Assembly: GCF_003144315.1 (NCBI RefSeq) | Contig: NZ_MPDK01000002.1 | Coordinates: 372,001-436,000 of the forward strand | Direction of reading: 5' to 3' | Length of the DNA stretch: 64,000 bases | Source of the DNA: Sulfoacidibacillus thermotolerans | GTDB taxonomy: Bacteria > Bacillota > Bacilli > Alicyclobacillales > SLC66 | Part shown: positions 1 to 64,000 of the stretch, one piece after another | How the letters are laid out: every line of letters starts with the position of its first letter | Position numbering within the stretch: position 1 is the first letter of the stretch | The notes under the pieces: model-generated | What the model was told of the DNA's origin: nothing | The model's database searches: none | What the model saw: the letters and a program-made list of their open reading frames with translations, nothing else | Position numbers and translations under genes: made by a program

Positions 1-3751
<3,751 letters not shown>

Positions 3752-3777
3752 TCGCTTTCGTGCTCTTTTCGTCGTCC

Positions 3778-3806
3778 GTCTCTTCTTGCATTTAGTTTTC
3801 AAGGAT
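3778..3806 (-). repeat. 16S precursor processing stem, upstream arm
   Basis: This is the upstream partner of the arm at 2141-2170: 21 of 22 positions are complementary, plus a short extension (GTCTCTT with AAGAGAT). It lies in the 16S leader between promoter and mature 5' end. The RNase III role is family knowledge; the complementarity is seen directly. Confidence 0.85.
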
Positions 3807-3850
3807 CAACTCGCTACCTTCTTGCGCCGCCGCTCGCGGCGACATCGAGT

Positions 3851-3916
3851 AATATAGCATACCCTGTTTTGCTCTGTCAATGCGTTTTTTGCGTGTTTTT
3901 CTGTGTTTTATTTTAC
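3851..3916 (-). promoter_or_regulatory. rRNA operon promoter with A-tract UP element
   Basis: On the minus strand TTGACA (3880-3875) is followed after 18 bases by TATATT (3856-3851), preceded by TGC, which makes an extended -10. Start of transcription would be near 3844, about 90 bases before mature 16S. Immediately upstream (3881-3916) are phased A-runs on the minus strand, as expected for a UP element. Only this one clear promoter is visible. Confidence 0.75.
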
Positions 3917-4037
3917 CATCCCAAGGCGAATTTGTTGAAAGTTTTTTCCCACTTGCTGCATAGTTTTTCGCCAATCAGGGTACTTCTATTCTCTGAATAA
4001 GCCACTTAATCCATTCTTTTTTGAGGTGATTTCTTTC

Positions 4038-4649
4038 ATGGTGCCATTTAGTAATGTGATTGCGTATGGGGCATTCATCATGTTCACCACTGTCTCAACT
4101 GTGCCGCATGCAAACTCTCACATTGCACACCCACCGCATACAAATAAGGAATTACAACACTTTTGCCAAAGAACACCATCCTCGCCAGACCATTTCACAC
4201 TTCATCAGCGAGTAAAACCGATTCACCACAATGAACCAAATCTACAAGCCATTGAAGCGATGGCTACGCTAAATCCTGTCTTACCTACAGCAGAAGCTCT
4301 TGGTCATTTGGCCGTAGTACATACGTATGACTGTAAATTGACTGCATACAGCGCAGATTTTCAATCTACAGGGAAAAATCCCGGCGACCCAGGATACGGA
4401 ATCACAGCGACAGGAAAGGTCGCAAAACCCAAACACACGGTTGCAGTTGATCCGAATTTAATTCCCCTAGGATCCCTTGTCTACATTGACGGCATCGGTT
4501 ATCGAGTTGCCGAAGATATTGGTGGTGCCATCAAAGGACCACATATTGATGTTTTTTTTGCGGACGAAAATGACGCGAAAATATTCGGGGTTAAAAACCA
4601 CGTGAAAGTTTACGTGTTTGGACATAATCACCAAAAGAACAAAGCCTAA
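4038..4649 (+). CDS. secreted 3D-domain protein (putative wall hydrolase)
   Basis: A protein of 203 residues. The start is ATG 4038 because GAGGTGAT stands 7 bases upstream; a GTG at 4026 overlaps that ribosome site. A hydrophobic N-terminus (about residues 1-27) looks like a signal peptide. The C-terminal 100 residues form a 3D domain, named after three conserved aspartates: these appear in VAVDPNLIPLG, AEDIGGAI and IDVFF. The 3D fold resembles MltA lytic transglycosylases and occurs in Bacillus YabE, YuiC and YocH. Unlike the two other 3D proteins in this window (16,801 and 48,532) it has no LysM repeat. It diverges from the rRNA operon; TTGAAA near 3936 could be part of its promoter. Confidence 0.8.
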   Translation: MVPFSNVIAYGAFIMFTTVSTVPHANSHIAHPPHTNKELQHFCQRTPSSPDHFTLHQRVKPIHHNEPNLQAIEAMATLNPVLPTAEALGHLAVVHTYDCKLTAYSADFQSTGKNPGDPGYGITATGKVAKPKHTVAVDPNLIPLGSLVYIDGIGYRVAEDIGGAIKGPHIDVFFADENDAKIFGVKNHVKVYVFGHNHQKNKA

Positions 4650-4676
4650 ATCCATAGCTAAGCACTCATCAACTTG

Positions 4677-5126
4677 CTAAACGGATTCAGGATAAGCGGA
4701 TAAATAATTTTTGACTTGTTCCACAAATTGCTGGATGTAATGCGCGTTTTGTGCGTACAGAAAAAGCGAAGCCGCATGCTTGCTGGTGTAATCCTGCATC
4801 AGCGTGCGGCGAAACGCAACCATCGGGCGCAACACTTCTGCAACATCCGTCGTGATGACAGTTTCATCGTGTAAAATGTCAATAATGTCAGCGTAACTTG
4901 CGGGGTCACGCATAATTAATGCGTCAATTAGCAAATTTCCAATATCCGCTATCGCTTCAATCGCAATATGTACTAACCGTTCCATTGCTTTTGTTGCAAT
5001 CAATCGATCCATATCTGTCACACGAGAGATGGTTTCTTGAACAAGGTATGTTAAAGCCTGAGAAACTTCATCTAATGCATCTGTCAAAACAAATACTTTT
5101 GTTCTTAATTCATCCGTTATAAACAC
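4677..5126 (-). CDS. HepT-like (DUF86, YutE-type) protein
   Basis: A helical protein of 149 residues, with GTG start and a strong AGAGGTGAT ribosome site. The central MRDPASYADIIDIL block matches the YutE branch of DUF86/HEPN proteins. Canonical HepT toxins carry RX4-6HXY for RNase activity and sit beside a MNT nucleotidyltransferase. Here the corresponding segment reads RRTLMQDY, so the histidine is Gln, and no antitoxin gene is adjacent. It is therefore more likely a housekeeping YutE-type protein than an active toxin. Function is not known. It stands alone, convergent with the 3D gene upstream in coordinate. Confidence 0.7.
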   Translation of the reverse strand: MFITDELRTKVFVLTDALDEVSQALTYLVQETISRVTDMDRLIATKAMERLVHIAIEAIADIGNLLIDALIMRDPASYADIIDILHDETVITTDVAEVLRPMVAFRRTLMQDYTSKHAASLFLYAQNAHYIQQFVEQVKNYLSAYPESV

Positions 5127-5283
5127 ACAATCACCTCTTGTTCTCGTTCAATACGTATTGTGCCATCCTGTATCTTACCATTAATAGGACCATATTATGG
5201 CCATGAATTTATTCGAGAATTACATCTTCGAATTTCACATGGAAAAAAGCAAAAAGAGGGCTTCATTTCCCTTCTTCATCGGG

Positions 5284-5328
5284 TATAATAAAACGTGACA
5301 GATCCTATGGATTAATGGATTAGTCCAT
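5284..5328 (+). promoter_or_regulatory. candidate promoter and GntR autoregulatory operator
   Basis: TATAAT at 5284-5289 can serve as -10 (the -35 is weak). Downstream, ATGGATTA occurs twice in tandem (5307-5314, 5315-5322) and the second copy forms the near-perfect palindrome ATGGATTAGTCCAT (5315-5328). Palindromes of this size just after the start site, about 30 bases before a gntR gene, are typical autoregulatory sites. The assignment to this regulator is inference. Confidence 0.45.
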
Positions 5329-5358
5329 ATAGATAGGGACCGGTGGGAAGGTGATGCG

Positions 5359-6321
5359 ATGAACCGTTCTATCATTCGCAAGAATGGAATCCCACTTTAT
5401 GTCCAAGTTAAAGAAAGAATCCTTTCTGACATCAGGACAGGTGTGTATCAATCCGGCGATAAATTGCCGACAGAACGCGAACTGTCCGCAATGATCGGCG
5501 TAAGTCGCAACACCATCAGTCAAGCGTATCACGAATTAGAACGAGAAGGCGTGATCGCGTCAGCTCAGGGGCGGGGAACTTTTGTCTGTGATCGCGACGA
5601 TAAAGTCCGATTTGGCAATCGGCGTGATTTATTACAAAAAGTGATTGATGTCGCTTTAGAAGAATGCCTCCAGCTCGGTTTTACGCTTGACGACTTCATG
5701 CAATTTGCGGCCGTTCGCGTGAAAGAAAAGGCTGCATTGCTCGATCAATCGCAAATCGTCTTTATCGAGTGCAACCGCGAGCAGGTGGAGTATTTCTCAC
5801 GGAAACTAGAGTTTGGAGGTGTCCACATTACCCCCGTTATTATCGATGAGTTGCGCGATCAAAAACGGGATGCTTTGTTGTTAGTTGAATCTGCAGATTT
5901 AATTATTACGACATTCTTTCACTTTGATGAGGTCCAACAGCTATTAGGTGAAATGCAAACCATCTTAGCCATTGCACTAGATCCGGAATTAGAGACGATC
6001 GTAAAGATCGCTCGTATACCGGAACAAAGTGAAGTTGGGTTGGTTTGTCGAAGTGATCGCTTTGCCGGTAAAGTTCGCTCTGCACTACGTCAAGCAGGTC
6101 TCGATGGATTCACACTTCACGTGTCTACTACATCTGACCCAGACGAACTTGCCCGCTTTGTGAAAGGACTACATGCTGTCATAGTATCACCTAGTCGCCG
6201 CCGTGAAGTTGAAAAAGCATGTACTGATCGGCAACCGATCATTGAGTTTGTATTTCGACCAGATGCAGCATCTGTGAATTTACTCCGCGCAGCTGTCGCT
6301 GACGTTCGCCGTGAAAGGTGA
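5359..6321 (+). CDS. GntR-family transcriptional regulator (probable kor regulator)
   Basis: A protein of 320 residues, ATG start with GGAAGGTGAT upstream. Residues about 8-75 form a GntR winged helix: LYVQVKERI, GDKLPTERELS, GVSRNTISQAYHELEREG and GRGTFV are all family hallmarks. The remaining 240 residues are a sensory domain that I do not recognise as UTRA or FCD; it has a repeating alpha/beta pattern with short hydrophobic strands (VFIEC, LIITTFFHF, VGLVCRS, AVIVSPS), suggesting a periplasmic-binding-like or response-regulator-like fold. The gene lies 40 bases before korA on the same strand, so it probably controls the 2-oxoacid oxidoreductase; the ligand is unknown. Confidence 0.8.
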   Translation: MNRSIIRKNGIPLYVQVKERILSDIRTGVYQSGDKLPTERELSAMIGVSRNTISQAYHELEREGVIASAQGRGTFVCDRDDKVRFGNRRDLLQKVIDVALEECLQLGFTLDDFMQFAAVRVKEKAALLDQSQIVFIECNREQVEYFSRKLEFGGVHITPVIIDELRDQKRDALLLVESADLIITTFFHFDEVQQLLGEMQTILAIALDPELETIVKIARIPEQSEVGLVCRSDRFAGKVRSALRQAGLDGFTLHVSTTSDPDELARFVKGLHAVIVSPSRRREVEKACTDRQPIIEFVFRPDAASVNLLRAAVADVRRER

Positions 6322-6361
6322 CGAGTGCGCCTGTGCACTACGCTAGAAGGAGTGACAAATT

Positions 6362-8116
6362 ATGTTACAGGAACTGTCCTGGAAAGTGGGCGGGCAACAA
6401 GGCGAAGGTATTGATTCAACAGGCAAGACGTTCTCTACCTCGCTTAATCGTATGGGATACTATATTTATTCTTACCGACATTTTTCCTCACGCATTAAAG
6501 GCGGACATACAAATGACAAGGTGCGTATCACCACCGAACCAAAGTCGGCAAGTGCAGACTATCTAGATATCCTCGTCGCTTTTGATCAAGAAACAATCGA
6601 CTTAAATGCTGGAGAATTGCGCGAAGGTGGCATCGTCATCGCCGACGCAAAATTTAATCCCAAATTGCCGAATGAAGTTGCCGCGAACGTCACTTTAGTT
6701 GCAATGCCCTTTACCAAAATTGCAGAAGAACACGGCGCTGTAATTATGAAAAACATGGTTGCACTAGGAGCCACTGCACGATTAGTTGGACTTGATGTGG
6801 ATTTTTGTGCTCCTGTTTTACAGAGTCGTTTTGGGAAGAAAAGCCAAAAGATTGTTGATCAAAACTTAGCTGCTATTAAAGCGGGATTTGACGCAATGAG
6901 CACTGAGCAAATTGACTTTGCTGCTTTTCAATTGGCCCCCCCAGTTCCTGATAAGCATCTCCTGATGATTGGCAATGATGCGATCGCTTTTGGCGCACTC
7001 GCTGCAGGAGCGCGTGTGATGCCCGCATACCCCATTACGCCAGCTTCTGATGTAATGGAATATCTCATCAAAAAGCTCCCAAAAGTGGGTGGTGTCGTTG
7101 TTCAGACAGAAGATGAGATCGCCGCTTTAAATATGACCATTGGTGCTGCATATTCTGGTGCACGCGCTCTGACCGCAACCTCTGGCCCAGGTTTATCGCT
7201 AATGATGGAAGCGCTCGGACTTGCTGGAATGACTGAAACACCTGTTGTGATTGTAGATACGCAACGCGGTGGCCCGAGTACTGGCTTACCTACCAAACAT
7301 GAACAAAGTGACATGTATGCAGTACTATTTGGAAACCACGGAGAAATTGGAAAGATCGTTTTAACTCCTTCTACTCCAGAAGAGTGCTTCTACGCAACAG
7401 TAGACGCTTTTAACTACGCGGAAAAATATCAATGCCCCGTCATTCTCATGACCGACTTAGCCCTGTCCCTAGCCAGTCAATCGGTAAAACCGTTTGACTA
7501 CGAGAAGGTAACAATTGATCGCGGGCGCTTAGCGACCCAAGAGGAACTCGATCAAGTGCCTGCTGGACAAATGTTTAAGCGCTACGAGCGTACAGAAGAT
7601 GGGATCTCACCGCGCGTCTTCCCAGGCCAACGCGGCGGACTCCACCATGTGACAGGCGTTGAGCATAGTGAAATTGGACGCCCCGATGAAGGACCGAAAA
7701 ATCACGTGCTCATGATGAATAAACGCTTGAATAAATTTGAAGGAATTGAACTACCAAATAGTGTGTCTTATGCGGGAGATACAAACCCTGACGTACTATT
7801 GATCGGTATTGGTTCATCAGTGGGTGCAATCGGTGAGGCGACAGATCGCTTACGCAAGCAAGGAATTAAAGTTGGTCATGCACAAATTAAAGTTCTCTCT
7901 CCTTTCCCCGTAGAAACGATCAAATCTTATTTAAATAGCGCAAAACAAGTCATCGTCGTTGAAAGCAATGGGACCGGACAACTATTCCACTTATTGCAAT
8001 TCTTTGGCCTGAGTCATCCTGAAATGAAGAGTTACCTCAAATATGATGGAACGCCTTTTTTGCCAAAAGAAATTGAAACTCATGTGAAAGGATCGATGAT
8101 CGCATGGCAACGGTAA
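6362..8116 (+). CDS. korA: 2-oxoacid:ferredoxin oxidoreductase, alpha subunit (gamma-alpha fusion)
   Basis: A protein of 584 residues with AGAAGGAG upstream of the ATG. Residues about 1-185 are the gamma domain (VGGQQGEGI, RIKGGHTND), which in some organisms is a separate protein. The alpha domain follows (MPAYPITPASDVMEYL, QTEDEIAALNMTIGAAYSG, TSGPGLSLMMEALG). With KorB it decarboxylates a 2-oxoacid, most likely 2-oxoglutarate, to the CoA ester and reduces ferredoxin. The arrangement is typical of the KorAB pairs of aerobic Bacillota and actinobacteria. The final 13 bases overlap korB, indicating translational coupling. Pyruvate as substrate cannot be excluded from sequence alone. Confidence 0.88.
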   Translation: MLQELSWKVGGQQGEGIDSTGKTFSTSLNRMGYYIYSYRHFSSRIKGGHTNDKVRITTEPKSASADYLDILVAFDQETIDLNAGELREGGIVIADAKFNPKLPNEVAANVTLVAMPFTKIAEEHGAVIMKNMVALGATARLVGLDVDFCAPVLQSRFGKKSQKIVDQNLAAIKAGFDAMSTEQIDFAAFQLAPPVPDKHLLMIGNDAIAFGALAAGARVMPAYPITPASDVMEYLIKKLPKVGGVVVQTEDEIAALNMTIGAAYSGARALTATSGPGLSLMMEALGLAGMTETPVVIVDTQRGGPSTGLPTKHEQSDMYAVLFGNHGEIGKIVLTPSTPEECFYATVDAFNYAEKYQCPVILMTDLALSLASQSVKPFDYEKVTIDRGRLATQEELDQVPAGQMFKRYERTEDGISPRVFPGQRGGLHHVTGVEHSEIGRPDEGPKNHVLMMNKRLNKFEGIELPNSVSYAGDTNPDVLLIGIGSSVGAIGEATDRLRKQGIKVGHAQIKVLSPFPVETIKSYLNSAKQVIVVESNGTGQLFHLLQFFGLSHPEMKSYLKYDGTPFLPKEIETHVKGSMIAWQR

Positions 8117-8970
8117 AAGAATTTCGCAATAACGTGAGACCTAACTGGTGCCCTGGTTGCGGTGATTTTGCAGTCCAAGCATCAATTCAACGGGCACTTG
8201 GCAATCTCGATCTAGAGCCGGAAAACGTCGCGGTCATTTCTGGAATTGGGTGTTCTGGTCGAATTTCTGGCTATATCAACGCGTATGGATTTCACGGTGT
8301 ACATGGTCGTTCACTTCCCGTGGCTCAAGGTGTTAAGCTAGCCAATCGCGACTTGACAGTCATCGCTGCTGGTGGTGATGGAGATGGATTTGGAATTGGA
8401 CTCGGTCATTTTATGCATGCAGCACGACGCAACATTGATATCACTTACATCGTCATGGACAATTCGATTTATGGTTTAACTAAAGGACAACATTCACCGA
8501 CGAGCGCTTTTGGATTTAAAGCGAAAACAACACCTGCCGGGAATATTGAAAATGCCATTAGTCCTTTACAAATCGCTTTAGCTGCTGGAATTAGTTATTT
8601 AGCACAAGGATTTTCACATGATGTCAATCAACTGACTGAACTGATCCAAAAAGGAATTGAACACAAAGGTTTTTCACTGATCAACGTCTTTAGCCCATGC
8701 GTCACATATAACAAAGTAAACACGTACGAATGGTACAAAGAACACGTTGTCAATTTAGAGCAATTCCCTGATTACGATCCAACTAATCGCAATATGGCGA
8801 TGGCGAAAGTCGCAGAGACTGACGGCCTTTGCACTGGTTTAATCTATGAAGATAAACAAAAACAACCTTTTGAGACACTGATTGAAGGCTTTAAAGAAAC
8901 TCCAATCGTAAAACAAGATCTTCATCTTGAGCGCGACTTCTTTGAAAAAACGATGGAGGAATTTGCGTAA
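8104..8970 (+). CDS. korB: 2-oxoacid:ferredoxin oxidoreductase, beta subunit
   Basis: A protein of 288 residues overlapping korA by 13 bases. It carries the thiamine diphosphate motif GGDGDGFGIG with a downstream NSIYGLTKGQ. Cysteines expected to hold one 4Fe-4S cluster are visible in WCPGCGD, GIGCSGR and SPCVTYN. Together with KorA it forms an alpha-beta heterodimer; the low-potential electrons could go to a ferredoxin such as the one at 41,657. The transcription unit ends at the strong terminator at 9006-9042. Confidence 0.9.
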   Translation: MATVKEFRNNVRPNWCPGCGDFAVQASIQRALGNLDLEPENVAVISGIGCSGRISGYINAYGFHGVHGRSLPVAQGVKLANRDLTVIAAGGDGDGFGIGLGHFMHAARRNIDITYIVMDNSIYGLTKGQHSPTSAFGFKAKTTPAGNIENAISPLQIALAAGISYLAQGFSHDVNQLTELIQKGIEHKGFSLINVFSPCVTYNKVNTYEWYKEHVVNLEQFPDYDPTNRNMAMAKVAETDGLCTGLIYEDKQKQPFETLIEGFKETPIVKQDLHLERDFFEKTMEEFA

Positions 8971-9005
8971 AATCTCCATGTTTAAAATAAATAGGAGATA
9001 AAAAA

Positions 9006-9042
9006 GATAAAAAAGCGGGGAGACAATCCCCGCTTTTTTATC
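9006..9042. terminator. bidirectional rho-independent terminator
   Basis: A perfect 15-bp stem with a 7-base loop (GATAAAAAAGCGGGG paired with CCCCGCTTTTTTATC). The A-run on one side and T-run on the other allow use from both strands. It separates korB from the convergent lipoprotein gene. Confidence 0.92.
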
Positions 9043-9052
9043 CTGTAAGAAG

Positions 9053-9745
9053 CTAAGCAGTGGTATTTCCAACAAAACTATTTAGAATTTGCTCTGCGGC
9101 TTTTTGTTCCGCTGAAGGTAGATAAACATCTACACGAATAGAACCTCCGGAACTTAAATTCGCCATAATTCCGCGATCTGAGTATGGATTGTCAGGATTA
9201 GACTGTGTATAGGACAAAATCTGACCCGGAACGATCCAATGAACTGTACTTGATGATTGGGAGTTATAAAACGATTGTAAATTTCGATCCGAAGGCATGA
9301 CCACTTCGCTAATCATCTGCGAAGAATCAGCTGGATTTACAAGTTTTAAGCTTGTCCCGCCGCTGCCAAGAGAAGCCGTTTGCAACTGCCATCCAGATGG
9401 CAGTAAAATAGACGAAACAGAGGCGGACACAGGAACAAACGTATTGCCAGTCCCAGTTTCATTCACTTTCACCGCTGTCAAGACAGGAGTACCCGTCCCT
9501 TGAGTTGGAGTACTTGCACCGGTACTATTTGTGCCTTTGCTTGTCGTACTTCCCGGCGACTTAGAAGTTGAAGAAGCTGAACTTGCACTGTTCGACGAAG
9601 CTGCTGTGGTCGTAACTGTCGTTTGAGAATCTGAAAGAGGCTGTGATACAGGTCCACCCCCACCACTAGATGTACCACACCCAGTGAGCAGCACAGTCGT
9701 TACCGTCACAAAAAGAATAGCAAGTGCTTTAGAATCTCTTTTCAT
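9053..9745 (-). CDS. serine/threonine-rich lipoprotein of unknown function
   Basis: A protein of 230 residues starting at ATG 9745 (AAAGGTG at good spacing; a GTG at 9754 overlaps that site). The N-terminus is a lipoprotein signal: Lys-Arg, a hydrophobic stretch and the lipobox LLTGC with Cys near residue 22. A low-complexity Ser/Thr/Gly linker (about residues 25-75) leads to a C-terminal domain of about 150 residues with SILLPSGWQ and YSDRGIMANLS. The family is not recognised. The start codon lies only 29 bases from that of the divergent DUF4149 gene. Confidence 0.75.
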   Translation of the reverse strand: MKRDSKALAILFVTVTTVLLTGCGTSSGGGGPVSQPLSDSQTTVTTTAASSNSASSASSTSKSPGSTTSKGTNSTGASTPTQGTGTPVLTAVKVNETGTGNTFVPVSASVSSILLPSGWQLQTASLGSGGTSLKLVNPADSSQMISEVVMPSDRNLQSFYNSQSSSTVHWIVPGQILSYTQSNPDNPYSDRGIMANLSSGGSIRVDVYLPSAEQKAAEQILNSFVGNTTA

Positions 9746-9774
9746 ACCTATCACACCTTTTTAGGAGATCAAAA

Positions 9775-10248
9775 ATGCAATCTACAATGCGAATCATGTT
9801 CACTCTTGCCACCAGCATCGCCTTTGGAACCCTAGTTTTTTTTACTGCAGTCGTCGCGCCCACTCTGTTTTCAGTACTGCCAATTGATACAGCAGGACAC
9901 GTTTTAGATCGCCTCTTCCCTATTTACTATACACTTACTGCGCCACTTTGTGTAATCGCATTTGTCTCAGCCTTTGGTTTATACAGGCAAACGAGTATGC
10001 GCAGAGGTAAGCTCATTCAAGTTTTTCTTGGCATTACAAGTGCACTCTCGCTCATTGGATGGCTAATTTTACTTCCTAAGATGCAGAGTCTTGCAGCTCG
10101 CATCCCCACCTTTTCAGGGCCTAAAACACCGCTTATCAACCAGTTTTTTATGTATCATGGCATATCAATGTTATTTAACTTAATTGGGATTTTTTTAATT
10201 CTTGCCTCGCTTATTATCTGGGCAGTTACCCCATCTCGTACTACATAA
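9775..10248 (+). CDS. DUF4149 (TMEM205-like) membrane protein
   Basis: A protein of 157 residues with TTAGGAGAT before the ATG. Four hydrophobic segments (about residues 5-30, 45-70, 78-100 and 125-150) and the pattern FGTLVFFTAVVAPTLF, then DRLFPIYY, match the DUF4149 family. The function of the family is not established. Divergent from the lipoprotein at 9053-9745 and followed, 31 bases on, by a small soluble gene that may share its transcript. Confidence 0.75.
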   Translation: MQSTMRIMFTLATSIAFGTLVFFTAVVAPTLFSVLPIDTAGHVLDRLFPIYYTLTAPLCVIAFVSAFGLYRQTSMRRGKLIQVFLGITSALSLIGWLILLPKMQSLAARIPTFSGPKTPLINQFFMYHGISMLFNLIGIFLILASLIIWAVTPSRTT

Positions 10249-10279
10249 AGTGGAAAAAACAAACTGAGAGGTGTTACAA

Positions 10280-10576
10280 ATGTCAAGTTCATGGAAATCA
10301 ATCCCTCTTCGTGAAGACGCGGAACTCTTACGAAAAGAAGTCTATCACTATCAACTAGGGGGAGACTTATTCCAAATTGAATTATTTGAAACACAGGGGA
10401 GTGAGTTTTACGCCATTGGCACGCCAAGTCACAGTGATCGACTCTATATTTATGGTAGCACTGTCGTAAAAGATCCCGCAGTCGCATTGGAACAAGCGAT
10501 CAAAAAAATTAATCGTGAACACGATCACACAGAGATTCAGTTTGTAGGAGAGGATGTACATTCTCAAGAAGAATAG
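10280..10576 (+). CDS. small conserved hypothetical protein
   Basis: A 98-residue soluble acidic protein. The ATG at 10280 is chosen because GAGAGGTG stands 6 bases upstream; a GTG at 10271 lies inside that site. Predicted strands and a C-terminal helix (VALEQAIKKINRE) suggest a small alpha/beta fold. I do not recognise the family. Probably co-transcribed with the DUF4149 gene and ended by the hairpin at 10583-10611. Confidence 0.65.
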   Translation: MSSSWKSIPLREDAELLRKEVYHYQLGGDLFQIELFETQGSEFYAIGTPSHSDRLYIYGSTVVKDPAVALEQAIKKINREHDHTEIQFVGEDVHSQEE

Positions 10577-10582
10577 AATAAA

Positions 10583-10611
10583 AGAAGGATCTGCACGAAA
10601 CAGGTCCTTCT
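10583..10611. terminator. terminator hairpin between convergent genes
   Basis: An 11-bp stem (AGAAGGATCTG with CAGGTCCTTCT, one G-U pair) and a 7-base loop. The minus-strand side is followed by a T-rich TTTTATTC, so it mainly serves the 10,610-10,801 gene, whose stop codon overlaps its edge. Confidence 0.75.
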
Positions 10612-10801
10612 AGCTTCTTGTATCGTCATCGAAATCATATAAAAATCCGTCTTTTACTTTAATGGGTAATCCAAAAATGCGATCTAGAACCGCTTGATAT
10701 TCATTTCGTTCATCCACAGTCTCAGCCCTTAAGAGAGAACTGTGTAATGCCCTCCTAATAAGTTCTACATCCCGTTCTGACAATCGCAACAAAACCACCA
10801 T
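10610..10801 (-). CDS. small hypothetical protein, 63 aa
   Basis: A charged 63-residue protein, mostly helical in the N-terminal half (ERDVELIRRALHSSLL) with an acidic tail. AAGG lies directly next to the ATG, so initiation may be a few codons further in. It is 18 bases after the YuiD-like gene and probably the last gene of that operon. No family recognised. Confidence 0.55.
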   Translation of the reverse strand: MVVLLRLSERDVELIRRALHSSLLRAETVDERNEYQAVLDRIFGLPIKVKDGFLYDFDDDTRS

Positions 10802-10819
10802 CCTTGCTTGCTAAGGCTT

Positions 10820-11302
10820 CTAACGAGCAGCTACAACGCCTATTAAAATTCCCAAAATAGACCCCATAAATACTTCGATTGGTTGATGCCCTAACATCTC
10901 CTTTAACTTTTTTTGATAATCCTCGTGTCGTCCCATCGGAAAACGTTCGATATATTTTCCAATCTCTGCTTCTAATTTATTGATTGCAATGGCCTGCTCT
11001 CCTGCGTGACGCCGGATACCCGCTGCATCATACATGACAATAATCGCAAAGACGACAGCTGCGGCAAAAAGCATCGAACCGGTCCCCACACGAATCGCAA
11101 TCACTGTTGAAAGTGAAGACACTGCAGCAGAGTGAGAACTCGGCATACCGCCCGTCGACATCATCTTCGACAAATCCCATTTGCGGTTCGTCGCATAAAA
11201 GATCGGAACTTTAATCACTTGCGCTACGAGGATTGACGCTAGTGCAGCCATAAGTGCTGGATTATGTGAAATGCCTCGTAGAAGCGCAGAAAACCACACC
11301 AC
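10820..11302 (-). CDS. divergent PAP2-family membrane protein (DUF212, YuiD-like)
   Basis: A protein of 160 residues. GTG 11302 is preferred because AAGGAGG stands 7 bases upstream and the length then matches Bacillus YuiD; an upstream ATG at 11335 has no such site. Membrane segments surround the signature GGMPSSHSAAVSSL, with a later YDAAGIRRHAGEQA block, both diagnostic for the divergent PAP2/DUF212 family. These are presumed acid-phosphatase-like lipid phosphatases but the substrate is unknown. It follows the radical SAM gene closely. Confidence 0.8.
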   Translation of the reverse strand: MVWFSALLRGISHNPALMAALASILVAQVIKVPIFYATNRKWDLSKMMSTGGMPSSHSAAVSSLSTVIAIRVGTGSMLFAAAVVFAIIVMYDAAGIRRHAGEQAIAINKLEAEIGKYIERFPMGRHEDYQKKLKEMLGHQPIEVFMGSILGILIGVVAAR

Positions 11303-11336
11303 TCGGCCCCTCCTTTTGATAAAAACGATCCCCATT

Positions 11337-13127
11337 CTAAATCTGATTTGCCAGTAACCCCATATCGTGCTGAACTTCTAATATAGAATCGCTAAGCAAA
11401 TACACAATCGGTCTTCCCACAGCTATAGGATATACATAAGCAAGATAGTATACCTCACTCGGATCGACATTCACTTGCGCAAACATGTAGGGAATTGCTC
11501 CTATTGCTGCGTGATCCAATACAATGCGCTTTTCTAGATCATTTATCTTTGTCATCAAATAACCATCGCTCACATCCGTGCGCTGAGCTTGTAATAATCT
11601 TCGAAGCAGCTCTAACTGATGCGCCTGCGACAAACCTGAATCCCAAAGCAAAGAGCGCGGACGCAATTTTTCACGCAGCAAAAAATCGGCATGAAGCAAC
11701 GTGGTAACATTCTCATCAAATTTTCCTTCATACTCCAAGAATGCCTGGAGTCGGCGGACCAAATCCAATGGTTGATGGCCTATTCGCGCCCATCCCTTTG
11801 CATTCCAAAACTCGCCAAACGATAAAAAGAAATCGAATGCCGTAGGAAATGACTCCGTGATGAGATATTCCAGTGTGTAAGGAAAGCGCCCAGAGTTATA
11901 ATATTTTTCTAGAATATCCTCCATGTGCTTTAATCGATGGATATCGGAAAATGTGAGACTGTGATTTGAAAGCAATTCATATGGCGCAGTGTCCATAAAA
12001 ACATAGCCAAATTGTTCAGCTTTCTGACGCAATCCAGTCCCCTTTAATAACTTGAGAAAACCAAGTTGTAACTCATCTGGACGAAGCTCAAATACATCGT
12101 TAAATGTGTTACGAAAACTTAAAAAATCTTCTTCTGGAAGTCCGGCAATCAAATCAAGATGTTGCAAGATACGCCCCGACTCCTTAATTTTCCGTACAGT
12201 CGCCGCCAAACGCGTAAAGTCTTGGCGCCGCCGAACCAGCTCATTGGTGAGGTCATTTGTCGATTGAACTCCGACTTCAAACCGAAATAAACCTTTAGGA
12301 GCATGTTCACAAAGCCATTGTACAATATCCGACTTTAAGATGTCGCCCGTAATTTCAAAGTGAAAAGTTGTGTTCCCATGGTTTTCAACCAGAAATTCAA
12401 AAATCTTCATTGCATAGTCTTTACGTAAATTAAACGTTCGATCGACAAACTTAATTTGTCGGACATTTGCTTTTATTAGCCGATTTAAATCATCTAGGAC
12501 CCTTTGCAAACTAAAATAGCGTACACCATCTTCAATCGATGAAAGACAAAATTGACAGTGAAATGGACATCCGCGACTCGCTTCATAGTAAACAATTCGG
12601 TTACGTAGTTCATCCATTGCATCCTCAGGATAGGGAGTAGGAAGATCATCTAAGCGCAATTTCGAACTTGGACCGGTCGTATGAATCGAGAAATCCTCCG
12701 CTCGATAATAAATACCTGACACCGCAGAATACGGTTGGTGCTGCTCAATCGCGGCTAATAAGTTGCGCAAAGGGGCTTCTCCTTCACCAATGACAACGAC
12801 ATCCACCGCTTTATTTTCCTCCAGAAATTCCTTTGTGTCATACGAAACCTCTGGTCCTCCGAGCACTATAACAACATGCGGTAATATCTTGCGAATGAGG
12901 GGAACTAAACGTTTGATCTCTTCAATGTTCCATATATAGCAACTAAATCCGACTACTTCTGGATCTGCTTCGTACACGCGCCCTAGAATATAATCGAGAG
13001 GATCATGGATCGTAAATTCCTCCATCACCACATCGTGTGCATCCGCAATAAATGCGCGTAAATATCTTAGCGCAAGTGACGAATGAATAAATTTCGCATT
13101 CAAAGTCGTCAAAAAAACTCGCGCCAT
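11337..13127 (-). CDS. B12-binding domain radical SAM protein (DUF4080)
   Basis: A protein of 596 residues. Residues about 1-140 form a cobalamin-binding Rossmann-like domain (VVGFSCYIWNIEEIK, VLGGPEVSYD). The radical SAM core starts with the cluster motif RGCPFHCQFC at about residue 187-196. The C-terminal third is the DUF4080 region. Members are predicted to use cobalamin and SAM, but no reaction has been assigned. The start has GAGGTGA and AAGG upstream. It heads a minus-strand operon with the DUF212 and 63-residue genes. Confidence 0.82.
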   Translation of the reverse strand: MARVFLTTLNAKFIHSSLALRYLRAFIADAHDVVMEEFTIHDPLDYILGRVYEADPEVVGFSCYIWNIEEIKRLVPLIRKILPHVVIVLGGPEVSYDTKEFLEENKAVDVVVIGEGEAPLRNLLAAIEQHQPYSAVSGIYYRAEDFSIHTTGPSSKLRLDDLPTPYPEDAMDELRNRIVYYEASRGCPFHCQFCLSSIEDGVRYFSLQRVLDDLNRLIKANVRQIKFVDRTFNLRKDYAMKIFEFLVENHGNTTFHFEITGDILKSDIVQWLCEHAPKGLFRFEVGVQSTNDLTNELVRRRQDFTRLAATVRKIKESGRILQHLDLIAGLPEEDFLSFRNTFNDVFELRPDELQLGFLKLLKGTGLRQKAEQFGYVFMDTAPYELLSNHSLTFSDIHRLKHMEDILEKYYNSGRFPYTLEYLITESFPTAFDFFLSFGEFWNAKGWARIGHQPLDLVRRLQAFLEYEGKFDENVTTLLHADFLLREKLRPRSLLWDSGLSQAHQLELLRRLLQAQRTDVSDGYLMTKINDLEKRIVLDHAAIGAIPYMFAQVNVDPSEVYYLAYVYPIAVGRPIVYLLSDSILEVQHDMGLLANQI

Positions 13128-13225
13128 CCTTCATTCACCTCACGCAAACAATTGTACAAAACGCCTTCGCATCAGCAGACCTAGCTCACAACCAATGCAT
13201 ATCAGTATAGCCAAAGTGTGCATTC

Positions 13226-13256
13226 TTGACACCGGGACAGTGATCCCGCCATATGT
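13226..13256 (+). promoter_or_regulatory. candidate yunC promoter with inverted repeat in the spacer
   Basis: A perfect -35 TTGACA (13226-13231) is followed by a weak -10 around CATATG (13250-13255). The spacer contains the inverted repeat CGGGA-N6-TCCCG (13233-13248), which could be an operator. Assignment rests on sequence only. Confidence 0.4.
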
Positions 13257-13281
13257 TAACGAAGAAAGGAGGCCGTTTTTC

Positions 13282-13602
13282 ATGGTCACAGTTACTCCGT
13301 TAACCATTGAAAATTGTTCATGCGTCGCAACTACCGTCACACTCCCCAAAACGGATCTCGTCATCGTTTCGACAAACATCGGATACATTATGTGTGGCGC
13401 ATTAGACGTTGGTTTATTAAATGCGCGCCTTAAAGATCGTCAGATTATCGCCGCGCGAGCTGTCGGTGTCAAGACCGTCGAGCAACTACTCGCAGCTCCC
13501 TTAGAATCAGTAACAGAGGCAGCTCATGCAATTGGCATTAAAGTGGGGATGACTGGAAAAGAAGCCATCCTTCTCATGTGTCGTCATCAGACGCATCCGT
13601 AA
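13282..13602 (+). CDS. yunC: YunC-family protein (DUF1805)
   Basis: A 106-residue protein starting at ATG 13282, with AAAGGAGG nine bases upstream; the longer upstream frame lacks a ribosome site. GYIMCGALDVGLLN, RAVGVKTVEQLL, APLESV and GIKVGMTGKEA are the DUF1805 signatures found in Bacillus YunC. The biochemical role is unknown. It stands alone and diverges from the radical SAM gene. Confidence 0.85.
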   Translation: MVTVTPLTIENCSCVATTVTLPKTDLVIVSTNIGYIMCGALDVGLLNARLKDRQIIAARAVGVKTVEQLLAAPLESVTEAAHAIGIKVGMTGKEAILLMCRHQTHP

Positions 13603-13644
13603 GACGATAGAACATAGATTACGCTGCTTTCTGTCGCAAGGCGA

Positions 13645-13667
13645 GCGGCAGGGGATTCCCCTGCCGC
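13645..13667. terminator. GC-rich hairpin between convergent genes
   Basis: A nearly perfect palindrome, 11 bp on each side of a one-base centre (GCGGCAGGGGA with TCCCCTGCCGC). There is no clear U-run on either strand, so it is only a probable bidirectional terminator for yunC and the glycosyltransferase. Confidence 0.55.
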
Positions 13668-13686
13668 CAAAGTATGTTGTTGTCTC

Positions 13687-14934
13687 TCACCGCGAGCGCA
13701 TCTCATCTAGCTGAATTGCCCTTGTATGCACTGTGTGATTCCACACGCGGTTGTGCCGTGTAAAGAGGGCTAACAGAGTAACAGGAAACCAAGTAACCAT
13801 AAAAACAGGAAAGAGCGGGAGCCCCAGATAAGCTTTCCATGGAATGCGATCTAGTAACATGGCTAATGGCATCTGCAGTAAAATAAACAAATTAATCATC
13901 GCCCAAAACCAAGTTGGGAGTAATTCCGTCATGGAATTTACTGCCCAAGCTGCCGGCGCCCCCATTTGAAACAAAAGCATAAAACCTGTAAAGAATAAGA
14001 TTAAAAACCGCATCGGCTGAAACAGATAAATGGCAGCATCTAACTTCGCGAGACTCCGTTCTGCAATACTGGCTGACAAAAGCGGCGCCATATACTGCTG
14101 TGCACAGTTAAAATGACCCTGCATCCAGCGCAAACGCTGACGCATCGAAGCCCGCAAAGAAATGGGCTTCTCATCGTAAACGCGTGCATCATGTGCCCAT
14201 ACTGGATAAATCCCAACTGATACACATTTCGCCCCAAATTCAACGTCCTCTGTAAGCCCAGTCGCTTCCCAACCTAACCGTTCAAGGAGCTTCATGTCAA
14301 TACAAAGTCCAGTACCGCCAAGTGCACATGACAATCCCAGATTGTAACGCGCCAACTGCCACATTCGATTCGTGTACCAATAGGAAATAGCCATCGAGAT
14401 CGTTACCCAAGAATCATATGGATTTTTAATATCCAAATACCCTTGAATTACTTTTTTCCCTGCTAATAACCGCTCATTCATGACGCGTAAAAAGTTTGTC
14501 GCCACCAAGTTGTCTGCATCAAACATAACAACTGCGTCGTACTTTTGTTCGGATTCATACAAGCGATCCAACATCCAACGAATCGCAAATCCTTTTCCTC
14601 GTTCTTGATCATTGGATCGTTCAGCGACGTTTACTCCACACGCCCTCGCAATCTCAGCTGTGTTATCTGTACAGTTGTCTGCGATCACATAGATGTCATA
14701 CAGATGATCCGGATACTCCATCCGCTTTAAATTTTCAAGCAATGGGCGAATCACTTGCGCTTCATTGTGAGCAGCAACCAGCACTGCAAATCGCTTTTGC
14801 GGATCGAACTGAATCTTTCGCTTTCGATAATACAGTCCAAATACAGATAAAACCACTTGATAGGCACCGATGAGACCGGTGATCGCCTGTAGAGCGATGA
14901 AGGCGCCATCCAACACTGCGCTCCAGAAACTCAA
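13687..14934 (-). CDS. family 2 glycosyltransferase, membrane-bound
   Basis: A protein of 415 residues starting with TTG (GGGAGAG upstream). One N-terminal membrane segment is followed by a GT-A domain: VLVAAHNEAQVI, IADNCTDNTAEIA, the metal-binding FDADN, and the acceptor-side TEDVEFG. The processive-type QRLRWMQGH follows at about residue 265, then three to four C-terminal membrane segments. This layout is seen in polysaccharide or glycolipid synthases. The product cannot be deduced. The gene is isolated from other polysaccharide genes. Confidence 0.82.
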   Translation of the reverse strand: MSFWSAVLDGAFIALQAITGLIGAYQVVLSVFGLYYRKRKIQFDPQKRFAVLVAAHNEAQVIRPLLENLKRMEYPDHLYDIYVIADNCTDNTAEIARACGVNVAERSNDQERGKGFAIRWMLDRLYESEQKYDAVVMFDADNLVATNFLRVMNERLLAGKKVIQGYLDIKNPYDSWVTISMAISYWYTNRMWQLARYNLGLSCALGGTGLCIDMKLLERLGWEATGLTEDVEFGAKCVSVGIYPVWAHDARVYDEKPISLRASMRQRLRWMQGHFNCAQQYMAPLLSASIAERSLAKLDAAIYLFQPMRFLILFFTGFMLLFQMGAPAAWAVNSMTELLPTWFWAMINLFILLQMPLAMLLDRIPWKAYLGLPLFPVFMVTWFPVTLLALFTRHNRVWNHTVHTRAIQLDEMRSR

Positions 14935-15092
14935 TCAAAGTCTCTCCCGTCATGTCACGACATCGCGAGCCTAAAAGCCCTCCTTACTATAGCATGTATG
15001 CGAATCAGAGGACAAGTAGACTGACGATCTCTCACCTTGTATACTTTATATTGTAACGCAATTTGTCTTTTGCAGTCAGAAAGGGGTACAAC

Positions 15093-15713
15093 ATGCAAGG
15101 ACTGTCACTTCTACTTGAACACTTCATTCGGCATTACGGCATTGCTGCAATTTTTATCACGATGATTCTAGAAAGCGCGTGTATTCCTCTACCAAGCGAA
15201 TTAATCATGACATTTGCTGGATTCGAGTCCTGGAAAGGAAATATTAACTTTACAGAAGCCGTGTTTGCTGGCGTCATTGGCAATGTAGTAGGCTCACTCA
15301 TTGCCTACTACATCGGCAGCAAAGGAGGCAGACCCTTTTTACGACGCTACGGAAAATATATTCTATTTTCAGAAAAACACTTCTCCTCAGCCGAACACTG
15401 GTTTGCTCGTTATGGCGCTATCACCGTATTATTAGGCAGAATACTCCCTGCAATTCGCACCTTTATTTCCCTGCCAGCCGGCATTGCCAATATGCGTATA
15501 AGTACATTTTTGCTTTTTACCACAATTGGCAGTCTACCGTGGGTTTACATTTTAACCCTTCTTGGATACCAGTTCGGTGGACATTGGGCTGCTATTGAAC
15601 AACATTCCTCTGCCTTAACCTATGTATTTGCTATTTTGTTGATTGCCATACTGATCATCTTTTGGCTGCGCAACAAACCCCACACCCACATTGACAATAA
15701 TTCCTCACAGTAA
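15093..15713 (+). CDS. DedA-family membrane protein
   Basis: A protein of 206 residues; the ATG at 15093 follows AGAAAGGGGT. Several membrane segments and DedA signatures are visible: ESACIPLPSELIMTFAG, GSLIAYYIGSKGG, and the GRILPAIRTFISLPAGIA block. The family contains lipid carriers such as UptA, which recycles undecaprenyl phosphate, so such a role is possible. A second DedA protein lies at 28,277-28,888. Terminated by the hairpin at 15,765. Confidence 0.85.
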   Translation: MQGLSLLLEHFIRHYGIAAIFITMILESACIPLPSELIMTFAGFESWKGNINFTEAVFAGVIGNVVGSLIAYYIGSKGGRPFLRRYGKYILFSEKHFSSAEHWFARYGAITVLLGRILPAIRTFISLPAGIANMRISTFLLFTTIGSLPWVYILTLLGYQFGGHWAAIEQHSSALTYVFAILLIAILIIFWLRNKPHTHIDNNSSQ

Positions 15714-15764
15714 ACAACAAAGAGCCACCACTCATAGCCAAGCACATAAACAGGAATCCTGTTT

Positions 15765-15805
15765 GAAATGAAGAGGTGGGCTACAATCGCCCACCTCTTC
15801 ATTTC
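15765..15805. terminator. bidirectional terminator
   Basis: A perfect 17-bp stem (GAAATGAAGAGGTGGGC paired with its complement) and a 7-base loop between convergent dedA and iscA-like genes. A second small palindrome (AACAGGAATCCTGTT) lies just before it. Confidence 0.85.
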
Positions 15806-15806
15806 T

Positions 15807-16157
15807 TTAAGAGCAACTTCCTGGCGTACCCGCATCATCTTTCGTATGAAAGCTAGAACCACATCCACAACTAGAAACCGCGTTTGGATTAAAAATTTTG
15901 AAACCTTTACCAGACAATCCATTGACATAATCAATTTCTGCCCCATCAATAAGCGGCAAACTTGCTTCATCAACGAGAACTGGAATGCCTGACTGCATGG
16001 TAAGAAGATCAGATTCTTTTTTCATATCGAGAGCCATTCCATAACTATAACCAGAGCAACCACCTGGTTTGACAAAGATGCGCAGTCCTAAACCTTCCTC
16101 TTTATCAGACAAAAGTTCCTTGACCACTTTCGCTGCTTCCATTGTCAAAGTTACCAT
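15807..16157 (-). CDS. HesB/IscA-family iron-sulfur assembly protein
   Basis: A protein of 116 residues; ATG 16157 is chosen because AAGGAGG lies 8 bases upstream and the TTG at 16163 is too close to it. The three family cysteines are present in GGCSGYSYG and SSCGCGSS, which bind iron or a Fe-S cluster for transfer to apoproteins. It corresponds to Bacillus SufA/ErpA-type A-type carriers. Monocistronic, no suf genes adjacent. Confidence 0.88.
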   Translation of the reverse strand: MVTLTMEAAKVVKELLSDKEEGLGLRIFVKPGGCSGYSYGMALDMKKESDLLTMQSGIPVLVDEASLPLIDGAEIDYVNGLSGKGFKIFNPNAVSSCGCGSSFHTKDDAGTPGSCS

Positions 16158-16245
16158 CGCCAACTCCTCCTTGCCATTGTAACTCTATTTTACACCCCAC
16201 AAAACATGAGTACCAGCATTTCCTCTGTGTACATGAAAGACAGAA

Positions 16246-16287
16246 AAAATCTCCCGCAAACGTCATTCCACATTTGCGGGAGATTTT
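16246..16287 (-). terminator. rho-independent terminator of the peroxiredoxin gene
   Basis: A 15-bp stem (AAAATCTCCCGCAAA with TTTGCGGGAGATTTT) followed on the minus strand by TT and C. It starts two bases after the stop codon at 16289. Confidence 0.9.
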
Positions 16288-16288
16288 A

Positions 16289-16756
16289 TTATAAGCTCTC
16301 TTTTAAGTCATTTAAAACTTTGGCTGCATGGCCATCCACTTTTACTTTGGGATAGATCCGAACAAGTTTTCCCTCTGGATCAATAACAAAGGTCGTTCGC
16401 TCAATTCCCATATAGGTGCGACCATACATTTTTTTCTCTTTGTAGACGCCATACGCAGTACATACTGCTGCATCAGGGTCTGAGAGCAAAGGGTACGTCA
16501 GATTGTATTTTTTCGCAAACTTTTCATGTGAAGCTATGCTATCTGTGCTAATCCCTAGCACAACCGCCTTGAGTTTAGCAAACTCTGGTAAGAGTGCTTG
16601 AAACTCATTGGCCTCCTGCGTTCAACCAGGTGTCATATCTTTAGGATAAAAAAACAACACTACATAGTGGCCGCGTTGTGTACTTAGTTGAAATGAGCCA
16701 ACTTCTGTTGCCGTAAGTGTAAAATCTGGTGCCTCTTGACCAACCGCTATTTCCAT
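16289..16756 (-). CDS. bcp: peroxiredoxin of the BCP type with in-frame UGA at the peroxidatic position (predicted selenoprotein)
   Basis: A frame of 155 residues from ATG 16756 (AGAAGGAGG upstream; -10 TATACT near 16,794-16,789) to the stop at 16289, interrupted only by TGA at codon 45 (16624-16622). Before it stands EAPDFTLTATEVG and VVLFFYPKDMTPG; after it TQEANEFQ, then GISTDSIASHEKFAKKY, RTTFVIDPEGK. This is the complete bacterioferritin-comigratory protein fold, and the TGA falls exactly on the peroxidatic cysteine (Cys45 in E. coli BCP, motif TPGC). Reading it as selenocysteine gives an intact peroxide reductase; the resolving cysteine five residues on is absent (Asn). Sec-containing peroxiredoxins are known. 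The alternatives are a nonsense mutation or sequencing error. No sel genes lie in the window. Confidence 0.8.
16571..16606 (-). promoter_or_regulatory. candidate bacterial SECIS hairpin
   Basis: Within the coding sequence, after the UGA, the RNA can fold as GAGUUU (pairing with AAACUC), a CA bulge, AGCA:UGCU, a UU bulge, CUCU:AGAG and a UACC loop. The loop starts about 31 bases after the UGA, inside the range usual for bacterial SECIS elements. The guanine usually found at the start of the apical loop is not present, so the match is partial. Confidence 0.4.
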
Positions 16757-16800
16757 TCGGCTCCTCCTTCTGATTTGCAATCATCTAGAGTATACCGAAT

Positions 16801-17697
16801 TTATTTAGAAATCACCTGCACTTTGACGTTTTCCATGCCAAATTGATCAGCTAAACTTGCACTTGGCAAAAAAATGTCGATTCGATTCCCCTGAATAGCA
16901 CCACCAATATCATTTGCCGTTGCATAAAATCCTCCAGGCGGAAGTGCTGGATCGGAATATCCACTAATAAAAAGTGTTGAGCCTAGCGGAATCACTGATG
17001 GATCTACTGCAACGTCGCCAAACTGAAGCGGTTGTCCAAAATAATTCACCGCTCCCCATGGACCATTATCTGCGACAGATGCATCATAAGACGTGGCCAG
17101 CATATTGTATGTCTGCGCGGAAGACTGATTTTGTGTTTGTGGTGCAGGTGCAGGTGAAGAAGAGGTAGGAGTCGATGAAGTTGCTGCAGACGCACTGTCA
17201 TTAACACTCGCCGTTTGACTGTCAGATAAAGTGCTTGCAGTTGTCGTAGTCATCGCGAGATTCGAATTGCTCGTGTCATTTGAATTCCACGTCGTTGCCT
17301 CATTACTCCCTAGTGCAATCAGTAGTTTTTGCCCAGGATAAATTAAGTCAGAAGTTAATCCATTTAATTCTTGAATAGAGGCGACACTTGTGTTGTAACG
17401 ACGAGCAATATACCATAACGTATCCCCAGGATCGACGAGATACAAAAAAGGGATTGCCACGACTTCGCCGGGATACAGAATACTATCTCCATTCAAGTGA
17501 TTGACCCGTTCGAAACTTTGCAACCCTACATGAGCCTGTACAGAAATTGAATACGCACTGTCAAGCGGTTGTACCGTGTAGGGTCCAAGCGGAGTCGTCG
17601 CCGCAAAAGCACTCACATGTGACCCCAACAACAGCCCAGCGCATAACAGTGCCGCAGTTGTTTGCTGCACAGCAGAAAATCTAGCCTTTATTCGCAT
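16801..17697 (-). CDS. LysM-LysM-3D domain cell-wall protein under c-di-AMP control
   Basis: A protein of 298 residues. The N-terminal signal peptide ends near AFAA (about residue 33). Two LysM repeats follow (YTVQPLDSAYSISVQAHVG and LVDPGDTLWYIARRYNT, each ending in an LYPGE/IYPGQ segment), then a Ser/Thr-rich linker and a C-terminal 3D domain with DPSVIPLGS, NDIGGAI and IDIFLPS. It binds peptidoglycan and is probably a lytic transglycosylase-like hydrolase. GGGAGGG precedes the ATG. The leader carries a ydaO-type riboswitch, a known arrangement for wall hydrolases. Its own stop is only 44 bases before the peroxiredoxin start, so read-through is possible. Confidence 0.88.
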   Translation of the reverse strand: MRIKARFSAVQQTTAALLCAGLLLGSHVSAFAATTPLGPYTVQPLDSAYSISVQAHVGLQSFERVNHLNGDSILYPGEVVAIPFLYLVDPGDTLWYIARRYNTSVASIQELNGLTSDLIYPGQKLLIALGSNEATTWNSNDTSNSNLAMTTTTASTLSDSQTASVNDSASAATSSTPTSSSPAPAPQTQNQSSAQTYNMLATSYDASVADNGPWGAVNYFGQPLQFGDVAVDPSVIPLGSTLFISGYSDPALPPGGFYATANDIGGAIQGNRIDIFLPSASLADQFGMENVKVQVISK

Positions 17698-17704
17698 AAT
17701 TCCC

Positions 17705-17822
17705 TCCCTGGCCTCCGGAGTTAGCTGACGGGTTCGGGCGAAGGATGCCCGCTCACAAAGATGAGTTCACCCCAAAGCACACGGTTCCTCCGTACACACA
17801 TCGATGTGTGATTCGGCTTATG
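17705..17822 (-). promoter_or_regulatory. cyclic di-AMP riboswitch (ydaO/yuaA class)
   Basis: The minus strand contains the class hallmarks in order: AAGCCGAATC, ACGGAGGAACC, TTGGGGTGAA, GGGCATCCTTCGCCCGAACC and GTCAGCTAACTCCGGAGGC. The closing helix pairs GCC of the 5' end with GGC next to CAGGGAGGGA, the ribosome-binding region of the LysM-3D gene. In this class, c-di-AMP binding turns expression of osmotic and cell-wall genes off. Because the ribosome site lies directly behind the closing helix, control could be translational; no separate terminator hairpin with U-run is visible. Confidence 0.88.
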
Positions 17823-17866
17823 TGATGTCGCGTAGAACTATACACGACATCACCCCGAATTGCCAA
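17822..17866 (-). promoter_or_regulatory. promoter of the riboswitch transcript with a 9-bp inverted repeat around the -10
   Basis: On the minus strand TTGGCA (17866-17861), 18 bases, then TATAGT (17842-17837). The expected start is near 17830. The perfect repeat GTGATGTCG (17822-17830) and CGACATCAC (17844-17852) flanks the -10, so the right arm is probably outside the RNA and the palindrome acts as DNA, as an operator would. Confidence 0.55.
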
Positions 17867-17891
17867 GCTGTAAATCATGCCATGGAGAATC

Positions 17892-19424
17892 TTACCGTTC
17901 CTTTACAACGCGCACGGTCTCAATTGTTGGATCATCTGGTCCTTGTACAGGTAATCCTGCACGTAAATTTTCTTCAATAAATTCTACATTATCTGCGGTT
18001 ACTATTTCACCAGGTAAAAGAATCGGAATCCCTGGGGGATAGACTTTAATTACATCTGCGATAATTCTTCCGATTGCATCTCGTAGCTGTACAACTTCCG
18101 TTTCAGCATAAAAAGCTTCTCTCGGACTCATTGCAAGTACAGGGGTAGAAGGTACAACAATTTGAATTTTATGGTGATGTTGCAGCAATTCCCGATTCGC
18201 AATTTCTGCAATCGCAGAAATTAATGCTGCGATGTTTTCCTCTGTATCGCCAAAAGAAATTACACATAGCACATTGTATAAATCGGATAATTCAACTTCA
18301 ATATTATATTTTTCACGTAGAATGACTTCTACTTCATATCCTGATAACCCAATCTCCGCCACGCGAATCGTAAGTTTCAATGGATCGAGCGCAAATGTCG
18401 CAGAAGAAGCTAAAATTTCTTCACCAAAACAATAGATCCCTGGAATTTCATTCAATCGCCGACGCGCACTCTGCGCCATCGCGATCGCTCGATCGAGCAA
18501 CTCATGCCCACGCGTTGCCAGTTGACGGCGAGCTGCATCCAGTGATGCCAAGAGAATGTAAGAAGTTGACGTGGTCGTAAGCAAAGATAAGATTGAATGT
18601 ACATGCCTCGCGCGCACTAGCCCTTCTTTCACATTCAATACTGAACTTTGTGTAAGGGAGCCTCCTAATTTATGAACACTTGTAGCCGCCAAATCACACC
18701 CAGCTTGCATAGCGGACGGTGGCAATTGCTCATGAAAATGCGTATGCACGCCATGTGCTTCATCGACTAGAACTACGACTCCGCGATCATGTGCGAGTTT
18801 TACAATCGAACGTAAATCTGTTGCTACTCCAAAATATGTCGGATTAATTAGCAAGACCGCTTTTACATTCGGATGGCGCTTTAATCCCTCTGCCACTGAC
18901 TCGACGCGCACACCATGCGCAATTCCTAAGCGTAAGTCCACTTCTGGTTGCAAAAAGAACGGCCTAGCTCCAGATAAAATAATCGCCGATAGGACCGAAG
19001 TATGGATGTTGCGCGGAACGAGAATCTCATCTCCCGGACCTACGACAGACATGATCATTGCCATAATTGCACCACTTGTACCTTGCACGGAAAAGAAAGT
19101 ATAATCTGCGCCGAATGCCTGTGCAGCCAACTTTTGTGCTTGGTCGATAATTCCTGTAGGATGATGCAGGTCATCTAATGGACCAATGTTAATGAGATCG
19201 ATACTCAGCGCTCGCTCACCCATAAATTCCCTGAATTCAGGATCCATCGCGAGTCCAGTTTTATGTCCTGGAATATGAAATTGCAAAGGGCGACGCATTG
19301 CATGCTCACGCAGTGCCGAAAACAACGGGGTCTGAGACTGATCTAACAAAAAATTCACATCCTCACTTCTATGCAAACGATGACTGCTATCACCACGCTT
19401 AAAGCGGTACACATCCTCGCCCAT
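17892..19424 (-). CDS. Orn/Lys/Arg decarboxylase family PLP enzyme
   Basis: A protein of 510 residues of fold-type I. Markers of the short Bacillus-type (SpeA/YaaO) decarboxylases are FHIPGHKTG, FSVQGTSGAIMAMI, VDEAHGVHTHFH (PLP-contacting aspartate and histidine) and ATSVHKLGGSLTQ with the Schiff-base lysine. The C-terminal domain has PPGIPILLPGE. It would decarboxylate arginine, lysine or ornithine for polyamine synthesis or acid resistance; the substrate cannot be read from the sequence. The ATG lacks a strong ribosome site, so the true start may be up to 20 codons inside. Confidence 0.85.
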   Translation of the reverse strand: MGEDVYRFKRGDSSHRLHRSEDVNFLLDQSQTPLFSALREHAMRRPLQFHIPGHKTGLAMDPEFREFMGERALSIDLINIGPLDDLHHPTGIIDQAQKLAAQAFGADYTFFSVQGTSGAIMAMIMSVVGPGDEILVPRNIHTSVLSAIILSGARPFFLQPEVDLRLGIAHGVRVESVAEGLKRHPNVKAVLLINPTYFGVATDLRSIVKLAHDRGVVVLVDEAHGVHTHFHEQLPPSAMQAGCDLAATSVHKLGGSLTQSSVLNVKEGLVRARHVHSILSLLTTTSTSYILLASLDAARRQLATRGHELLDRAIAMAQSARRRLNEIPGIYCFGEEILASSATFALDPLKLTIRVAEIGLSGYEVEVILREKYNIEVELSDLYNVLCVISFGDTEENIAALISAIAEIANRELLQHHHKIQIVVPSTPVLAMSPREAFYAETEVVQLRDAIGRIIADVIKVYPPGIPILLPGEIVTADNVEFIEENLRAGLPVQGPDDPTIETVRVVKER

Positions 19425-19523
19425 CGATTACATCCGAGTAAAATATCAACTACTTATAATACAGAAAGAAGACTCTACAAGCAAAGCCTTCCTATTCATA
19501 GAGAGCTTCTAACGATTTGAAAG

Positions 19524-19988
19524 TCACTCGCTTGTGAACGCTTCAAGAAACTGAGGAGACGCATGCTGGTACAAATCTGGACGAAACTCCTGCACAAATG
19601 CGCGCAATAAACCAAACTCTTCCTCAGTCAGATTCGTTAGGTCCACCCTTCCCTTTACCGCTTTTTCCATTTGATTCGCCTGTTCAATTAGATTTTTATA
19701 CCCTTTCCCAGACTGTTGATCAATAAAGGACTCACAAGCAGCCGCACCGTGAAATCCTTGATTGCCATCTCTGCGGTATAAGCTCAACCATACAATTGCA
19801 ACTTTTCGTGGATTAGAAACCTGTTGCAAACTCTTTTCATACTGAATTCCTTGATCGATTTTAGCCTTTCCATGAATTGCACCATTATCCAGATAAAGCT
19901 CCCCTTGATCAATAATGAGTGCAGACAACGTCGACATACCTTCTGGCGCGCGATGTTGATTCGTCCCTGTCAGACGTAATTCTTCCAT
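19524..19988 (-). CDS. ywhD: YwhD-family protein
   Basis: A 154-residue protein; ATG 19988 is preceded by GAAAGGGTG and is preferred to a TTG 57 bases upstream. The segments ELYLDNGAIHGKAKIDQGI, WLSLYR and ACESFID, then GYKNL, match Bacillus YwhD. The biochemical function of the family is unknown. Monocistronic, divergent from the SpoIID-like gene. Confidence 0.8.
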   Translation of the reverse strand: MEELRLTGTNQHRAPEGMSTLSALIIDQGELYLDNGAIHGKAKIDQGIQYEKSLQQVSNPRKVAIVWLSLYRRDGNQGFHGAAACESFIDQQSGKGYKNLIEQANQMEKAVKGRVDLTNLTEEEFGLLRAFVQEFRPDLYQHASPQFLEAFTSE

Positions 19989-20139
19989 ATATAAGCACCC
20001 TTTCCTCACAGCGTATAAGGATCTTTTCTCCCATTTTACCTTCAAACGAGGATTTCACAAGCAAACGCATGATATTTCCCAAGTGGGGCATGATTACAGC
20101 AGAATCCTGACTTGTTATGCACTGGAGGTCGAGTCATCC

Positions 20140-20799
20140 TTGTATAAAAATCAACGTCGAACGCTGGTTTCCATATTGACCACCCTTGTTTTTGGAACTC
20201 TTTGTGCAACTCTCCCTGCAAATTTAGCAAAGGCGCAAACCTACATGGTGGGATCCACAGGATTCCCTAGTAATATTCGCGTGGCGATTCGCGAAACAAA
20301 TTCATCCGGCGAACCTGACCCACGTGGTCGAATCATCTATGTTTCCACTGTTAACTTTGATCAATATTGCCGTGATGTCTTGCCAAACGAATGGTTCCCA
20401 AACTGGAATCCTGCCGCACTTGAGGCTGGAGCCATCGCAGTAAAAATGTTTGCCTGGTTCCATCATCTTCATCCTGTAACGATTGATGGATACACTTTTG
20501 ATGTAGATAATACGGTGAATTTCCAAACGTATCGCGCGCAGTCTGATCAACCGAGTACGGACCAAGCGTATTATGCTACACGTAATTTAGCGTTTGTAAA
20601 ACCTAACAAGGAAATTGTCGAATTAAACTACCGCGCTGGTTACGAGAATAATCCAAACTGGCAATACCGAAATGCCGGTATCATGGCCCAATGGGGTTCT
20701 GAATACTGGGCAAACCAAGGTCGAACCCCTTTACAAATTCTCGAATTTTATTATATTGGCCGCATGCTCACAACGATTCCAGGCGTTGGAAGGAGTTAA
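20140..20799 (+). CDS. exported SpoIID/LytB-domain protein
   Basis: A protein of about 219 residues if translation starts at TTG 20140, which has GGAGGT ten bases upstream and opens directly into a signal peptide (basic YKNQRR, a hydrophobic stretch, then LAKAQ). An ATG at 20083 would give an odd extension. The SpoIID core is present: CRDVLPNEW (the glutamate corresponds to the catalytic Glu of SpoIID transglycosylases) and the helix AALEAGAIAVKMFAWFHH. It is shorter than sporulation SpoIID, so it is a domain relative. It is 4 bases from the next gene, clearly an operon. Confidence 0.75.
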   Translation: MYKNQRRTLVSILTTLVFGTLCATLPANLAKAQTYMVGSTGFPSNIRVAIRETNSSGEPDPRGRIIYVSTVNFDQYCRDVLPNEWFPNWNPAALEAGAIAVKMFAWFHHLHPVTIDGYTFDVDNTVNFQTYRAQSDQPSTDQAYYATRNLAFVKPNKEIVELNYRAGYENNPNWQYRNAGIMAQWGSEYWANQGRTPLQILEFYYIGRMLTTIPGVGRS

Positions 20800-20803
20800 A
20801 AGT

Positions 20804-21472
20804 GTGAAAAATAAGAATGTGATACAAATATTAGCTCGCACTCTTTTGGCTACAGGAATCTTGTCACTTTCTTTTTTCCCGATCCATCTGTGTTCAGCTG
20901 CAAATACACCAGCAAACGTTTCACAACCTATGCAGTTCCAGCAACAACAACCAAAACCTACGGATAAAACACCAAACACTACGGATAAAACACCAAATCC
21001 CGCGGAAAAACCGCAAACAAGTGGTTACGATCCGATGATTTCCGGTAAGGGATATGGCAATTTGCGTGTGAAAGTGATTGATGGTAGAACCTTAAAACCC
21101 ATTGAAGGGGCAGAAGTTGTCGTATTAGAAACGGAGAAACGCTACAAAACGGATGCAAATGGACTTACACCGTGGATTCAAGCACCTGTTTTACGCAGTG
21201 CTCGCTTTCGCTTTCTGGTAAATGAGTTGCACGGCCAACTCACCCTCATTTCATATAAAAACGGTTACCACGACTCGATTCATATGGGAGTTCGCATGAA
21301 TGAGGGCGCAACAACCAAAACAACAATTTGGCAATACCAAATCACACCTGGTGTAGATCGGCGTCTCGAACCGATCGTGTACATCGAACCCTATCATCGT
21401 CTGTGGCTAATTCAACTTGCCGATCGGTTTCGCCGACCTTCACAACTCGGTGAAGGTTATGAACGTCCATAA
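20804..21472 (+). CDS. exported protein with carboxypeptidase-regulatory-like domain
   Basis: A 222-residue protein; GTG 20804 has AAGGAG upstream and yields a signal peptide ending near CSAAN. A proline-rich linker with tandem TDKTPNT/TDKTPNP repeats (about residues 45-65) leads to a beta-sandwich-like domain: LRVKVIDGRTLKPIEGAEVVV and TDANGLTPWIQAP are typical of CarboxypepD_reg or related surface domains. It probably sits at the cell surface with the SpoIID-like partner. Function unknown. Confidence 0.65.
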   Translation: MKNKNVIQILARTLLATGILSLSFFPIHLCSAANTPANVSQPMQFQQQQPKPTDKTPNTTDKTPNPAEKPQTSGYDPMISGKGYGNLRVKVIDGRTLKPIEGAEVVVLETEKRYKTDANGLTPWIQAPVLRSARFRFLVNELHGQLTLISYKNGYHDSIHMGVRMNEGATTKTTIWQYQITPGVDRRLEPIVYIEPYHRLWLIQLADRFRRPSQLGEGYERP

Positions 21473-21494
21473 AAGAAAGATCACTCGCTCATAG

Positions 21495-21522
21495 GAGGCC
21501 TTGCAATTCTATGCAGGGCCTC
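21495..21522 (+). terminator. hairpin after the SpoIID-like operon
   Basis: An 11-bp stem (GAGGCCTTGCA with TGCAGGGCCTC, one G-U pair) about 25 bases after the stop codon. The tail is only moderately T-rich, so efficiency is uncertain. Confidence 0.55.
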
Positions 21523-21578
21523 TACTTATGATAAAATATAGTGTTGATTTTATTAAATACTATGGGCGGGGAATCTAC

Positions 21579-23249
21579 ATGAAAATTGATACTACAAAGC
21601 GATTGCTACGAATTGGGACAATAACTGCGCTTTGTATGACGGTTAGTGGTTGTGCTACGACCCCCTCTACTGTGTCGTCTTCTTTGCATACTCAAAATAT
21701 AAAATCTGTACAAAAACCTTTATCCAAAGTGCAAAACTATGCGCCACTTACTATAGATTCATCTCTCCAACTTGCGCTTCCAGACTCAATTGGAACCTTA
21801 CACCGCGATCTTTTGCAGCAAGCCTTCTTAACAACTTCTGGACGCATCGTCGTAAATCACATGACCTATCAAATCAATCTACCTGCGCACACACGCCTGA
21901 TGTATTTACTTCAAGATAATGGGATTCTTTGGACGGTACAACCTAGAGGTGGAATCCAAGGAAACCAGCCGCTGGTAAACTCTCTTTTCTTTACACCCTT
22001 TGTATCCAGTGATTTTATGGAGCATGCACTTCCGCGGATGACAACGTCACTGACGGACAATGCGACACTTTTATTCCGGACAAATCAGGTATACACAGAT
22101 CATGTAAGCAATAACAATGGAATTACACTTTATCAAGACCATTCTGCAATCCTATTTTCCTATATACTACCTATCGATGGTCAAAAGATGATTCAATTTG
22201 CCATTCTTACAAACGCGAATACTGCGATTCAGTTGCTGGGCCAATATCCACTTAGACCAGTTCCCCCTGTCGTTATGCCGATTACAAACGGGGTGATTTA
22301 TGAACGTTACTCCCCTTCCCATTTGCAACGTGAACATGTCTTTATCTATCGAAATTTCGCCGCGAATACAACCGTCGTGTTTCATACAAGTTTTCAAGCG
22401 CAAGCTTTTTATTCAAATACTTCCTCAGCCTTAGTGATTGCGGGTCCTGAACAAATCTCTATCAATGCAAAAGGCCAAATAACGCACGCGCAAACCCCGC
22501 CATTGCCTTTAAATCCTCTTTTACTCAATGCATTACAACCTTTGCACATGCCTGAGATGTATCTTCCCTCAATTTCATTTCAATACGGCCACTCTTCGAT
22601 CATGCCTATCCTACTTACCGTAAAAGGGCCGAGTCTCTATGAAATCAGGTTGACATTACAAAACCCCTCCACAATCTTGCAAGTTACAGTGGCAAAAAGC
22701 AAGCAAGCGTTACACAAATACCGGATTCACATTGAACATATCGACACCAAGAGCCTTATTTTGCCTACTAAAAATCTATTCGTGCATTCGGTGACGCCAA
22801 TCCCCAGTTTTTATGGGGCTTATCAGCCTCTTACTTCGATGATTCTCAGTTCACAACAAGGACCAGAAATTGAATGGATTCGCGCAATCGAAAAACAGAG
22901 TCAGAAGGTAAAGAATCCCACTCTCCATTCAGCCACATGGTTTGCTGCTTTTGCAATCGGTAACTGGACCTATATGCTCGGACCTTTCACGAATCCCGCG
23001 AATACGAATCAAACAAACCAATTGTCTCAGTTCATCACTGCGATCACGTCTAATCCTTTGCCCGATTTCGCACAGCCAGGATGGATGGCCATTAAGTTGC
23101 AAAAACAAACAACGACATGGGAAAGACTTCCGAGTCTCATTGAATTTAGTCCCGCGAAAGGGATTTCAGTTCATATCAAAGGAATAAGTCTGCTGACAAC
23201 ACAACAATTGCAATTTTGGACACTTACTACAAAGCCTTCAGCTCATTAA
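21579..23249 (+). CDS. large lipoprotein of unknown function
   Basis: A 556-residue protein; ATG 21579 gives a clean lipoprotein signal with lipobox VSGC (Cys near residue 24), whereas upstream starts place it internally. The rest looks like a beta-rich extracellular protein, with many FxxxQ and LPLNPLLL-type strands, but no family is recognised and no catalytic motif is seen. It is separated by a hairpin from the two exported proteins upstream. Its last 23 bases overlap the 3' end of the convergent aminotransferase gene. Confidence 0.7.
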   Translation: MKIDTTKRLLRIGTITALCMTVSGCATTPSTVSSSLHTQNIKSVQKPLSKVQNYAPLTIDSSLQLALPDSIGTLHRDLLQQAFLTTSGRIVVNHMTYQINLPAHTRLMYLLQDNGILWTVQPRGGIQGNQPLVNSLFFTPFVSSDFMEHALPRMTTSLTDNATLLFRTNQVYTDHVSNNNGITLYQDHSAILFSYILPIDGQKMIQFAILTNANTAIQLLGQYPLRPVPPVVMPITNGVIYERYSPSHLQREHVFIYRNFAANTTVVFHTSFQAQAFYSNTSSALVIAGPEQISINAKGQITHAQTPPLPLNPLLLNALQPLHMPEMYLPSISFQYGHSSIMPILLTVKGPSLYEIRLTLQNPSTILQVTVAKSKQALHKYRIHIEHIDTKSLILPTKNLFVHSVTPIPSFYGAYQPLTSMILSSQQGPEIEWIRAIEKQSQKVKNPTLHSATWFAAFAIGNWTYMLGPFTNPANTNQTNQLSQFITAITSNPLPDFAQPGWMAIKLQKQTTTWERLPSLIEFSPAKGISVHIKGISLLTTQQLQFWTLTTKPSAH

Positions 23250-24438
23250 GCGCACGAGCGATTCGTGAACCTGCTTCGCGCAAACGTTGCTCAGTCTCAA
23301 GTAAAGCGATGCGCACATACCCTTCCCCGCGTGCACCAAACCCAATTCCTGGAGCAACCACTACATCGTAATGTTCGAGGAGAAACGTTGAAAACTGTTC
23401 TGACGAGATACCTTGTGGCGTCTTCATCCAAACAAAGAACGAACCTTTTGATTGCTTTACAGAATATCCCATATCATCAAGCGGAGCAAGCAACGCTTGC
23501 TGTCGTTTTGCATAGGTCTGCACCAACTGCTTAACACACGACTGATCTCCATTAAGTGCTACAATTGCAGCACGCTGCACAGCAGGAAACAAAGAAACAA
23601 AGAGATGATCCTGCAACTCATTGATCATACTGATCACTCGAGCATTGCCAAGAACAAATCCAACTCGCCAGCCTGCCATATTATAACTCTTTGACAAGGT
23701 ATAAAATTCAACACCAACATCTTTCGCTCCTGCAATCTGCAAAAAACTAATCGGACGATCTAAAAATCCAATCGCTCCATAAGCAAAATCATGCGCAATA
23801 ACAAGTTCAGACTCTTTGGCAAAAGCAACTGCAGACTGGAAAAATTCCTCGTTTGCAGTTGCGCCAGTTGGATTGTTCGGATAGTTTAAAAACATGAGTT
23901 TAGCAGCCCGTCGCACATCTTTTGGAATTTCGTAAAAATCAGGGAGAAATTGATGATCTTCGAGCAATGGCATTACTTCCATCTGTGCTCCTGCTAGAGC
24001 AATCCCAGACCAGTAATCCGGATATCCTGGGTCTGGAACCAACGCGATATCTCCAGGCTCTAAAAGACACTGACTAATTTCCACTAACCCTGCTTTTCCT
24101 CCAAATAAAATAGCAACTTCTTGCTCAGGATCTAAATCCACACCGTATTCTCGTGCATAGTGCGCACAAATCGCCTCGCGCAATTCGGGAATTCCGCGAA
24201 AAGGTGAATAGCGATGTGTAGAAGGATCTTCAATCGCCTCTTGAAGCGCGCTCACGATGTGTGAGGGAGTTGGTAGATCAGGGTTCCCTTGACCCAGATT
24301 AATCACATCATGGCCCATTGCTATCCTTCTTGCTGCTTGTTGCGTAAGCTTCGCAAAAAATTGTGAAGGAAGACGTCCTAAACGCTTGGCTGGCTGAATG
24401 TGAAATTGCACAGGCATATTGATTTCGCCATTACTCAT
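23227..24438 (-). CDS. mtnE: PLP-dependent aminotransferase (MtnE-like)
   Basis: A 403-residue fold-type I aminotransferase. ATG 24438 overlaps the stop of nfo by 8 bases and has AAGGGG upstream. Motifs include LGQGNPDLPTP, FGGKAGLVEI, PDPGYPDYWSG, LNYPNNPTGA, the PLP contact HDFAYGAIGF and the lysine in YTLSKSYNMAGWR. The combination closely resembles Bacillus MtnE (YkrV), the last transaminase of methionine salvage; no other mtn gene is nearby, so related substrates such as LL-diaminopimelate are possible. Confidence 0.8.
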   Translation of the reverse strand: MSNGEINMPVQFHIQPAKRLGRLPSQFFAKLTQQAARRIAMGHDVINLGQGNPDLPTPSHIVSALQEAIEDPSTHRYSPFRGIPELREAICAHYAREYGVDLDPEQEVAILFGGKAGLVEISQCLLEPGDIALVPDPGYPDYWSGIALAGAQMEVMPLLEDHQFLPDFYEIPKDVRRAAKLMFLNYPNNPTGATANEEFFQSAVAFAKESELVIAHDFAYGAIGFLDRPISFLQIAGAKDVGVEFYTLSKSYNMAGWRVGFVLGNARVISMINELQDHLFVSLFPAVQRAAIVALNGDQSCVKQLVQTYAKRQQALLAPLDDMGYSVKQSKGSFFVWMKTPQGISSEQFSTFLLEHYDVVVAPGIGFGARGEGYVRIALLETEQRLREAGSRIARALNELKAL

Positions 24439-25294
24439 CAACAGTTTCCCCTTTTCCCGCCGGCGGCAATTCATCCGTATCACCGCGCAATAGTGCAATT
24501 TCATGTTTATAAAGTCCACCTGGAGTTTCTAAAATTAATGGAATCTCTGACAGCGCATCATGATGCACGATATAGCGAAGTGCATCAAGCCCAAGTGATC
24601 CACGTCCAATATTCTCATGGCGATCTTTATGAGAGTGAAAAGGCGTTTTCGAATCGTTAATATGAGCGACTTTCAAGCGTTGCAGCCCAATGATATCGTC
24701 AAATTGCTGTAGGAAATCATCAAAATGATTGACGATATCATATCCTGCACTGTAATTATGACAGGTGTCTATGCACACACCAAGCTTGTCCTTATATTCT
24801 ACACGTGCGATAATTTCAGCAATTTCTTCTAATCGATTACCAACTTTCGAGCCATCGCCAGCCATTGTTTCAAGGCATAAATATAGATTCTCATCTCCTT
24901 TTAACACTGCATTTAATCCTTGAGCAATTCGTTCGATTCCTTGAGCAATTCCTGTCCCCACGTGACTTCCTGGATGCATAACAAGATAGCGAAATCCCAA
25001 ATACTCTACGCGTCTTATTTCTTCAGAAAGAATCATCATTCCATATTCAAACGTATCCTCTTTCGGACTCGCCAAATTTACAAGATAGGATAAATGAACT
25101 ACTGGATCACTGAGATGATGGGATTCCATTAATTGCAGGGCTTCATCCCGATGAAATTGTTCAATGGGCCGTGCCAAGCCGCCACGATTGCTCCGTGTAT
25201 AGATCATATAAGTATCTGCCTCATAGGAGATGGATTCTTCTACGGCATGTAGCAACCCTGTTTTTGCAACTGAAACGTTTGCGCCTAACTTCAC
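24431..25294 (-). CDS. nfo: endonuclease IV
   Basis: A 287-residue AP endonuclease. The GTG at 25294 (MKLGANVSV) is chosen because AAAGGATGA lies before it and this is where family members begin. TIM-barrel and zinc-ligand motifs are present: MHPGSH, CLETMAGDG, GVCIDTCHNYSAGYD, HINDSKTPFHSHKDRHENIG, and the terminal ILETPGG. It cleaves abasic sites in base-excision repair. Overlaps the aminotransferase start, so the two are translationally coupled despite unrelated roles. Confidence 0.92.
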   Translation of the reverse strand: MKLGANVSVAKTGLLHAVEESISYEADTYMIYTRSNRGGLARPIEQFHRDEALQLMESHHLSDPVVHLSYLVNLASPKEDTFEYGMMILSEEIRRVEYLGFRYLVMHPGSHVGTGIAQGIERIAQGLNAVLKGDENLYLCLETMAGDGSKVGNRLEEIAEIIARVEYKDKLGVCIDTCHNYSAGYDIVNHFDDFLQQFDDIIGLQRLKVAHINDSKTPFHSHKDRHENIGRGSLGLDALRYIVHHDALSEIPLILETPGGLYKHEIALLRGDTDELPPAGKGETVDE

Positions 25295-25404
25295 TTGATT
25301 CATCCTTTCGCCAAAAGCACAAATTGCTTCAAATAAGTATAATTTGTAGTCTACCATACGCCAAGCCGTCTGCGCGAAATCATATTATCCAATAGGCTTA
25401 CTAC

Positions 25405-25440
25405 GATGAAAAAAGCGCCTCTATGGGCGCTTTTTTCATC
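25405..25440 (-). terminator. glnA terminator
   Basis: A 15-bp stem (GATGAAAAAAGCGCC with GGCGCTTTTTTCATC) with a short loop, 30 bases after the glnA stop; T-runs on both strands make it usable in either direction. Confidence 0.9.
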
Positions 25441-25469
25441 GGTCACAGCAATTCCATGCCAAATTCTAC

Positions 25470-26894
25470 TTATAGATCGAAGTACATCTGGAATTCATGC
25501 GGATGTGGTCGAAGTGCCAACGGTTGAACTTCCGTAGAACGCTTGAATTCAATCCAGGTATTAATGAAGTCGCGATCAAACACTCCGCCTTCCAACAAAA
25601 ACTCATGATCAGCTTCTAGCGCAGCTAACACTTCATCCAAAGAGCCAGGCACACTCCGAATCTTCTCTTTCTCCCCAGAAGGCAATTCGTAAATATTTTT
25701 ATCAACAGGCCCAAACCCGTGAGCAGTAGGATCGATCTCGCGGCGGATTCCATCTAGGCCAGCTAACAACATCGCAGAAAAAGCGAGATACGGATTTGCT
25801 GTCCCATCAGGAGTCCGAAACTCAATTCGCGCTGATTTCGGTGTAACCGCAGCCACTGGTACGCGTACTGCAGCACTGCGATTCCCTTTTGAAAAGACAA
25901 GATTTACTGGTGCTTCAAAGCCAGGAACTAACCGCTTAAAAGAGTTCGTGCTCGGAGTGGCAAAAGCCAAAATTGCAGGTGCATGATAAAGAATTCCACC
26001 GATATAATGAAGTGCCATTTTACTTAAATTTGCATATTTCCCTTCTTCATAGAACAACGGTTTGTCACCATCAAAAATACTTTGATGGACATGCATGCCG
26101 GAACCATTATCACCAAAGATTGGCTTAGGCATAAATGTTGCCACTTTTCCATATCGTCTGGCGACATTACGCACAATGTATTTGTACAAAAGTACGGTAT
26201 CTGCTACATTAGTCAAGGTATCAAAACGGAAGTTAATTTCTGCCTGACCAGCAGAGGCCACTTCATGATGATGCCGCTCAACACGAATACCTGCATTCAT
26301 AAGCTCAAGAACCATTTCTGTGCGCAAATCATGTTGACTATCTGTTGGTTGAACCGGGAAATAACCGCCTTTGTTTTTCACCTTATATCCGAGGTTTGGA
26401 CTTGTATCTTTTCCTGTATTCCAATTTGCTTCTTCAGAATCCACTTCATAAAACGCACCACTTGGTGAAGAAGCAAAACGCACATCATCAAAAACAAAAA
26501 ACTCTAATTCCGGACCAAAGTAAGCCGCTGTTCCAACGCCGCTCTTTTGTAAGAAAGCTTCCGCTTTCTGTGCAATATAACGTGGGTCACGATTATAGCG
26601 ATTGCCACTTGGTTCATAGACATCACAAATTAAATCGAGTGTGGGGACTGCCGTAAACGCATCCACATAAGCCGTTGAAAGATCTGGGCGCATAACCATG
26701 TCGCTCTCTTCAATTCCGCGAAACCCTTGAATACTCGATCCATCAAATGCCACTCCATGAGTGAGCATATCCTCGTCAACCTCTGCGGCAGGAATCGTGA
26801 CATGATGCTGCCGACCTGGCAAATCTACAATTCGAAAGTCAACCATTTGAATATTTTTTTCCTGAATGAGAGACAAAATTTCTGAAGCAGTCAC
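25470..26894 (-). CDS. glnA: glutamine synthetase type I (beta-like)
   Basis: A 474-residue protein; GTG 26894 is favoured because GGGGG lies 7 bases upstream and homologues begin there, while GTG 26909 has no ribosome site. It condenses glutamate and ammonia with ATP. Visible are FDGSSIQGF, the metal-binding EVASAGQAEINF, HVHQSIFDG and NRSAAVRVP. The C-terminus contains the adenylylation-type loop KNIYELP and the extra segment found in GSI-beta enzymes, and it is about 30 residues longer than Bacillus GSI-alpha. No glnR gene is adjacent. Confidence 0.92.
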   Translation of the reverse strand: MTASEILSLIQEKNIQMVDFRIVDLPGRQHHVTIPAAEVDEDMLTHGVAFDGSSIQGFRGIEESDMVMRPDLSTAYVDAFTAVPTLDLICDVYEPSGNRYNRDPRYIAQKAEAFLQKSGVGTAAYFGPELEFFVFDDVRFASSPSGAFYEVDSEEANWNTGKDTSPNLGYKVKNKGGYFPVQPTDSQHDLRTEMVLELMNAGIRVERHHHEVASAGQAEINFRFDTLTNVADTVLLYKYIVRNVARRYGKVATFMPKPIFGDNGSGMHVHQSIFDGDKPLFYEEGKYANLSKMALHYIGGILYHAPAILAFATPSTNSFKRLVPGFEAPVNLVFSKGNRSAAVRVPVAAVTPKSARIEFRTPDGTANPYLAFSAMLLAGLDGIRREIDPTAHGFGPVDKNIYELPSGEKEKIRSVPGSLDEVLAALEADHEFLLEGGVFDRDFINTWIEFKRSTEVQPLALRPHPHEFQMYFDL

Positions 26895-26933
26895 GTCTTC
26901 AACCCCCACATCAAATGTAAACTACTTATCGAT

Positions 26934-26987
26934 AGTATACGCTAGGATCAGAAGGAACGTCAATAAAGAATGTTAGATTAGCTAACG
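26934..26987 (-). promoter_or_regulatory. glnA promoter with GlnR/TnrA-like box
   Basis: On the minus strand TTGACG (26963-26958), 18 bases, TATACT (26939-26934). Just upstream, TGTTAGATTAGCTAACG (26971-26987) matches the TGTNAN7TNACA consensus of GlnR/TnrA at all but the last base. The position, near -45 to -61, fits nitrogen control of glnA. GlnR binding is inferred from the motif. Confidence 0.65.
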
Positions 26988-27000
26988 CAAAATAAGTGAG

Positions 27001-28194
27001 TTAATCGAACCGCAAAGTTCTACGCCGCAGGGAGACGCTTAGAACAATCCCAATGCTAAGAAAGTTAACAACCAACGAAGAGCCTCCATAGCTTACAAAA
27101 GGTAACGTAATCCCGGTAGCAGGACTTAACACGAGATTCATTCCGATGTTTTCGAATATCTGAAAGGCAAACATGCCGATAGAACCAGCAATCACATAGG
27201 CTCCAAAATCGTCTAAAGCACTCGTTGCAACTTTAACCATACGGAATAACATAATTAAAAAAAGCATGATGAGCAGGCTTGATCCCACAAATCCAAGCTG
27301 TTCCGCAATCGCTGAAAAGATAAAATCTGTCCATTGAAATGGGATCCAGCTGCCATTTGTCTGTGACCCGCGCAATAAACCAGTGCCAAATACCCCGCCT
27401 GATCCTACAGCGATTTCCGCCTCAAGTACTTGATAGCCAGCGCCTGTCGGATTCGCCGTCGGATTGATAAACGAGATCAAACGCTGTGTTTGATAAGGAT
27501 GCAAGATATGTTGATGAGTAAGCACTTGAATCGTCTGATTGCCAAACGGACCTACAGCCAACATAAAAAAGATTAAAAACCCGAGTGAACCCGTCACTAA
27601 AATGCGCAGATGCTTCCTCTGCACGTAGACGACAAGCATCGAAAACAAGATCGCTAACATGACTAGCGCTTGTCCAAGCGCTGGTTCTTTTAATGTCAAA
27701 AGAAACGGGACAATAAATACACCGAAAATCGGAAGAAGCCCTTTTAACGAGTAATCCGGGTATTCCCTCTCATTCATTCGTGCCATGTAGTCTGCAATCC
27801 AAATAATCAATGCGACTTTCGCTAACTCGGAGGGTTGAAAGCTCAATCCAGCGGGAAGAGAAATCCAACTATGAGCGCCGTTTACACGATGAAATCCAAA
27901 TACAGCGAGCAAGAGAAAAACAGATATGCCATAAAACCACCAATGCCATTTCGCTAATGATTTATAATCGACAAACATCATCACAAACATCACGATATAA
28001 CTAAGTACTTCCCACATGATTTGCCGCAAGAGGATGTGAGGGGGAATGCCGAGCAATGCATTTCCTGTTGCCGGGTCCGCTTTCCCATAAGTTGAAGTGT
28101 AGACTGCAATACAACTAATAATCGAAATACAGATCATCACAAATATAAGAGGATAGTCCAAATCGCGAATATTTCTTTTGACAATTGACTCCAC
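27001..28194 (-). CDS. SEDS-family glycosyltransferase (RodA type)
   Basis: A 397-residue polytopic membrane protein. SEDS signatures: SWISLPAGLSFQPSELAKVALI, LKEPALGQALV, DFIFSAIAEQLGFVG and the C-terminal GITLPFVSYGGSSL. SEDS proteins polymerise lipid II with a partner class B PBP; RodA acts in elongation and SpoVE/FtsW in septa. The sequence is closest in feel to RodA, whereas the one at 29,512 is FtsW-like. No PBP gene is adjacent. Confidence 0.85.
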   Translation of the reverse strand: MESIVKRNIRDLDYPLIFVMICISIISCIAVYTSTYGKADPATGNALLGIPPHILLRQIMWEVLSYIVMFVMMFVDYKSLAKWHWWFYGISVFLLLAVFGFHRVNGAHSWISLPAGLSFQPSELAKVALIIWIADYMARMNEREYPDYSLKGLLPIFGVFIVPFLLTLKEPALGQALVMLAILFSMLVVYVQRKHLRILVTGSLGFLIFFMLAVGPFGNQTIQVLTHQHILHPYQTQRLISFINPTANPTGAGYQVLEAEIAVGSGGVFGTGLLRGSQTNGSWIPFQWTDFIFSAIAEQLGFVGSSLLIMLFLIMLFRMVKVATSALDDFGAYVIAGSIGMFAFQIFENIGMNLVLSPATGITLPFVSYGGSSLVVNFLSIGIVLSVSLRRRTLRFD

Positions 28195-28276
28195 TGCTTT
28201 GCCTCCAAGCTAAAACATTCTACGTTGCTAATCATCGCATGAGTCATTCGTTTACGCAACGTCAGCAATGTTGCGT

Positions 28277-28888
28277 TTACTGGCGATTTCCCAAGGATTT
28301 TACTGCAACAAGCGCTAAAAAACTGGCAATTGTTAACCCCGCTAGGATCCATGCCGCCTCTGTCACCGATAGCATACCTGTAAATCCAGCGATCTTTGGA
28401 CCTGCAAATCTTCCAAGTGTTATAAAGACTGTCACCCAGACACAAACACCCATGTACGCCGGAAATGCAAATCGCCCGTAGGACATTCCGCCTAGCCCTG
28501 CCACAATCGCTGTCACATGGCGAACTCCTGGCACAAAAAAACCTGCAAACAGTGTAACTGCGCCATATTTTTTAAAATATCGCTCTACGCGGTCCAGTGA
28601 TTTTTCTGTAATGTGGAGATAGCGTCCATACCGCAACAACAACGGTCGTCCGATAAACACTCCAAGTGCATAACTCAAAGTAATCCCTAACGACGCACCT
28701 AAGATCCCAAAAAATAACGCAGGAAAATAAGACAAGCTGCCTTTATATACAAAGTAACCGACTGCAGTCAAAATCGTCTCATCTGGCAAAGGGAGACCTA
28801 CGATTCCCAAAATCAAAATTGCCGTTAACCCAATATATCCATAATGATGAATCAGCGCCAACAACTCCGCCCCAGAGATGCTCCTCAC
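28277..28888 (-). CDS. DedA-family membrane protein (second copy)
   Basis: A 203-residue protein with DedA signatures VGLPLPDETILTAVG, GITLSYALGVFIGR and FFVPGVRHVTAIVAGLGGM. The glutamate in the first motif and the arginine in the third are the conserved polar residues of the family. It shares little more than motif identity with the DedA at 15,093, so it is a paralogue rather than a recent copy. It precedes the RodA-like gene by 82 bases. Confidence 0.85.
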   Translation of the reverse strand: MRSISGAELLALIHHYGYIGLTAILILGIVGLPLPDETILTAVGYFVYKGSLSYFPALFFGILGASLGITLSYALGVFIGRPLLLRYGRYLHITEKSLDRVERYFKKYGAVTLFAGFFVPGVRHVTAIVAGLGGMSYGRFAFPAYMGVCVWVTVFITLGRFAGPKIAGFTGMLSVTEAAWILAGLTIASFLALVAVKSLGNRQ

Positions 28889-28977
28889 CCCTCATGAAAT
28901 CAATCTTGTGAATTCCGCAAAAGCCCCTACCCTCATGTTTAACTTCACATACCGTATGAGTAAGGAGGCGACACTTT

Positions 28978-29271
28978 ATGATGATTCCTCGACATCACTG
29001 GCACCATTACATCGGGCAACCTGTGTTAGTTCACACCACCATGGGCACTTTTCACGGCTATTTACACGGTATTACAGACACACACGTACACTTGCATGGC
29101 GTTCAGGTCGCCAATGCAATAAAGTGCGAATCACCATCTATCGCACCACTAAACGAGCTCCCAGTAAGCCAAGCAGAGCTTGTCTTTTATCCAGCGGCAA
29201 TGGTGGCGTTGCCTATCGCCGCGATCATCGGCATCACTGCTCTTGGTCTTGGCGCCATGAGTGGGTGGTAA
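28978..29271 (+). CDS. small protein with Sm-like N-terminus and membrane C-terminus
   Basis: A 97-residue protein, AAGGAGG upstream of the ATG. Residues 10-45 (YIGQPVLVHTTMGTFHG, YLHGITDTHVHLHG) look like the five-strand barrel start of LSm-type proteins; residues 70-95 form one glycine- and alanine-rich membrane segment. It is histidine-rich. Not assigned to a named family. Divergent from the DedA gene. Confidence 0.6.
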   Translation: MMIPRHHWHHYIGQPVLVHTTMGTFHGYLHGITDTHVHLHGVQVANAIKCESPSIAPLNELPVSQAELVFYPAAMVALPIAAIIGITALGLGAMSGW

Positions 29272-29345
29272 ACGATACATTCACTGTAACGGACCAGATC
29301 CATATTGTCACATTCTCAGTATAACGACCTGTTACCATGTATCGT
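29272..29345 (+). repeat. nested inverted repeat in the ftsW upstream region
   Basis: ACGATACAT (29272-29280) is perfectly complementary to ATGTATCGT (29337-29345), and inside it GTAAC pairs with GTTAC. The arms are 56 bases apart. It starts right after the stop codon of the preceding gene. It could be part of a 3' structure or a leader element; no tRNA fold was found. Confidence 0.4.
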
Positions 29346-29407
29346 ATTCATCACAATGACATTTCATTAACTTCTTGTCCGAATCTGCACAGCAGAAAGG
29401 AGGTGGA

Positions 29408-29473
29408 TTGAACTTTCCAAGCAACGCGATGAATAATTGCCCAAAACGATCTATGAATAGGCAGGATGTTTAG
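29408..29473 (+). CDS. possible 21-residue leader peptide before ftsW
   Basis: A TTG codon preceded by AAAGGAGGTG opens a frame of 21 residues (NFPSNAMNNCPKR followed by SMNRQDV) ending in TAG eleven bases before a second ribosome site. The ribosome site is one of the strongest in the window and no other start could use it. Coding status is uncertain; it may couple translation to ftsW. Confidence 0.35.
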   Translation: MNFPSNAMNNCPKRSMNRQDV

Positions 29474-29511
29474 GGGGAGAAGGCGAATTAGTGTCTACGG
29501 AGGTTGTTGTG

Positions 29512-30750
29512 ATGCGTAGACATAGACCAGATTTCCTCTTGCTTTTCTCCATCTTGTGCCTTGTTACATTCGGTGTCGTCATGGTATATAGCGCTAGCAT
29601 GGTCTGGGCCATTCAAGTGACCAATGCTTCCCCAGGCTATTATTTTAAACGGCAGTTGATCTATGCACTGATCGGTATTGTCGTGATGTTCGTGTTTATG
29701 AATATCCCATATACGGTCATTCATCGCCATGCGAAGTGGATCACCCTCGGGATACTCATGTCACTTTTTATCGTACTTATTCCAGGAATCGGACATAAGG
29801 CAGCAGGGGTTAGACGCTGGATCGGACCTCCTTTCTTGCACTTCCAACCGAGCGAGATTGCACTTGTTGGCGTCTTGATCTATCTTGCATACATATTTGA
29901 TAAAAAAGGGGAAAAAATAAACAGCTTTACCCGCGACGTCATGCCTCCACTCACAATTTTAGGAATTCAATTTCTCCTGATCCTTTTAGAGCCCGACATG
30001 GGGACAGGTATGCTATTACTTTTGTCTGGACTCATCGTTATGTTCGTTGCAGGCATTCGCAAGGTACACATTTTCACAATCGGAGGAATCTTACTTCCTA
30101 TTATTGTTGCGTTCGCTTGGCTTGAATCTTATCGCAATATCCGCATAAAGATCTTCCTTAATCCTTGGAACCCCGCGTATACAAACAAAGGGGGATACCA
30201 ACTTCAGCAATCGCTAATTGCCATTTATCACGGAGGATTATTCGGCCAAGGAATCGGCCGGGGAATTGAGCCTTTTTTATATTTGCCAATTCCCCATGAG
30301 GATTTCATCTTCGCCATAATCGTTGAAGAATTAGGTTTCGTTGGTGCCGCTTTTGTGCTTGGCCTATTTGCAATCGTCATTTGGCGCGGAATCATGATCA
30401 GCCAACATCTTGCCAATCGGTTTGCTTCATTGCTTGCAGCGGGACTCTCCAGTATGATAGGTTTAGGCGTTCTCATCAATGTCGGTGTTGTGACAGGATT
30501 GATGCCAATCACTGGGATCCCTCTCCCTTTTATTAGTTATGGCGGCACCGCGTTGATCATGAAATTATGCGCCGCTGGGATTTTACTCTCCTTGTCTCGC
30601 TATACCATTCCCGAGACAAATTCTGCGACAAAAAAAGCGCAGGGGATTGTTCAAACAGCCACCTTTGGAGGCAAGGAACGGCGGCCGCATCGCCGCAAAA
30701 AACGTTCAACAGCAGTACCCTCCGCACAGTCTCTAGACGTTCGCCAATGA
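29512..30750 (+). CDS. ftsW: SEDS-family protein, FtsW-like
   Basis: A 412-residue polytopic protein starting at ATG 29512 (ACGGAGG upstream); GTG 29491 with its own AGAAGG is an alternative seven codons upstream. SEDS signatures: FGVVMVYSASM, HFQPSEIALVGVLIYLAY, LLEPDMGTGMLLL, DFIFAIIVEELGFVG and GIPLPFISYGGTAL. The basic cytoplasmic tail (GKERRPHRRKKR) resembles FtsW. It polymerises septal peptidoglycan with a class B PBP. SpoVE is the other possibility in a spore former. Confidence 0.85.
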   Translation: MRRHRPDFLLLFSILCLVTFGVVMVYSASMVWAIQVTNASPGYYFKRQLIYALIGIVVMFVFMNIPYTVIHRHAKWITLGILMSLFIVLIPGIGHKAAGVRRWIGPPFLHFQPSEIALVGVLIYLAYIFDKKGEKINSFTRDVMPPLTILGIQFLLILLEPDMGTGMLLLLSGLIVMFVAGIRKVHIFTIGGILLPIIVAFAWLESYRNIRIKIFLNPWNPAYTNKGGYQLQQSLIAIYHGGLFGQGIGRGIEPFLYLPIPHEDFIFAIIVEELGFVGAAFVLGLFAIVIWRGIMISQHLANRFASLLAAGLSSMIGLGVLINVGVVTGLMPITGIPLPFISYGGTALIMKLCAAGILLSLSRYTIPETNSATKKAQGIVQTATFGGKERRPHRRKKRSTAVPSAQSLDVRQ

Positions 30751-30793
30751 TGTAAACACAGCAACAGATCTTGACAGATCAGTGAGAGGAGGC

Positions 30794-31768
30794 ATGTGGA
30801 ACTCGACAGGAGTTCAGTTCCGCACACAGATGGGATATACCACAAAACTCGCCGAAAACTTGTACATGTTTGACTTATTTGAACAGGGGCAACCCGGACG
30901 ATCTGCAGCTTATGTATATCATGGGGTAAAAAAAGTTTTGATTGAGACTGGCTCTGCACTTTCTCACCCGTATATTTTACGCGCACTCGATGAATTAGGA
31001 ATCCAAACAAACGAGCTAGACTATGTTGTTCTTACGCATATTCACCTCGATCATGCTGGAGGCGCTGGATCATTGGCACAGGTTTCCAAGAACGCGACAT
31101 TTGTCGTGCATCCACGCGCAGCCCGTCATCTCATTGATCCAACTAAGCTCATTGCAGGCGCCAGAGCAGTGTACGGAGAACAATTAGAACAATTTTTTGG
31201 TGAAATTCTTCCTGTTCCAAAAGATCAAGTGCTGATTCGTGAAGATGGGGAGACACTTGATTTTGGTGATCGCATCGTCACTTTTTACGATACTCCAGGA
31301 CATGCTAAACACCACTTTAGTCTCTATGATCCAGTTTTACGCGCCATTTTTTCTGGTGATGCATTAGGCATTCGTTATGTTCATCGATTCACTGGGTGGC
31401 CATTTGAATTCATCTTACCATCTACCAGTCCGTCTGATTTTGACCCAATTGCCGTCGAAATGACTGTAAATAAACTGCGTACACTAGATGCGAAGACTGT
31501 CTTTCACACGCATTTCGGCCCTTCCCCTGCACAAGAAGCACTGCGCGATACACTTGAAGGTGCCAAGCGCTTTGCAAGAATGGCAGATCGACTATACCAC
31601 AGAGGAATCACATGGGAAGAGTTACAAGTCGGTTTAGAAGCAGAAATTCAATCTCTACTCATCGATATGGGGCATTCTGAAGAATTCAACGTCAAGGAAT
31701 TGGGGATTGATCTCGAACTAGATGCGAAGGGTTTACTTTATTACGAAGACATGAAGCACGCAAGATAG
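30794..31768 (+). CDS. MBL-fold metallo-hydrolase
   Basis: A protein of about 324 residues. AGGAGG abuts ATG 30794, so the exact start (GTG 30782, or ATG 30830 at MGYTTK) is uncertain. The zinc-binding motif THIHLDHAGG at about residue 83-92, then GHAKHHFSL, SGDALG and HTHFGP, identify a metallo-beta-lactamase-fold hydrolase. The C-terminal helical part (about 80 residues) is found in a subgroup common in Bacillota. Substrate unknown. Transcription ends at the hairpin at 31,776. Confidence 0.8.
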   Translation: MWNSTGVQFRTQMGYTTKLAENLYMFDLFEQGQPGRSAAYVYHGVKKVLIETGSALSHPYILRALDELGIQTNELDYVVLTHIHLDHAGGAGSLAQVSKNATFVVHPRAARHLIDPTKLIAGARAVYGEQLEQFFGEILPVPKDQVLIREDGETLDFGDRIVTFYDTPGHAKHHFSLYDPVLRAIFSGDALGIRYVHRFTGWPFEFILPSTSPSDFDPIAVEMTVNKLRTLDAKTVFHTHFGPSPAQEALRDTLEGAKRFARMADRLYHRGITWEELQVGLEAEIQSLLIDMGHSEEFNVKELGIDLELDAKGLLYYEDMKHAR

Positions 31769-31775
31769 CTCTAAC

Positions 31776-31818
31776 AAAAAATAAAACCGAGACACAAAGG
31801 AGTCCCGGTTTTATTTTT
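31776..31818. terminator. bidirectional terminator
   Basis: A 16-bp stem with one mismatch (AAAAATAAAACCG.GAC with GTC.CGGTTTTATTTTT) between the MBL gene and the convergent fRMsr gene; A and T runs on both sides. Confidence 0.88.
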
Positions 31819-31822
31819 TCCA

Positions 31823-32314
31823 TCAAAAATCTGTCGCTGCAATGAGCCATTGTACGATTGCTTCCAATCCCTTGCGATCGACCTCTGTAAACCGATCAAC
31901 AATCGGACTATCAATATCTAAAACACCAATTGGTTGGTGAGTGGACAGTGGAATGACAATTTCCGAGCGCGAATCGCCGTCGCAAAAAATGTGCCCCGGA
32001 AATTTGTACACATCGGGAACAACCAATGTACACTGCTGAGAAAAAGCTGTTCCACAGACTCCTTTCCCTTGCGCAATGCGAACACAAGCAGGTTTCCCTT
32101 GGAAAGGTCCAAGTACCAGCTGACCATCTTTCCAAAGATAAAACCCAACCCAATTCACGTCTTCCATCATCATGAATAGTAACGAGGAGACGTTTGCCAT
32201 ATTCGCTATTGCGTCTCGCTCTCCCTCCAATAAATGCTTTACTTGCTCAAGCAGATGGCGATAAAACGCATCACCTGATTCTGTTGTCTGTATTGGGTGA
32301 AACACGATAAACAC
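31823..32314 (-). CDS. msrC: free methionine-(R)-sulfoxide reductase (GAF domain)
   Basis: A 163-residue GAF protein. The three redox cysteines of fRMsr are in place: PACVRIAQGKGVCGTA and FPGHIFCDGDSRSEIV. WVGFYLWKDGQLVLGPFQG and GVLDIDS complete the family pattern. It reduces free methionine-R-sulfoxide in the cytoplasm with thioredoxin. Last gene of the SDR-murT-gatD operon (6 bases after gatD). Confidence 0.88.
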   Translation of the reverse strand: MFIVFHPIQTTESGDAFYRHLLEQVKHLLEGERDAIANMANVSSLLFMMMEDVNWVGFYLWKDGQLVLGPFQGKPACVRIAQGKGVCGTAFSQQCTLVVPDVYKFPGHIFCDGDSRSEIVIPLSTHQPIGVLDIDSPIVDRFTEVDRKGLEAIVQWLIAATDF

Positions 32315-32320
32315 CTCATT

Positions 32321-33097
32321 TCAACACAGGCGCTGCCGTACCCGTGCATACTTTTTATTTCCCAGCAATTCTTGCAACACTGCATGGTGTGCGTCCCACT
32401 CCAACTGATCGTCAAGCGCCTCAAGCAGAGAAAAATGCCCGCGATAATTCAATGCATATCGTAAAATAGCATCTGCAAGGTGGGGATTTTTCGGCAAAAG
32501 CGGACCGTGAATATACGTACCAATCAGAGATTTATATTGGAGGCCTTCTAAGTGATCGCGCCCATTATTGCCATGTCCTTTTAACACCTTTCCAAGGGCT
32601 GGATAATCGTGATAAGTACGCCCGCCGTGGTTTTCAAACCCGACAATCGTTAACTCTTTTGAGGATTCATTTTGCGCCATCCATTCGATCGCAATATTCC
32701 CGATTAACCTTCCATGTCCCGGTTTTGTTTCCATATCTACTAGGCGCAATCCTGGAATTCGCTCTCCATTCGCTAACTCATAAAATTTCCCGAGCAATTG
32801 ATATCCTCCGCAAATTGCCAAAATAGGCATATTCGCTTCAATCGCCGCCTGCAAGTCTTCTCGATAGGGAGCCAATTCTTTTCCCACGATTGCTTGTTCC
32901 CGATCAGATCCACCACCAAGAAGCAAAAGATCAAAATCTTCTACCTTCAATTCATTCCCGAGTTTAATTGGGGTAACTTCTAACAAAATATTGCGTAGTG
33001 CCGCACGCCGTTTTAACACTGCTATATTTCCTTGATCTGCATATAAATTCAACAGTTCAGGAAATAGATGTCCAAGGCGAATCTTCACCTCACTCAT
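32321..33097 (-). CDS. gatD: lipid II isoglutaminyl synthase, glutaminase subunit
   Basis: A 258-residue class I glutamine amidotransferase: LLLGGGSDREQ, nucleophile Cys in LAICGGYQLLG (about residue 94) and catalytic histidine in TYIHGPLLPKNP. GatD supplies ammonia to MurT for amidation of D-Glu in the lipid II stem peptide. Its start overlaps the end of murT by four bases, the usual coupling. Confidence 0.92.
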   Translation of the reverse strand: MSEVKIRLGHLFPELLNLYADQGNIAVLKRRAALRNILLEVTPIKLGNELKVEDFDLLLLGGGSDREQAIVGKELAPYREDLQAAIEANMPILAICGGYQLLGKFYELANGERIPGLRLVDMETKPGHGRLIGNIAIEWMAQNESSKELTIVGFENHGGRTYHDYPALGKVLKGHGNNGRDHLEGLQYKSLIGTYIHGPLLPKNPHLADAILRYALNYRGHFSLLEALDDQLEWDAHHAVLQELLGNKKYARVRQRLC

Positions 33098-34455
33098 CGA
33101 CTCGCCTCCCGCAAATAAGTCCCAAGTGGGTATAAGGCGGTATATGTTGACAAGACATAGACAGGCACATCCAAAGATTCAGTTGCTTTTACCACATCTG
33201 ACAGTGCATCAAGGATCTCAATCTGCTTACGTTGCACCCCAGCATAAAGAAGGCGTAGTGCCATATCAAGCGCGCGATGTCCAGCACAAAAATAACGATC
33301 GCATACAGCCGTTGCTAGAAAACTCTCCAAATCAATATCCCAAAGCCAAGACACATCACGTCCATCAGCGTCCGCATCATTGATTGCAAAACAAACCGCC
33401 TTTGCTCGACTGTCAGTTTCAATCGTACGTAACACACTATTTGCACCTGCTGGATTTTTAATGAGCGCTAGAATGCGTTCAGGAGTACCCGCATAAACCT
33501 GCATCCTGCCTAAAGGTGCCTCATAAACTGTCACAGCCTCGACGATTTTTCGCGTAGAAATGCCGAGTGTACAAGCAGTGGCGACAGCTGCAAGTAAATT
33601 ATAGTAGTTATAGAGACCTATAACCGGAGATGGAACAGCAAACTGCTCAACTTCTGTATTGCGTTTGCGCCATCTCACAATAAGAGAAGCATCATTTGCG
33701 CGCAAAATCCCACCGTAATCAGGAGTTGGGCGAGTAAAATCGCCATTTGGGCAATGGTAATGTCCAAATTGCCCATATATTGTATGTGAATACTCAATCT
33801 CTTGTCCGCACATTAAGCAAAACGCCCCATCCCTTACTTCATTACGAGTTTGCGTATCCTGCAAAACCTCATCCATGCCATAAAAGGATGTGAGTTCTCG
33901 TTCAATGCCAAGGGATGCAGCGAGCGGGTCATCGGCATTCGTAATCAGCTGAATTCCTGGATAAGAAATTCCTTGTCGTAACATTGCAAGTGCTTGATCC
34001 ACTTCCCCATAGCGATCTAATTGATCACGTACTACATTTGTAACGACAACCATCGTCGGATGAAAACGTTCTGTAATACGCGGAAGCGTCGCTTCATCCA
34101 CTTCTAAAATAGCTTTACGCAGACCGAGTCTGCCTGTTGCGGTGACATGCGGCAAAAAGGCAGCAAGCAATCCCTGCATTAGATTTGCGCCATCTTTATT
34201 TGTCAGCCACAGATTCTTTTCGTCAGATAAAATACTATAAAGCAATGCACTGGTCGTTGTTTTACCATTCGTCCCCGTCACAAATACGCAAGTATCCAGT
34301 TGCGTGAGCAAGTTAAATAACAGATCCGGACTCAAACGATAAGCAAGGAATCCAGGTAAACTCGTTCCTCGTCGCCCTATCAACCTCAGAACATAAAGCG
34401 TAATCTGCCCCACCCATAAAGCTAATCGCGATTTCCATTTTTTTATCACGCGCAT
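33094..34455 (-). CDS. murT: lipid II isoglutaminyl synthase, Mur ligase subunit
   Basis: A 453-residue Mur-ligase-like protein. ATG 34455 lies four bases after the SDR stop; starts further upstream overlap that gene. FVTGTNGKTTTSALL is the ATP loop; a C-terminal DUF1727 domain follows about residue 330. It activates the D-Glu carboxylate of lipid II for amidation with ammonia from GatD. The zinc-ribbon insertion has FCLMCGQ but the second pair reads HYHCPNGDF, where most MurT have CPNC, so one cysteine is missing. Confidence 0.9.
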   Translation of the reverse strand: MRVIKKWKSRLALWVGQITLYVLRLIGRRGTSLPGFLAYRLSPDLLFNLLTQLDTCVFVTGTNGKTTTSALLYSILSDEKNLWLTNKDGANLMQGLLAAFLPHVTATGRLGLRKAILEVDEATLPRITERFHPTMVVVTNVVRDQLDRYGEVDQALAMLRQGISYPGIQLITNADDPLAASLGIERELTSFYGMDEVLQDTQTRNEVRDGAFCLMCGQEIEYSHTIYGQFGHYHCPNGDFTRPTPDYGGILRANDASLIVRWRKRNTEVEQFAVPSPVIGLYNYYNLLAAVATACTLGISTRKIVEAVTVYEAPLGRMQVYAGTPERILALIKNPAGANSVLRTIETDSRAKAVCFAINDADADGRDVSWLWDIDLESFLATAVCDRYFCAGHRALDMALRLLYAGVQRKQIEILDALSDVVKATESLDVPVYVLSTYTALYPLGTYLREASR

Positions 34456-34459
34456 CGCC

Positions 34460-35233
34460 TCAAAATCCGTAGACGCCCATTCCGCCATCGACAAACAAAG
34501 CTTGTCCTGTCACATAACTCGCCGCATCAGAGGCCAAGAAAAGAACAGGGCCAAGCAATTCATGAAGCTCCCCGACACGTCCCATGGGCGTTCTAACCAA
34601 GATGTCACGAAGATAATCTGGATTATCAAGTAATTTTTCTGTAAGTGGCGTGCGGAAATACCAAGGTCCAATCGCATTTACACGAACACCTTTTGCTGCC
34701 CACTCCACAGCAAGTACACGTGTCATATGAAGGACACCAGCCTTTGCAGCAGCATAAGCTACGCCTGTCCGCAATGCGACTTGTCCACCAATCGACGAAA
34801 TATTGACGATGCTCCCACCACCATTTGCGACCATGCTACGCCCTACATTTTGCGCCATAAAAAAGGCGCCCTTCAGATCCGTATCAAGTACCGTATCCCA
34901 GTCTTGTTCTGTTACAGAAAGCGCTGGAACACGTACATTTAATCCGGCATTGTTAATGAGTATATCAATGCGACCATACGCTTCAATGACGCCTTCAACA
35001 CACGCAGCAATCGAAACTAGATCCCGCACATCTACCTGCTGTGTAAAGGCTACTTGTCCCGTCGCAACTTCAATTTGCCTCGCAGCTTGCTCTAAGTCTT
35101 CCTGTTTACGGGCAGCTAAAATGACCTTTGCACCAGCCTCTGCAAATCCTTGCGCTAGCGCAAAGCCAATTCCACGTGACGCACCCGTGATCAGCACATG
35201 CTTGCCGCGAACATCAAATATATTCTTCGACAT
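34460..35233 (-). CDS. short-chain dehydrogenase/reductase
   Basis: A 257-residue classical SDR: NAD(P)-binding TGASRGIGFALAQG, NNAG, catalytic Ser in NISSIGG and Tyr/Lys in YAAAKAGV, and a terminal VTGQALFVDGGMGVYGF. It resembles gluconate 5-dehydrogenase and 3-oxoacyl-ACP reductase-like enzymes; substrate unresolved. It is the first gene of the murT-gatD operon, which is not a usual partner. Confidence 0.85.
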   Translation of the reverse strand: MSKNIFDVRGKHVLITGASRGIGFALAQGFAEAGAKVILAARKQEDLEQAARQIEVATGQVAFTQQVDVRDLVSIAACVEGVIEAYGRIDILINNAGLNVRVPALSVTEQDWDTVLDTDLKGAFFMAQNVGRSMVANGGGSIVNISSIGGQVALRTGVAYAAAKAGVLHMTRVLAVEWAAKGVRVNAIGPWYFRTPLTEKLLDNPDYLRDILVRTPMGRVGELHELLGPVLFLASDAASYVTGQALFVDGGMGVYGF

Positions 35234-35358
35234 TCATTCACCTCGTTACTCAAAATTTCAAGATCGCTGTCCCTTGTGCGCCCACATTTGTGATCTTTGC
35301 AAATGGGTATAGTACAATAAAGCGACAAATCACTGCCCTTTTGAAGGAGAGACTGACT

Positions 35359-36114
35359 TTGGTACATCGTTTTGCACGCACAGAACTATTAATTGGCACA
35401 AAGGGCCTTGCCAGGCTCCGTCAAGCTACTGTCGCCGTCTTTGGACTTGGTGGAGTCGGTTCATATACTGCAGAAGCGCTTGCTCGCTCAGGTATCGGTC
35501 GCTTAGTTCTCATTGATAAAGATGTGATCGACATCACAAATATTAACCGTCAAATTCCCGCTTTGACAAGTACTATCGGTGAAGCAAAGGTAGATGTCAT
35601 GGCAAAGCGCATCAATGACATTAACCCAGATTGTGAAGTAATTCCAAAGCGCATGTTTTTTTTAAAAGATACTGAAGATGACATTTTTTCGCAGCCCATT
35701 GATTATGTAGCCGATGCCATGGATACCTTAAGTGCCAAAATCCATCTTGTTCAACTTTGCAGGTCACTCCATATTCCGATTGCATCTAGTATGGGTGCTG
35801 CCAACAAACTTGACCCTACACAGTTTCGCATTGTCGATATTAGCGAAACTTCTGTGGACCCAATTGCGCGCGTGATGCGGCGCGAATTGCGTAAAGTCGG
35901 TATTACACAAGGTCTAAAGGTGGTTTGTTCATTTGAAACACCTAGCGTAACACACGAAGCCATCAAACAAACACTGGTACCTACTGACGTGGGAGAAGGG
36001 CGCACCCTTACAAGTAAAGCAGCCAATCCGCCAGCGAGTCTGGCTTTTGTCCCTCCAGTTGCAGGGCTCATGCTAGCGAGTATCATCGTGCGCGATTTAT
36101 TAGATCAACCATAA
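35359..36114 (+). CDS. tcdA: tRNA threonylcarbamoyladenosine dehydratase (TcdA)
   Basis: A 251-residue E1-like enzyme starting at TTG 35359 (GAAGGAGAG upstream; the frame further upstream lacks a site). RFARTELLIGTKGLARL, the ATP loop FGLGGVGSYTAEALARSG, DKDVIDITNINRQ and MGAANKLDP mark the TcdA/YgdL family, which cyclises t6A37 to ct6A in tRNAs using ATP. Divergent from the SDR operon. Confidence 0.88.
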   Translation: MVHRFARTELLIGTKGLARLRQATVAVFGLGGVGSYTAEALARSGIGRLVLIDKDVIDITNINRQIPALTSTIGEAKVDVMAKRINDINPDCEVIPKRMFFLKDTEDDIFSQPIDYVADAMDTLSAKIHLVQLCRSLHIPIASSMGAANKLDPTQFRIVDISETSVDPIARVMRRELRKVGITQGLKVVCSFETPSVTHEAIKQTLVPTDVGEGRTLTSKAANPPASLAFVPPVAGLMLASIIVRDLLDQP

Positions 36115-36124
36115 AGATTTTTTC

Positions 36125-37060
36125 TTATTCCTTTATAAAACGATGTAAACCCGTGGAGGAAAGCACGTTTAAAAAAACTTCAGAAGGTCGAGCGACGAAT
36201 TTTCTCCCATCTGCAAGTCGGACGATATAGGCGTGGAGTAAATGATGTTCCACGCCAAACGCCGTTTTCCCGCCGTACTTTGCATCCCCTAAAAGTGGGT
36301 GACCAATGGCTTTCAGATGTGCGCGAATTTGATGTGTCCGCCCACTAATCAAGTCTATTTCAACGAGTGTAAATCCAGCAGCCGTTCCTAATGCACGGTA
36401 ACGTGTCAGAGCCCCTTTCGCTAACTCTGACTGCTGATCACCTAAAAATGTTTTGTTTTTACGCTGATCGCGAGTAAGAGGTGCGTCGATTTCTCCTTCT
36501 CCGATCAGTCTTCCCCAGACGATCGCTAGATACTGTTTTTGAACACGATGCTCGCGAATGGATTGTGTGAGTAGACGTAACGTGTCACTATCTTTACCAA
36601 TCATGACAACACCAGACGTATTACGATCTAACCGATTCACTGCAGCCGGTAAAAAAGAGCGACCATCACTGATCTCTCCCTTGCGGTATAAATAAGCAAG
36701 TGCACGATTAATCAATGTATTCTTATGTTCACTATGATCTGGATGTGTGAGCAAATCCACAGGTTTATTTACAACAAGTAAATGCTCATCTTCATAGATC
36801 ACATCAAGGTTTGTGTGCACTCCTTGAAACTTTGGTTTCGCTCTCGCTAGCTCACGGTATTCTTCTTCAGCCATATAAATCGTCAACTGATCACCAGCAA
36901 CGAGCACAATATCATTTTTCCCTTTCTTTCCATTTACCTTGATGCGCCCTACGCGAATCATCTTATAAACACCGCTAAGCGGCAGGCCAGGAAGTATCTG
37001 CCGCACATAACGGTGCAATTTCTTACCACTATCTTGCTTTAAAATTTCTATCTGAATCAC
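36125..37060 (-). CDS. RluA-family 23S rRNA pseudouridine synthase
   Basis: A 311-residue protein: N-terminal S4-like RNA-binding region (about residues 10-75, VYKMIRVGRIKVNGKK) and the catalytic domain with LLVVNKPVDLLTHP, NRLDRNTSGVVM (catalytic aspartate), GRTHQIRAHL and HPLLGDAKYGG. It isomerises uridines in 23S rRNA, like RluC/RluD; the target site cannot be told. It is 15 bases after ymfH and likely part of that operon. Confidence 0.87.
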   Translation of the reverse strand: MIQIEILKQDSGKKLHRYVRQILPGLPLSGVYKMIRVGRIKVNGKKGKNDIVLVAGDQLTIYMAEEEYRELARAKPKFQGVHTNLDVIYEDEHLLVVNKPVDLLTHPDHSEHKNTLINRALAYLYRKGEISDGRSFLPAAVNRLDRNTSGVVMIGKDSDTLRLLTQSIREHRVQKQYLAIVWGRLIGEGEIDAPLTRDQRKNKTFLGDQQSELAKGALTRYRALGTAAGFTLVEIDLISGRTHQIRAHLKAIGHPLLGDAKYGGKTAFGVEHHLLHAYIVRLADGRKFVARPSEVFLNVLSSTGLHRFIKE

Positions 37061-37075
37061 GAAAAACCTCCAGTT

Positions 37076-38368
37076 TTATTTTCCTTTTTCTGGTGAAATG
37101 AGGGAAATTGCCATTGTATTGTCCACCACATGTTCGCGCAATGTTTGATTCACATCGTGAAGATCAAGATTTTGCAATACATCCAACGAAGTGAGCACAT
37201 CAAGACCACGCAATTTTTGTGAGACATAAACATTTGCAATTCCTTGTGGTGAATCAAGTAATGCCATGAAGCGACCGATCGCCTTTTTTTTCGAACGAAG
37301 GAAATCCGCTTCGTCAATCCCTTTGTCTGCGTACTCCAATAATAAGTTTTGCACTCGTAAAATGAGTTCTTCTGGTCGCTTTGAATTGCCACCAAAAATC
37401 GAGTGTCCATAAAGGTGTGTTAGTTCGTACTCAGAGCCAAATCCTTGATCAGTCAGTCCGTCGTCAATTAATTTCTGATAGTGCTGAGAACTGCGACCAA
37501 AAAGACAATCCATCCACACCTCCATTGCCGCCTCGCGTTTTTGACGCGCGGTTGGCTTTGGTTCGATATGTTGCTCACGAAAACCAAATAAGACGCGCGG
37601 CTGACTGATGTCAAGTGTAGATTCGGTTCGTTTGCGTGCAATTTGCTTTGGTAATTCTGGATAAAAGCGCTCAATCGGAGCCTGTGCTTCATAACCTTTT
37701 GCCGACTGATTCGCTTGCACCAGATGCAAAATTCGCGCTGGATCAACATCACCAACGACAAACAATGCCATGTTGGATGGATGATAAAACGTATAATAAC
37801 AATCATACAACGTCTCTTTGGTGATCTTTGCAATCGAGTCTATCGTTCCTGCGATGTCAATGGCAACTGGATAATCACCGTATAACCCCTGCAAAAGGCC
37901 AAAATACACCCGCCAATTCGGGTTATCTTCATACATCTTAATTTCTTGACCGATAATTCCTTTTTCTTTCTCGACATTTTCATCTGTAAAATATGGATTT
38001 TGTACAAAGTTAAGCAGAATTTCTAAATTGCGTTCGACTTCTACGGTGCTCGAAAATAAGTACGTAGTCGTATCAAATGTCGTGAACGCATTCGCTGAGG
38101 CTCCTGTTTTAGCAAATTCCATAAACACGTCTCCGTGTTCTTCTTCAAACATCTTGTGTTCAAGAAAATGAGCAATCCCATCTGGAACTTTTATACGCTC
38201 TTGACGTCTTGGAACAATAAATTCACTATCAATAGAACCGTAGCGCGTTGTGAAATTCACATACGTTTGACGAAACCCTTTTTTCGGAAGCACAAACACT
38301 TGAAGACCATTGTCGAGTGTCTCTTCATATATAGTTTCATTTAGCCGCTGATACTGCTGTTTTTTCAT
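37076..38368 (-). CDS. ymfH: M16 family zinc peptidase (YmfH-like)
   Basis: A 430-residue protein starting at ATG 38368 (AAGGAGG upstream), inside the last 32 bases of ymfF. The inverted zinc motif HFLEH stands at about residue 65, with the third ligand glutamate region NVEKEKGIIGQEIKM. YmfH and YmfF form a heterodimer-like pair in Bacilli; the physiological substrate is not known. Confidence 0.88.
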   Translation of the reverse strand: MKKQQYQRLNETIYEETLDNGLQVFVLPKKGFRQTYVNFTTRYGSIDSEFIVPRRQERIKVPDGIAHFLEHKMFEEEHGDVFMEFAKTGASANAFTTFDTTTYLFSSTVEVERNLEILLNFVQNPYFTDENVEKEKGIIGQEIKMYEDNPNWRVYFGLLQGLYGDYPVAIDIAGTIDSIAKITKETLYDCYYTFYHPSNMALFVVGDVDPARILHLVQANQSAKGYEAQAPIERFYPELPKQIARKRTESTLDISQPRVLFGFREQHIEPKPTARQKREAAMEVWMDCLFGRSSQHYQKLIDDGLTDQGFGSEYELTHLYGHSIFGGNSKRPEELILRVQNLLLEYADKGIDEADFLRSKKKAIGRFMALLDSPQGIANVYVSQKLRGLDVLTSLDVLQNLDLHDVNQTLREHVVDNTMAISLISPEKGK

Positions 38369-39680
38369 CCTGCGACGCCTCCTTGTCCCGCAAAAAATAG
38401 ATCGTGTCAATCGTGACGCCGCGCGCAACTCGAATTACATCTTCTTTGGTTACTTTTTGCACCGCTTCAATCAACTCACTCACAGATCGTTCACGACCTG
38501 TGAATCGACTGTACATTTGCAAAACTGCTCCAGTAAAAGGTTGATCATCGGACTGCAAGTATTGATTGACAAGCCCCTTTTTTGTATAGACAAGTTCTTC
38601 ATCACTGATCAGCCCATTATTCAAATCCTCAATTTGTTGCTCAATGATCGCCTTTGTACGCTCGAAATGACTGATCTGAATCCCAGATTGAATAAAGAGT
38701 AACCCCTTTAATCCCTCTAAGCGACTCGATGCATAATAGGCAAGACTTGCCTTTTCGCGAACGTTTACAAACAGTTTCGAATGGGGAAACCCTCCGAGAA
38801 TCCCATTATAGACAACAAGCGCTGGATAATCATCTTCAGCGTAAGAAGTCGTCGAACGCAATCCCAAATTTAATTTCCCTTGATTGACATCCATTTGTTC
38901 GACAATCAAGCGTTCATGCATATCCCTCTTATGACGAGTTGCACCGACCAAAATGTTCGCTCCAATGTTCTGCTCTGTAAAATCAGCATGCAAAAAACGC
39001 GAAAATTCACGCTGACACGTTTCCTGCGCATAAGCGGCATCAATTGGCCCCACCATGTAGATATGTAGAGCAGACGAATGGATCAACTGCTGATACTCTG
39101 TGTAAAGCTCCTTTGGCGTCAAGTTCACCAGATCCTCAACATATCCTAACCGCGCAACTCCATACGGTTCTCCTTTACACATTTCTTGTATACAGCGTTC
39201 TCCAGCATAAGCGATTTTGTCGTTCACTAAATTCTCGATACGTTGCCGCTGTAATGTGATTTCAGCCGCAAAGTCTGATTTTTGGAATCCACCCTCTTCT
39301 GTTTTGGGAGCAAAGATCACTTCAGCAAACAACTGCATGGCAGAAGCAAACAACCCCTCTGCTTCTGGTAAAAATCCTTCATGTGGAACTTGCATCGTAA
39401 ATTCCACTGTCTGGCGATCTCCATGCTTATTAACCCGCGCCCCAATTGCCGCTCCATACAATTCATCAAATGCGCGAATTAAAGCTGTAGGCTCTGGATA
39501 GCGCACCGTTCCACGCATTAACATCTGCGGAAGTAAAGCAATCTTCGTTGCGCGAGCACGCTCTAGTGCACACTCAAACTGGGCGAGTACAGATACCATC
39601 TTATATTTTTCCGTAGGCAAAATGTGCAGATGCACTTGATTCCCTACCCGGTCATTAATCCACGCAGCATCCACCGACAT
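38337..39680 (-). CDS. ymfF: M16 family protein without zinc motif (YmfF-like)
   Basis: A 447-residue M16 relative with LPQMLMRGTVRYP at the place where active members have HxxEH, so it is the non-catalytic partner of YmfH. LFVNVREKASLAYYASSRL is the conserved C-domain motif shared by both. It overlaps ymfH by 32 bases, indicating coupled synthesis of the pair. Confidence 0.88.
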   Translation of the reverse strand: MSVDAAWINDRVGNQVHLHILPTEKYKMVSVLAQFECALERARATKIALLPQMLMRGTVRYPEPTALIRAFDELYGAAIGARVNKHGDRQTVEFTMQVPHEGFLPEAEGLFASAMQLFAEVIFAPKTEEGGFQKSDFAAEITLQRQRIENLVNDKIAYAGERCIQEMCKGEPYGVARLGYVEDLVNLTPKELYTEYQQLIHSSALHIYMVGPIDAAYAQETCQREFSRFLHADFTEQNIGANILVGATRHKRDMHERLIVEQMDVNQGKLNLGLRSTTSYAEDDYPALVVYNGILGGFPHSKLFVNVREKASLAYYASSRLEGLKGLLFIQSGIQISHFERTKAIIEQQIEDLNNGLISDEELVYTKKGLVNQYLQSDDQPFTGAVLQMYSRFTGRERSVSELIEAVQKVTKEDVIRVARGVTIDTIYFLRDKEASQDEKTAVSAAK

Positions 39681-39754
39681 CTACTCCCCCAATCCCAACA
39701 TTACAAATCACAGATATCCGATAGTATACGTATCTCACTGCAAAGCATACCAAA

Positions 39755-39775
39755 AGCCCCCGGAACCCCGAGGGC
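39755..39775 (-). terminator. terminator of the zinc-finger gene
   Basis: A GC-rich hairpin (AGCCCTCGG with CCGGGGGCT, one G-U pair) followed by TTTT on the minus strand, about 16 bases after the stop at 39792. Confidence 0.8.
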
Positions 39776-39791
39776 TGGCCACATCCGATTC

Positions 39792-40031
39792 TTAACCTTT
39801 TCGTATCTGGCTGCGCGCCGCTGCCTGTGCCACCTCATAATCTAATCTGGTAATCACTTGTGAAGAGCGAATCCACTGCTGAACCTCTCTCTTCATTGCA
39901 GGCGACACATACCGCGGCATCCCGTGTTGATCGACAAGTTCCTTGCGCGACATGTGATGGCGACTCATACAATGGTAATTTGTGAGGGCCTCCATCAGCT
40001 CACCACAGATCGGACATTGAAACACGGACAC
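39792..40031 (-). CDS. small Ros/MucR-like zinc-finger protein
   Basis: A 79-residue protein. FQCPICGELMEALTNYHCMSRHHMS gives Cys-x2-Cys-x10-His-x4-His, close to the C-x2-C/D-x9-His-x3/4-His finger of Ros/MucR regulators, and RKELVDQHGMP followed by VSPAMK echoes their next segment. Such regulators are known mainly from alphaproteobacteria; here it could bind DNA or RNA. This similarity is my reading of short motifs. Single gene with its own terminator. Confidence 0.6.
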   Translation of the reverse strand: MSVFQCPICGELMEALTNYHCMSRHHMSRKELVDQHGMPRYVSPAMKREVQQWIRSSQVITRLDYEVAQAAARSQIRKG

Positions 40032-40163
40032 CCATCCCTTCAGTTCGGTATGTCACATGCAATTCCTACTGCTAGCGTCTCTAAGGTGCCAAACAAAAAC
40101 AATCCATTGCTACTAGTCTAGACCCTTACGTCAAAAATCGCAAGTAATTTTCAGAAATAATGA

Positions 40164-41339
40164 TTACCGATTGGCAAAAACTGCCCCAATTTTACTCAAA
40201 TAGCGATATTGACTTGCATCTTTAAATAAGTAGGCCATCTTCCCAGTTGCTTTGAAAGAACGACCAATTTTCCCAATCGCGTCTTTGCGACCAAGCGAAG
40301 CAATCGCTCCTGCAATATTTGGGCGAAATTCCTCTTTAACTCCGCCACGCACATCATGGTAGAGGTATTTTGCACAAGCTGCCCCCATCTGCCAAGCAAG
40401 CTGAGCCGTCGGTGGATAGGGACGCCCTTGTTCATTGAGGATCAATGCACAATCTCCAAGAATGTACACTCCCTCATAATTCACTGACTCCAGATACGCA
40501 TTCACTTTTGCTCGACCACGCGCATCGGTTTCAAATCCCGCGTCAACGACGATTTGATTTCCACGGACACCACCTGTCCAAACAATGGTCTCTGCTTCAA
40601 TCGTGTCGCCCGTTTTCAAGTGGACAATTCCAGGTTCTACTTGTGTGATTGGAACGCCTGTCAGAAAACGCACACCACGTGCTTTTAAACTCTCCTCGGC
40701 AGTCTTCACAAGATCTGCATCAAAACCCGGAAGAATTCCAGGTGCTGCTTCGACATTGTACAACTCTACATATTCCAGCGGCACTCCTGCTTCACTTGCA
40801 AGACGAGGCAGCGCATCAGCAAATTCACCAACAAGTTCAATCCCACTAAAACCAGCACCTCCGACTACGAAGCGCAGCAACTCCCGTCTACGTTCAAGCG
40901 GATAACGGGCAAAACAAGATTCCACATGTGCACGCAATAAGCGCGCCTGATTCAAAGACTTGAGTGTATAAGCGTGTTCCTTTAATCCAGGAATACCAAA
41001 ATACTCAGTTTCACTTCCTAGTGCTACAACCAAAAGATCATATGAGATCGTTTGCCCATCTTCCAAAGCAACTTGTTTAGCACTCGGATCGATTTTTACA
41101 ACCGTTCCTTTTTGAATTTGTACATCCTTATCCGCTAATACTTTATCTAGCGGAATTCGCAAGGAACGATCGCTTCTTGCCCCAACTGCTGTTTCATGTA
41201 AAAGCGTGATGAGTTGATGATAATTATGTTTATTAACCAATGTAATACTTGCTTCCGAAGCCGTTAAATATTTGCGGGTTTGTAACGCACAAACTAACCC
41301 TGCGTACCCCGCGCCCAAAATCACAATCCGATTGCCCAT
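40164..41339 (-). CDS. ndh: type II NADH dehydrogenase (NDH-2)
   Basis: A 391-residue flavoprotein: first dinucleotide fold ILGAGYAGLV, second VVGGAGFSGIE, NKHNYHQLITLLHE, and the FAD-binding YILGDCALI. The quinone-site AQLAWQMGA follows. It oxidises NADH and reduces menaquinone without proton pumping at the membrane. GGGAG lies upstream of the ATG. A Rex-like box and a strong promoter lie upstream, as in Bacillus ndh. Confidence 0.9.
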   Translation of the reverse strand: MGNRIVILGAGYAGLVCALQTRKYLTASEASITLVNKHNYHQLITLLHETAVGARSDRSLRIPLDKVLADKDVQIQKGTVVKIDPSAKQVALEDGQTISYDLLVVALGSETEYFGIPGLKEHAYTLKSLNQARLLRAHVESCFARYPLERRRELLRFVVGGAGFSGIELVGEFADALPRLASEAGVPLEYVELYNVEAAPGILPGFDADLVKTAEESLKARGVRFLTGVPITQVEPGIVHLKTGDTIEAETIVWTGGVRGNQIVVDAGFETDARGRAKVNAYLESVNYEGVYILGDCALILNEQGRPYPPTAQLAWQMGAACAKYLYHDVRGGVKEEFRPNIAGAIASLGRKDAIGKIGRSFKATGKMAYLFKDASQYRYLSKIGAVFANR

Positions 41340-41393
41340 AAGATCTCCCGCTCCCTAAAAGTATGTCCATTATTTCACAAACACCAAGAAAGA

Positions 41394-41411
41394 TTGTAGA
41401 ATATTTCACAA
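41394..41411 (-). promoter_or_regulatory. Rex-like operator upstream of ndh
   Basis: TTGTAGAATATTTCACAA (minus: TTGTGAAATATTCTACAA) fits TTGTGAAnnnnTTCACAA with two deviations and is an 18-bp near-palindrome. A second half-site TTTCACAA occurs at 41373-41380. It lies just downstream of the predicted start site, so Rex would block elongation when NADH is low. Confidence 0.65.
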
Positions 41412-41440
41412 AGTACGGTGCTATATAACTTCATATCCTC

Positions 41441-41468
41441 ATGATAGCAAGTATAGCTACTTTGTCAA
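41441..41468 (-). promoter_or_regulatory. ndh promoter
   Basis: On the minus strand TTGACA (41468-41463), 16 bases, TATCAT (41446-41441); start expected near 41434, upstream of the Rex-like box. Confidence 0.6.
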
Positions 41469-41591
41469 CCATTTGCCATGAACTCTTGCCTAATTTATGA
41501 GAGCAACTAGTTTTTTTGAGACACAATGTTCACAATTCAACTTCGAACAAAAACAGTTTGTCCATCCTACGGGTTTTGTGTGGAAACACAG

Positions 41592-41621
41592 TTGAAATCC
41601 TTTCCGCGCGTATTATATGAT
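41592..41621 (+). promoter_or_regulatory. ferredoxin gene promoter
   Basis: TTGAAA (41592-41597), 18 bases, TATGAT (41616-41621), about 35 bases before the ferredoxin start. The 317-base region 41340-41656 holds this promoter, the ndh promoter and the Rex-like box; no further gene is seen in it. Confidence 0.55.
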
Positions 41622-41656
41622 AGGGCAGAAAGGAATTTAAAGAGGAGTGGGTTCAA

Positions 41657-41893
41657 ATGACCTTTGTCATCACATCGCCTTGCATTGATGAAAAAGCGGC
41701 CGACTGTGTAGAAACATGCCCTGTTGACGCGATCCACGAAGGCGAAGACCAGTACTATATCGATCCAGATACTTGTATTGACTGCGGGGCTTGTGAAGCC
41801 GTATGCCCAGTGGCCGCCATTTTCCAGGAAGATTTTGTTCCGGAAGAAGAAAAATCCTTTATCGAAAAGAACCGCGCTTTCTTCAAAAAGTAA
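41657..41893 (+). CDS. fdxA: 7Fe-type ferredoxin
   Basis: A 78-residue acidic protein with AGAGGAG upstream. The first cluster motif is Cys-x7-Cys-x3-Cys-Pro (SPCIDEKAADCVETCPVDAI), binding a 3Fe-4S cluster; the second is CIDCGACEAVCP, binding 4Fe-4S. This is the seven-iron ferredoxin type of Bacillus and thermoacidophiles. It is a likely electron acceptor for KorAB. Monocistronic. Confidence 0.93.
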   Translation: MTFVITSPCIDEKAADCVETCPVDAIHEGEDQYYIDPDTCIDCGACEAVCPVAAIFQEDFVPEEEKSFIEKNRAFFKK

Positions 41894-41913
41894 GTTGCTT
41901 ATGATCTATGCAC

Positions 41914-41982
41914 TGTCCAAAGAGCCCCATGATGTGCAGAGGATCGGGTTCATTCCATCTGTTACGTGGGACTTTTTGGACA
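41914..41982. terminator. imperfect long hairpin between convergent genes
   Basis: TGTCCAAAGAGCCCCA and TGGGACTTTTTGGACA can pair with interruptions and would close a loop of about 35 bases. It lies between the ferredoxin gene and the convergent MFS gene; no other terminator is apparent. Weakly supported. Confidence 0.3.
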
Positions 41983-42013
41983 TGCCTACCCTAAGAGCCT
42001 CGTCAAAACACCT

Positions 42014-43294
42014 CTACTTCATTCGTTGCAAAGATCGCCCTTCACGTTTCTCTTTGACCACTTCAATTACAGATTGATCACTGGCCTTGCGATCTGTATA
42101 AGTTACCCGATAAGTAATTAAAAATACCAAAAACTGAGCAAAACCAAGTGCCATCATGAGATAAGGGATCCAGTTTACATTTTGACTGTATACGACAAAC
42201 GCTAGAAATCCCCCTATCCCCACGACTCGTCCAATCCCCAGAGCGATTTCACGAACAGCAAGGTGTTCTGCACGATATCGCGCTGAACGAATCGACTCAT
42301 CAATTTCATTCATCACCATCGTTCCAAAAGGCACAAGAAAAAAAGGAAGAACAAAACTTGTTGTTGTTCCAAAGAGAAAAAGGGACCGCGCTGAAACAGA
42401 CTGCATAAATAAAAATGGGATGATCCCAAGCAAAAAAGCCGCCAATCCCATGCCAAACTTTCTCAGCCCCTCGCGCTTTCCAATAAAAGCAGCTAAGAGA
42501 AAGGCGATGAGCGATAAAAATCCCGTATATAATCCATATAACCCAAGTCCTTCTTCACTTTTGGATACATCAAACACGAGCAAGGCAACTAGAAAGGAAA
42601 ATAGCCCTTCTCGTAGACCAAAAACAACAGAACCGATCAATAATCTACGCCAATCCGAGTCTTGGTTCAAACGAAGGGCCAAGGAGAGCTGTGGACGATG
42701 GGGCAGCTCTTTTTTCGGAAGGCGAAACGTCGCGATGAATAATAAAGCAAAAATCGTGAATGAAAGAGCAAACACCGCATGATATCCAGAAACTTGTCGC
42801 ACTCGCACAATGAGATATCCCGCGACATAGGGACCGGTCATACTTGCGAGTGATGCAAATAAACCACTTAGTCCGGTAAACTTTGCTCGATTGTCTGGAT
42901 TCGTAAAATCAAATGAGAATACATGAAATGAAAACCAATAAAACCCTTGCCCAATTCCAAAACATATACCTAGCCATTTCACATAATGCACACTAGAGGG
43001 TCCGAGCGCTAATAAAACGGCAAAAAAAATAACCAATACAGTAACGCCGCTGCGCATGACCCACGCTTCACCGATCTTAGAAGCCAGATATCCGCCCCCC
43101 ACAAACGCTAAAGGGATACAAAAAAAAGTAAATAAATTAAACCAGGTGATCGCCTCATACGTCCGATCCATCTTCCATATATACACATTGATAAACGTTC
43201 CCGAGAGCGCAATCCCAGTCATAAATAAAGTGGCAACTACAAGTAGCCACCACCCCTGCTGCGACAGCTTTGCGACTTTCCCTATAGCCCGCAT
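42014..43294 (-). CDS. MFS transporter
   Basis: A 426-residue protein starting at ATG 43294 (GGGGGG upstream); the longer frame would add an unlikely hydrophilic 43-residue head. Around 12 membrane segments, with GGYLASKIGEAWVMRSG as the loop 2-3 motif. The family of YitG/YfkF-type or unknown MFS proteins fits; substrate not deduced. It lies downstream of uppP, about 130 bases on. Confidence 0.78.
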   Translation of the reverse strand: MRAIGKVAKLSQQGWWLLVVATLFMTGIALSGTFINVYIWKMDRTYEAITWFNLFTFFCIPLAFVGGGYLASKIGEAWVMRSGVTVLVIFFAVLLALGPSSVHYVKWLGICFGIGQGFYWFSFHVFSFDFTNPDNRAKFTGLSGLFASLASMTGPYVAGYLIVRVRQVSGYHAVFALSFTIFALLFIATFRLPKKELPHRPQLSLALRLNQDSDWRRLLIGSVVFGLREGLFSFLVALLVFDVSKSEEGLGLYGLYTGFLSLIAFLLAAFIGKREGLRKFGMGLAAFLLGIIPFLFMQSVSARSLFLFGTTTSFVLPFFLVPFGTMVMNEIDESIRSARYRAEHLAVREIALGIGRVVGIGGFLAFVVYSQNVNWIPYLMMALGFAQFLVFLITYRVTYTDRKASDQSVIEVVKEKREGRSLQRMK

Positions 43295-43423
43295 GTCATC
43301 CCCCCTGACAACATACGGGCGCTCCTGTTGCCAGGCGCCCGCATGACAATCCATATCATCAATGTGTGTAGCTGTACGGATTTTATCCATCTTAGACAAA
43401 GGGGATGAGCAAATATCAAGCAA

Positions 43424-44263
43424 TCAGGCAATAAAACTGTATAGCAATGTGCCAAGACCGACAATTATACAATAAATCCCAAACGGCCGCAATGCCTTTA
43501 CCTCATGTGTTTTAAAATAACGCATGAGAAACCACGTGCTCAAATAAGCCGCAATCCCGGCAACGACACCTCCAATAAGCGCCATTTGCAACATTCCATG
43601 GGCTGCATGGTGAAGCTTTGGCAACTCTTTAACTGCAGCACCAAGGATAATCGGTGTCGCCAAAAGAAAACTAAAGCGAGCTGCCGCCTCATAACGAAGC
43701 CCGTAAAGGAGTCCTCCAACCATCGTCATGGCTGACCTTGAAAACCCAGGGATCAATGCGAATGACTGCAAAATTCCAATGACAATAGCTTGTCCAAATG
43801 TCAATTGACTTGCTGTCTTTGTTCCTTTGCGGCGCAATAAACGATCCGCATAGATTAAAATCAACCCGTTTACAAATAAAAACACCATAGCTACGCGTGG
43901 TGTGGCAAACAAGACTGCAAACTTCTTAGCCCCAAGTCCACCAATAATCACCGCAGGCAAAGTTGCAACGATTAACAATAAAAATTCTTTGCGCGCACTG
44001 CGTGTACTCCTTTGTTTTCCTTCACTCCCAGATGCAAAGAGTGCACGCAAAAAAACAAGCCAGTCTTGAAAGAAAAAAATCAGCAATGCGACGGCTGTTC
44101 CAACGTGCAGCATGACGATAAACGGTAAAAACGCGGGACTAGATTGTATGTTTGGCCAATGAAATAAATAGGGCAAAAGCACACCATGCCCCACACTGCT
44201 GATCGGGAATAACTCAGTAATTCCCTGAACCAATGCAAAAATCAGAGTCTGCATGAGATGCAT
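43424..44263 (-). CDS. uppP: undecaprenyl-diphosphate phosphatase
   Basis: A 279-residue polytopic protein of the BacA/UppP family: QGITELFPISSVGH near the N-terminus (catalytic glutamate and histidine) and PGFSRSAMTM near residue 160-170 are the two conserved catalytic repeats. It dephosphorylates undecaprenyl diphosphate for reuse in peptidoglycan synthesis. The PAP2 protein at 57,214 may supply the same activity. Confidence 0.92.
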   Translation of the reverse strand: MHLMQTLIFALVQGITELFPISSVGHGVLLPYLFHWPNIQSSPAFLPFIVMLHVGTAVALLIFFFQDWLVFLRALFASGSEGKQRSTRSARKEFLLLIVATLPAVIIGGLGAKKFAVLFATPRVAMVFLFVNGLILIYADRLLRRKGTKTASQLTFGQAIVIGILQSFALIPGFSRSAMTMVGGLLYGLRYEAAARFSFLLATPIILGAAVKELPKLHHAAHGMLQMALIGGVVAGIAAYLSTWFLMRYFKTHEVKALRPFGIYCIIVGLGTLLYSFIA

Positions 44264-44329
44264 ACGAAGCGAATTCCCCCTTGAAATGAGTCATTTCCCT
44301 TCGTATTGTATCACACGCAGACTCGTGAA

Positions 44330-47300
44330 CTACATATTGCGGCGATATTGTCCCCCTACTTCATAGAGTGCCGCAGTAATTTGACCTAAACTCGCAACTT
44401 TAACCGTTTCCATTAACTCAGCAAAAATATTGCCCCGTTCGACAGCGACTTGCTTTAAGCGCTCAAGTGCTGCCTTCGCCTCTTCCCGATGGCGTTCTTG
44501 AAAAGCGTGCAAGGATTGAATTTGCTGCTCTTTTTCTGCACGCGTCGCGCGCGCTAACTCAATTTCTGGCGCCTGATAGTCATCTTTTAAAGTCTCTGGA
44601 TCAATAAATGTATTTACACCGATGATCGGAAGTTCACCAGAGTGTTTTAATGTTTCATAGTAGAGTGATTCCTCTTGAATTTTTCCGCGTTGATACTGCG
44701 TCTCCATAGCTCCAAGCACGCCTCCGCGCTCATGAATGCGCATAAATTCATCTAAGACCGCCTGTTCCACCAAATCTGTCAGTTCCTCGATAATATAAGC
44801 GCCCTGAATCGGATTTTCATTTTTTGTCAATCCAAATTCCCGGTTAATGATCATTTGAATCGCCATGGCTCGCCGCACAGAGTGTTCTGTAGGCGTTGTT
44901 ATCGCCTCATCATAGGCATTCGTATGAAGCGAATTGCAGTTGTCATAAATAGCCAAAAGAGCTTGCAGCGTTGTGCGAATGTCATTGAAATCTATTTCTT
45001 GCGCATGCAAAGATCGGCCCGACGTTTGAATATGATACTTCAACTTTTGACTTCTGTCGTTTCCCTTGTATAAAAACTTCATTGCCACCGACCAAATTCT
45101 ACGGGCTACACGCCCCATCACCGTATACTCTGGGTCCATGCCATTGCTAAAGAAGAAAGATAAATTTGGAGCGAAATCATCAATTTTCATTCCGCGACTC
45201 AAATAATACTCCACATAGGTGAATGCATTTGACAAGGTAAACGCCAATTGTGAAATAGGATTCGCTCCAGCTTCAGCAATGTGATACCCACTAATCGAAA
45301 CCGAATAGTAATTGCGCACCCCGTGATCGATAAAGTACTGTTGAATATCCCCCATCATGCGCAACGCAAATTCAGTTGAAAAAATGCAGGTATTTTGCCC
45401 CTGATCTTCTTTTAAAATGTCTGCCTGGACTGTTCCTCGCACTGCCCGTAACGTTTGTTCCTTGACTTCTGCTTCCTCAGCATCTGTTAACGGAGCACCT
45501 TTCTTCGCTGCATATTTTTTTAACTGTTGGTTAATTGCTGTATTCAAATACATCGCCAATATAATGGGGGCTGGACCATTAATCGTCATTGAAACGGAAG
45601 TACTTGGATCTGCGAGATCAAACCCATCATAGAGTTGCTCCATATCCTCCAAAGTACATACAGAAACCCCACTTTCACCGATTTTCCCATAGATATCCGG
45701 TCGATAATCCGGATCTTCACCATATAAAGTCACGCTGTCAAAAGCAGTTGACAAACGTTTCGCCTTATCATCTTTAGACAAAAAATGAAATCGCCGATTG
45801 GTTCGCTCAGGTGTTCCTTCCCCTGCAAATTGCCGTTTTGGTTCCTCTTCCGTGCGTTTTAACGGGAATACACCAGCCGTATAAGGGAACTCCCCAGGAA
45901 CATTCTCAAGAAGCAAGTATTTTAGAATATCGCCATAGTCCCGCAAACGTGGAACTGCCACTTTGGGAATTTGTAAACCAGCTAAAGACTTTACAAATAA
46001 AGGAGAACGCAACTCGCGATCGCGCACTTTTGTAATAAACTCCGGTTGACGATAGCGTTGTACCAATTCCGGAAACGTCTCGATAAGCTGAATATTTTCA
46101 GGCCGGAGCATTTTTTTTACATCATCCCGCGCTTCTAAAACTGCATCAAGCACTGTTTCGGATACTTTGCGCTGCTTCAATTCAGCTAATGTCCCCTCAA
46201 TCTGATACCACTTACTGGCCAAAGCCACCTGTTCCTCTACTTTTGCCCGGTATCCGCGGACTGTTTGAACCACATCCAACAAATAATGAGCACGATCTCC
46301 GGGAATAATCACCGCACGTTCAGGAGATATCGCTTCTTCCCCAAGCCCTTTACTCCAATCTTTCCTGTATTTTTGATCGATCGTGGAGATCAAGGCACGA
46401 TATAGTGCATTAGTACCGTAATCATTAAATTGACTTGCCATTGTTCCATACACAGGCATATTCTCTAACGGCTCAGAAAATCTCCCGAAATTCCGTTGCA
46501 ATTGTTTACGCACATGAGCCAGTGCATCTAGTGAGCCTTTGCGATCAAACTTGTTAATCGCAACAAGATCCGCATAATCAAGCATATCGATTTTTTCCAA
46601 TTGTGAAGGAGCGCCAAAATCACTCGTCATCACATAAAGACTGACATCTGCAATGTTTGAAATTGCAGCATCCCCCTGCCCAATGCCACTTGTTTCGACT
46701 AAAACAAGATCATAAGCAGCAGCGCGCAGTACAGCGATTGCTTCTTCGATCGCAAGTGAAAGCTCAGAACGCGACGACCGTGTAGCCATCGATCGCATGT
46801 ATACCTGAGGCTGATAGATCGCATTCATTCGAATGCGGTCACCAAGCAATGCGCCACCTGTTTTTTGTTTCGAAGGATCAATAGACAAGATGCCAATTCT
46901 CTTGTCTGGAAAATCGCGAATAAAGCGGCGGACAAGCTCATCTGTGAGAGAACTTTTCCCAGCTCCCCCTGTCCCCGTGATTCCTACAACAACCGTTTTA
47001 TGATCCAATTGACCTTTCTGATTACTACCTATCGCCTCTGTCAAGCGCAGCATCAGATCTGCCACTGACTGTCCAGTTTCCACCCGTTCTTCTAACAGGC
47101 TGATCAATTCTGCGACCATTTTCCGATCTTGACCATCAAGCGGCGCAGATGATTCGATCCATCTCTTCGCTCTCTCCTTTGGCGTCGGAAAATCAGAGAG
47201 GCGTACCATGTCATTAATCATCCCGACGAGTCCGAGTTTTCTCCCATCGTCAGGGGAATAGATGCGAGCCACTCCATAGTTGTGCAATTCTTCAATTTCA

Positions 47301-47620
47301 CGCGGTACAATCACTCCACCGCCTCCGCCAAACACACGGATATGCGACGAACCTTGCTCCTTCAACATGTCCACCATATATTTGAAGTATTCGACATGGC
47401 CGCCTTGGTAGGAACTTACGGCAATTCCCTGAACATCCTCTTCAATTGCCGTCTCCACGATCTCACGAACGGAACGATTGTGCCCTAAATGGATGACCTC
47501 TACACCACATGCTTGCAGTAAGCGACGCATAATGTTAATAGAAGCATCATGGCCGTCAAAAAGACTTGATGCTGTTACAAATCGAACTCGATGCTGCGGT
47601 CGATAGACTTCTGTTTCCAA
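44330..47620 (-). CDS. icmF: fused isobutyryl-CoA mutase
   Basis: A 1,096-residue protein with all parts of IcmF in order: cobalamin-binding domain (DGHDAS, then [10 protein letters not shown], about residues 14-140), a MeaI-type GTPase chaperone ([12 protein letters not shown] near 210, [19 protein letters not shown]) and the mutase barrel (about 560-1096; [33 protein letters not shown]). It interconverts isobutyryl-CoA and n-butyryl-CoA, some members also pivalyl-CoA, in branched-chain catabolism. It lies 32 bases after a TetR gene, in one operon. Confidence 0.95.
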
Positions 47621-47652
47621 CTCGAATCGCTCCTTATTTTACTTCCTCGTAC

Positions 47653-48327
47653 TTACTGCACATTCTCGTGAATCTGTGTTCTCCCTAGAAAGCCAGCGTT
47701 CGCATCCGCACAAAGTTCTCGCATAAAGAGAGAAGTTTGCGTTTCCGTAAACGCTTCCAAACTGTAGTTGCGATGCAGTGACCATCTGCGAAACGCCCAC
47801 ATTTGTCCCAGTACAGTAATATTATGCGCCATTAAGGAAACCACCTCTGGCGAAATCGAAAAAGAACCATCTTCAATCCCTGTGCGTAATATTTTTGCAA
47901 AATAACTGCTTATCTCTTCCTCGCGGCGCAGGACATAGTGCATATATTCAGGAGGCAAGGATTTGGTTTCTTGATAAATCAGTAAAACCAGCTCTTGCAG
48001 TTCGTCCATAACACGGAAAAAACCTGCCAATACAACAGGTAACACTTCGTCTGCACGCGATCCTGTCACTGGAACAGAATGCAGTTTTTCCTCTACCTGA
48101 GAATGAATCATATCGCAGACTAAGTACAAAATATCTTCCTTAGAACTTACATACTCATACAATGTACCCGTCCCAAGACCGCTTTCTCGCGCAATTTCCC
48201 GTGTAGTCGTCCCATGAAACCCTTTCTCAGCAAACAGCTTCGTGGCCGCTTGAACGATCTGATCGCGGCGCATGCGCACGAGATCAGGGTCTTTCACTGG
48301 TGTAGCAATATTGCGCATATTAGCCAT
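47653..48327 (-). CDS. TetR-family regulator of the icmF operon
   Basis: A 224-residue protein; ATG 48327 (GGGGGGACAGGG upstream) is preferred to the frame start at 48399, which lies inside the operator. The helix-turn-helix is typical: IVQAATKLFAEKGFHGTTTREIARESGLGTGTLYEYVSSKEDIL. The C-terminal ligand domain is helical. Acyl-CoA-type ligands are likely, by its place directly before icmF. Whether it also controls the neighbouring fad operon is open. Confidence 0.82.
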   Translation of the reverse strand: MANMRNIATPVKDPDLVRMRRDQIVQAATKLFAEKGFHGTTTREIARESGLGTGTLYEYVSSKEDILYLVCDMIHSQVEEKLHSVPVTGSRADEVLPVVLAGFFRVMDELQELVLLIYQETKSLPPEYMHYVLRREEEISSYFAKILRTGIEDGSFSISPEVVSLMAHNITVLGQMWAFRRWSLHRNYSLEAFTETQTSLFMRELCADANAGFLGRTQIHENVQ

Positions 48328-48369
48328 ACCCTGTCCCCCCGCTCTGCGTTCATTCTCCTCTATCCCTTT

Positions 48370-48387
48370 ACCGAGCGAGCGCTCAGT
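48370..48387 (-). promoter_or_regulatory. candidate operator of the tetR-icmF operon
   Basis: ACCGAGCGAGCGCTCAGT is a near-perfect 18-bp palindrome (ACYGAGCG and its complement). It lies between a likely -10 (TATGAT, minus, near 48,407) and the TetR start, the usual place for TetR autoregulation. Confidence 0.55.
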
Positions 48388-48531
48388 CAAAAATATCATA
48401 TCATACCATGAAATCTGTCGCTAGAGTATTTCTTCATTTCCTTATAAAGGACCATTTTATAGATCGCATGTTTAGTAAGTTAAAAACTGGTTCAAAATAC
48501 TAGTATATTCACTAGGGAGAGTGATCTCGTA

Positions 48532-49605
48532 TTGAAACGTCTGATATTATTCAGTTTATTAAGTGGTGTGTTGTTTGTGGGAAAGGCAATCGCTGCAAGC
48601 CCACTGACACCACCTGATATGACAAGCATCTACGTCGTACAGCCAGGGAATACGCTTGATTCGATTGCAGCCGCATTTAACACGACACCAACTGTTCTTG
48701 AGATGCTAAATCGATTGCCAAATCCTGATCTGATCTATAGCGGTGAGCATTTAGTGGTCCCAACCATAGAACAAAATTTGCCGATCGGATCACAAGCGAT
48801 GGTTTGCACACTCACGGCCTATACAGATGGATATCAATCAACAGGGAAAGTCCCCGGGGATCCAGGATACGGGATTACGGCGACCGGTCAAGTGGCTCGA
48901 CAAGGGCTCTCGATCGCTGTAGATCCATCTGTCATCCCGTATGGTACAGCAGTATTTATTCCAGGTGTGGGACTGCGGATCGCTGATGATACGGGAGGGG
49001 CAATCGTTGGCAATCGCATCGATGTATTTTTCAATAGCCAGCAAACAGCAATGAATTTTGGCGTTAAACCTAATGTCGTCGTCTACTTAATTCCACCAGC
49101 AGATGTGGCTTATCAGGATGGTTTGCCCGTATTTGCTGCAAGTCTAACGAGCCCTGTGAACAACAGTCAACCCTTAAACAGTCTGGCCACACAAGGGACT
49201 GAGGCATCAGCAGCCAACAATTTTGGGTCATTAGCCTCAAATAATAACAATTCAGTGGCTCCCGCTAGCTCTTCTCTTGCGCAAGATACAGTAACAGCAA
49301 TGAGCACAAGCGCAAATTTGGCGCCGCAAAACTTAGAGGTCAGTTCCTCTGCCCGCATGACCGCGGTTGTAACAGCTGCACCCTCTGTCGGGAATCCCAC
49401 ATCGATGCCGCTTGCTACAAGAGAGTTGCTTGCTAACTCATCACAGTACTCGTCTATGACGACAAATCAAGAATTGGGAAAAGCGATTTCTAGTCTCTCG
49501 CTCGGCACACAAGGAAACCAAAGTGACATACTTGATGTGTGGGTAATCACGCTTGATCGCTATATCTGGCAGCCGATGCTCGAATCAGCTAAACACTCGC
49601 TCTAA
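48532..49605 (+). CDS. LysM-3D domain cell-wall protein
   Basis: A 357-residue protein with TTG start (GGGAGAGTGAT upstream) and a signal peptide ending near AIAAS. A LysM repeat follows (YVVQPGNTLDSIAAAFNTT, residues about 32-75), then the 3D domain (DPSVIPYGTAVF, DDTGGAI, IDVFF), so the domain order places 3D in the middle, with a Ser/Asn-rich tail of about 150 residues to the C-terminus. Third 3D protein of the window; GDPGYGITATG is shared with the one at 4038. Wall hydrolase of unknown timing. Confidence 0.83.
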   Translation: MKRLILFSLLSGVLFVGKAIAASPLTPPDMTSIYVVQPGNTLDSIAAAFNTTPTVLEMLNRLPNPDLIYSGEHLVVPTIEQNLPIGSQAMVCTLTAYTDGYQSTGKVPGDPGYGITATGQVARQGLSIAVDPSVIPYGTAVFIPGVGLRIADDTGGAIVGNRIDVFFNSQQTAMNFGVKPNVVVYLIPPADVAYQDGLPVFAASLTSPVNNSQPLNSLATQGTEASAANNFGSLASNNNNSVAPASSSLAQDTVTAMSTSANLAPQNLEVSSSARMTAVVTAAPSVGNPTSMPLATRELLANSSQYSSMTTNQELGKAISSLSLGTQGNQSDILDVWVITLDRYIWQPMLESAKHSL

Positions 49606-49646
49606 CATTGCAAGATGCAAGTATAGCTGAACAACGCCAAAATACA

Positions 49647-49696
49647 GCAAACCTCAGGATCATCGCATACTGCGCAAGAACAATCCTGAGGTTTGC
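49647..49696. terminator. long-stem hairpin between convergent genes
   Basis: A perfect 14-bp stem (GCAAACCTCAGGAT with ATCCTGAGGTTTGC) enclosing 22 bases, between the LysM-3D gene and fadE. U-runs are poor, so bidirectional termination is probable rather than certain. Confidence 0.6.
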
Positions 49697-49735
49697 CAAG
49701 CAAATACACACAGTACTTCTACTGAAAAATGAATT

Positions 49736-51508
49736 CTATGCTAAATATCCCTCTGCTTCAATGATACGCGCAGCGATACGGCGCTTGAGTTCGACCGTGT
49801 TTGCTGGTGCAATTCTCGTCAATTTTCGAAGAACAGCCAGAGAAGTTCTTAACGTATCCCCATCTTGCATCGCAGCTAAGGTATCTTTCGCAATACGCTC
49901 TACCTCAGGGAAGGTCTCTGCGACAAATAAGCGCACATAGTCCCCTTGCAACTGCGCATTGCTCCCCTCGTTCGCCTGTGTTTTTAAAGCCCGCAACAAA
50001 GCCGTTTCCATAGCGTACAGTGCCATTGCAAGGTCTGCTAAATTAGCTAAAATCTCCTGTTCTCGTTCAAGCTTTTGTCCATACGTTTGAACAGCAAGCC
50101 CTCCGACAAAGAGGAAAATTTTACGTGTCATTTCCACTGCATGACGCTCGATTCCAAGCAGTTCTGATTCATCAGCAGGCTCCAAGATGCCGAGCAGTTC
50201 TTCTTGTAACCCCTGCGCTGCTTGCAAAAGTGCTACTTCTCCTTTTAGCGCCTTTTTCATAAGCGTGCCAGGGATCAACAGTCGATTAATCTCATTCGTT
50301 CCTTCAAAAATTCGATTAATCCGCGAGTCACGGTACATCCGTTCAATCGCATACTCTTGGATAAATCCTGCCCCCCCGTGAATTTGTAACCCCTCATCTA
50401 CCGTGAAATCTAAGGCTTCAGAAGCAAAGACCTTATTGATGGAGCACTCAATCGCAAATTCTTCAATAGCCTTGGCTGCCTTGCGCCCTGCATCTTCACC
50501 TGAAAGGTCAACTTCTGACAGTGCATGATCAATTGCGCCAGTCGTCCGATACGCAATACTCTCTGCAATATACCCGCGCATCGCCATATCAGCAATCTTT
50601 CCTTGAATAAGAGGAAATGAGGCAATTGGACGCTTAAATTGCTCCCTTGTTTTTGCATACTTTACAGCTGTTTCAAGAGCTGCTTTGATGCCTCCAACAC
50701 AGCCAACTGCTAGTTTATAACGTCCAATGTTCAAAATGTTAAAAGCGATGACATGACCTTTTCCAGCTTCTCCAAGCAAATTTTCTACTGGAACATGCAC
50801 ATCTTCTAAGATGAGCGGACGAGTAGAAGATGCTTTAATCCCCATCTTTTTCTCTTCTGGCCCCGTTGATACCCCTTTGAAATTTCGCTCCACAATAAAA
50901 GCAGAAAACTGCTCTCCATCAATCTTCGCATAGACGATAAAGAGGTCTGCAAAAGCAGAGTTAGTAATAAACTGCTTTGTGCCGTTTAAAATGTAGTACT
51001 TCCCATCTTCCGATAATTTTGCAGTCGTCCGCGCACCGAGCGCATCTGATCCTGATCCTGGTTCAGTTAATGCATAGGCTGCAAATTTACGCCCTGTGGC
51101 TAGATCAGGCAAATACCTCCGCTTCTGATCTTCATTTCCGAAATATACGATTGGCAATGATCCAATTCCGACATGTGCCCCATAGGAGAGTGCAAATGAA
51201 CCACCACGCGTCATATATTCAGTAATCAACGAAGAAGTGACTTTATCCAGACCTAATCCTTCATATGCTTCAGGCACATCGACTGCTAGCAAACCTAAAT
51301 CGCCTGCTTTGTGCAATAATTTTACAGTGAGATCCCAATCCTGATGTTCCAACTGATCTGCGACAGGTAGGATATCCCCGTTTACAAAATCAAAAGTTGT
51401 TTTTGCAATCATGCGATGTTCATCCGTGAAATCCTCTGGCGTAAAGATTTGTTCAGGACTTTGTGGAGCAACAAAAAACGCGGCCCCGTGCTCTCTTGTC
51501 TGACTCAT
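49736..51508 (-). CDS. fadE: acyl-CoA dehydrogenase
   Basis: A 590-residue member of the long acyl-CoA dehydrogenase group (FadE of Bacillus). ATG 51508 follows AAGGGGG. Visible are ALTEPGSGSDA, TKQFITNSAFAD, QIHGGAGFIQEYAIERMYRD and INRIFEGTNEINR. The extra C-terminal domain of about 180 residues is typical of this subgroup. It carries out the first oxidation of beta-oxidation with FAD and an electron-transfer flavoprotein. Third gene of fadN-fadA-fadE. Confidence 0.92.
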   Translation of the reverse strand: MSQTREHGAAFFVAPQSPEQIFTPEDFTDEHRMIAKTTFDFVNGDILPVADQLEHQDWDLTVKLLHKAGDLGLLAVDVPEAYEGLGLDKVTSSLITEYMTRGGSFALSYGAHVGIGSLPIVYFGNEDQKRRYLPDLATGRKFAAYALTEPGSGSDALGARTTAKLSEDGKYYILNGTKQFITNSAFADLFIVYAKIDGEQFSAFIVERNFKGVSTGPEEKKMGIKASSTRPLILEDVHVPVENLLGEAGKGHVIAFNILNIGRYKLAVGCVGGIKAALETAVKYAKTREQFKRPIASFPLIQGKIADMAMRGYIAESIAYRTTGAIDHALSEVDLSGEDAGRKAAKAIEEFAIECSINKVFASEALDFTVDEGLQIHGGAGFIQEYAIERMYRDSRINRIFEGTNEINRLLIPGTLMKKALKGEVALLQAAQGLQEELLGILEPADESELLGIERHAVEMTRKIFLFVGGLAVQTYGQKLEREQEILANLADLAMALYAMETALLRALKTQANEGSNAQLQGDYVRLFVAETFPEVERIAKDTLAAMQDGDTLRTSLAVLRKLTRIAPANTVELKRRIAARIIEAEGYLA

Positions 51509-51540
51509 CAACGATTCCCCCTTGATTCTTTCGTTCCTAC

Positions 51541-52719
51541 TCACACGCGTTCAAAAACACCTGCAGCGCCCATTCCTCCGCCAATGCACATCGTGACAAG
51601 ACCATAGCGTCCACCAGAGCGTTTGAGTTCTTCTAAAATCGTAACCGTCTGACGAGCGCCTGTGCAGCCAAGTGGATGGCCCATTGCAATCGCTCCACCG
51701 TTGACGTTCACTTTGCTCGGATCCATTCCTAACTCGCGAATAACTTGCAAAGATTGAGAAGCAAAAGCTTCATTTAATTCAATCCGGTCCATATCTTCGA
51801 GTTTTAATCCCGCTTTTTCTAATGCTTTAGGGACTGCTGCCACAGGACCAACGCCCATAATATCCGGATCGACCCCGGCTACAGCGAATGAACGAAATAC
51901 GCCAAGCGGTTGCAGACCGCGTTTTGCCGCCTCCTGTGCAGACATCATCACAACAGCAGCTGCTCCGTCACTTGTCTGCGAAGAATTGCCTGCGGTTACG
52001 GTTCCCCCCACACGAAAAACAGGCGGCAATTTAGCTAAACTTTCAAGTGAAGTATCAACACGCACACCCTCGTCAGTGTCAAAAATAAACTTTCTTTCGA
52101 CGATGCGCCCTTCATCATCTGTATCGCGCAAAACAACCTCAAGCGGAATAATTTCATTTTTAAATTTGCCAGCTTCAATCGCTGCCGCCATACGCCGATG
52201 ACTCTGTAACGCAAAGGCATCTTGATCTTCACGACTCACGCCAAAACGTACAGCTACTTCTTCTGCTGTATGCCCCATCGACATATAAATCTGTGGATAA
52301 AACTCCGCTAGATAAGGATTGGGAGAAATATTATATCCACCCATCGGCAGGCGACTCATACTCTCAACCCCACCCGCCATGACAATATCGTTCATTCCCG
52401 TTTGAATTGCTTGAGCAGCCATCGCAATAGCCTGCAGTCCGGAACTGCAAAAGCGATTGACAGTTACTCCTGACACAGAAGTTGGAAAACCAGCCCGCAC
52501 CGCAACAATTCGGGCAAGGTTCATCCCCTGCTCCGCCTCTGGCGTTGCGCACCCCAAAATCACATCTTCAATTAATTCTGGATCCAATCCTTCTGCCCGT
52601 TCAAAAACTGCTTTTAGTACCGCTGCGCCAAATTCATCAGGCCGCGTCTGGCGCAGACTGCCTTTGCCCGCTTTTCCCACGGCACTGCGGCCGCCAGCGA
52701 CAATGACAGCTTCTCTCAT
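51541..52719 (-). CDS. fadA: acetyl-CoA acyltransferase (thiolase)
   Basis: A 392-residue thiolase with the catalytic cysteine in [11 protein letters not shown] (about residue 88), histidine in [16 protein letters not shown], and the second cysteine in MCIGGGMGA. It cleaves 3-ketoacyl-CoA to acetyl-CoA. AAGGAGG precedes the ATG. 38 bases after fadN and 32 before fadE in one operon. Confidence 0.95.
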
Positions 52720-52757
52720 ACTTACCCCTCCTTACAGATATCCGCTATCTCCATGCG

Positions 52758-55151
52758 CTAATTCCGCAGCGGCTTTCCTTTTTGCAACATGTATTGCATT
52801 CGCGCCTGCGTTTTCGGTTCTCCACAGAGTGACAAAAACGCTTCGCGTTCAAGATCTAACAGATACTGTTCACTGACTACACTACCACCAGCCGCCTGAC
52901 CGCCAGTTAACACGCGGATCAGATGCCGAGCAATCTTTTCATCGTGTTCAGAAATGTATCCGCTTTTCTTCATTCCATAAACACCAATCATGAGATACGC
53001 CGCAGCGTTTTCCCCTAGCACCTTAATCCCCTTGTGCCGGCGCGGAACAAAATTCTCAGCCAATTTCAAACTTGTCGCTTTCGCTTGTGCCAACAACTGA
53101 TCACGCGCCACCGTAATCTGATCAGTAGGTCGCAAAAATCCCAACTCTGCAGCTTCTTTTGCACTCGTAGAAACTTTAGCCATGGCAATTACCTCAAAAG
53201 CTTTTTGCACAAGAGGTACAGGTGATAAATCCGTTCCTTCAGGCAAACGCTCCATCATGCGTATAAGCAACTCTTTGTTGCCACCACCACCTGGAATGAG
53301 CCCAACCCCGACCTCGACTAATCCACAGTAAGTCTCAGCCGCCATCTGTAATGCACTTCCTGCAAGGGCGATTTCCGCGCCCCCTCCAAGAGTTAACCCA
53401 TGCGGCGCAACAACAACAGGCTTTTTCAAATACTTCAAGCGCATATTGGCATTTTGGAATTGGCGCACCGCTAGATCAATCTCATCCCAATTGTCATCTT
53501 GTGCTTCCATCAAAATCATCATCAAATTCGCACCAACTGAGAAATTGCTCGCCTCACTGCTCACGATGAGTGCTTCAAAGTTCTTCTCTACTTCGTCAGC
53601 GGCTTTCATCATCATCGTTACTACATCAGCGCCAATCGCCTGTTTTAGAGAATGCAACTCAAGACACGCAACCCCATCCCCTAGATCGACTAAACTGGCT
53701 CCCTTGTTTCCGAAAACTACGTGTCCGTTTTCTTTGAGGAGACGAAGATCAATTTTTCGCTCATCAGGTTTCACTTCTTTATACCCATGACCCACAAAGA
53801 AGCTCTGTACCGTTTGTCCTCGCTGCGTATAAAACGTCTCCCCCTGCGTTAACAGCACTTCAACAAACTCTGGAATGACTAGTCCCTCTTGTTTCATACG
53901 TTCGACCGATCGGCGAACGCCAATGGCATCCCACAGTTCGAAAGGACCCATGTCCCAATTAAATCCCCACTTCATCGCATCGTCGATGGCGGTGATATCA
54001 TCCGCAATCACACCGACTAAGCGCGCACTATAAAGTAACGTTTGCTTTATTACATTCCACACAAAAATAGCTGCATCATCTTCACCATATGCAAGCGTTT
54101 GCAATTTCTTTTTGAGACTTGGCGCTGCCTTGGCAGCCTCAAAAGAAGCGGACGATAATTTCCTGCGTGGACGATATTCCATCGTATCAATATCTAATGC
54201 AAAAATCTCGCGCCCTTGTGCTGTCTTCTCACGTTTAAAAAAACCTTGACCGCTCTTTTCCCCGATCCATCCATTGTCAACCATTTTGCGAATAACTGTA
54301 GGCACTTCAAATACAGCCTTCTCTTCGGGATCAGTTGATTGATCGTACACGTTTTGTGCTACATGAACAAACGTGTCGATCCCTACAATGTCTAGTGTTC
54401 GGAAAGTTGCGCTCTTTGGTCTGCCTAGTACAGGACCAGTTAGAAGATCAACCTCATCTACACCAAATCTTGTTTTTTGCATCTCCGCGAAAGTGATGAG
54501 TAGTCCATACGTGCCAATGCGATTTGCGATAAAATTGGGGGTATCTTTTGCAATCACAACCCCTTTACCGAGCACGTCCTCGGCAAAAATTCGCATCTGT
54601 GCAATGACCTGAGGCAAAGTATCTACTGTAGGAATCAATTCAAGCAATTTCATATAGCGCGGCGGGTTGAAAAAATGAGTGCCTAGAAAATGCTGCCGAA
54701 AATCTTCTGATCTTCCCTCTGCCATTGCAGTGATGGATACGCCTGAGGTGTTAGAACTAACAATCGACCCCTTACGTCTGTACTCATCTACTTTAGCGAG
54801 CACCTGACGTTTAATATCTAAACGTTCCACGACTACTTCGATAATCCAATCACATTCTGCAATTCGCTCAAAATCATCCTCAAAATTCCCCGTCTCAATG
54901 AGGTCGATGTCTTTTGTATGATATAAAGGCGCCGGTTTTGCTTTTAACAAACCGACTTTTCCTGAATTTACAATTCGATTTCGCACCACTTTGTCTTCGA
55001 GAGACAAACCTTTTTTTTCTTCTTCCGGCGTTAATTTATTAGGGACAATATCAAGCAATAACGACGGAATCCCCACATTTGCGAGATGCGCTGCAATTGC
55101 GGCTCCCATTACTCCAGAGCCTAAAATTGCTGCACGTCGAATTGAGCTCAC
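52758..55151 (-). CDS. fadN: 3-hydroxyacyl-CoA dehydrogenase/enoyl-CoA hydratase
   Basis: A 797-residue two-domain enzyme. The N-terminus has the NAD fold AILGSGVMGAAIAAHLANVG and dehydrogenase motifs SSNTSGVSI and GTHFFNPPRYMKLLE; residues about 480-720 are a crotonase domain (FSVGANLMM, LGGGAEIALAG, GLIPGGGG). This dehydrogenase-first order is that of Bacillus FadN (YusL). GTG start with AAGGAGG. First gene of the operon; the FadR-like box upstream fits the known regulation. Confidence 0.94.
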   Translation of the reverse strand: MSSIRRAAILGSGVMGAAIAAHLANVGIPSLLLDIVPNKLTPEEEKKGLSLEDKVVRNRIVNSGKVGLLKAKPAPLYHTKDIDLIETGNFEDDFERIAECDWIIEVVVERLDIKRQVLAKVDEYRRKGSIVSSNTSGVSITAMAEGRSEDFRQHFLGTHFFNPPRYMKLLELIPTVDTLPQVIAQMRIFAEDVLGKGVVIAKDTPNFIANRIGTYGLLITFAEMQKTRFGVDEVDLLTGPVLGRPKSATFRTLDIVGIDTFVHVAQNVYDQSTDPEEKAVFEVPTVIRKMVDNGWIGEKSGQGFFKREKTAQGREIFALDIDTMEYRPRRKLSSASFEAAKAAPSLKKKLQTLAYGEDDAAIFVWNVIKQTLLYSARLVGVIADDITAIDDAMKWGFNWDMGPFELWDAIGVRRSVERMKQEGLVIPEFVEVLLTQGETFYTQRGQTVQSFFVGHGYKEVKPDERKIDLRLLKENGHVVFGNKGASLVDLGDGVACLELHSLKQAIGADVVTMMMKAADEVEKNFEALIVSSEASNFSVGANLMMILMEAQDDNWDEIDLAVRQFQNANMRLKYLKKPVVVAPHGLTLGGGAEIALAGSALQMAAETYCGLVEVGVGLIPGGGGNKELLIRMMERLPEGTDLSPVPLVQKAFEVIAMAKVSTSAKEAAELGFLRPTDQITVARDQLLAQAKATSLKLAENFVPRRHKGIKVLGENAAAYLMIGVYGMKKSGYISEHDEKIARHLIRVLTGGQAAGGSVVSEQYLLDLEREAFLSLCGEPKTQARMQYMLQKGKPLRN

Positions 55152-55189
55152 TGAGATCAGCCTCCTTACTCCTGCTGTTTCTATGATAA

Positions 55190-55207
55190 CAAACGAGTAT
55201 TCATTTG
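55190..55207 (-). promoter_or_regulatory. FadR-like operator of the fadNAE operon
   Basis: CAAACGAGTATTCATTTG (minus: CAAATGAATACTCGTTTG) is an 18-bp near-palindrome whose centre matches the Bacillus FadR consensus TGAATGAATAnTCATTCA. It falls between a possible -35 (TGTTCA) and -10 (TATCAT, minus near 55,188-55,183). Confidence 0.65.
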
Positions 55208-55218
55208 AACATCTTTTT

Positions 55219-55234
55219 TTGACTGATTGGTCAA
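55219..55234 (-). promoter_or_regulatory. second palindrome upstream of fadN
   Basis: TTGACTGATTGGTCAA has perfect TTGAC/GTCAA arms with a six-base centre. It shares TTGACTGA with the edge of the tetR-icmF operator region and could be a second repressor site or a -35 region (TTGACC on the minus strand). Confidence 0.45.
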
Positions 55235-55268
55235 TTTTCTTTTTCGCAAACAGCTACACCCTTACAAT

Positions 55269-56162
55269 CTAGTAGTTATTGTGCGTAAGGTTGTGAATAG
55301 CCTCTCTAAGTAATTGTTGTAATTGGTAAGTAATACTCTGCTTTTCCTTGTACCTTGTTTTGATTGGCGTATCCATCACCTTTGTGACAGGAAGAATTTC
55401 ACTCATTGTTCCCATAGTGAAGACCTCGTCAGCATCGTATAATGCATCGGATGAAAACGTTTCTTCACGAACTTGAATCCCTATCTGATGGGCGTTTTCC
55501 ATGATAAACCTACGCGTAATGCCATGTAAAATATGTTCATTTGCCGGGTGTGTAAAAATAACGCCATCCCGCACAAGCGCTAAGTTACTACTCGTGCATT
55601 CGGTAACCACTCCCTCGCGAACAAAAATAGCATCATCTGCCCCTTGGTCAATCGCTTTTTGTTTCATCCACACATTGGGCAGCAAATTCAGCGATTTAAT
55701 ATGACAGTGTTTCCAGCGTATATCCTCAACCAAAATCATATGCTGCCCATATTCTTTCCCCTTCTCCCATTTTTTTAAATTTACGGGGCGTACAGTTAGA
55801 CTGAGATGACTAGGGACATTTGGAAATGCATGATCCCGTTTGACAATTCCTCTGGACAATTGAAAATATACTTGTGCTTCAGAAAATCCCGCGCGAGTGA
55901 TCGCCTCCTCTATTAGCTCCTGCAGTTCTTGCAATGAACGATCTAATTGCAACTCGATCCACTTTGCGCTCCGCCAAAACCGCTCTAAGTGCTGTTGCAA
56001 TAAAAATGGTTTCCCGCCATAGACGCGAATAACCTCATAAACACCGTCGCCAAACTGATGTGCGCGATCCTCAATCGGAATCACCGGCTCATCAAGTCCC
56101 ACAAATCGGCCGCGCGCATAACCAATTCCTTCAGTTTCACTTAAAAATTCACCCGGACTCAC
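55269..56162 (-). CDS. dat: D-amino acid aminotransferase
   Basis: A 297-residue fold-type IV aminotransferase: EDRAHQFGDGVYEVIRVYGG, KSLNLLPNVWMKQKA (PLP lysine), GVVTECTSSNLALV and HGITRRFIMENA. It makes D-glutamate or D-alanine for peptidoglycan, as Bacillus Dat does. GTG start with AAGAGGAG upstream. Monocistronic; branched-chain aminotransferase is less likely because of the motif set. Confidence 0.88.
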   Translation of the reverse strand: MSPGEFLSETEGIGYARGRFVGLDEPVIPIEDRAHQFGDGVYEVIRVYGGKPFLLQQHLERFWRSAKWIELQLDRSLQELQELIEEAITRAGFSEAQVYFQLSRGIVKRDHAFPNVPSHLSLTVRPVNLKKWEKGKEYGQHMILVEDIRWKHCHIKSLNLLPNVWMKQKAIDQGADDAIFVREGVVTECTSSNLALVRDGVIFTHPANEHILHGITRRFIMENAHQIGIQVREETFSSDALYDADEVFTMGTMSEILPVTKVMDTPIKTRYKEKQSITYQLQQLLREAIHNLTHNNY

Positions 56163-56310
56163 TGGTTAACACTCCTCTTCCTTTGTTTACTGGGAATCCC
56201 CTTGGAAACATACCTTTTGTATACCATGTGAACATTGGCGAACCTGCACTTCGTCTGATATCATGGAATACAGTGAATTCTTTACATACAAGAAAGGTGA
56301 GAATCTTACG

Positions 56311-56652
56311 ATGGATTGTGTGTTTTGTCGCATCATTCAAGGTGAATTGCCCGCAAAAAAAATCTATGAATCAGAACGTGTGATTGCATTTGAAGACATC
56401 CAAAAAGCTGCACCCGTGCACGTGCTCATCGTTCCAAAGCAACATATTGAATCTATTTTGCAACTTCCTGATGACGATACACAATTGCTAGCAGAATTAC
56501 AAAAAGCGATTCGGGAGGTTGCTGCCCTAACCGGCGTAGCCGAAAGTGGATTCCGTCTCGTCTCAAACAAAGGAAAAGCTGCTGGTCAAACGGTTTTTCA
56601 CCTTCATTTTCATATTTTAGGTGGAAGAGATCTGGAATTAACACTCGCTTAG
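56311..56652 (+). CDS. hit: HIT-family protein
   Basis: A 113-residue protein; ATG 56311 with AAAGGTGAG upstream. CVFCRIIQGELPA, HVLIVPKQHI and the triad HLHFHILGG are characteristic of Hint-type nucleotide hydrolases acting on AMP-lysine or AMP-amide substrates. Usual length. Monocistronic, divergent from dat. Confidence 0.92.
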   Translation: MDCVFCRIIQGELPAKKIYESERVIAFEDIQKAAPVHVLIVPKQHIESILQLPDDDTQLLAELQKAIREVAALTGVAESGFRLVSNKGKAAGQTVFHLHFHILGGRDLELTLA

Positions 56653-56715
56653 AAACTGTTCTAAACGCTTATGTAATCGATCACAACTGCAAAAAACTGC
56701 AAGAAATCATTTGCC

Positions 56716-57132
56716 TTAGTGTACGTCAATCTCACCAATTAATCCAGGTTCTTTAGATCCTCCGGCATCAGAATAAAATTGAAACACCCCTGTTTTATCT
56801 GGGGTAAATTGGACTGTTGTGGAGCAATGTACAGCAAGATTGGGGGAATAAATATAGAATGCAGGAAGTATGAAGTTGTGTGTCTTTGTCCCTTTATTAC
56901 AGACTGTAATCGTCACTGGTTGATTGAAGGAACCAGTGATTTTTTTAGGAAAAAAACCCTTATCAGTTACAATGATGTGATATGTAGCTGCAAAAACAGG
57001 AGTTGGTTTCAGCCACAGTCCAATAGACAGACACATAAGAAGAAGCAACAAGCGACGAGCGCCATTAAAAATTCCTCTTTGATTTATCCGCCAAGATTCT
57101 TGTTCATAGCGATTTTTTGTCAAGTGTCTCAC
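56716..57132 (-). CDS. exported cupredoxin-fold protein without copper ligands
   Basis: A 138-residue protein with GTG start (GGAGGG upstream), basic N-terminus and signal peptide ending near VFAA. The fold pattern VTDKGFFPKKITG, VTITVCNKGTKTHNFIL and PDKTGVFQFYSDAGG then EPGLIGEI is cupredoxin-like. The first ligand histidine (THNF) is present, but the place of Cys, His and Met (family: YCxxxGHxxxGMxG) reads YSDAGGSKEPGLIG. A type 1 copper site is therefore unlikely; the protein may be structural or bind something else. Confidence 0.75.
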   Translation of the reverse strand: MRHLTKNRYEQESWRINQRGIFNGARRLLLLLMCLSIGLWLKPTPVFAATYHIIVTDKGFFPKKITGSFNQPVTITVCNKGTKTHNFILPAFYIYSPNLAVHCSTTVQFTPDKTGVFQFYSDAGGSKEPGLIGEIDVH

Positions 57133-57213
57133 ATCTTATGCCCTCCAACATCAGATTTAGAATTTGATGACGAGGGCTATCATGCCCTAAATTAACTAAT
57201 TTATCCATTTTAT

Positions 57214-57777
57214 TCATAGCCATATTTTCCAATACAGCAGAGAAACAAGTGTTCCAATCATCCCGCCAACCAGAACATCCGTGAAATAATGCAGACCAAT
57301 ATAGACGCGCGAGAAGGATATTAAAATTGCTAACCCCAATGAGAAAAAGAGCAAATGCGGAAATGCGATCGACAAGAATATCCCTAAAGCAAAAGCCCCA
57401 CCCGCGTGATTTGAAGGAAAAGAAGGATCCTGCGGATCCTTCGCAACAAGTGGTACGACGGATTCCTTGACAAAAGGACGCACTCTTGCAATCCGTGCAG
57501 CGAGTGGATCAATGATAAACTTCGTCGATAACGCAGCAGCAATAGCCACAAGCAGGACATACAAAACCTTCACTGCATTTGACCTTTCTTGGATTCCAAG
57601 AATTACAAAGATCCCCCCCATCTCAAGGAAAAATAACAAGGGCCCAAATCTTCCAAGCCAACTGATCCATCGATCCACTAGCTGATGTTTGCCGCGAAGC
57701 CTTTGTATGGTCATATACCACACGCGGTCGCGCTGCTGAATCCGCGCCACCCAATCTTTTATCAAACCATTCACCAA
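57214..57777 (-). CDS. PAP2-family phosphatase
   Basis: A 187-residue membrane protein with phosphatase motifs FPSNHAGGAFALG and SRVYIGLHYFTDVLVG, the two catalytic segments of PAP2 enzymes; the first (KX6RP) shows as IARVRPF. Likely a BcrC/PgpB-type undecaprenyl or phosphatidylglycerol-phosphate phosphatase. It is 35 bases after the PLD gene. The start codon is uncertain (GTG or TTG near 57,777). Confidence 0.82.
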   Translation of the reverse strand: MVNGLIKDWVARIQQRDRVWYMTIQRLRGKHQLVDRWISWLGRFGPLLFFLEMGGIFVILGIQERSNAVKVLYVLLVAIAAALSTKFIIDPLAARIARVRPFVKESVVPLVAKDPQDPSFPSNHAGGAFALGIFLSIAFPHLLFFSLGLAILISFSRVYIGLHYFTDVLVGGMIGTLVSLLYWKIWL

Positions 57778-57812
57778 TCCTTTAATTTCTTTTAAAGCCT
57801 TTAGAGGAAGCG

Positions 57813-58874
57813 TTAACTTCTTGTAAACTGATTGTCCACATCAGTTTTAATGCTTTTGCCAAAAGCAAACGCGTTCATCAGTTCGACGTCACCCTCGTGA
57901 TTGACCGAGAACCCATGGTAAGAAAAATTGGCACTCCCAATAAATACAATTCGGCCATTGTCCACAGACAAAATTTTTGCATGTAAATATTCATTATCAT
58001 ACGGTTGATAGTAGCGAACGTCTATCCCCGCATTTGCCAGCAACCGAGCCGTTTTATGATTATAATGCTGCTTTGCATCAAGTACGACTCTTACTTTTAC
58101 ACCTCTTGCGACCGCTTCAGAAAGTGCTGCAACGAGTTCACGACTAGTAAATGCAAAAGCTTCCATATCAATCTCTTCTTTCGCACTTGCGATCGCCAAA
58201 AGCAAGGCTGGCTCAATTTGTGTATCAGCGCGCAACGGAAGCGGATAAGCTACTGGGACTTCCGGATTGCCGCCCGCACGCGCGTAATCTTGTTCAAAAA
58301 GACCTTCAAACTCTGGACTTGGATGCGTGAAATAGACTGATGCATCGTGATTTTCCCAACTATATGTACCAAAGTTCATCCCCCCCAGTAAAGCCTGCAT
58401 TCCATGATGTGTCATAACAACAAGTGATTTGATATGGGAAATCCCCCCGGAGATTGAAAGAGTGCGCACTTTGATCTGATGAGCTTGGAGAAAAGGAAGT
58501 GCAACGGATTGAGAGTGTGGTTCTGTAGCATCCAGTACAACTTCTACATCAACCCCTCGTACTTTTGCACGCAATAGAGCCTGCAAAATATTTGGATCGG
58601 ATAGTTCATACATTGTTAAATGGCAAAAGCTTGTACTCTGATCAATCATCTTCAGTGCCTCCGGTTTTATCTCTGGACCCCAAAGCAGCGTCTCGTCGCC
58701 CTGTGTTACCGGGTTAGGAAATTGCCCAGCAGACATACCATCCATCGATGTACATCCTGAAAGCAGCAAGAGAAGTACACCGCTTATGAGCACTTTTGGG
58801 ATGAAAAACCAGATCTTGCGCCTTTGCGCAGATCTATACTCACTTCGAGCAGCTGTTGATTGATACAAGATCAT
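57813..58874 (-). CDS. phospholipase D-like lipoprotein
   Basis: A 353-residue protein with a lipoprotein signal: basic head, long hydrophobic stretch and lipobox LLSGC (Cys near 41). Two HKD domains: HIKSLVVMTHHGMQALLGGMNF (about 150) and HAKILSVDNGRIVFIGSANFSYHG (about 305). PLD enzymes act on phosphodiesters of lipids or nucleic acids. In this position outside the membrane, a lipid or nuclease role is possible. No cardiolipin synthase membrane head is present. Confidence 0.82.
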   Translation of the reverse strand: MILYQSTAARSEYRSAQRRKIWFFIPKVLISGVLLLLLSGCTSMDGMSAGQFPNPVTQGDETLLWGPEIKPEALKMIDQSTSFCHLTMYELSDPNILQALLRAKVRGVDVEVVLDATEPHSQSVALPFLQAHQIKVRTLSISGGISHIKSLVVMTHHGMQALLGGMNFGTYSWENHDASVYFTHPSPEFEGLFEQDYARAGGNPEVPVAYPLPLRADTQIEPALLLAIASAKEEIDMEAFAFTSRELVAALSEAVARGVKVRVVLDAKQHYNHKTARLLANAGIDVRYYQPYDNEYLHAKILSVDNGRIVFIGSANFSYHGFSVNHEGDVELMNAFAFGKSIKTDVDNQFTRS

Positions 58875-59049
58875 GCCGTGATCGCTCCTCTTTTACAACT
58901 CGATGATCGATGAGAACGTTTTGCACATCCTCCATCAATCTCTTCTGTTAGCGAACAGCAGACCAAATTCCTTTTTACAATCACACAATGGCTACTCGTT
59001 TTGAATACTTGTCGTTCACAATGCTGTCGCCAAAAGCTTTTTCTGCCAT

Positions 59050-59083
59050 AAAAAAATCCCTGCATGCACCATTGCTGCAGAGA
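59050..59083 (-). terminator. terminator of the small paralogue pair
   Basis: An 8-bp stem (TCTCTGCA with TGCAGGGA, one G-U pair) followed by TTTTTTT on the minus strand, about 16 bases after the stop of the 83-residue gene. The region 58,875-59,049 holds no gene that I can support. Confidence 0.85.
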
Positions 59084-59098
59084 CGTATTGATATTCCT

Positions 59099-59350
59099 CT
59101 AGCGCTGTGTAATCGGCGAATAAAGACATTTTTGATCCTGATCAAAAATCGGCATCAACAGCTGGGAACGCGAAGTCAACGTCGCCCCTAGCGTAGAGAG
59201 ATATGACCAGTCACCCATACAAAATCCAGCGCTCATCATCATCGTGGAGTGCGAATCCCAACCATTTTGAATGTTTTGTCCGAAAAATTGCCCAACCGCA
59301 TTTGTCATCGCAGCATTTTGGATATTGCCTACTTGAATAAACGCTGCCAT
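59099..59350 (-). CDS. small paralogue 2 of a tandem pair (possibly GerPA/GerPF-like)
   Basis: An 83-residue protein that starts on the base next to the stop of its paralogue. It shares MAAF, then VG, AMTN, VG, FGQNIQN, WDSHS, and AG.MG with it. The pattern of one short hydrophobic protein with a central G-rich part recalls spore-coat GerPA/GerPF, but I cannot confirm the family. The C-terminal 25 residues differ from paralogue 1. Probably translationally coupled. Confidence 0.6.
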   Translation of the reverse strand: MAAFIQVGNIQNAAMTNAVGQFFGQNIQNGWDSHSTMMMSAGFCMGDWSYLSTLGATLTSRSQLLMPIFDQDQKCLYSPITQR

Positions 59351-59605
59351 CTAGGGTCCCTGCCAACTTGGAGAGAAATTGTCTTTCACATCCGAATCCG
59401 CGATGGGCTGTAAAACGACAGCAGGAGTATACGACCAAACCGCTGCGACACCGTTTAGATCATAATTGCCCATCACATATCCTGCCGCCATTTGCAAAGG
59501 AGAATGAGAATCCCACGCATTTTGGACGTTCTGTCCGTAAAAAAAACCCACATCGTTTGTCATGGATGAAATCTGGAACGCTCCCACACTGACAAATGCA
59601 GCCAT
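59351..59605 (-). CDS. small paralogue 1 of a tandem pair (possibly GerPA/GerPF-like)
   Basis: An 84-residue protein with AGGAGGAGGAT before the ATG. It shares the MTN-VG-GQN-QN-WDSHS framework with its downstream neighbour. Upstream, CATATGTATA with an AC 17 bases before it loosely resembles a sigma-K promoter (minus, near 59,640), which would fit spore coat expression; a TTGACA lies in the same stretch. Family and function remain open. Confidence 0.6.
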   Translation of the reverse strand: MAAFVSVGAFQISSMTNDVGFFYGQNVQNAWDSHSPLQMAAGYVMGNYDLNGVAAVWSYTPAVVLQPIADSDVKDNFSPSWQGP

Positions 59606-59679
59606 GAATCCTCCTCCTCGCTCGCCACACGATATACATATGCACTGTCAAGACGGTTGGTTCATAGCGATCTAGGTTG

Positions 59680-61383
59680 TCAACGAATGGCAAGCCCACG
59701 AATTCTATTCCAAATCATCCCAATTTCAAGGGCGCGAGGTAAAGCATAAAACCCAGAGCACCCTTCTTCCATACTTATTTGTGCGAACCCTTTTTTATAA
59801 ACTTCTTGCACGATGCGAGACGTAACTTGGTGAAGCGATATCTCTCCATCTACAAATTGGGTAAGTGCATAGCGAATCATCGCCACTGCCGCACGCGTCT
59901 GACTCTCTTCAATAAGTTGCTCTAATGCGCCAAGATCGACAAATTCATCGCCGTACTGTACCGTAAAACGCGATTTGACATCCATTCGTTCAAGTTTTGT
60001 CCCCATTGCGATAGGTTGTGGAACACGGATGCGTGCCTGTGTCAAAGGACTTATCGCTTCGATCCTACGTTTTGCAGGGAAATCGAGACGAACACGCCTT
60101 GCCTCTTCGGTAACATCAAGCGGTCTGTATTCGTCCATCAACAAAACCATATCCGCTACATCAAGATAATCTCCAGATCCACCAATCACCAAGATACTCG
60201 ATACACCATATGTGAGATATAATTCCTGCACCCGATCTACAAAGGGCGTGATCGGTTCGCGTTCTTTGGCCACCAGCGCCTGCATACGCGCATCGCGAAT
60301 CATAAAATTTGTCGCACTCGTATCTTCATCCATCAGCAAAACACGTGCACCTAGCTCAAGCGCCTCCATAATTGCGGCAGCCTGAGACGTGGAACCACTC
60401 GCATCCTGAGTACTAAAAGTGGTGGTAGAACGGTCGCGCGGCAAGTGTGAGATGAATCCTGAAATATCGACGCGACTTACCCTGCGCCCATCTTCTGCAC
60501 GCACTTTAACTGCCGTCTCATCCGTGATACACCACTCTCGACCATCTCCCGCAATATGATGGTAGATCCCGCGCATGATCGCCTGCAACAAGGTGCTTTT
60601 CCCGTGAAATCCTCCGCCCACAATCAAAGTTACGCCCTTTTTAATCCCCATGCCTGCAATTTCCCGTCCACTTGGCAAATGCCAAGTCACCACTGTAGAT
60701 AGAGGTGCTTGAAATGGCTGGGCAAGTTTTTCATCCATCGGCAACTCACTCATTCCGCTTCGCCGTGCCAAGATTGACCCATTTCCAATAAATGAAACAA
60801 GCCCCCGGTCTGCTAACGAGCGTCGGATAAAACATTGGTCTATGTACAATGCTACATGTTCATCTAGTTCCGCAAAAGGAAACTCCGATCGCGCAAATGC
60901 CTGATGTAAAACGAACGGCAAATCGACAAGAAACATCGCCTCAGCGTCTTTGGCTCGAATCCTTCGACCATTTGCCGGAAGCCCCACAGCAAGGCGTACC
61001 TCAATGCCTGCTTTTGTCACATTTACTGCACTACGCGGCAAAACTACCTGTTGTGGAGAAGCGAACAAAATAATCCCACTACGGCCACTCCCTCGACGTT
61101 TTAAGCCAAGTTCCTTTAAAACCGCCGATAACCTTCGTGTTAAAAAATCCTCAACTGCGATTCTGCGGTCGAGATCCGTTAATATCGCTTCGTCCAGCCG
61201 CAACAAATCTGCATCTACAAACGCGCGAACGCGCGAAGGTGGCGCAAAGGGATCAGATTGCACCCGATCAATGGTTAAAATATATGGGCCAAGATCAAAT
61301 ATACCTTTTAGATCGCGATATCCACCATAGGACTTGCCCTCTAAACTTCGCAACAACCGCAAAAAATACGATCGATTCTCCAT
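59680..61383 (-). CDS. ABC-class ATPase domain protein
   Basis: A 567-residue protein starting at ATG 61383 (AGGGAGCG upstream). Walker A is GGGFHGKSTLLQAI and Walker B VLLMDEDTSATNFMIRD, with GSGDYLDVADMVLLMDEY after it, as in the predicted ATPases of the ABC class (DUF2791/PF09818 group). It lacks membrane segments, so it is not a transporter ATPase in the usual sense. The function of the family is unknown. 28 bases after galU. Confidence 0.82.
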   Translation of the reverse strand: MENRSYFLRLLRSLEGKSYGGYRDLKGIFDLGPYILTIDRVQSDPFAPPSRVRAFVDADLLRLDEAILTDLDRRIAVEDFLTRRLSAVLKELGLKRRGSGRSGIILFASPQQVVLPRSAVNVTKAGIEVRLAVGLPANGRRIRAKDAEAMFLVDLPFVLHQAFARSEFPFAELDEHVALYIDQCFIRRSLADRGLVSFIGNGSILARRSGMSELPMDEKLAQPFQAPLSTVVTWHLPSGREIAGMGIKKGVTLIVGGGFHGKSTLLQAIMRGIYHHIAGDGREWCITDETAVKVRAEDGRRVSRVDISGFISHLPRDRSTTTFSTQDASGSTSQAAAIMEALELGARVLLMDEDTSATNFMIRDARMQALVAKEREPITPFVDRVQELYLTYGVSSILVIGGSGDYLDVADMVLLMDEYRPLDVTEEARRVRLDFPAKRRIEAISPLTQARIRVPQPIAMGTKLERMDVKSRFTVQYGDEFVDLGALEQLIEESQTRAAVAMIRYALTQFVDGEISLHQVTSRIVQEVYKKGFAQISMEEGCSGFYALPRALEIGMIWNRIRGLAIR

Positions 61384-61411
61384 GTGCTTCGCTCCCTGAT
61401 CAGACCGACCA

Positions 61412-62311
61412 TCACATGGCAAAAGGTCCGCGCTCTTTTTCTGCCTCTTCTAACACTTCATGTAAATACTGCAAAACATCCGTTCTCATATCGGATCGCA
61501 TTAATGCGAGTCCAATAGTCGCCTTGATATATCCCAATTTATCGCCAATATCAAATCGCAATCCATCAATCTTACACGCGTGTAACCCGCTTTTTAACAT
61601 CTGCCCACGCAATGCATCTGTAAGTTGCACCTCCCCTTGCTTACCAGGAGGAGTCGTCTCGATAATTGAGAAAATATCCGGTGTAATTACATAGCGACCA
61701 ACGATCGCCAAATTCGAAGGCGCCTCATGCACAAACGGTTTCTCAATCAAATCTGTAACTGTATATTCGATCCCATCCGCGCTCACACCCGCTATAATCC
61801 CATAGCTTGACACATTTTCCCGTGGCACAGGCTTGACCCCGACAACTGTTTGTTCACAGCGGCCATAGATCTCCAAAAGTTGCGATAGCGCTGGTTTTTG
61901 TGAATAGATAATATCATCACCCAACAATACAGCAAATGGCTCCGACCCTACAAATGATCGAGCCATATACACAGCATGTCCAAGCCCTCGCAATTCCGGC
62001 TGACGGATATAATGAATATTGGCTAAGCGTGAAATGTGTTGAACCACTTCTAACGTAGAACGCTTTTCATGTTCTGCCAAGTGCATTTCGAGTTCTAATG
62101 ATCGATCAAAGTGATCTTCGATCGCCCGCTTTGATCGCCCAGTCACGATCAAAACATCCTCAATCCCTGCCGCCACTGCTTCTTCAACGATATATTGAAT
62201 GGCTGGCTTGTCTACAAGCGGCAACATTTCCTTTGGTTGTGCCTTCGTCGCCGGTAAAAAGCGAGTTCCCAACCCCGCTGCTGGGATAACTGCTTTGCGC
62301 ACGCGTCTCAT
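61412..62311 (-). CDS. galU: UTP-glucose-1-phosphate uridylyltransferase
   Basis: A 299-residue nucleotidyltransferase: AVIPAAGLGTRFLPATKAQPKEMLPLVDKP, QYIVEEA, LGDDIIY and GEVQLTDALRG are GalU/GtaB signatures. It makes UDP-glucose for glycolipid, teichoic acid or polysaccharide synthesis. Typical length. Follows the MazG-like gene by 15 bases in the same operon. Confidence 0.94.
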   Translation of the reverse strand: MRRVRKAVIPAAGLGTRFLPATKAQPKEMLPLVDKPAIQYIVEEAVAAGIEDVLIVTGRSKRAIEDHFDRSLELEMHLAEHEKRSTLEVVQHISRLANIHYIRQPELRGLGHAVYMARSFVGSEPFAVLLGDDIIYSQKPALSQLLEIYGRCEQTVVGVKPVPRENVSSYGIIAGVSADGIEYTVTDLIEKPFVHEAPSNLAIVGRYVITPDIFSIIETTPPGKQGEVQLTDALRGQMLKSGLHACKIDGLRFDIGDKLGYIKATIGLALMRSDMRTDVLQYLHEVLEEAEKERGPFAM

Positions 62312-62326
62312 CGTTACCGATCCCTT

Positions 62327-62656
62327 CTACTCGTTCCATTCTCGTCCCATGTTGTAGCGCATTTTTCGGACGTACGCCAACTCTAAGTCAATCCCTACGT
62401 AATTTGCTAATTTCACAATATACGCCAAACAATCCGCGAGTTCATCGCGCAAATGCTCGCGGGCTTCGCCTTCCTTTGCGATCATCTCGGGGTGACCCAT
62501 GGCGCCCTGTAACCGCCGCACTTCCTTTGCAACCTCCCCAACTTCCTCCACAAGCAACATCACATTCAACGGGAGATCCTGTGAAAATCCCTTTTCCTTG
62601 TCCAACCATTCATGGAACCTTTGGCAATCCTGCAAAGTCGGCCGATCCGGCAACAC
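62327..62656 (-). CDS. MazG-like nucleotide pyrophosphohydrolase
   Basis: A 109-residue all-alpha NTP pyrophosphatase: LLVEEVGEVAKEVR (EExxE) and LRDELADCLAYIVKLAN (ExxD) are the metal-binding motifs. It would hydrolyse a nucleoside triphosphate to monophosphate; specificity unknown. First gene of the galU operon. Confidence 0.85.
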   Translation of the reverse strand: MLPDRPTLQDCQRFHEWLDKEKGFSQDLPLNVMLLVEEVGEVAKEVRRLQGAMGHPEMIAKEGEAREHLRDELADCLAYIVKLANYVGIDLELAYVRKMRYNMGREWNE

Positions 62657-62729
62657 GGCTCAAACGCCCCCTGTGCTCATCTTGTTCTTATGGTAACATA
62701 GAGTTAAGAATCTTTCATGGGGGACTATC

Positions 62730-63059
62730 ATGACAACTCAACTGCTCAGTCAAATGTCAAAAATGCAATTGGAAGCTGAAATGGCTCGTTGCCAAGAACA
62801 AGCTAAACTCGCCCTCGAACAAGGTGTCATCAATGAATATCAAGTCTATGAGCAACGTTATTTTCTAGCAAAATCGTACCTCATGGATCGCCAAACGATT
62901 GAACCTCATGTCACCTATGGCATCGAAACTACGACAGACCTTTTTACAGTCGAATACTTAGATGGCATTATGGCCTATGGAAAGGTCCTTGGGACAAAAG
63001 AAAAACGCGCATTCCCGATCGGCAAGCTCGTACCGCTCGACTTTTCGCGCGATTCCTAA
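62730..63059 (+). CDS. yfhH: YfhH-family protein (DUF1811)
   Basis: A 109-residue protein with GGGGGA upstream. The N-terminus is helical (SQMSKMQLEAEMARCQEQAKLA, INEYQVYEQRYFLAKSYL) and the rest a small beta domain (FTVEYLDGIMAYGKV), as in Bacillus YfhH. Function unknown. Divergent from the MazG-like gene. Confidence 0.82.
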   Translation: MTTQLLSQMSKMQLEAEMARCQEQAKLALEQGVINEYQVYEQRYFLAKSYLMDRQTIEPHVTYGIETTTDLFTVEYLDGIMAYGKVLGTKEKRAFPIGKLVPLDFSRDS

Positions 63060-63076
63060 CAACCATTATCATGAAG

Positions 63077-63490
63077 TTACACACCGTCGCTAAACAGCAT
63101 CGATAGCGCGCCCCAGACCTCATGATCAGGAAATTCTTGATACATCGTCGCCGCATGCTCAATAAATGTACTAAAAGCATCCTCATCAAAATCAACATCC
63201 ACCTGCAGATCAGAGCGCGTTTCTCCTGTGCGCACAAGAATCCCGACAGGTGCTTGTAACAAAGTTGCACACTGTGCAACAGGCACTAAGAGATCAATTC
63301 CTCTGCCTTGTTCTCGCAGCCCAATCACCAGATGAGGCGCATTTTCAAACGGTGATGCAGCAAAGCGGAGCGAAAGTGGCGCTCGATCCTCCTTGCAAAG
63401 ATAATTCTCAAGCCACAATTTCGCTCCTGGCGCATCAATCACAGCGCGCTCTTCATCAAGCGTGGCGTGCATTTTAGCTTTTACATGCAT
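63077..63490 (-). CDS. conserved hypothetical protein, 137 aa
   Basis: A soluble acidic protein with AAGGG upstream of the ATG. Strands (PLSLRFAASPF, HLVIGLREQGRGIDLLVPV) and a C-terminal helix suggest an alpha/beta fold. Not recognised. It is 18 bases after the peptidoglycan-binding gene and probably co-transcribed. Confidence 0.6.
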   Translation of the reverse strand: MHVKAKMHATLDEERAVIDAPGAKLWLENYLCKEDRAPLSLRFAASPFENAPHLVIGLREQGRGIDLLVPVAQCATLLQAPVGILVRTGETRSDLQVDVDFDEDAFSTFIEHAATMYQEFPDHEVWGALSMLFSDGV

Positions 63491-63507
63491 GAAATTGACC
63501 CTTCCCT

Positions 63508-63813
63508 TTATCCCATTTGGGCCACAGTAAAATGATTAACAAACTGCGGCCCCACTTCATTTTGCAGAATTTGTCGATTGACTGCAACCCCAATCAGCAA
63601 TTTCCACATTTGCTGATCCATGCGACCAGTAATCGGGACATGCTGACTCATTTGAAAACGTTTTAACGCTTCTTCTGTCCCTTGATTGAAGTGCTCCGTA
63701 ACTGGACCATGATAAAAGCCAAGCCGACGTAACATATACTGAAGAAACCCTACCGCATGCCCATAATCCTGAAAACCTAATTCATGGTACTCATAATCAG
63801 GCTCTGCATTCAC
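63508..63813 (-). CDS. peptidoglycan-binding domain protein
   Basis: About 101 residues. GTG 63813 has GAGGGA six bases upstream; ATG 63834 (GGGGGG ten bases upstream) is the alternative. Residues about 20-70 form a PG_binding_1 domain: AVGFLQYMLRRLGFYHG, VTEHFNQGTEEALKRFQ and GRMDQQMWKLL. No signal peptide is seen, which is odd for a wall-binding domain. Function unknown. Confidence 0.7.
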   Translation of the reverse strand: MNAEPDYEYHELGFQDYGHAVGFLQYMLRRLGFYHGPVTEHFNQGTEEALKRFQMSQHVPITGRMDQQMWKLLIGVAVNRQILQNEVGPQFVNHFTVAQMG

Positions 63814-63915
63814 ATTTTTCCCTCGCCACAACATTAGGACATATCCCCCCAACAAAGTCTATGCCCTATCATATGGTCATCCGCCTAAAATGTGTGCACG
63901 CCTCACTCTCTATGA

Positions 63916-64000
63916 TTACAGACGCCAACTGTACATATATTGTGGGTCTTCTATCGCCAAGGCCGCTGCTGTAAGGCCGAGTGGATGAAAGGCGTCTAAC
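63916..64000 (-). CDS. C-terminal end of a gene running out of the window
   Basis: The minus strand has an open frame from the right edge ending in TAA at 63918-63916, with about 27 visible residues (LDAFHPLGLTAAA, then IEDPQYMYSWRL). Too short for assignment. The region between 63,856 and 63,915 shows no other feature. Confidence 0.45.
   Translation of the reverse strand, partial: LDAFHPLGLTAAALAIEDPQYMYSWRL

Follow-up and report, generated by a model that had tools for sequence, protein, structure and literature searches.

The window analysed here, a stretch of DNA of 64,000 nucleotides, carries a gene for a BCP/PrxQ-type peroxiredoxin in which the UGA at codon 45 is almost certainly decoded as selenocysteine (Sec), in a genome from the order of Alicyclobacillus pomorum. 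An earlier note on this DNA had read the gene as a probable selenoprotein, and this reading is strongly supported by the sel genes of the genome, the state of codon 45 in relatives, the selection acting on the coding sequence, and a hairpin that follows the UGA.

A peroxiredoxin gene with TGA at codon 45

The features of the locus are as follows.

16289..16756, minus strand: BCP/PrxQ-type peroxiredoxin gene, 155 residues by read-through translation, ATG start at 16756, TAA stop at 16291-16289
16622..16624, minus strand: in-frame TGA at codon 45, the peroxidatic position, read as selenocysteine
16566..16612, minus strand: SECIS-like hairpin, a 9-nt spacer after the UGA and then the stem, apical loop starting 31 nt after the UGA
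16761..16769, minus strand: Shine-Dalgarno sequence AAGGAGGAG, 4 nt ahead of the ATG, read from the sequence
16789..16794, minus strand: TATACT, a possible -10 box, found by eye, weak and without a partner
16246..16287, minus strand: intrinsic terminator-like hairpin, 18 pairs followed by a T-rich tail

Read-through translation at the coordinates of the earlier note, on the minus strand, confirmed that the TGA at codon 45 is the sole internal stop of an otherwise complete 155-codon frame, and it places the Sec site in the motif YPKDMTPGU, followed by TQEAN. The Pfam AhpC-TSA domain matches across the TGA (151.3 bits against a cut-off of 26, residues 5-132), and the protein combines this domain with the PxxxTxx(C/U) motif expected of BCP/PrxQ. 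The best solved-structure matches bear the name bacterioferritin comigratory protein and cover residues 22-152 (E about 1e-43), and residue 45 aligns with the TPGC cysteine of these structures, in agreement with the position that the earlier note had assigned to the TGA. Scored with C in place of U, the protein reached 134.9 bits with PRK09437 (NCBIfam thiol peroxidase, cut-off 140) and 161.2 bits with NF053650 (NCBIfam, cut-off 260); since both cut-offs were missed, we name it BCP/PrxQ-type and treat it as an equivalog of neither model. Mechanical ORF calling gave only a 90-residue, GTG-started piece without the active site (16289-16561), which is the truncated call that had been foreseen, and read-through corrects a gene that would otherwise be entered as this fragment.

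As for the expression signals, the claim that the gene has its own ribosome site (AAGGAGGAG, 16769-16761) and terminator (16287-16246) held, the latter being the only terminator-like hairpin in 16100-16900, where shuffled sequences average 0.5. The claimed -10 box was not confirmed: TATACT was found by eye, and a promoter scan upstream of the gene listed no promoter-like pair, TATACT included. Upstream lies a 298-residue frame (16801-17697), by eye presumably a LysM/3D-domain protein, which is preceded by a c-di-AMP riboswitch (17695-17828, minus strand, 83.4 bits); downstream of the terminator lies a gene (15807-16163, minus strand) which, also by eye, we take to be HesB/IscA-like. These two genes flank the BCP gene at the congener loci L025 and L026 as well. 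An Rfam search of 12000-21000 returned no SECIS family, and the riboswitch alone exceeded its gathering score. The window holds 16 candidates for frames joined across a TGA, including the BCP gene; seven of the 15 others were compared with Pfam, and no domain crosses the TGA in them.

Sec machinery of the genome and codon 45 in relatives

The host genome (2.87 Mb in 135 contigs, 99.86% complete) possesses all of selA, selB, selC and selD, for which the earlier note had proposed a search, and selD is present twice. A single tRNA-Sec, scoring 65 bits, exceeds the cut-off of 47 and has the anticodon tca according to ARAGORN; there are 17 weaker matches, and all seven of those inspected are ordinary tRNAs. 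Over curated cut-offs, selA scored 585.4 bits, selB 368.3 bits, and the two selD genes 397.2 and 336.2 bits, each selD match containing one TGA. When read through, both (L019, G000:C24:39787-40713, and L020, G000:C59:53271-54197) remain above the SelD cut-off and carry U shortly ahead of the GPGDL segment, a site which we take to be the SelD active site, so both are probably Sec-containing SelD proteins.

We also identified a second peroxiredoxin gene in the genome (L034, G000:C70:133992-134384) with TGA at the catalytic Cys, SDFSTIU-PTE, as well as its counterpart in one congener (L033, G001:C7:144034-144417) with TGA at the same position; L034 is nearest to PrxU/AhpC models yet stays under their cut-offs (151.9 bits with NF040737). 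Two formate dehydrogenase alpha genes were found over the cut-off, L194 (G000:C48:197821-199830) and L195 (G000:C49:22355-24364), and neither has an in-frame stop within its match, although the genome decodes Sec. Since both lack such a stop, the peroxiredoxins and SelD appear to be among the users of the Sec trait.

Codon 45 is TGA in all three genomes of the genus, including our own, the other two genes being 75-76% identical to it. The survey was extended to the order, which is that of Alicyclobacillus because L074, from A. pomorum, and L149, from genome G019, are identical genes; 59 genomes were searched and 56 yielded a BCP gene with an E value of at most 1e-30. The alignment of relatives, which had been suggested as a check, shows nothing but Sec or Cys codons in this column: 18 TGA (own included), 38 TGT or TGC, and no other. 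Stop codons scattered at random in relatives had been named as evidence against a selenoprotein, and no stop other than TGA stands at codon 45 in the 56 genes. The tRNA-Sec exceeded its cut-off in 17 of the 18 TGA genomes versus 11 of the 38 Cys genomes of the order (Fisher p 6e-6, uncorrected for kinship). It was also found over the cut-off in 17/17 TGA genomes outside the order, giving 34 of 35 in total; the sole TGA genome without it, G057, is 88% complete, and the tRNA was missing there in both searches. Genome G055 (contigs C49 and C125) has two tRNA-Sec matches over the cut-off, one of just 90 nt and 49.7 bits, and G056 has a match of this weak kind only.

In a class sample, 234 of 299 genomes matched; among the class matches listed, which reach E 5.6e-43, four outside the order have TGA, and all four, once fetched, have it at codon 45. 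A phylum sample of 398 genomes was scanned with a degenerate DNA pattern that admits TGA, TAA, TAG or TGG at the codon, and that is strict and hence undercounts; it matched once each in 14 genomes (own included), always with TGA. That the one stop among 155 codons coincides with the catalytic Cys, and returns at this codon in relatives as TGA, goes beyond chance. Between genus members, purifying selection acts on the sequence that follows the TGA (pN 0.12-0.15 vs pS 0.77-0.88), and the first 44 codons are conserved across the genus too (pN 0.14-0.23, pS 0.48-0.76). The UGA is therefore flanked on both sides by conserved coding sequence, as expected of a selenoprotein gene.

These observations bear on three other accounts of the frame. 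A pseudogene or sequencing error, that is, a Cys codon mutated or misread to TGA, would take one substitution in a TGC or TGT codon, and the source assembly is fragmented (135 contigs); however, the same TGA recurs in the three genus genomes and in 18 of the 56 order genes, the frame is free of any further stop, selection persists downstream of the TGA, and the codon was never TAA, TAG or TGG in the 14 phylum matches, which makes this account very improbable. It is slightly less probable still that the 90-residue frame is a real shortened product: mechanical ORF calling does give it, but it would be devoid of the catalytic loop, the strong ribosome site sits at the full-length ATG, and the 44 codons ahead of the TGA are conserved.

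Genome-wide reassignment of UGA to Trp, Cys or Arg would also account for a TGA-bearing frame, which requires decoding of UGA to be open. Against it, TGA serves as the stop codon in 13 of the window's 56 non-overlapping ORFs with 100 codons or more, and a tRNA-Sec with anticodon tca is present together with selA, selB and selD; we give this account practically no credence. Decoding of UGA as Sec at codon 45 is thus by far the preferred reading.

A hairpin just 3' of the UGA

Nucleotides 10 to 56 downstream of the UGA form a hairpin of -16.0 kcal/mol (z -3.97, none of 200 shuffles as low), a value obtained after 16566..16612 had been picked as the best hairpin; an 81-nt stretch and two shorter ones around the UGA fold unremarkably (z +0.31 to -1.45). 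Covariation was assessed on the 18 TGA genes (16 distinct) against 500 shuffles with an 18-pair structure taken from L043, itself a Sec sequence, so that the choice of reference favours the Sec set. In this set, 78.1% of cells were paired vs 71.3% when shuffled (0/500), 17 cells had changes on both sides vs 8.5 (2/500), and the covariation score was 0.281 vs 0.201 (1/500); two other measures were weak, namely the number of pairs that changed on both sides (8 vs 5.6, 50/500) and further pair types (22 vs 19.9, 89/500). The same structure applied to the 38 Cys genes gave 62.4% vs 62.1% when shuffled (191/500), and RNAalifold predicted no pairs for the Cys genes but 9 for the Sec set (-2.06 kcal/mol). 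The covariation tests are inflated by relatedness, and the support they lend is good but not independent proof.

Bacterial SECIS elements have a G early in the apical loop, and the best hairpin in the genus of the window has no G in the first two apical-loop positions. A SECIS hairpin just 3' of the UGA, with the Cys genes as control, is supported apart from this early-loop G. According to the gene set, SelA and SelD would make Sec-tRNA-Sec; SelB would then carry it to the UGA, aided by the downstream hairpin, and the ribosome would insert Sec at codon 45 with no stop.

The resolving cysteine and known peroxiredoxins

The Sec45 selenolate in the PxxxTxxU pocket would attack H2O2 or an organic hydroperoxide and be converted to selenenic acid. 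The read-through translation confirmed that the residue at +5, the usual place of the resolving Cys, is Asn (N50), as had been noted; the helix alpha-3 position is A81, and Cys99 is the sole Cys of the protein. As a resolving Cys occurs at neither +5 nor alpha-3, where an atypical 2-Cys enzyme has it, we do not file the protein as a 2-Cys enzyme. For the same reason, a thiol from outside the protein, thioredoxin or bacillithiol, or possibly Cys99, would resolve the selenenic acid in place of the usual internal disulfide. A gene for bshB2, the only bacillithiol gene searched for, is present in the genome (318.8 bits), which makes bacillithiol a candidate reductant. From the absent resolving Cys, the protein would belong to a one-Sec (1-Cys-like) class that depends on an outside thiol.

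The one-Sec idea of the earlier note gains support from a comparison of 151 rows (35 TGA and 116 Cys), a non-random draw whose Cys rows are those of the order, two class genes and the best 76 genome-contig matches. Three rows were dropped as identical proteins (L066, L067 and L112, equal to L043, L025 and L188) and L129 as too short; L074 and L149, the same Cys gene, were both retained, so that the 116 Cys rows represent 115 genes. A +5 Cys is present in 1/35 TGA genes vs 86/115 distinct Cys genes, raw counts that are not independent events, as supported contrasts on the trees are few, and 9/35 TGA proteins have no Cys whatsoever. Within the tRNA-Sec genomes of the order alone, the +5 Cys occurs in 1/17 TGA vs 6/11 Cys genes.

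The Sec form does not descend as one block: uniting the order's 18 Sec rows in a single clade was rejected (p-AU 0.0021), and 7 changes are required on the order tree, at least 3 of them on supported branches. On the 56-row tree, Sec and loss of the +5 Cys could be compared in 3 pairs on starred branches, of which on average 0.6 agreed in direction, 0.0 ran opposite and 2.3 showed no difference; the 151-row tree gave 4 pairs (2.4, 0.0 and 1.6, respectively; median p 0.5). Well-supported independent contrasts are thus too few, and the coupling of Sec to +5 Cys loss does not reach significance when relatedness is taken into account.

Three genes of the genus coded g4 (L045, L046 and L047) are Cys-form BCPs without the +5 Cys, which is replaced by Asn or Lys. 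In the tree, the branch that nests g4 with the Sec genus g1 is starred, but grouping the seven Sec rows of the g1/g4 clade without g4 was not rejected (p-AU 0.179). The g4 genes may represent a reversal, not statistically proven, from Sec to Cys in which the Asn or Lys at +5 remains as a scar. We tentatively propose, at somewhat less than even confidence for the two parts jointly, that capture of Sec at the peroxidatic site frees BCP/PrxQ from the need for an internal resolving Cys and that g4 may have reverted; the first part is suggested by sequence comparison, in that the Sec rows are not one clade, 34/35 Sec genes lack the +5 Cys and 9/35 are Cys-free. With Sec and Cys forms each occurring both with and without the +5 Cys, nature offers a series in which to test what a peroxidase gains from Sec. 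For Prx, a 2006 survey counted 12 selenoproteins, with five changes from Cys to Sec and none from Sec to Cys (PMC1794560), and the g4 reversal, if true, would run in the direction for which the table of that survey gives none.

Compared with Cys-form BCP/PrxQ (5iph, 5iiz, 3gkk; PRK09437), the protein has in common the motif YPKDxTPG(C/U) and the GIER(S/T)TF segment; it differs in having Sec for Cys, no +5 Cys, and A81 where 5iiz has a Cys, which we take to be the resolving Cys of 5iiz. With PrxU (NF040737), a model which we take to stand for the Sec peroxiredoxin of Eubacterium acidaminophilum (Sohling 2001), it shares Sec at the peroxidatic site; however, it scores only 68.9 bits with NF040737 (cut-off 270), and L034 is nearer to that model. 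Judged by titles and the openings of abstracts in a limited literature on Sec peroxiredoxins with resolving cysteine, PrxQ/1-Cys, Alicyclobacillus or tRNASec, the present pattern is undescribed. The Prx selenoprotein family is tabled as COG1225 (Bcp) with a TxxU motif (PMC9312934) and is also given as PF00578, TxxU (PMC13188914), according to the parts of these sources consulted, and our protein shares with it PF00578, the TxxU motif (TPGU here), Sec for the peroxidatic Cys and the bacterial Sec machinery. The same parts of the two papers mention neither the Alicyclobacillus order nor that the +5 Cys is frequently lost, and there is no difference in kind: a BCP with Sec belongs to this already listed Prx selenoprotein family and is ordinary in kind.

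Follow-up and report, generated by a model that had tools for sequence, protein, structure and literature searches.

A c-di-AMP riboswitch adjoining the ribosome site of a LysM-LysM-3D wall hydrolase gene: anatomy and proposed translational OFF control

In the window (the whole 64-kb stretch of DNA that was analysed, from Sulfoacidibacillus thermotolerans), the gene of an exported LysM-LysM-3D wall hydrolase is preceded by a genuine c-di-AMP riboswitch of a class already known. We propose, with moderate confidence, that this riboswitch forms a minimal translational platform, in which c-di-AMP turns the hydrolase off by stabilising two aptamer helices, P1 and P2, directly beside the Shine-Dalgarno (SD) sequence. 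We infer both the translational level and the OFF direction from the anatomy of the leader, its conservation in orthologues and its likeness to the C. glutamicum nlpC riboswitch. If this proposal is true, synthesis of the hydrolase is under control at the ribosome.

Aptamer, promoter and gene

A ydaO-class riboswitch had been proposed in a first-pass annotation, with the Rfam model as the check, and the model confirms it. The cmscan match to RF00379 (c-di-AMP, ydaO/yuaA) covers window 17828-17695(-) and the full length of the model (1-134) at 83.4 bits (E 6.4e-18), against a gathering threshold of 38 bits. The aptamer at 17828-17695(-) presumably binds c-di-AMP. The same riboswitch is situated before the orthologous gene in 13 family relatives, which makes 14 genomes including this one. 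The gene product was rightly named as a LysM-LysM-3D wall hydrolase; the 298-aa protein of 16801-17697(-) carries an export-like stretch at its N-terminus, two LysM stretches and one 3D domain. A sigma-A-like promoter, TTGGCA-N18-TATAGT, lies at 17866-17837(-), so the RNA start is predicted near 17830, and transcription from this promoter would begin ~14 nt upstream of P1. The features of the locus are as follows.

17869-17885, minus strand: CCATGGCATGATTTACA, a conserved element of 17 bp just upstream of the -35 and a candidate regulator site (alignment of 14 orthologous promoters)
17861-17866, minus strand: -35 hexamer TTGGCA (sequence; position kept in congeners)
17837-17842, minus strand: -10 hexamer TATAGT (kept in both congeners and many orthologues)
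17822-17853, no strand: perfect 9-bp inverted repeat with a spacer of 14 around the -10, of doubtful function (sequence searches, orthologue comparison)
17695-17828, minus strand: riboswitch aptamer RF00379 (cmscan, 83.4 bits)
17815-17817, minus strand: P1 5' strand GCC (Rfam alignment; pairs in 14/14 orthologues, one compensatory change)
17788-17792, minus strand: P2 5' strand CGGAG (Rfam alignment; pairs in 14/14 orthologues, one compensatory change)
17716-17720, minus strand: P2 3' strand CUCCG, of which CUCC is complementary to GGAG of the SD (Rfam alignment and orthologue comparison)
17711-17713, minus strand: P1 3' strand GGC, ending 3 nt before the SD core (Rfam alignment and orthologues)
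17702-17708, minus strand: SD GGGAGGG (sequence; the 3-nt gap to P1 never varies among the 14 orthologues)
16801-17697, minus strand: LysM-LysM-3D exported wall-hydrolase-like protein, 298 aa (Pfam LysM PF01476, two stretches, and 3D PF06725)

The two helices are well supported by comparison. All cells (100%) of P1 and P2 are paired in the 14 orthologues, with a compensatory change in two pairs, one per helix, whereas slid controls reach at most 54% of cells paired.

Expression platform

The SD at 17708-17702 is situated immediately beside the P1 3' strand at 17713-17711, so that the ribosome site does adjoin the closing helix, as had been noted from the sequence. The SD core reads GGAGG (in one orthologue GGGGG) and starts exactly 3 nt after the P1 3' strand in each of the 14 orthologues; the distance from SD to start codon varies among them from ~5 to 10 nt. 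The P2 3' strand is separated from the ATG by 18 nt with no terminator-like site in them, and between aptamer and start codon there is neither an intrinsic terminator nor space for one. Among the orthologues a T-run between aptamer core and start codon is likewise absent, with the exception of G017, where Ts occur between SD and ATG. Because the SD follows P1 by 3 nt and no room is left for a terminator, control is most likely exerted at the level of translation, the level that the first-pass annotation had also suggested.

The proposed mechanism is simple. At high c-di-AMP, the ligand would close P1 and P2, and the helix packed against the SD would make ribosome initiation poor and lower the amount of hydrolase. 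At low c-di-AMP, P1 would open and leave the purine-rich GGAGGCCAGGGAGGG accessible to the 30S subunit. With 14 natural variants of fixed geometry at hand, this mechanism is easy to test.

A conserved box upstream of the promoter

The alignment of the 14 orthologous promoters reveals three conserved stretches upstream of the RNA, namely the -10, the -35 and the box CCATGGCATGATTTACA at 17885-17869. This raises the possibility, which we hold tentatively, that transcription is regulated via the 17-bp box by an activator or a response regulator, with the riboswitch acting below it; such an arrangement is compatible with translational OFF control, which it would supplement at the DNA level. In the 14 orthologues, few columns upstream of the RNA are as well conserved as those of the box and the -35, which surpass the left arm of the promoter palindrome discussed below, and in three genomes of the genus the orthologous promoters are the sole places that match the box with at most one mismatch. 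The same restriction speaks against a regulon, and the box was rejected as a regulon element. Moreover, the 3' end of the upstream gene is close by.

WalR sites are direct repeats of TGTWAH-like hexamers with an 11-nt period. The TGTAAA on the plus strand at 17869-17874 resembles a WalR half-site, but no second half is seen by eye at that period. If a DNA-binding regulator does act on this promoter, the box at 17869-17885 is a better candidate site for it than the palindrome.

Direction of the switch

We consider it likelier that c-di-AMP turns the hydrolase gene off than on. The main rival, the same riboswitch working in the ON direction, which appears rather doubtful, would use the P2 3' strand as an anti-SD: without ligand, its CUCC would pair with GGAG of the SD (4 bp, 9-nt loop) and block the ribosome, and c-di-AMP would capture CUCC in P2 and free the SD. 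The CUCC/GGAG complementarity and the 9-nt loop are indeed kept in 14/14 orthologues; nevertheless, since every SD looks like a complement of CCUCC, such pairing is to be expected in part. In one orthologue (G007), three bases have changed together (from A-U-A to G-C-G), one in the 5' strand of P2, one in its 3' strand and one in the SD, but this is a single change event, and 28 of 500 shuffles reach it. RNA folding with 12 nt of coding sequence points towards ON, with the SD more accessible once the aptamer is folded in 13 of the 14 orthologues, whereas the result is mixed with 33 nt (8 up, 6 down). Folding was rejected as a predictor of direction, as its outcome depends on the length of coding sequence included. 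The CUCC/GGAG hairpin is also weak, and the experimentally studied members, B. subtilis ydaO and C. glutamicum nlpC, are OFF switches (PMC9960051).

Two classes of platform in the family and order

RF00379 sites, mostly the better-scoring ones, were taken from 18 genomes of the family plus additional ones within the order and class, and platform length was measured as the distance of the start codon after the aptamer core. A reading frame could be assigned at 122 sites. Their platforms separate into 47 that measure 11-33 nt and 75 that measure at least 63 nt, with no overlap between the ranges. By a simple hydrophobicity rule, unedited, an export signal is present behind 39 of the 47 short platforms and 7 of the 75 long ones (Fisher p 7e-17, a value that overstates the case since the sites are related by descent). 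The figures become 41/41 and 7/81 after an editing done once the data had been seen, in which six short-class frames judged spurious were moved to the long class and two signal peptides missed by the rule were accepted. T-runs are found in 51 of the 75 long platforms against 4 of the 47 short ones, although a longer stretch has more chance of containing one.

The gene products differ accordingly in the representatives submitted to Pfam. All ten from short platforms are wall hydrolases (NlpC/P60, SLT, Hydrolase_2). Among the ten from long platforms, eight are transporters, DapB, Usp, a radical SAM protein or ribosomal protein L19, and two are without a match; the L19 frame lies 396 nt from its riboswitch and is perhaps not the gene under its control. 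By platform length and predicted product, the family and order sites thus fall into two classes, short platforms before exported wall hydrolases and long, often U-rich platforms before transporters and cytosolic proteins. This family-wide pattern suggests that one messenger is read at two levels per cell, by termination of the transcript in the case of osmolyte and ion transporters and by ribosome access in that of secreted wall hydrolases.

A more elaborate version assigns the two platforms in this order by protein destination: exported wall hydrolases would have aptamers abutting the SD, and transporters and cytosolic proteins would have long leaders of the terminator type. It further lets the P2 3' strand of the short type double as anti-SD, so that the ligand would switch hydrolase translation on and transporters off. 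We regard this combination as unlikely and retain OFF control for the hydrolase.

This genome was found to carry two further c-di-AMP riboswitches only. One (C45:41506-41640, L074) has a short platform followed by a gene for an NlpC/P60 protein. The other (C47:20752-20886, L024) has a long platform of 130 nt and then a gene whose 161-aa product has no match in Pfam; this protein recurs behind riboswitches across the family.

The promoter palindrome

The inverted repeat GTGATGTCG-N14-CGACATCAC has its arms at 17822-17830 and 17845-17853, around the -10 TATAGT. The earlier description of a 9-bp inverted repeat stood as to the arms, which are perfect, and failed as to the spacer, which is 14 rather than 13; the search with an N13 spacer accordingly gave no match. 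The window contains 50 perfect 9-bp inverted repeats with a gap of at most 20, where six first-order Markov sequences gave 5-13. It also contains two 32-bp palindromes in which 13 or more of the 16 positions match; the Markov sequences gave 0-3 of these. With 50 such 9-bp repeats, finding one somewhere in 64 kb is ordinary, and the position at a promoter alone deserves attention.

When up to three mismatches are allowed, the 9+9 pattern occurs in the whole genome (2.87 Mb) at this site and one other place, and the exact 7-bp core with a spacer of 12-20 occurs a single time. Orthologous promoters were scanned automatically at plus-strand loci and judged by eye at the remaining ones. The congener G002 has TGATGTC-N15-GACATCA, the spacer being N16 in this genome; the arms are degenerate or broken in the congener G001, and no comparable repeat was seen in the 11 other orthologous promoters. 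Two-mismatch matches are equally frequent in this genome (15), in G001 (17), which lacks the site, and in G002 (17). The palindrome was rejected as a regulon operator, with one copy in the genome and its 7-bp core kept in 1 of the 13 relatives that have the riboswitch-gene pair. On these searches it is an element without a regulon and without conservation at the level of the family.

The first-pass annotation had named as refuting its idea a repeat that is absent elsewhere and unconserved in relatives; by that standard these results largely refute the palindrome as the site of a regulator forming a second layer of control. Repression of transcription by a dimeric protein bound to the 32-bp palindrome over the -10 now seems very unlikely: perfect 9-bp arms do flank a good -10, and G002 keeps the 7-bp core at the same promoter though the spacer around it has diverged, but the single genomic copy, the broken or missing arms in the other relatives, the unlike arm spacing in the two species that have the palindrome, the near-matches in G001 and the abundance of such repeats in the window all count against it. 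A DNA-operator layer is unsupported, the repeat being unique in the genome and mostly unconserved among orthologous promoters. Most likely the palindrome is incidental or a genus-level remnant, and the riboswitch model does not need it; the persistence of the core in G002 leaves a small chance of a role within the genus. We also note that the 7-mer ATGTCGT occurs in the -35/-10 spacer of NlpC/P60 riboswitch promoters of the genus (L074, L077, L105) and at the upstream arm of the palindrome (17845-17853), there at another distance from the -10; this may be chance.

Neighbouring genes

An Orn/Lys/Arg decarboxylase gene, 17892-19424(-), is situated directly upstream of the riboswitch promoter. 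In most of the orthologous loci the conserved codons of its C-terminus can still be made out ahead of the riboswitch, which makes the two genes syntenic throughout the family.

The hydrolase gene is followed by a gene for a Bcp/PrxQ-like peroxiredoxin, 16754-16289(-), with an in-frame TGA at ~16624-16622 where the peroxidatic cysteine is expected (FYPKDMTPG-TGA-TQEA). Most orthologous loci share this TGA; in L037, L038, L039 and L045 the codon is TGC or TGT. A tRNA-Sec is encoded in this genome (L234:1501-1597). The gene is likely to encode a selenocysteine peroxiredoxin, as judged from its sequence, and not to be broken. The Rfam search for an RNA element around it gave subthreshold matches only. 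A strong 18-bp terminator-like hairpin at 16287-16246(-), after the peroxiredoxin gene, is the probable end of a hydrolase-peroxiredoxin operon.

Comparison with known systems

B. subtilis YocH is a LysM-LysM-3D wall hydrolase of the WalR regulon. The present protein is like YocH in domain order and as a wall hydrolase, with the difference that YocH is known for its control by WalR; its gene is not known to be preceded by a riboswitch.

The B. subtilis ydaO/kimA riboswitch shares the aptamer class RF00379 with the present one. It controls a potassium importer gene through a transcriptional terminator (cited in PMC9960051), in contrast to the locus studied here, which has no terminator and encodes a wall protein. 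As in the present case, ydaO leaders of Streptomyces (S. coelicolor, S. lividans; PMC8079986) precede secreted wall hydrolases. The S. lividans paper describes those of S. coelicolor as acting on translation (PMC8079986), and a canonical terminator was reported lacking in an S. coelicolor example (cited in PMC9960051); the system differs in that the level of action in S. coelicolor is reported as both transcriptional and translational.

The C. glutamicum nlpC riboswitch has no terminator, and raised c-di-AMP lowers the reporter protein but not the transcript (PMC9960051). Within the literature found, it is the sole c-di-AMP riboswitch with reporter evidence for translation, which confines such evidence to Actinobacteria. 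The two systems have in common a ydaO-type aptamer, the lack of a terminator, an exported wall hydrolase gene and the CTCC/GGAG complementarity, the last of which was pointed out by the C. glutamicum authors for their RBS (PMC9960051). They differ in that C. glutamicum is an Actinobacterium, its gene encodes an NlpC/P60 protein where a LysM-3D protein is encoded here, and reporters were used there and sequence comparison here. The resemblance in anatomy to nlpC favours translational OFF control of the hydrolase.
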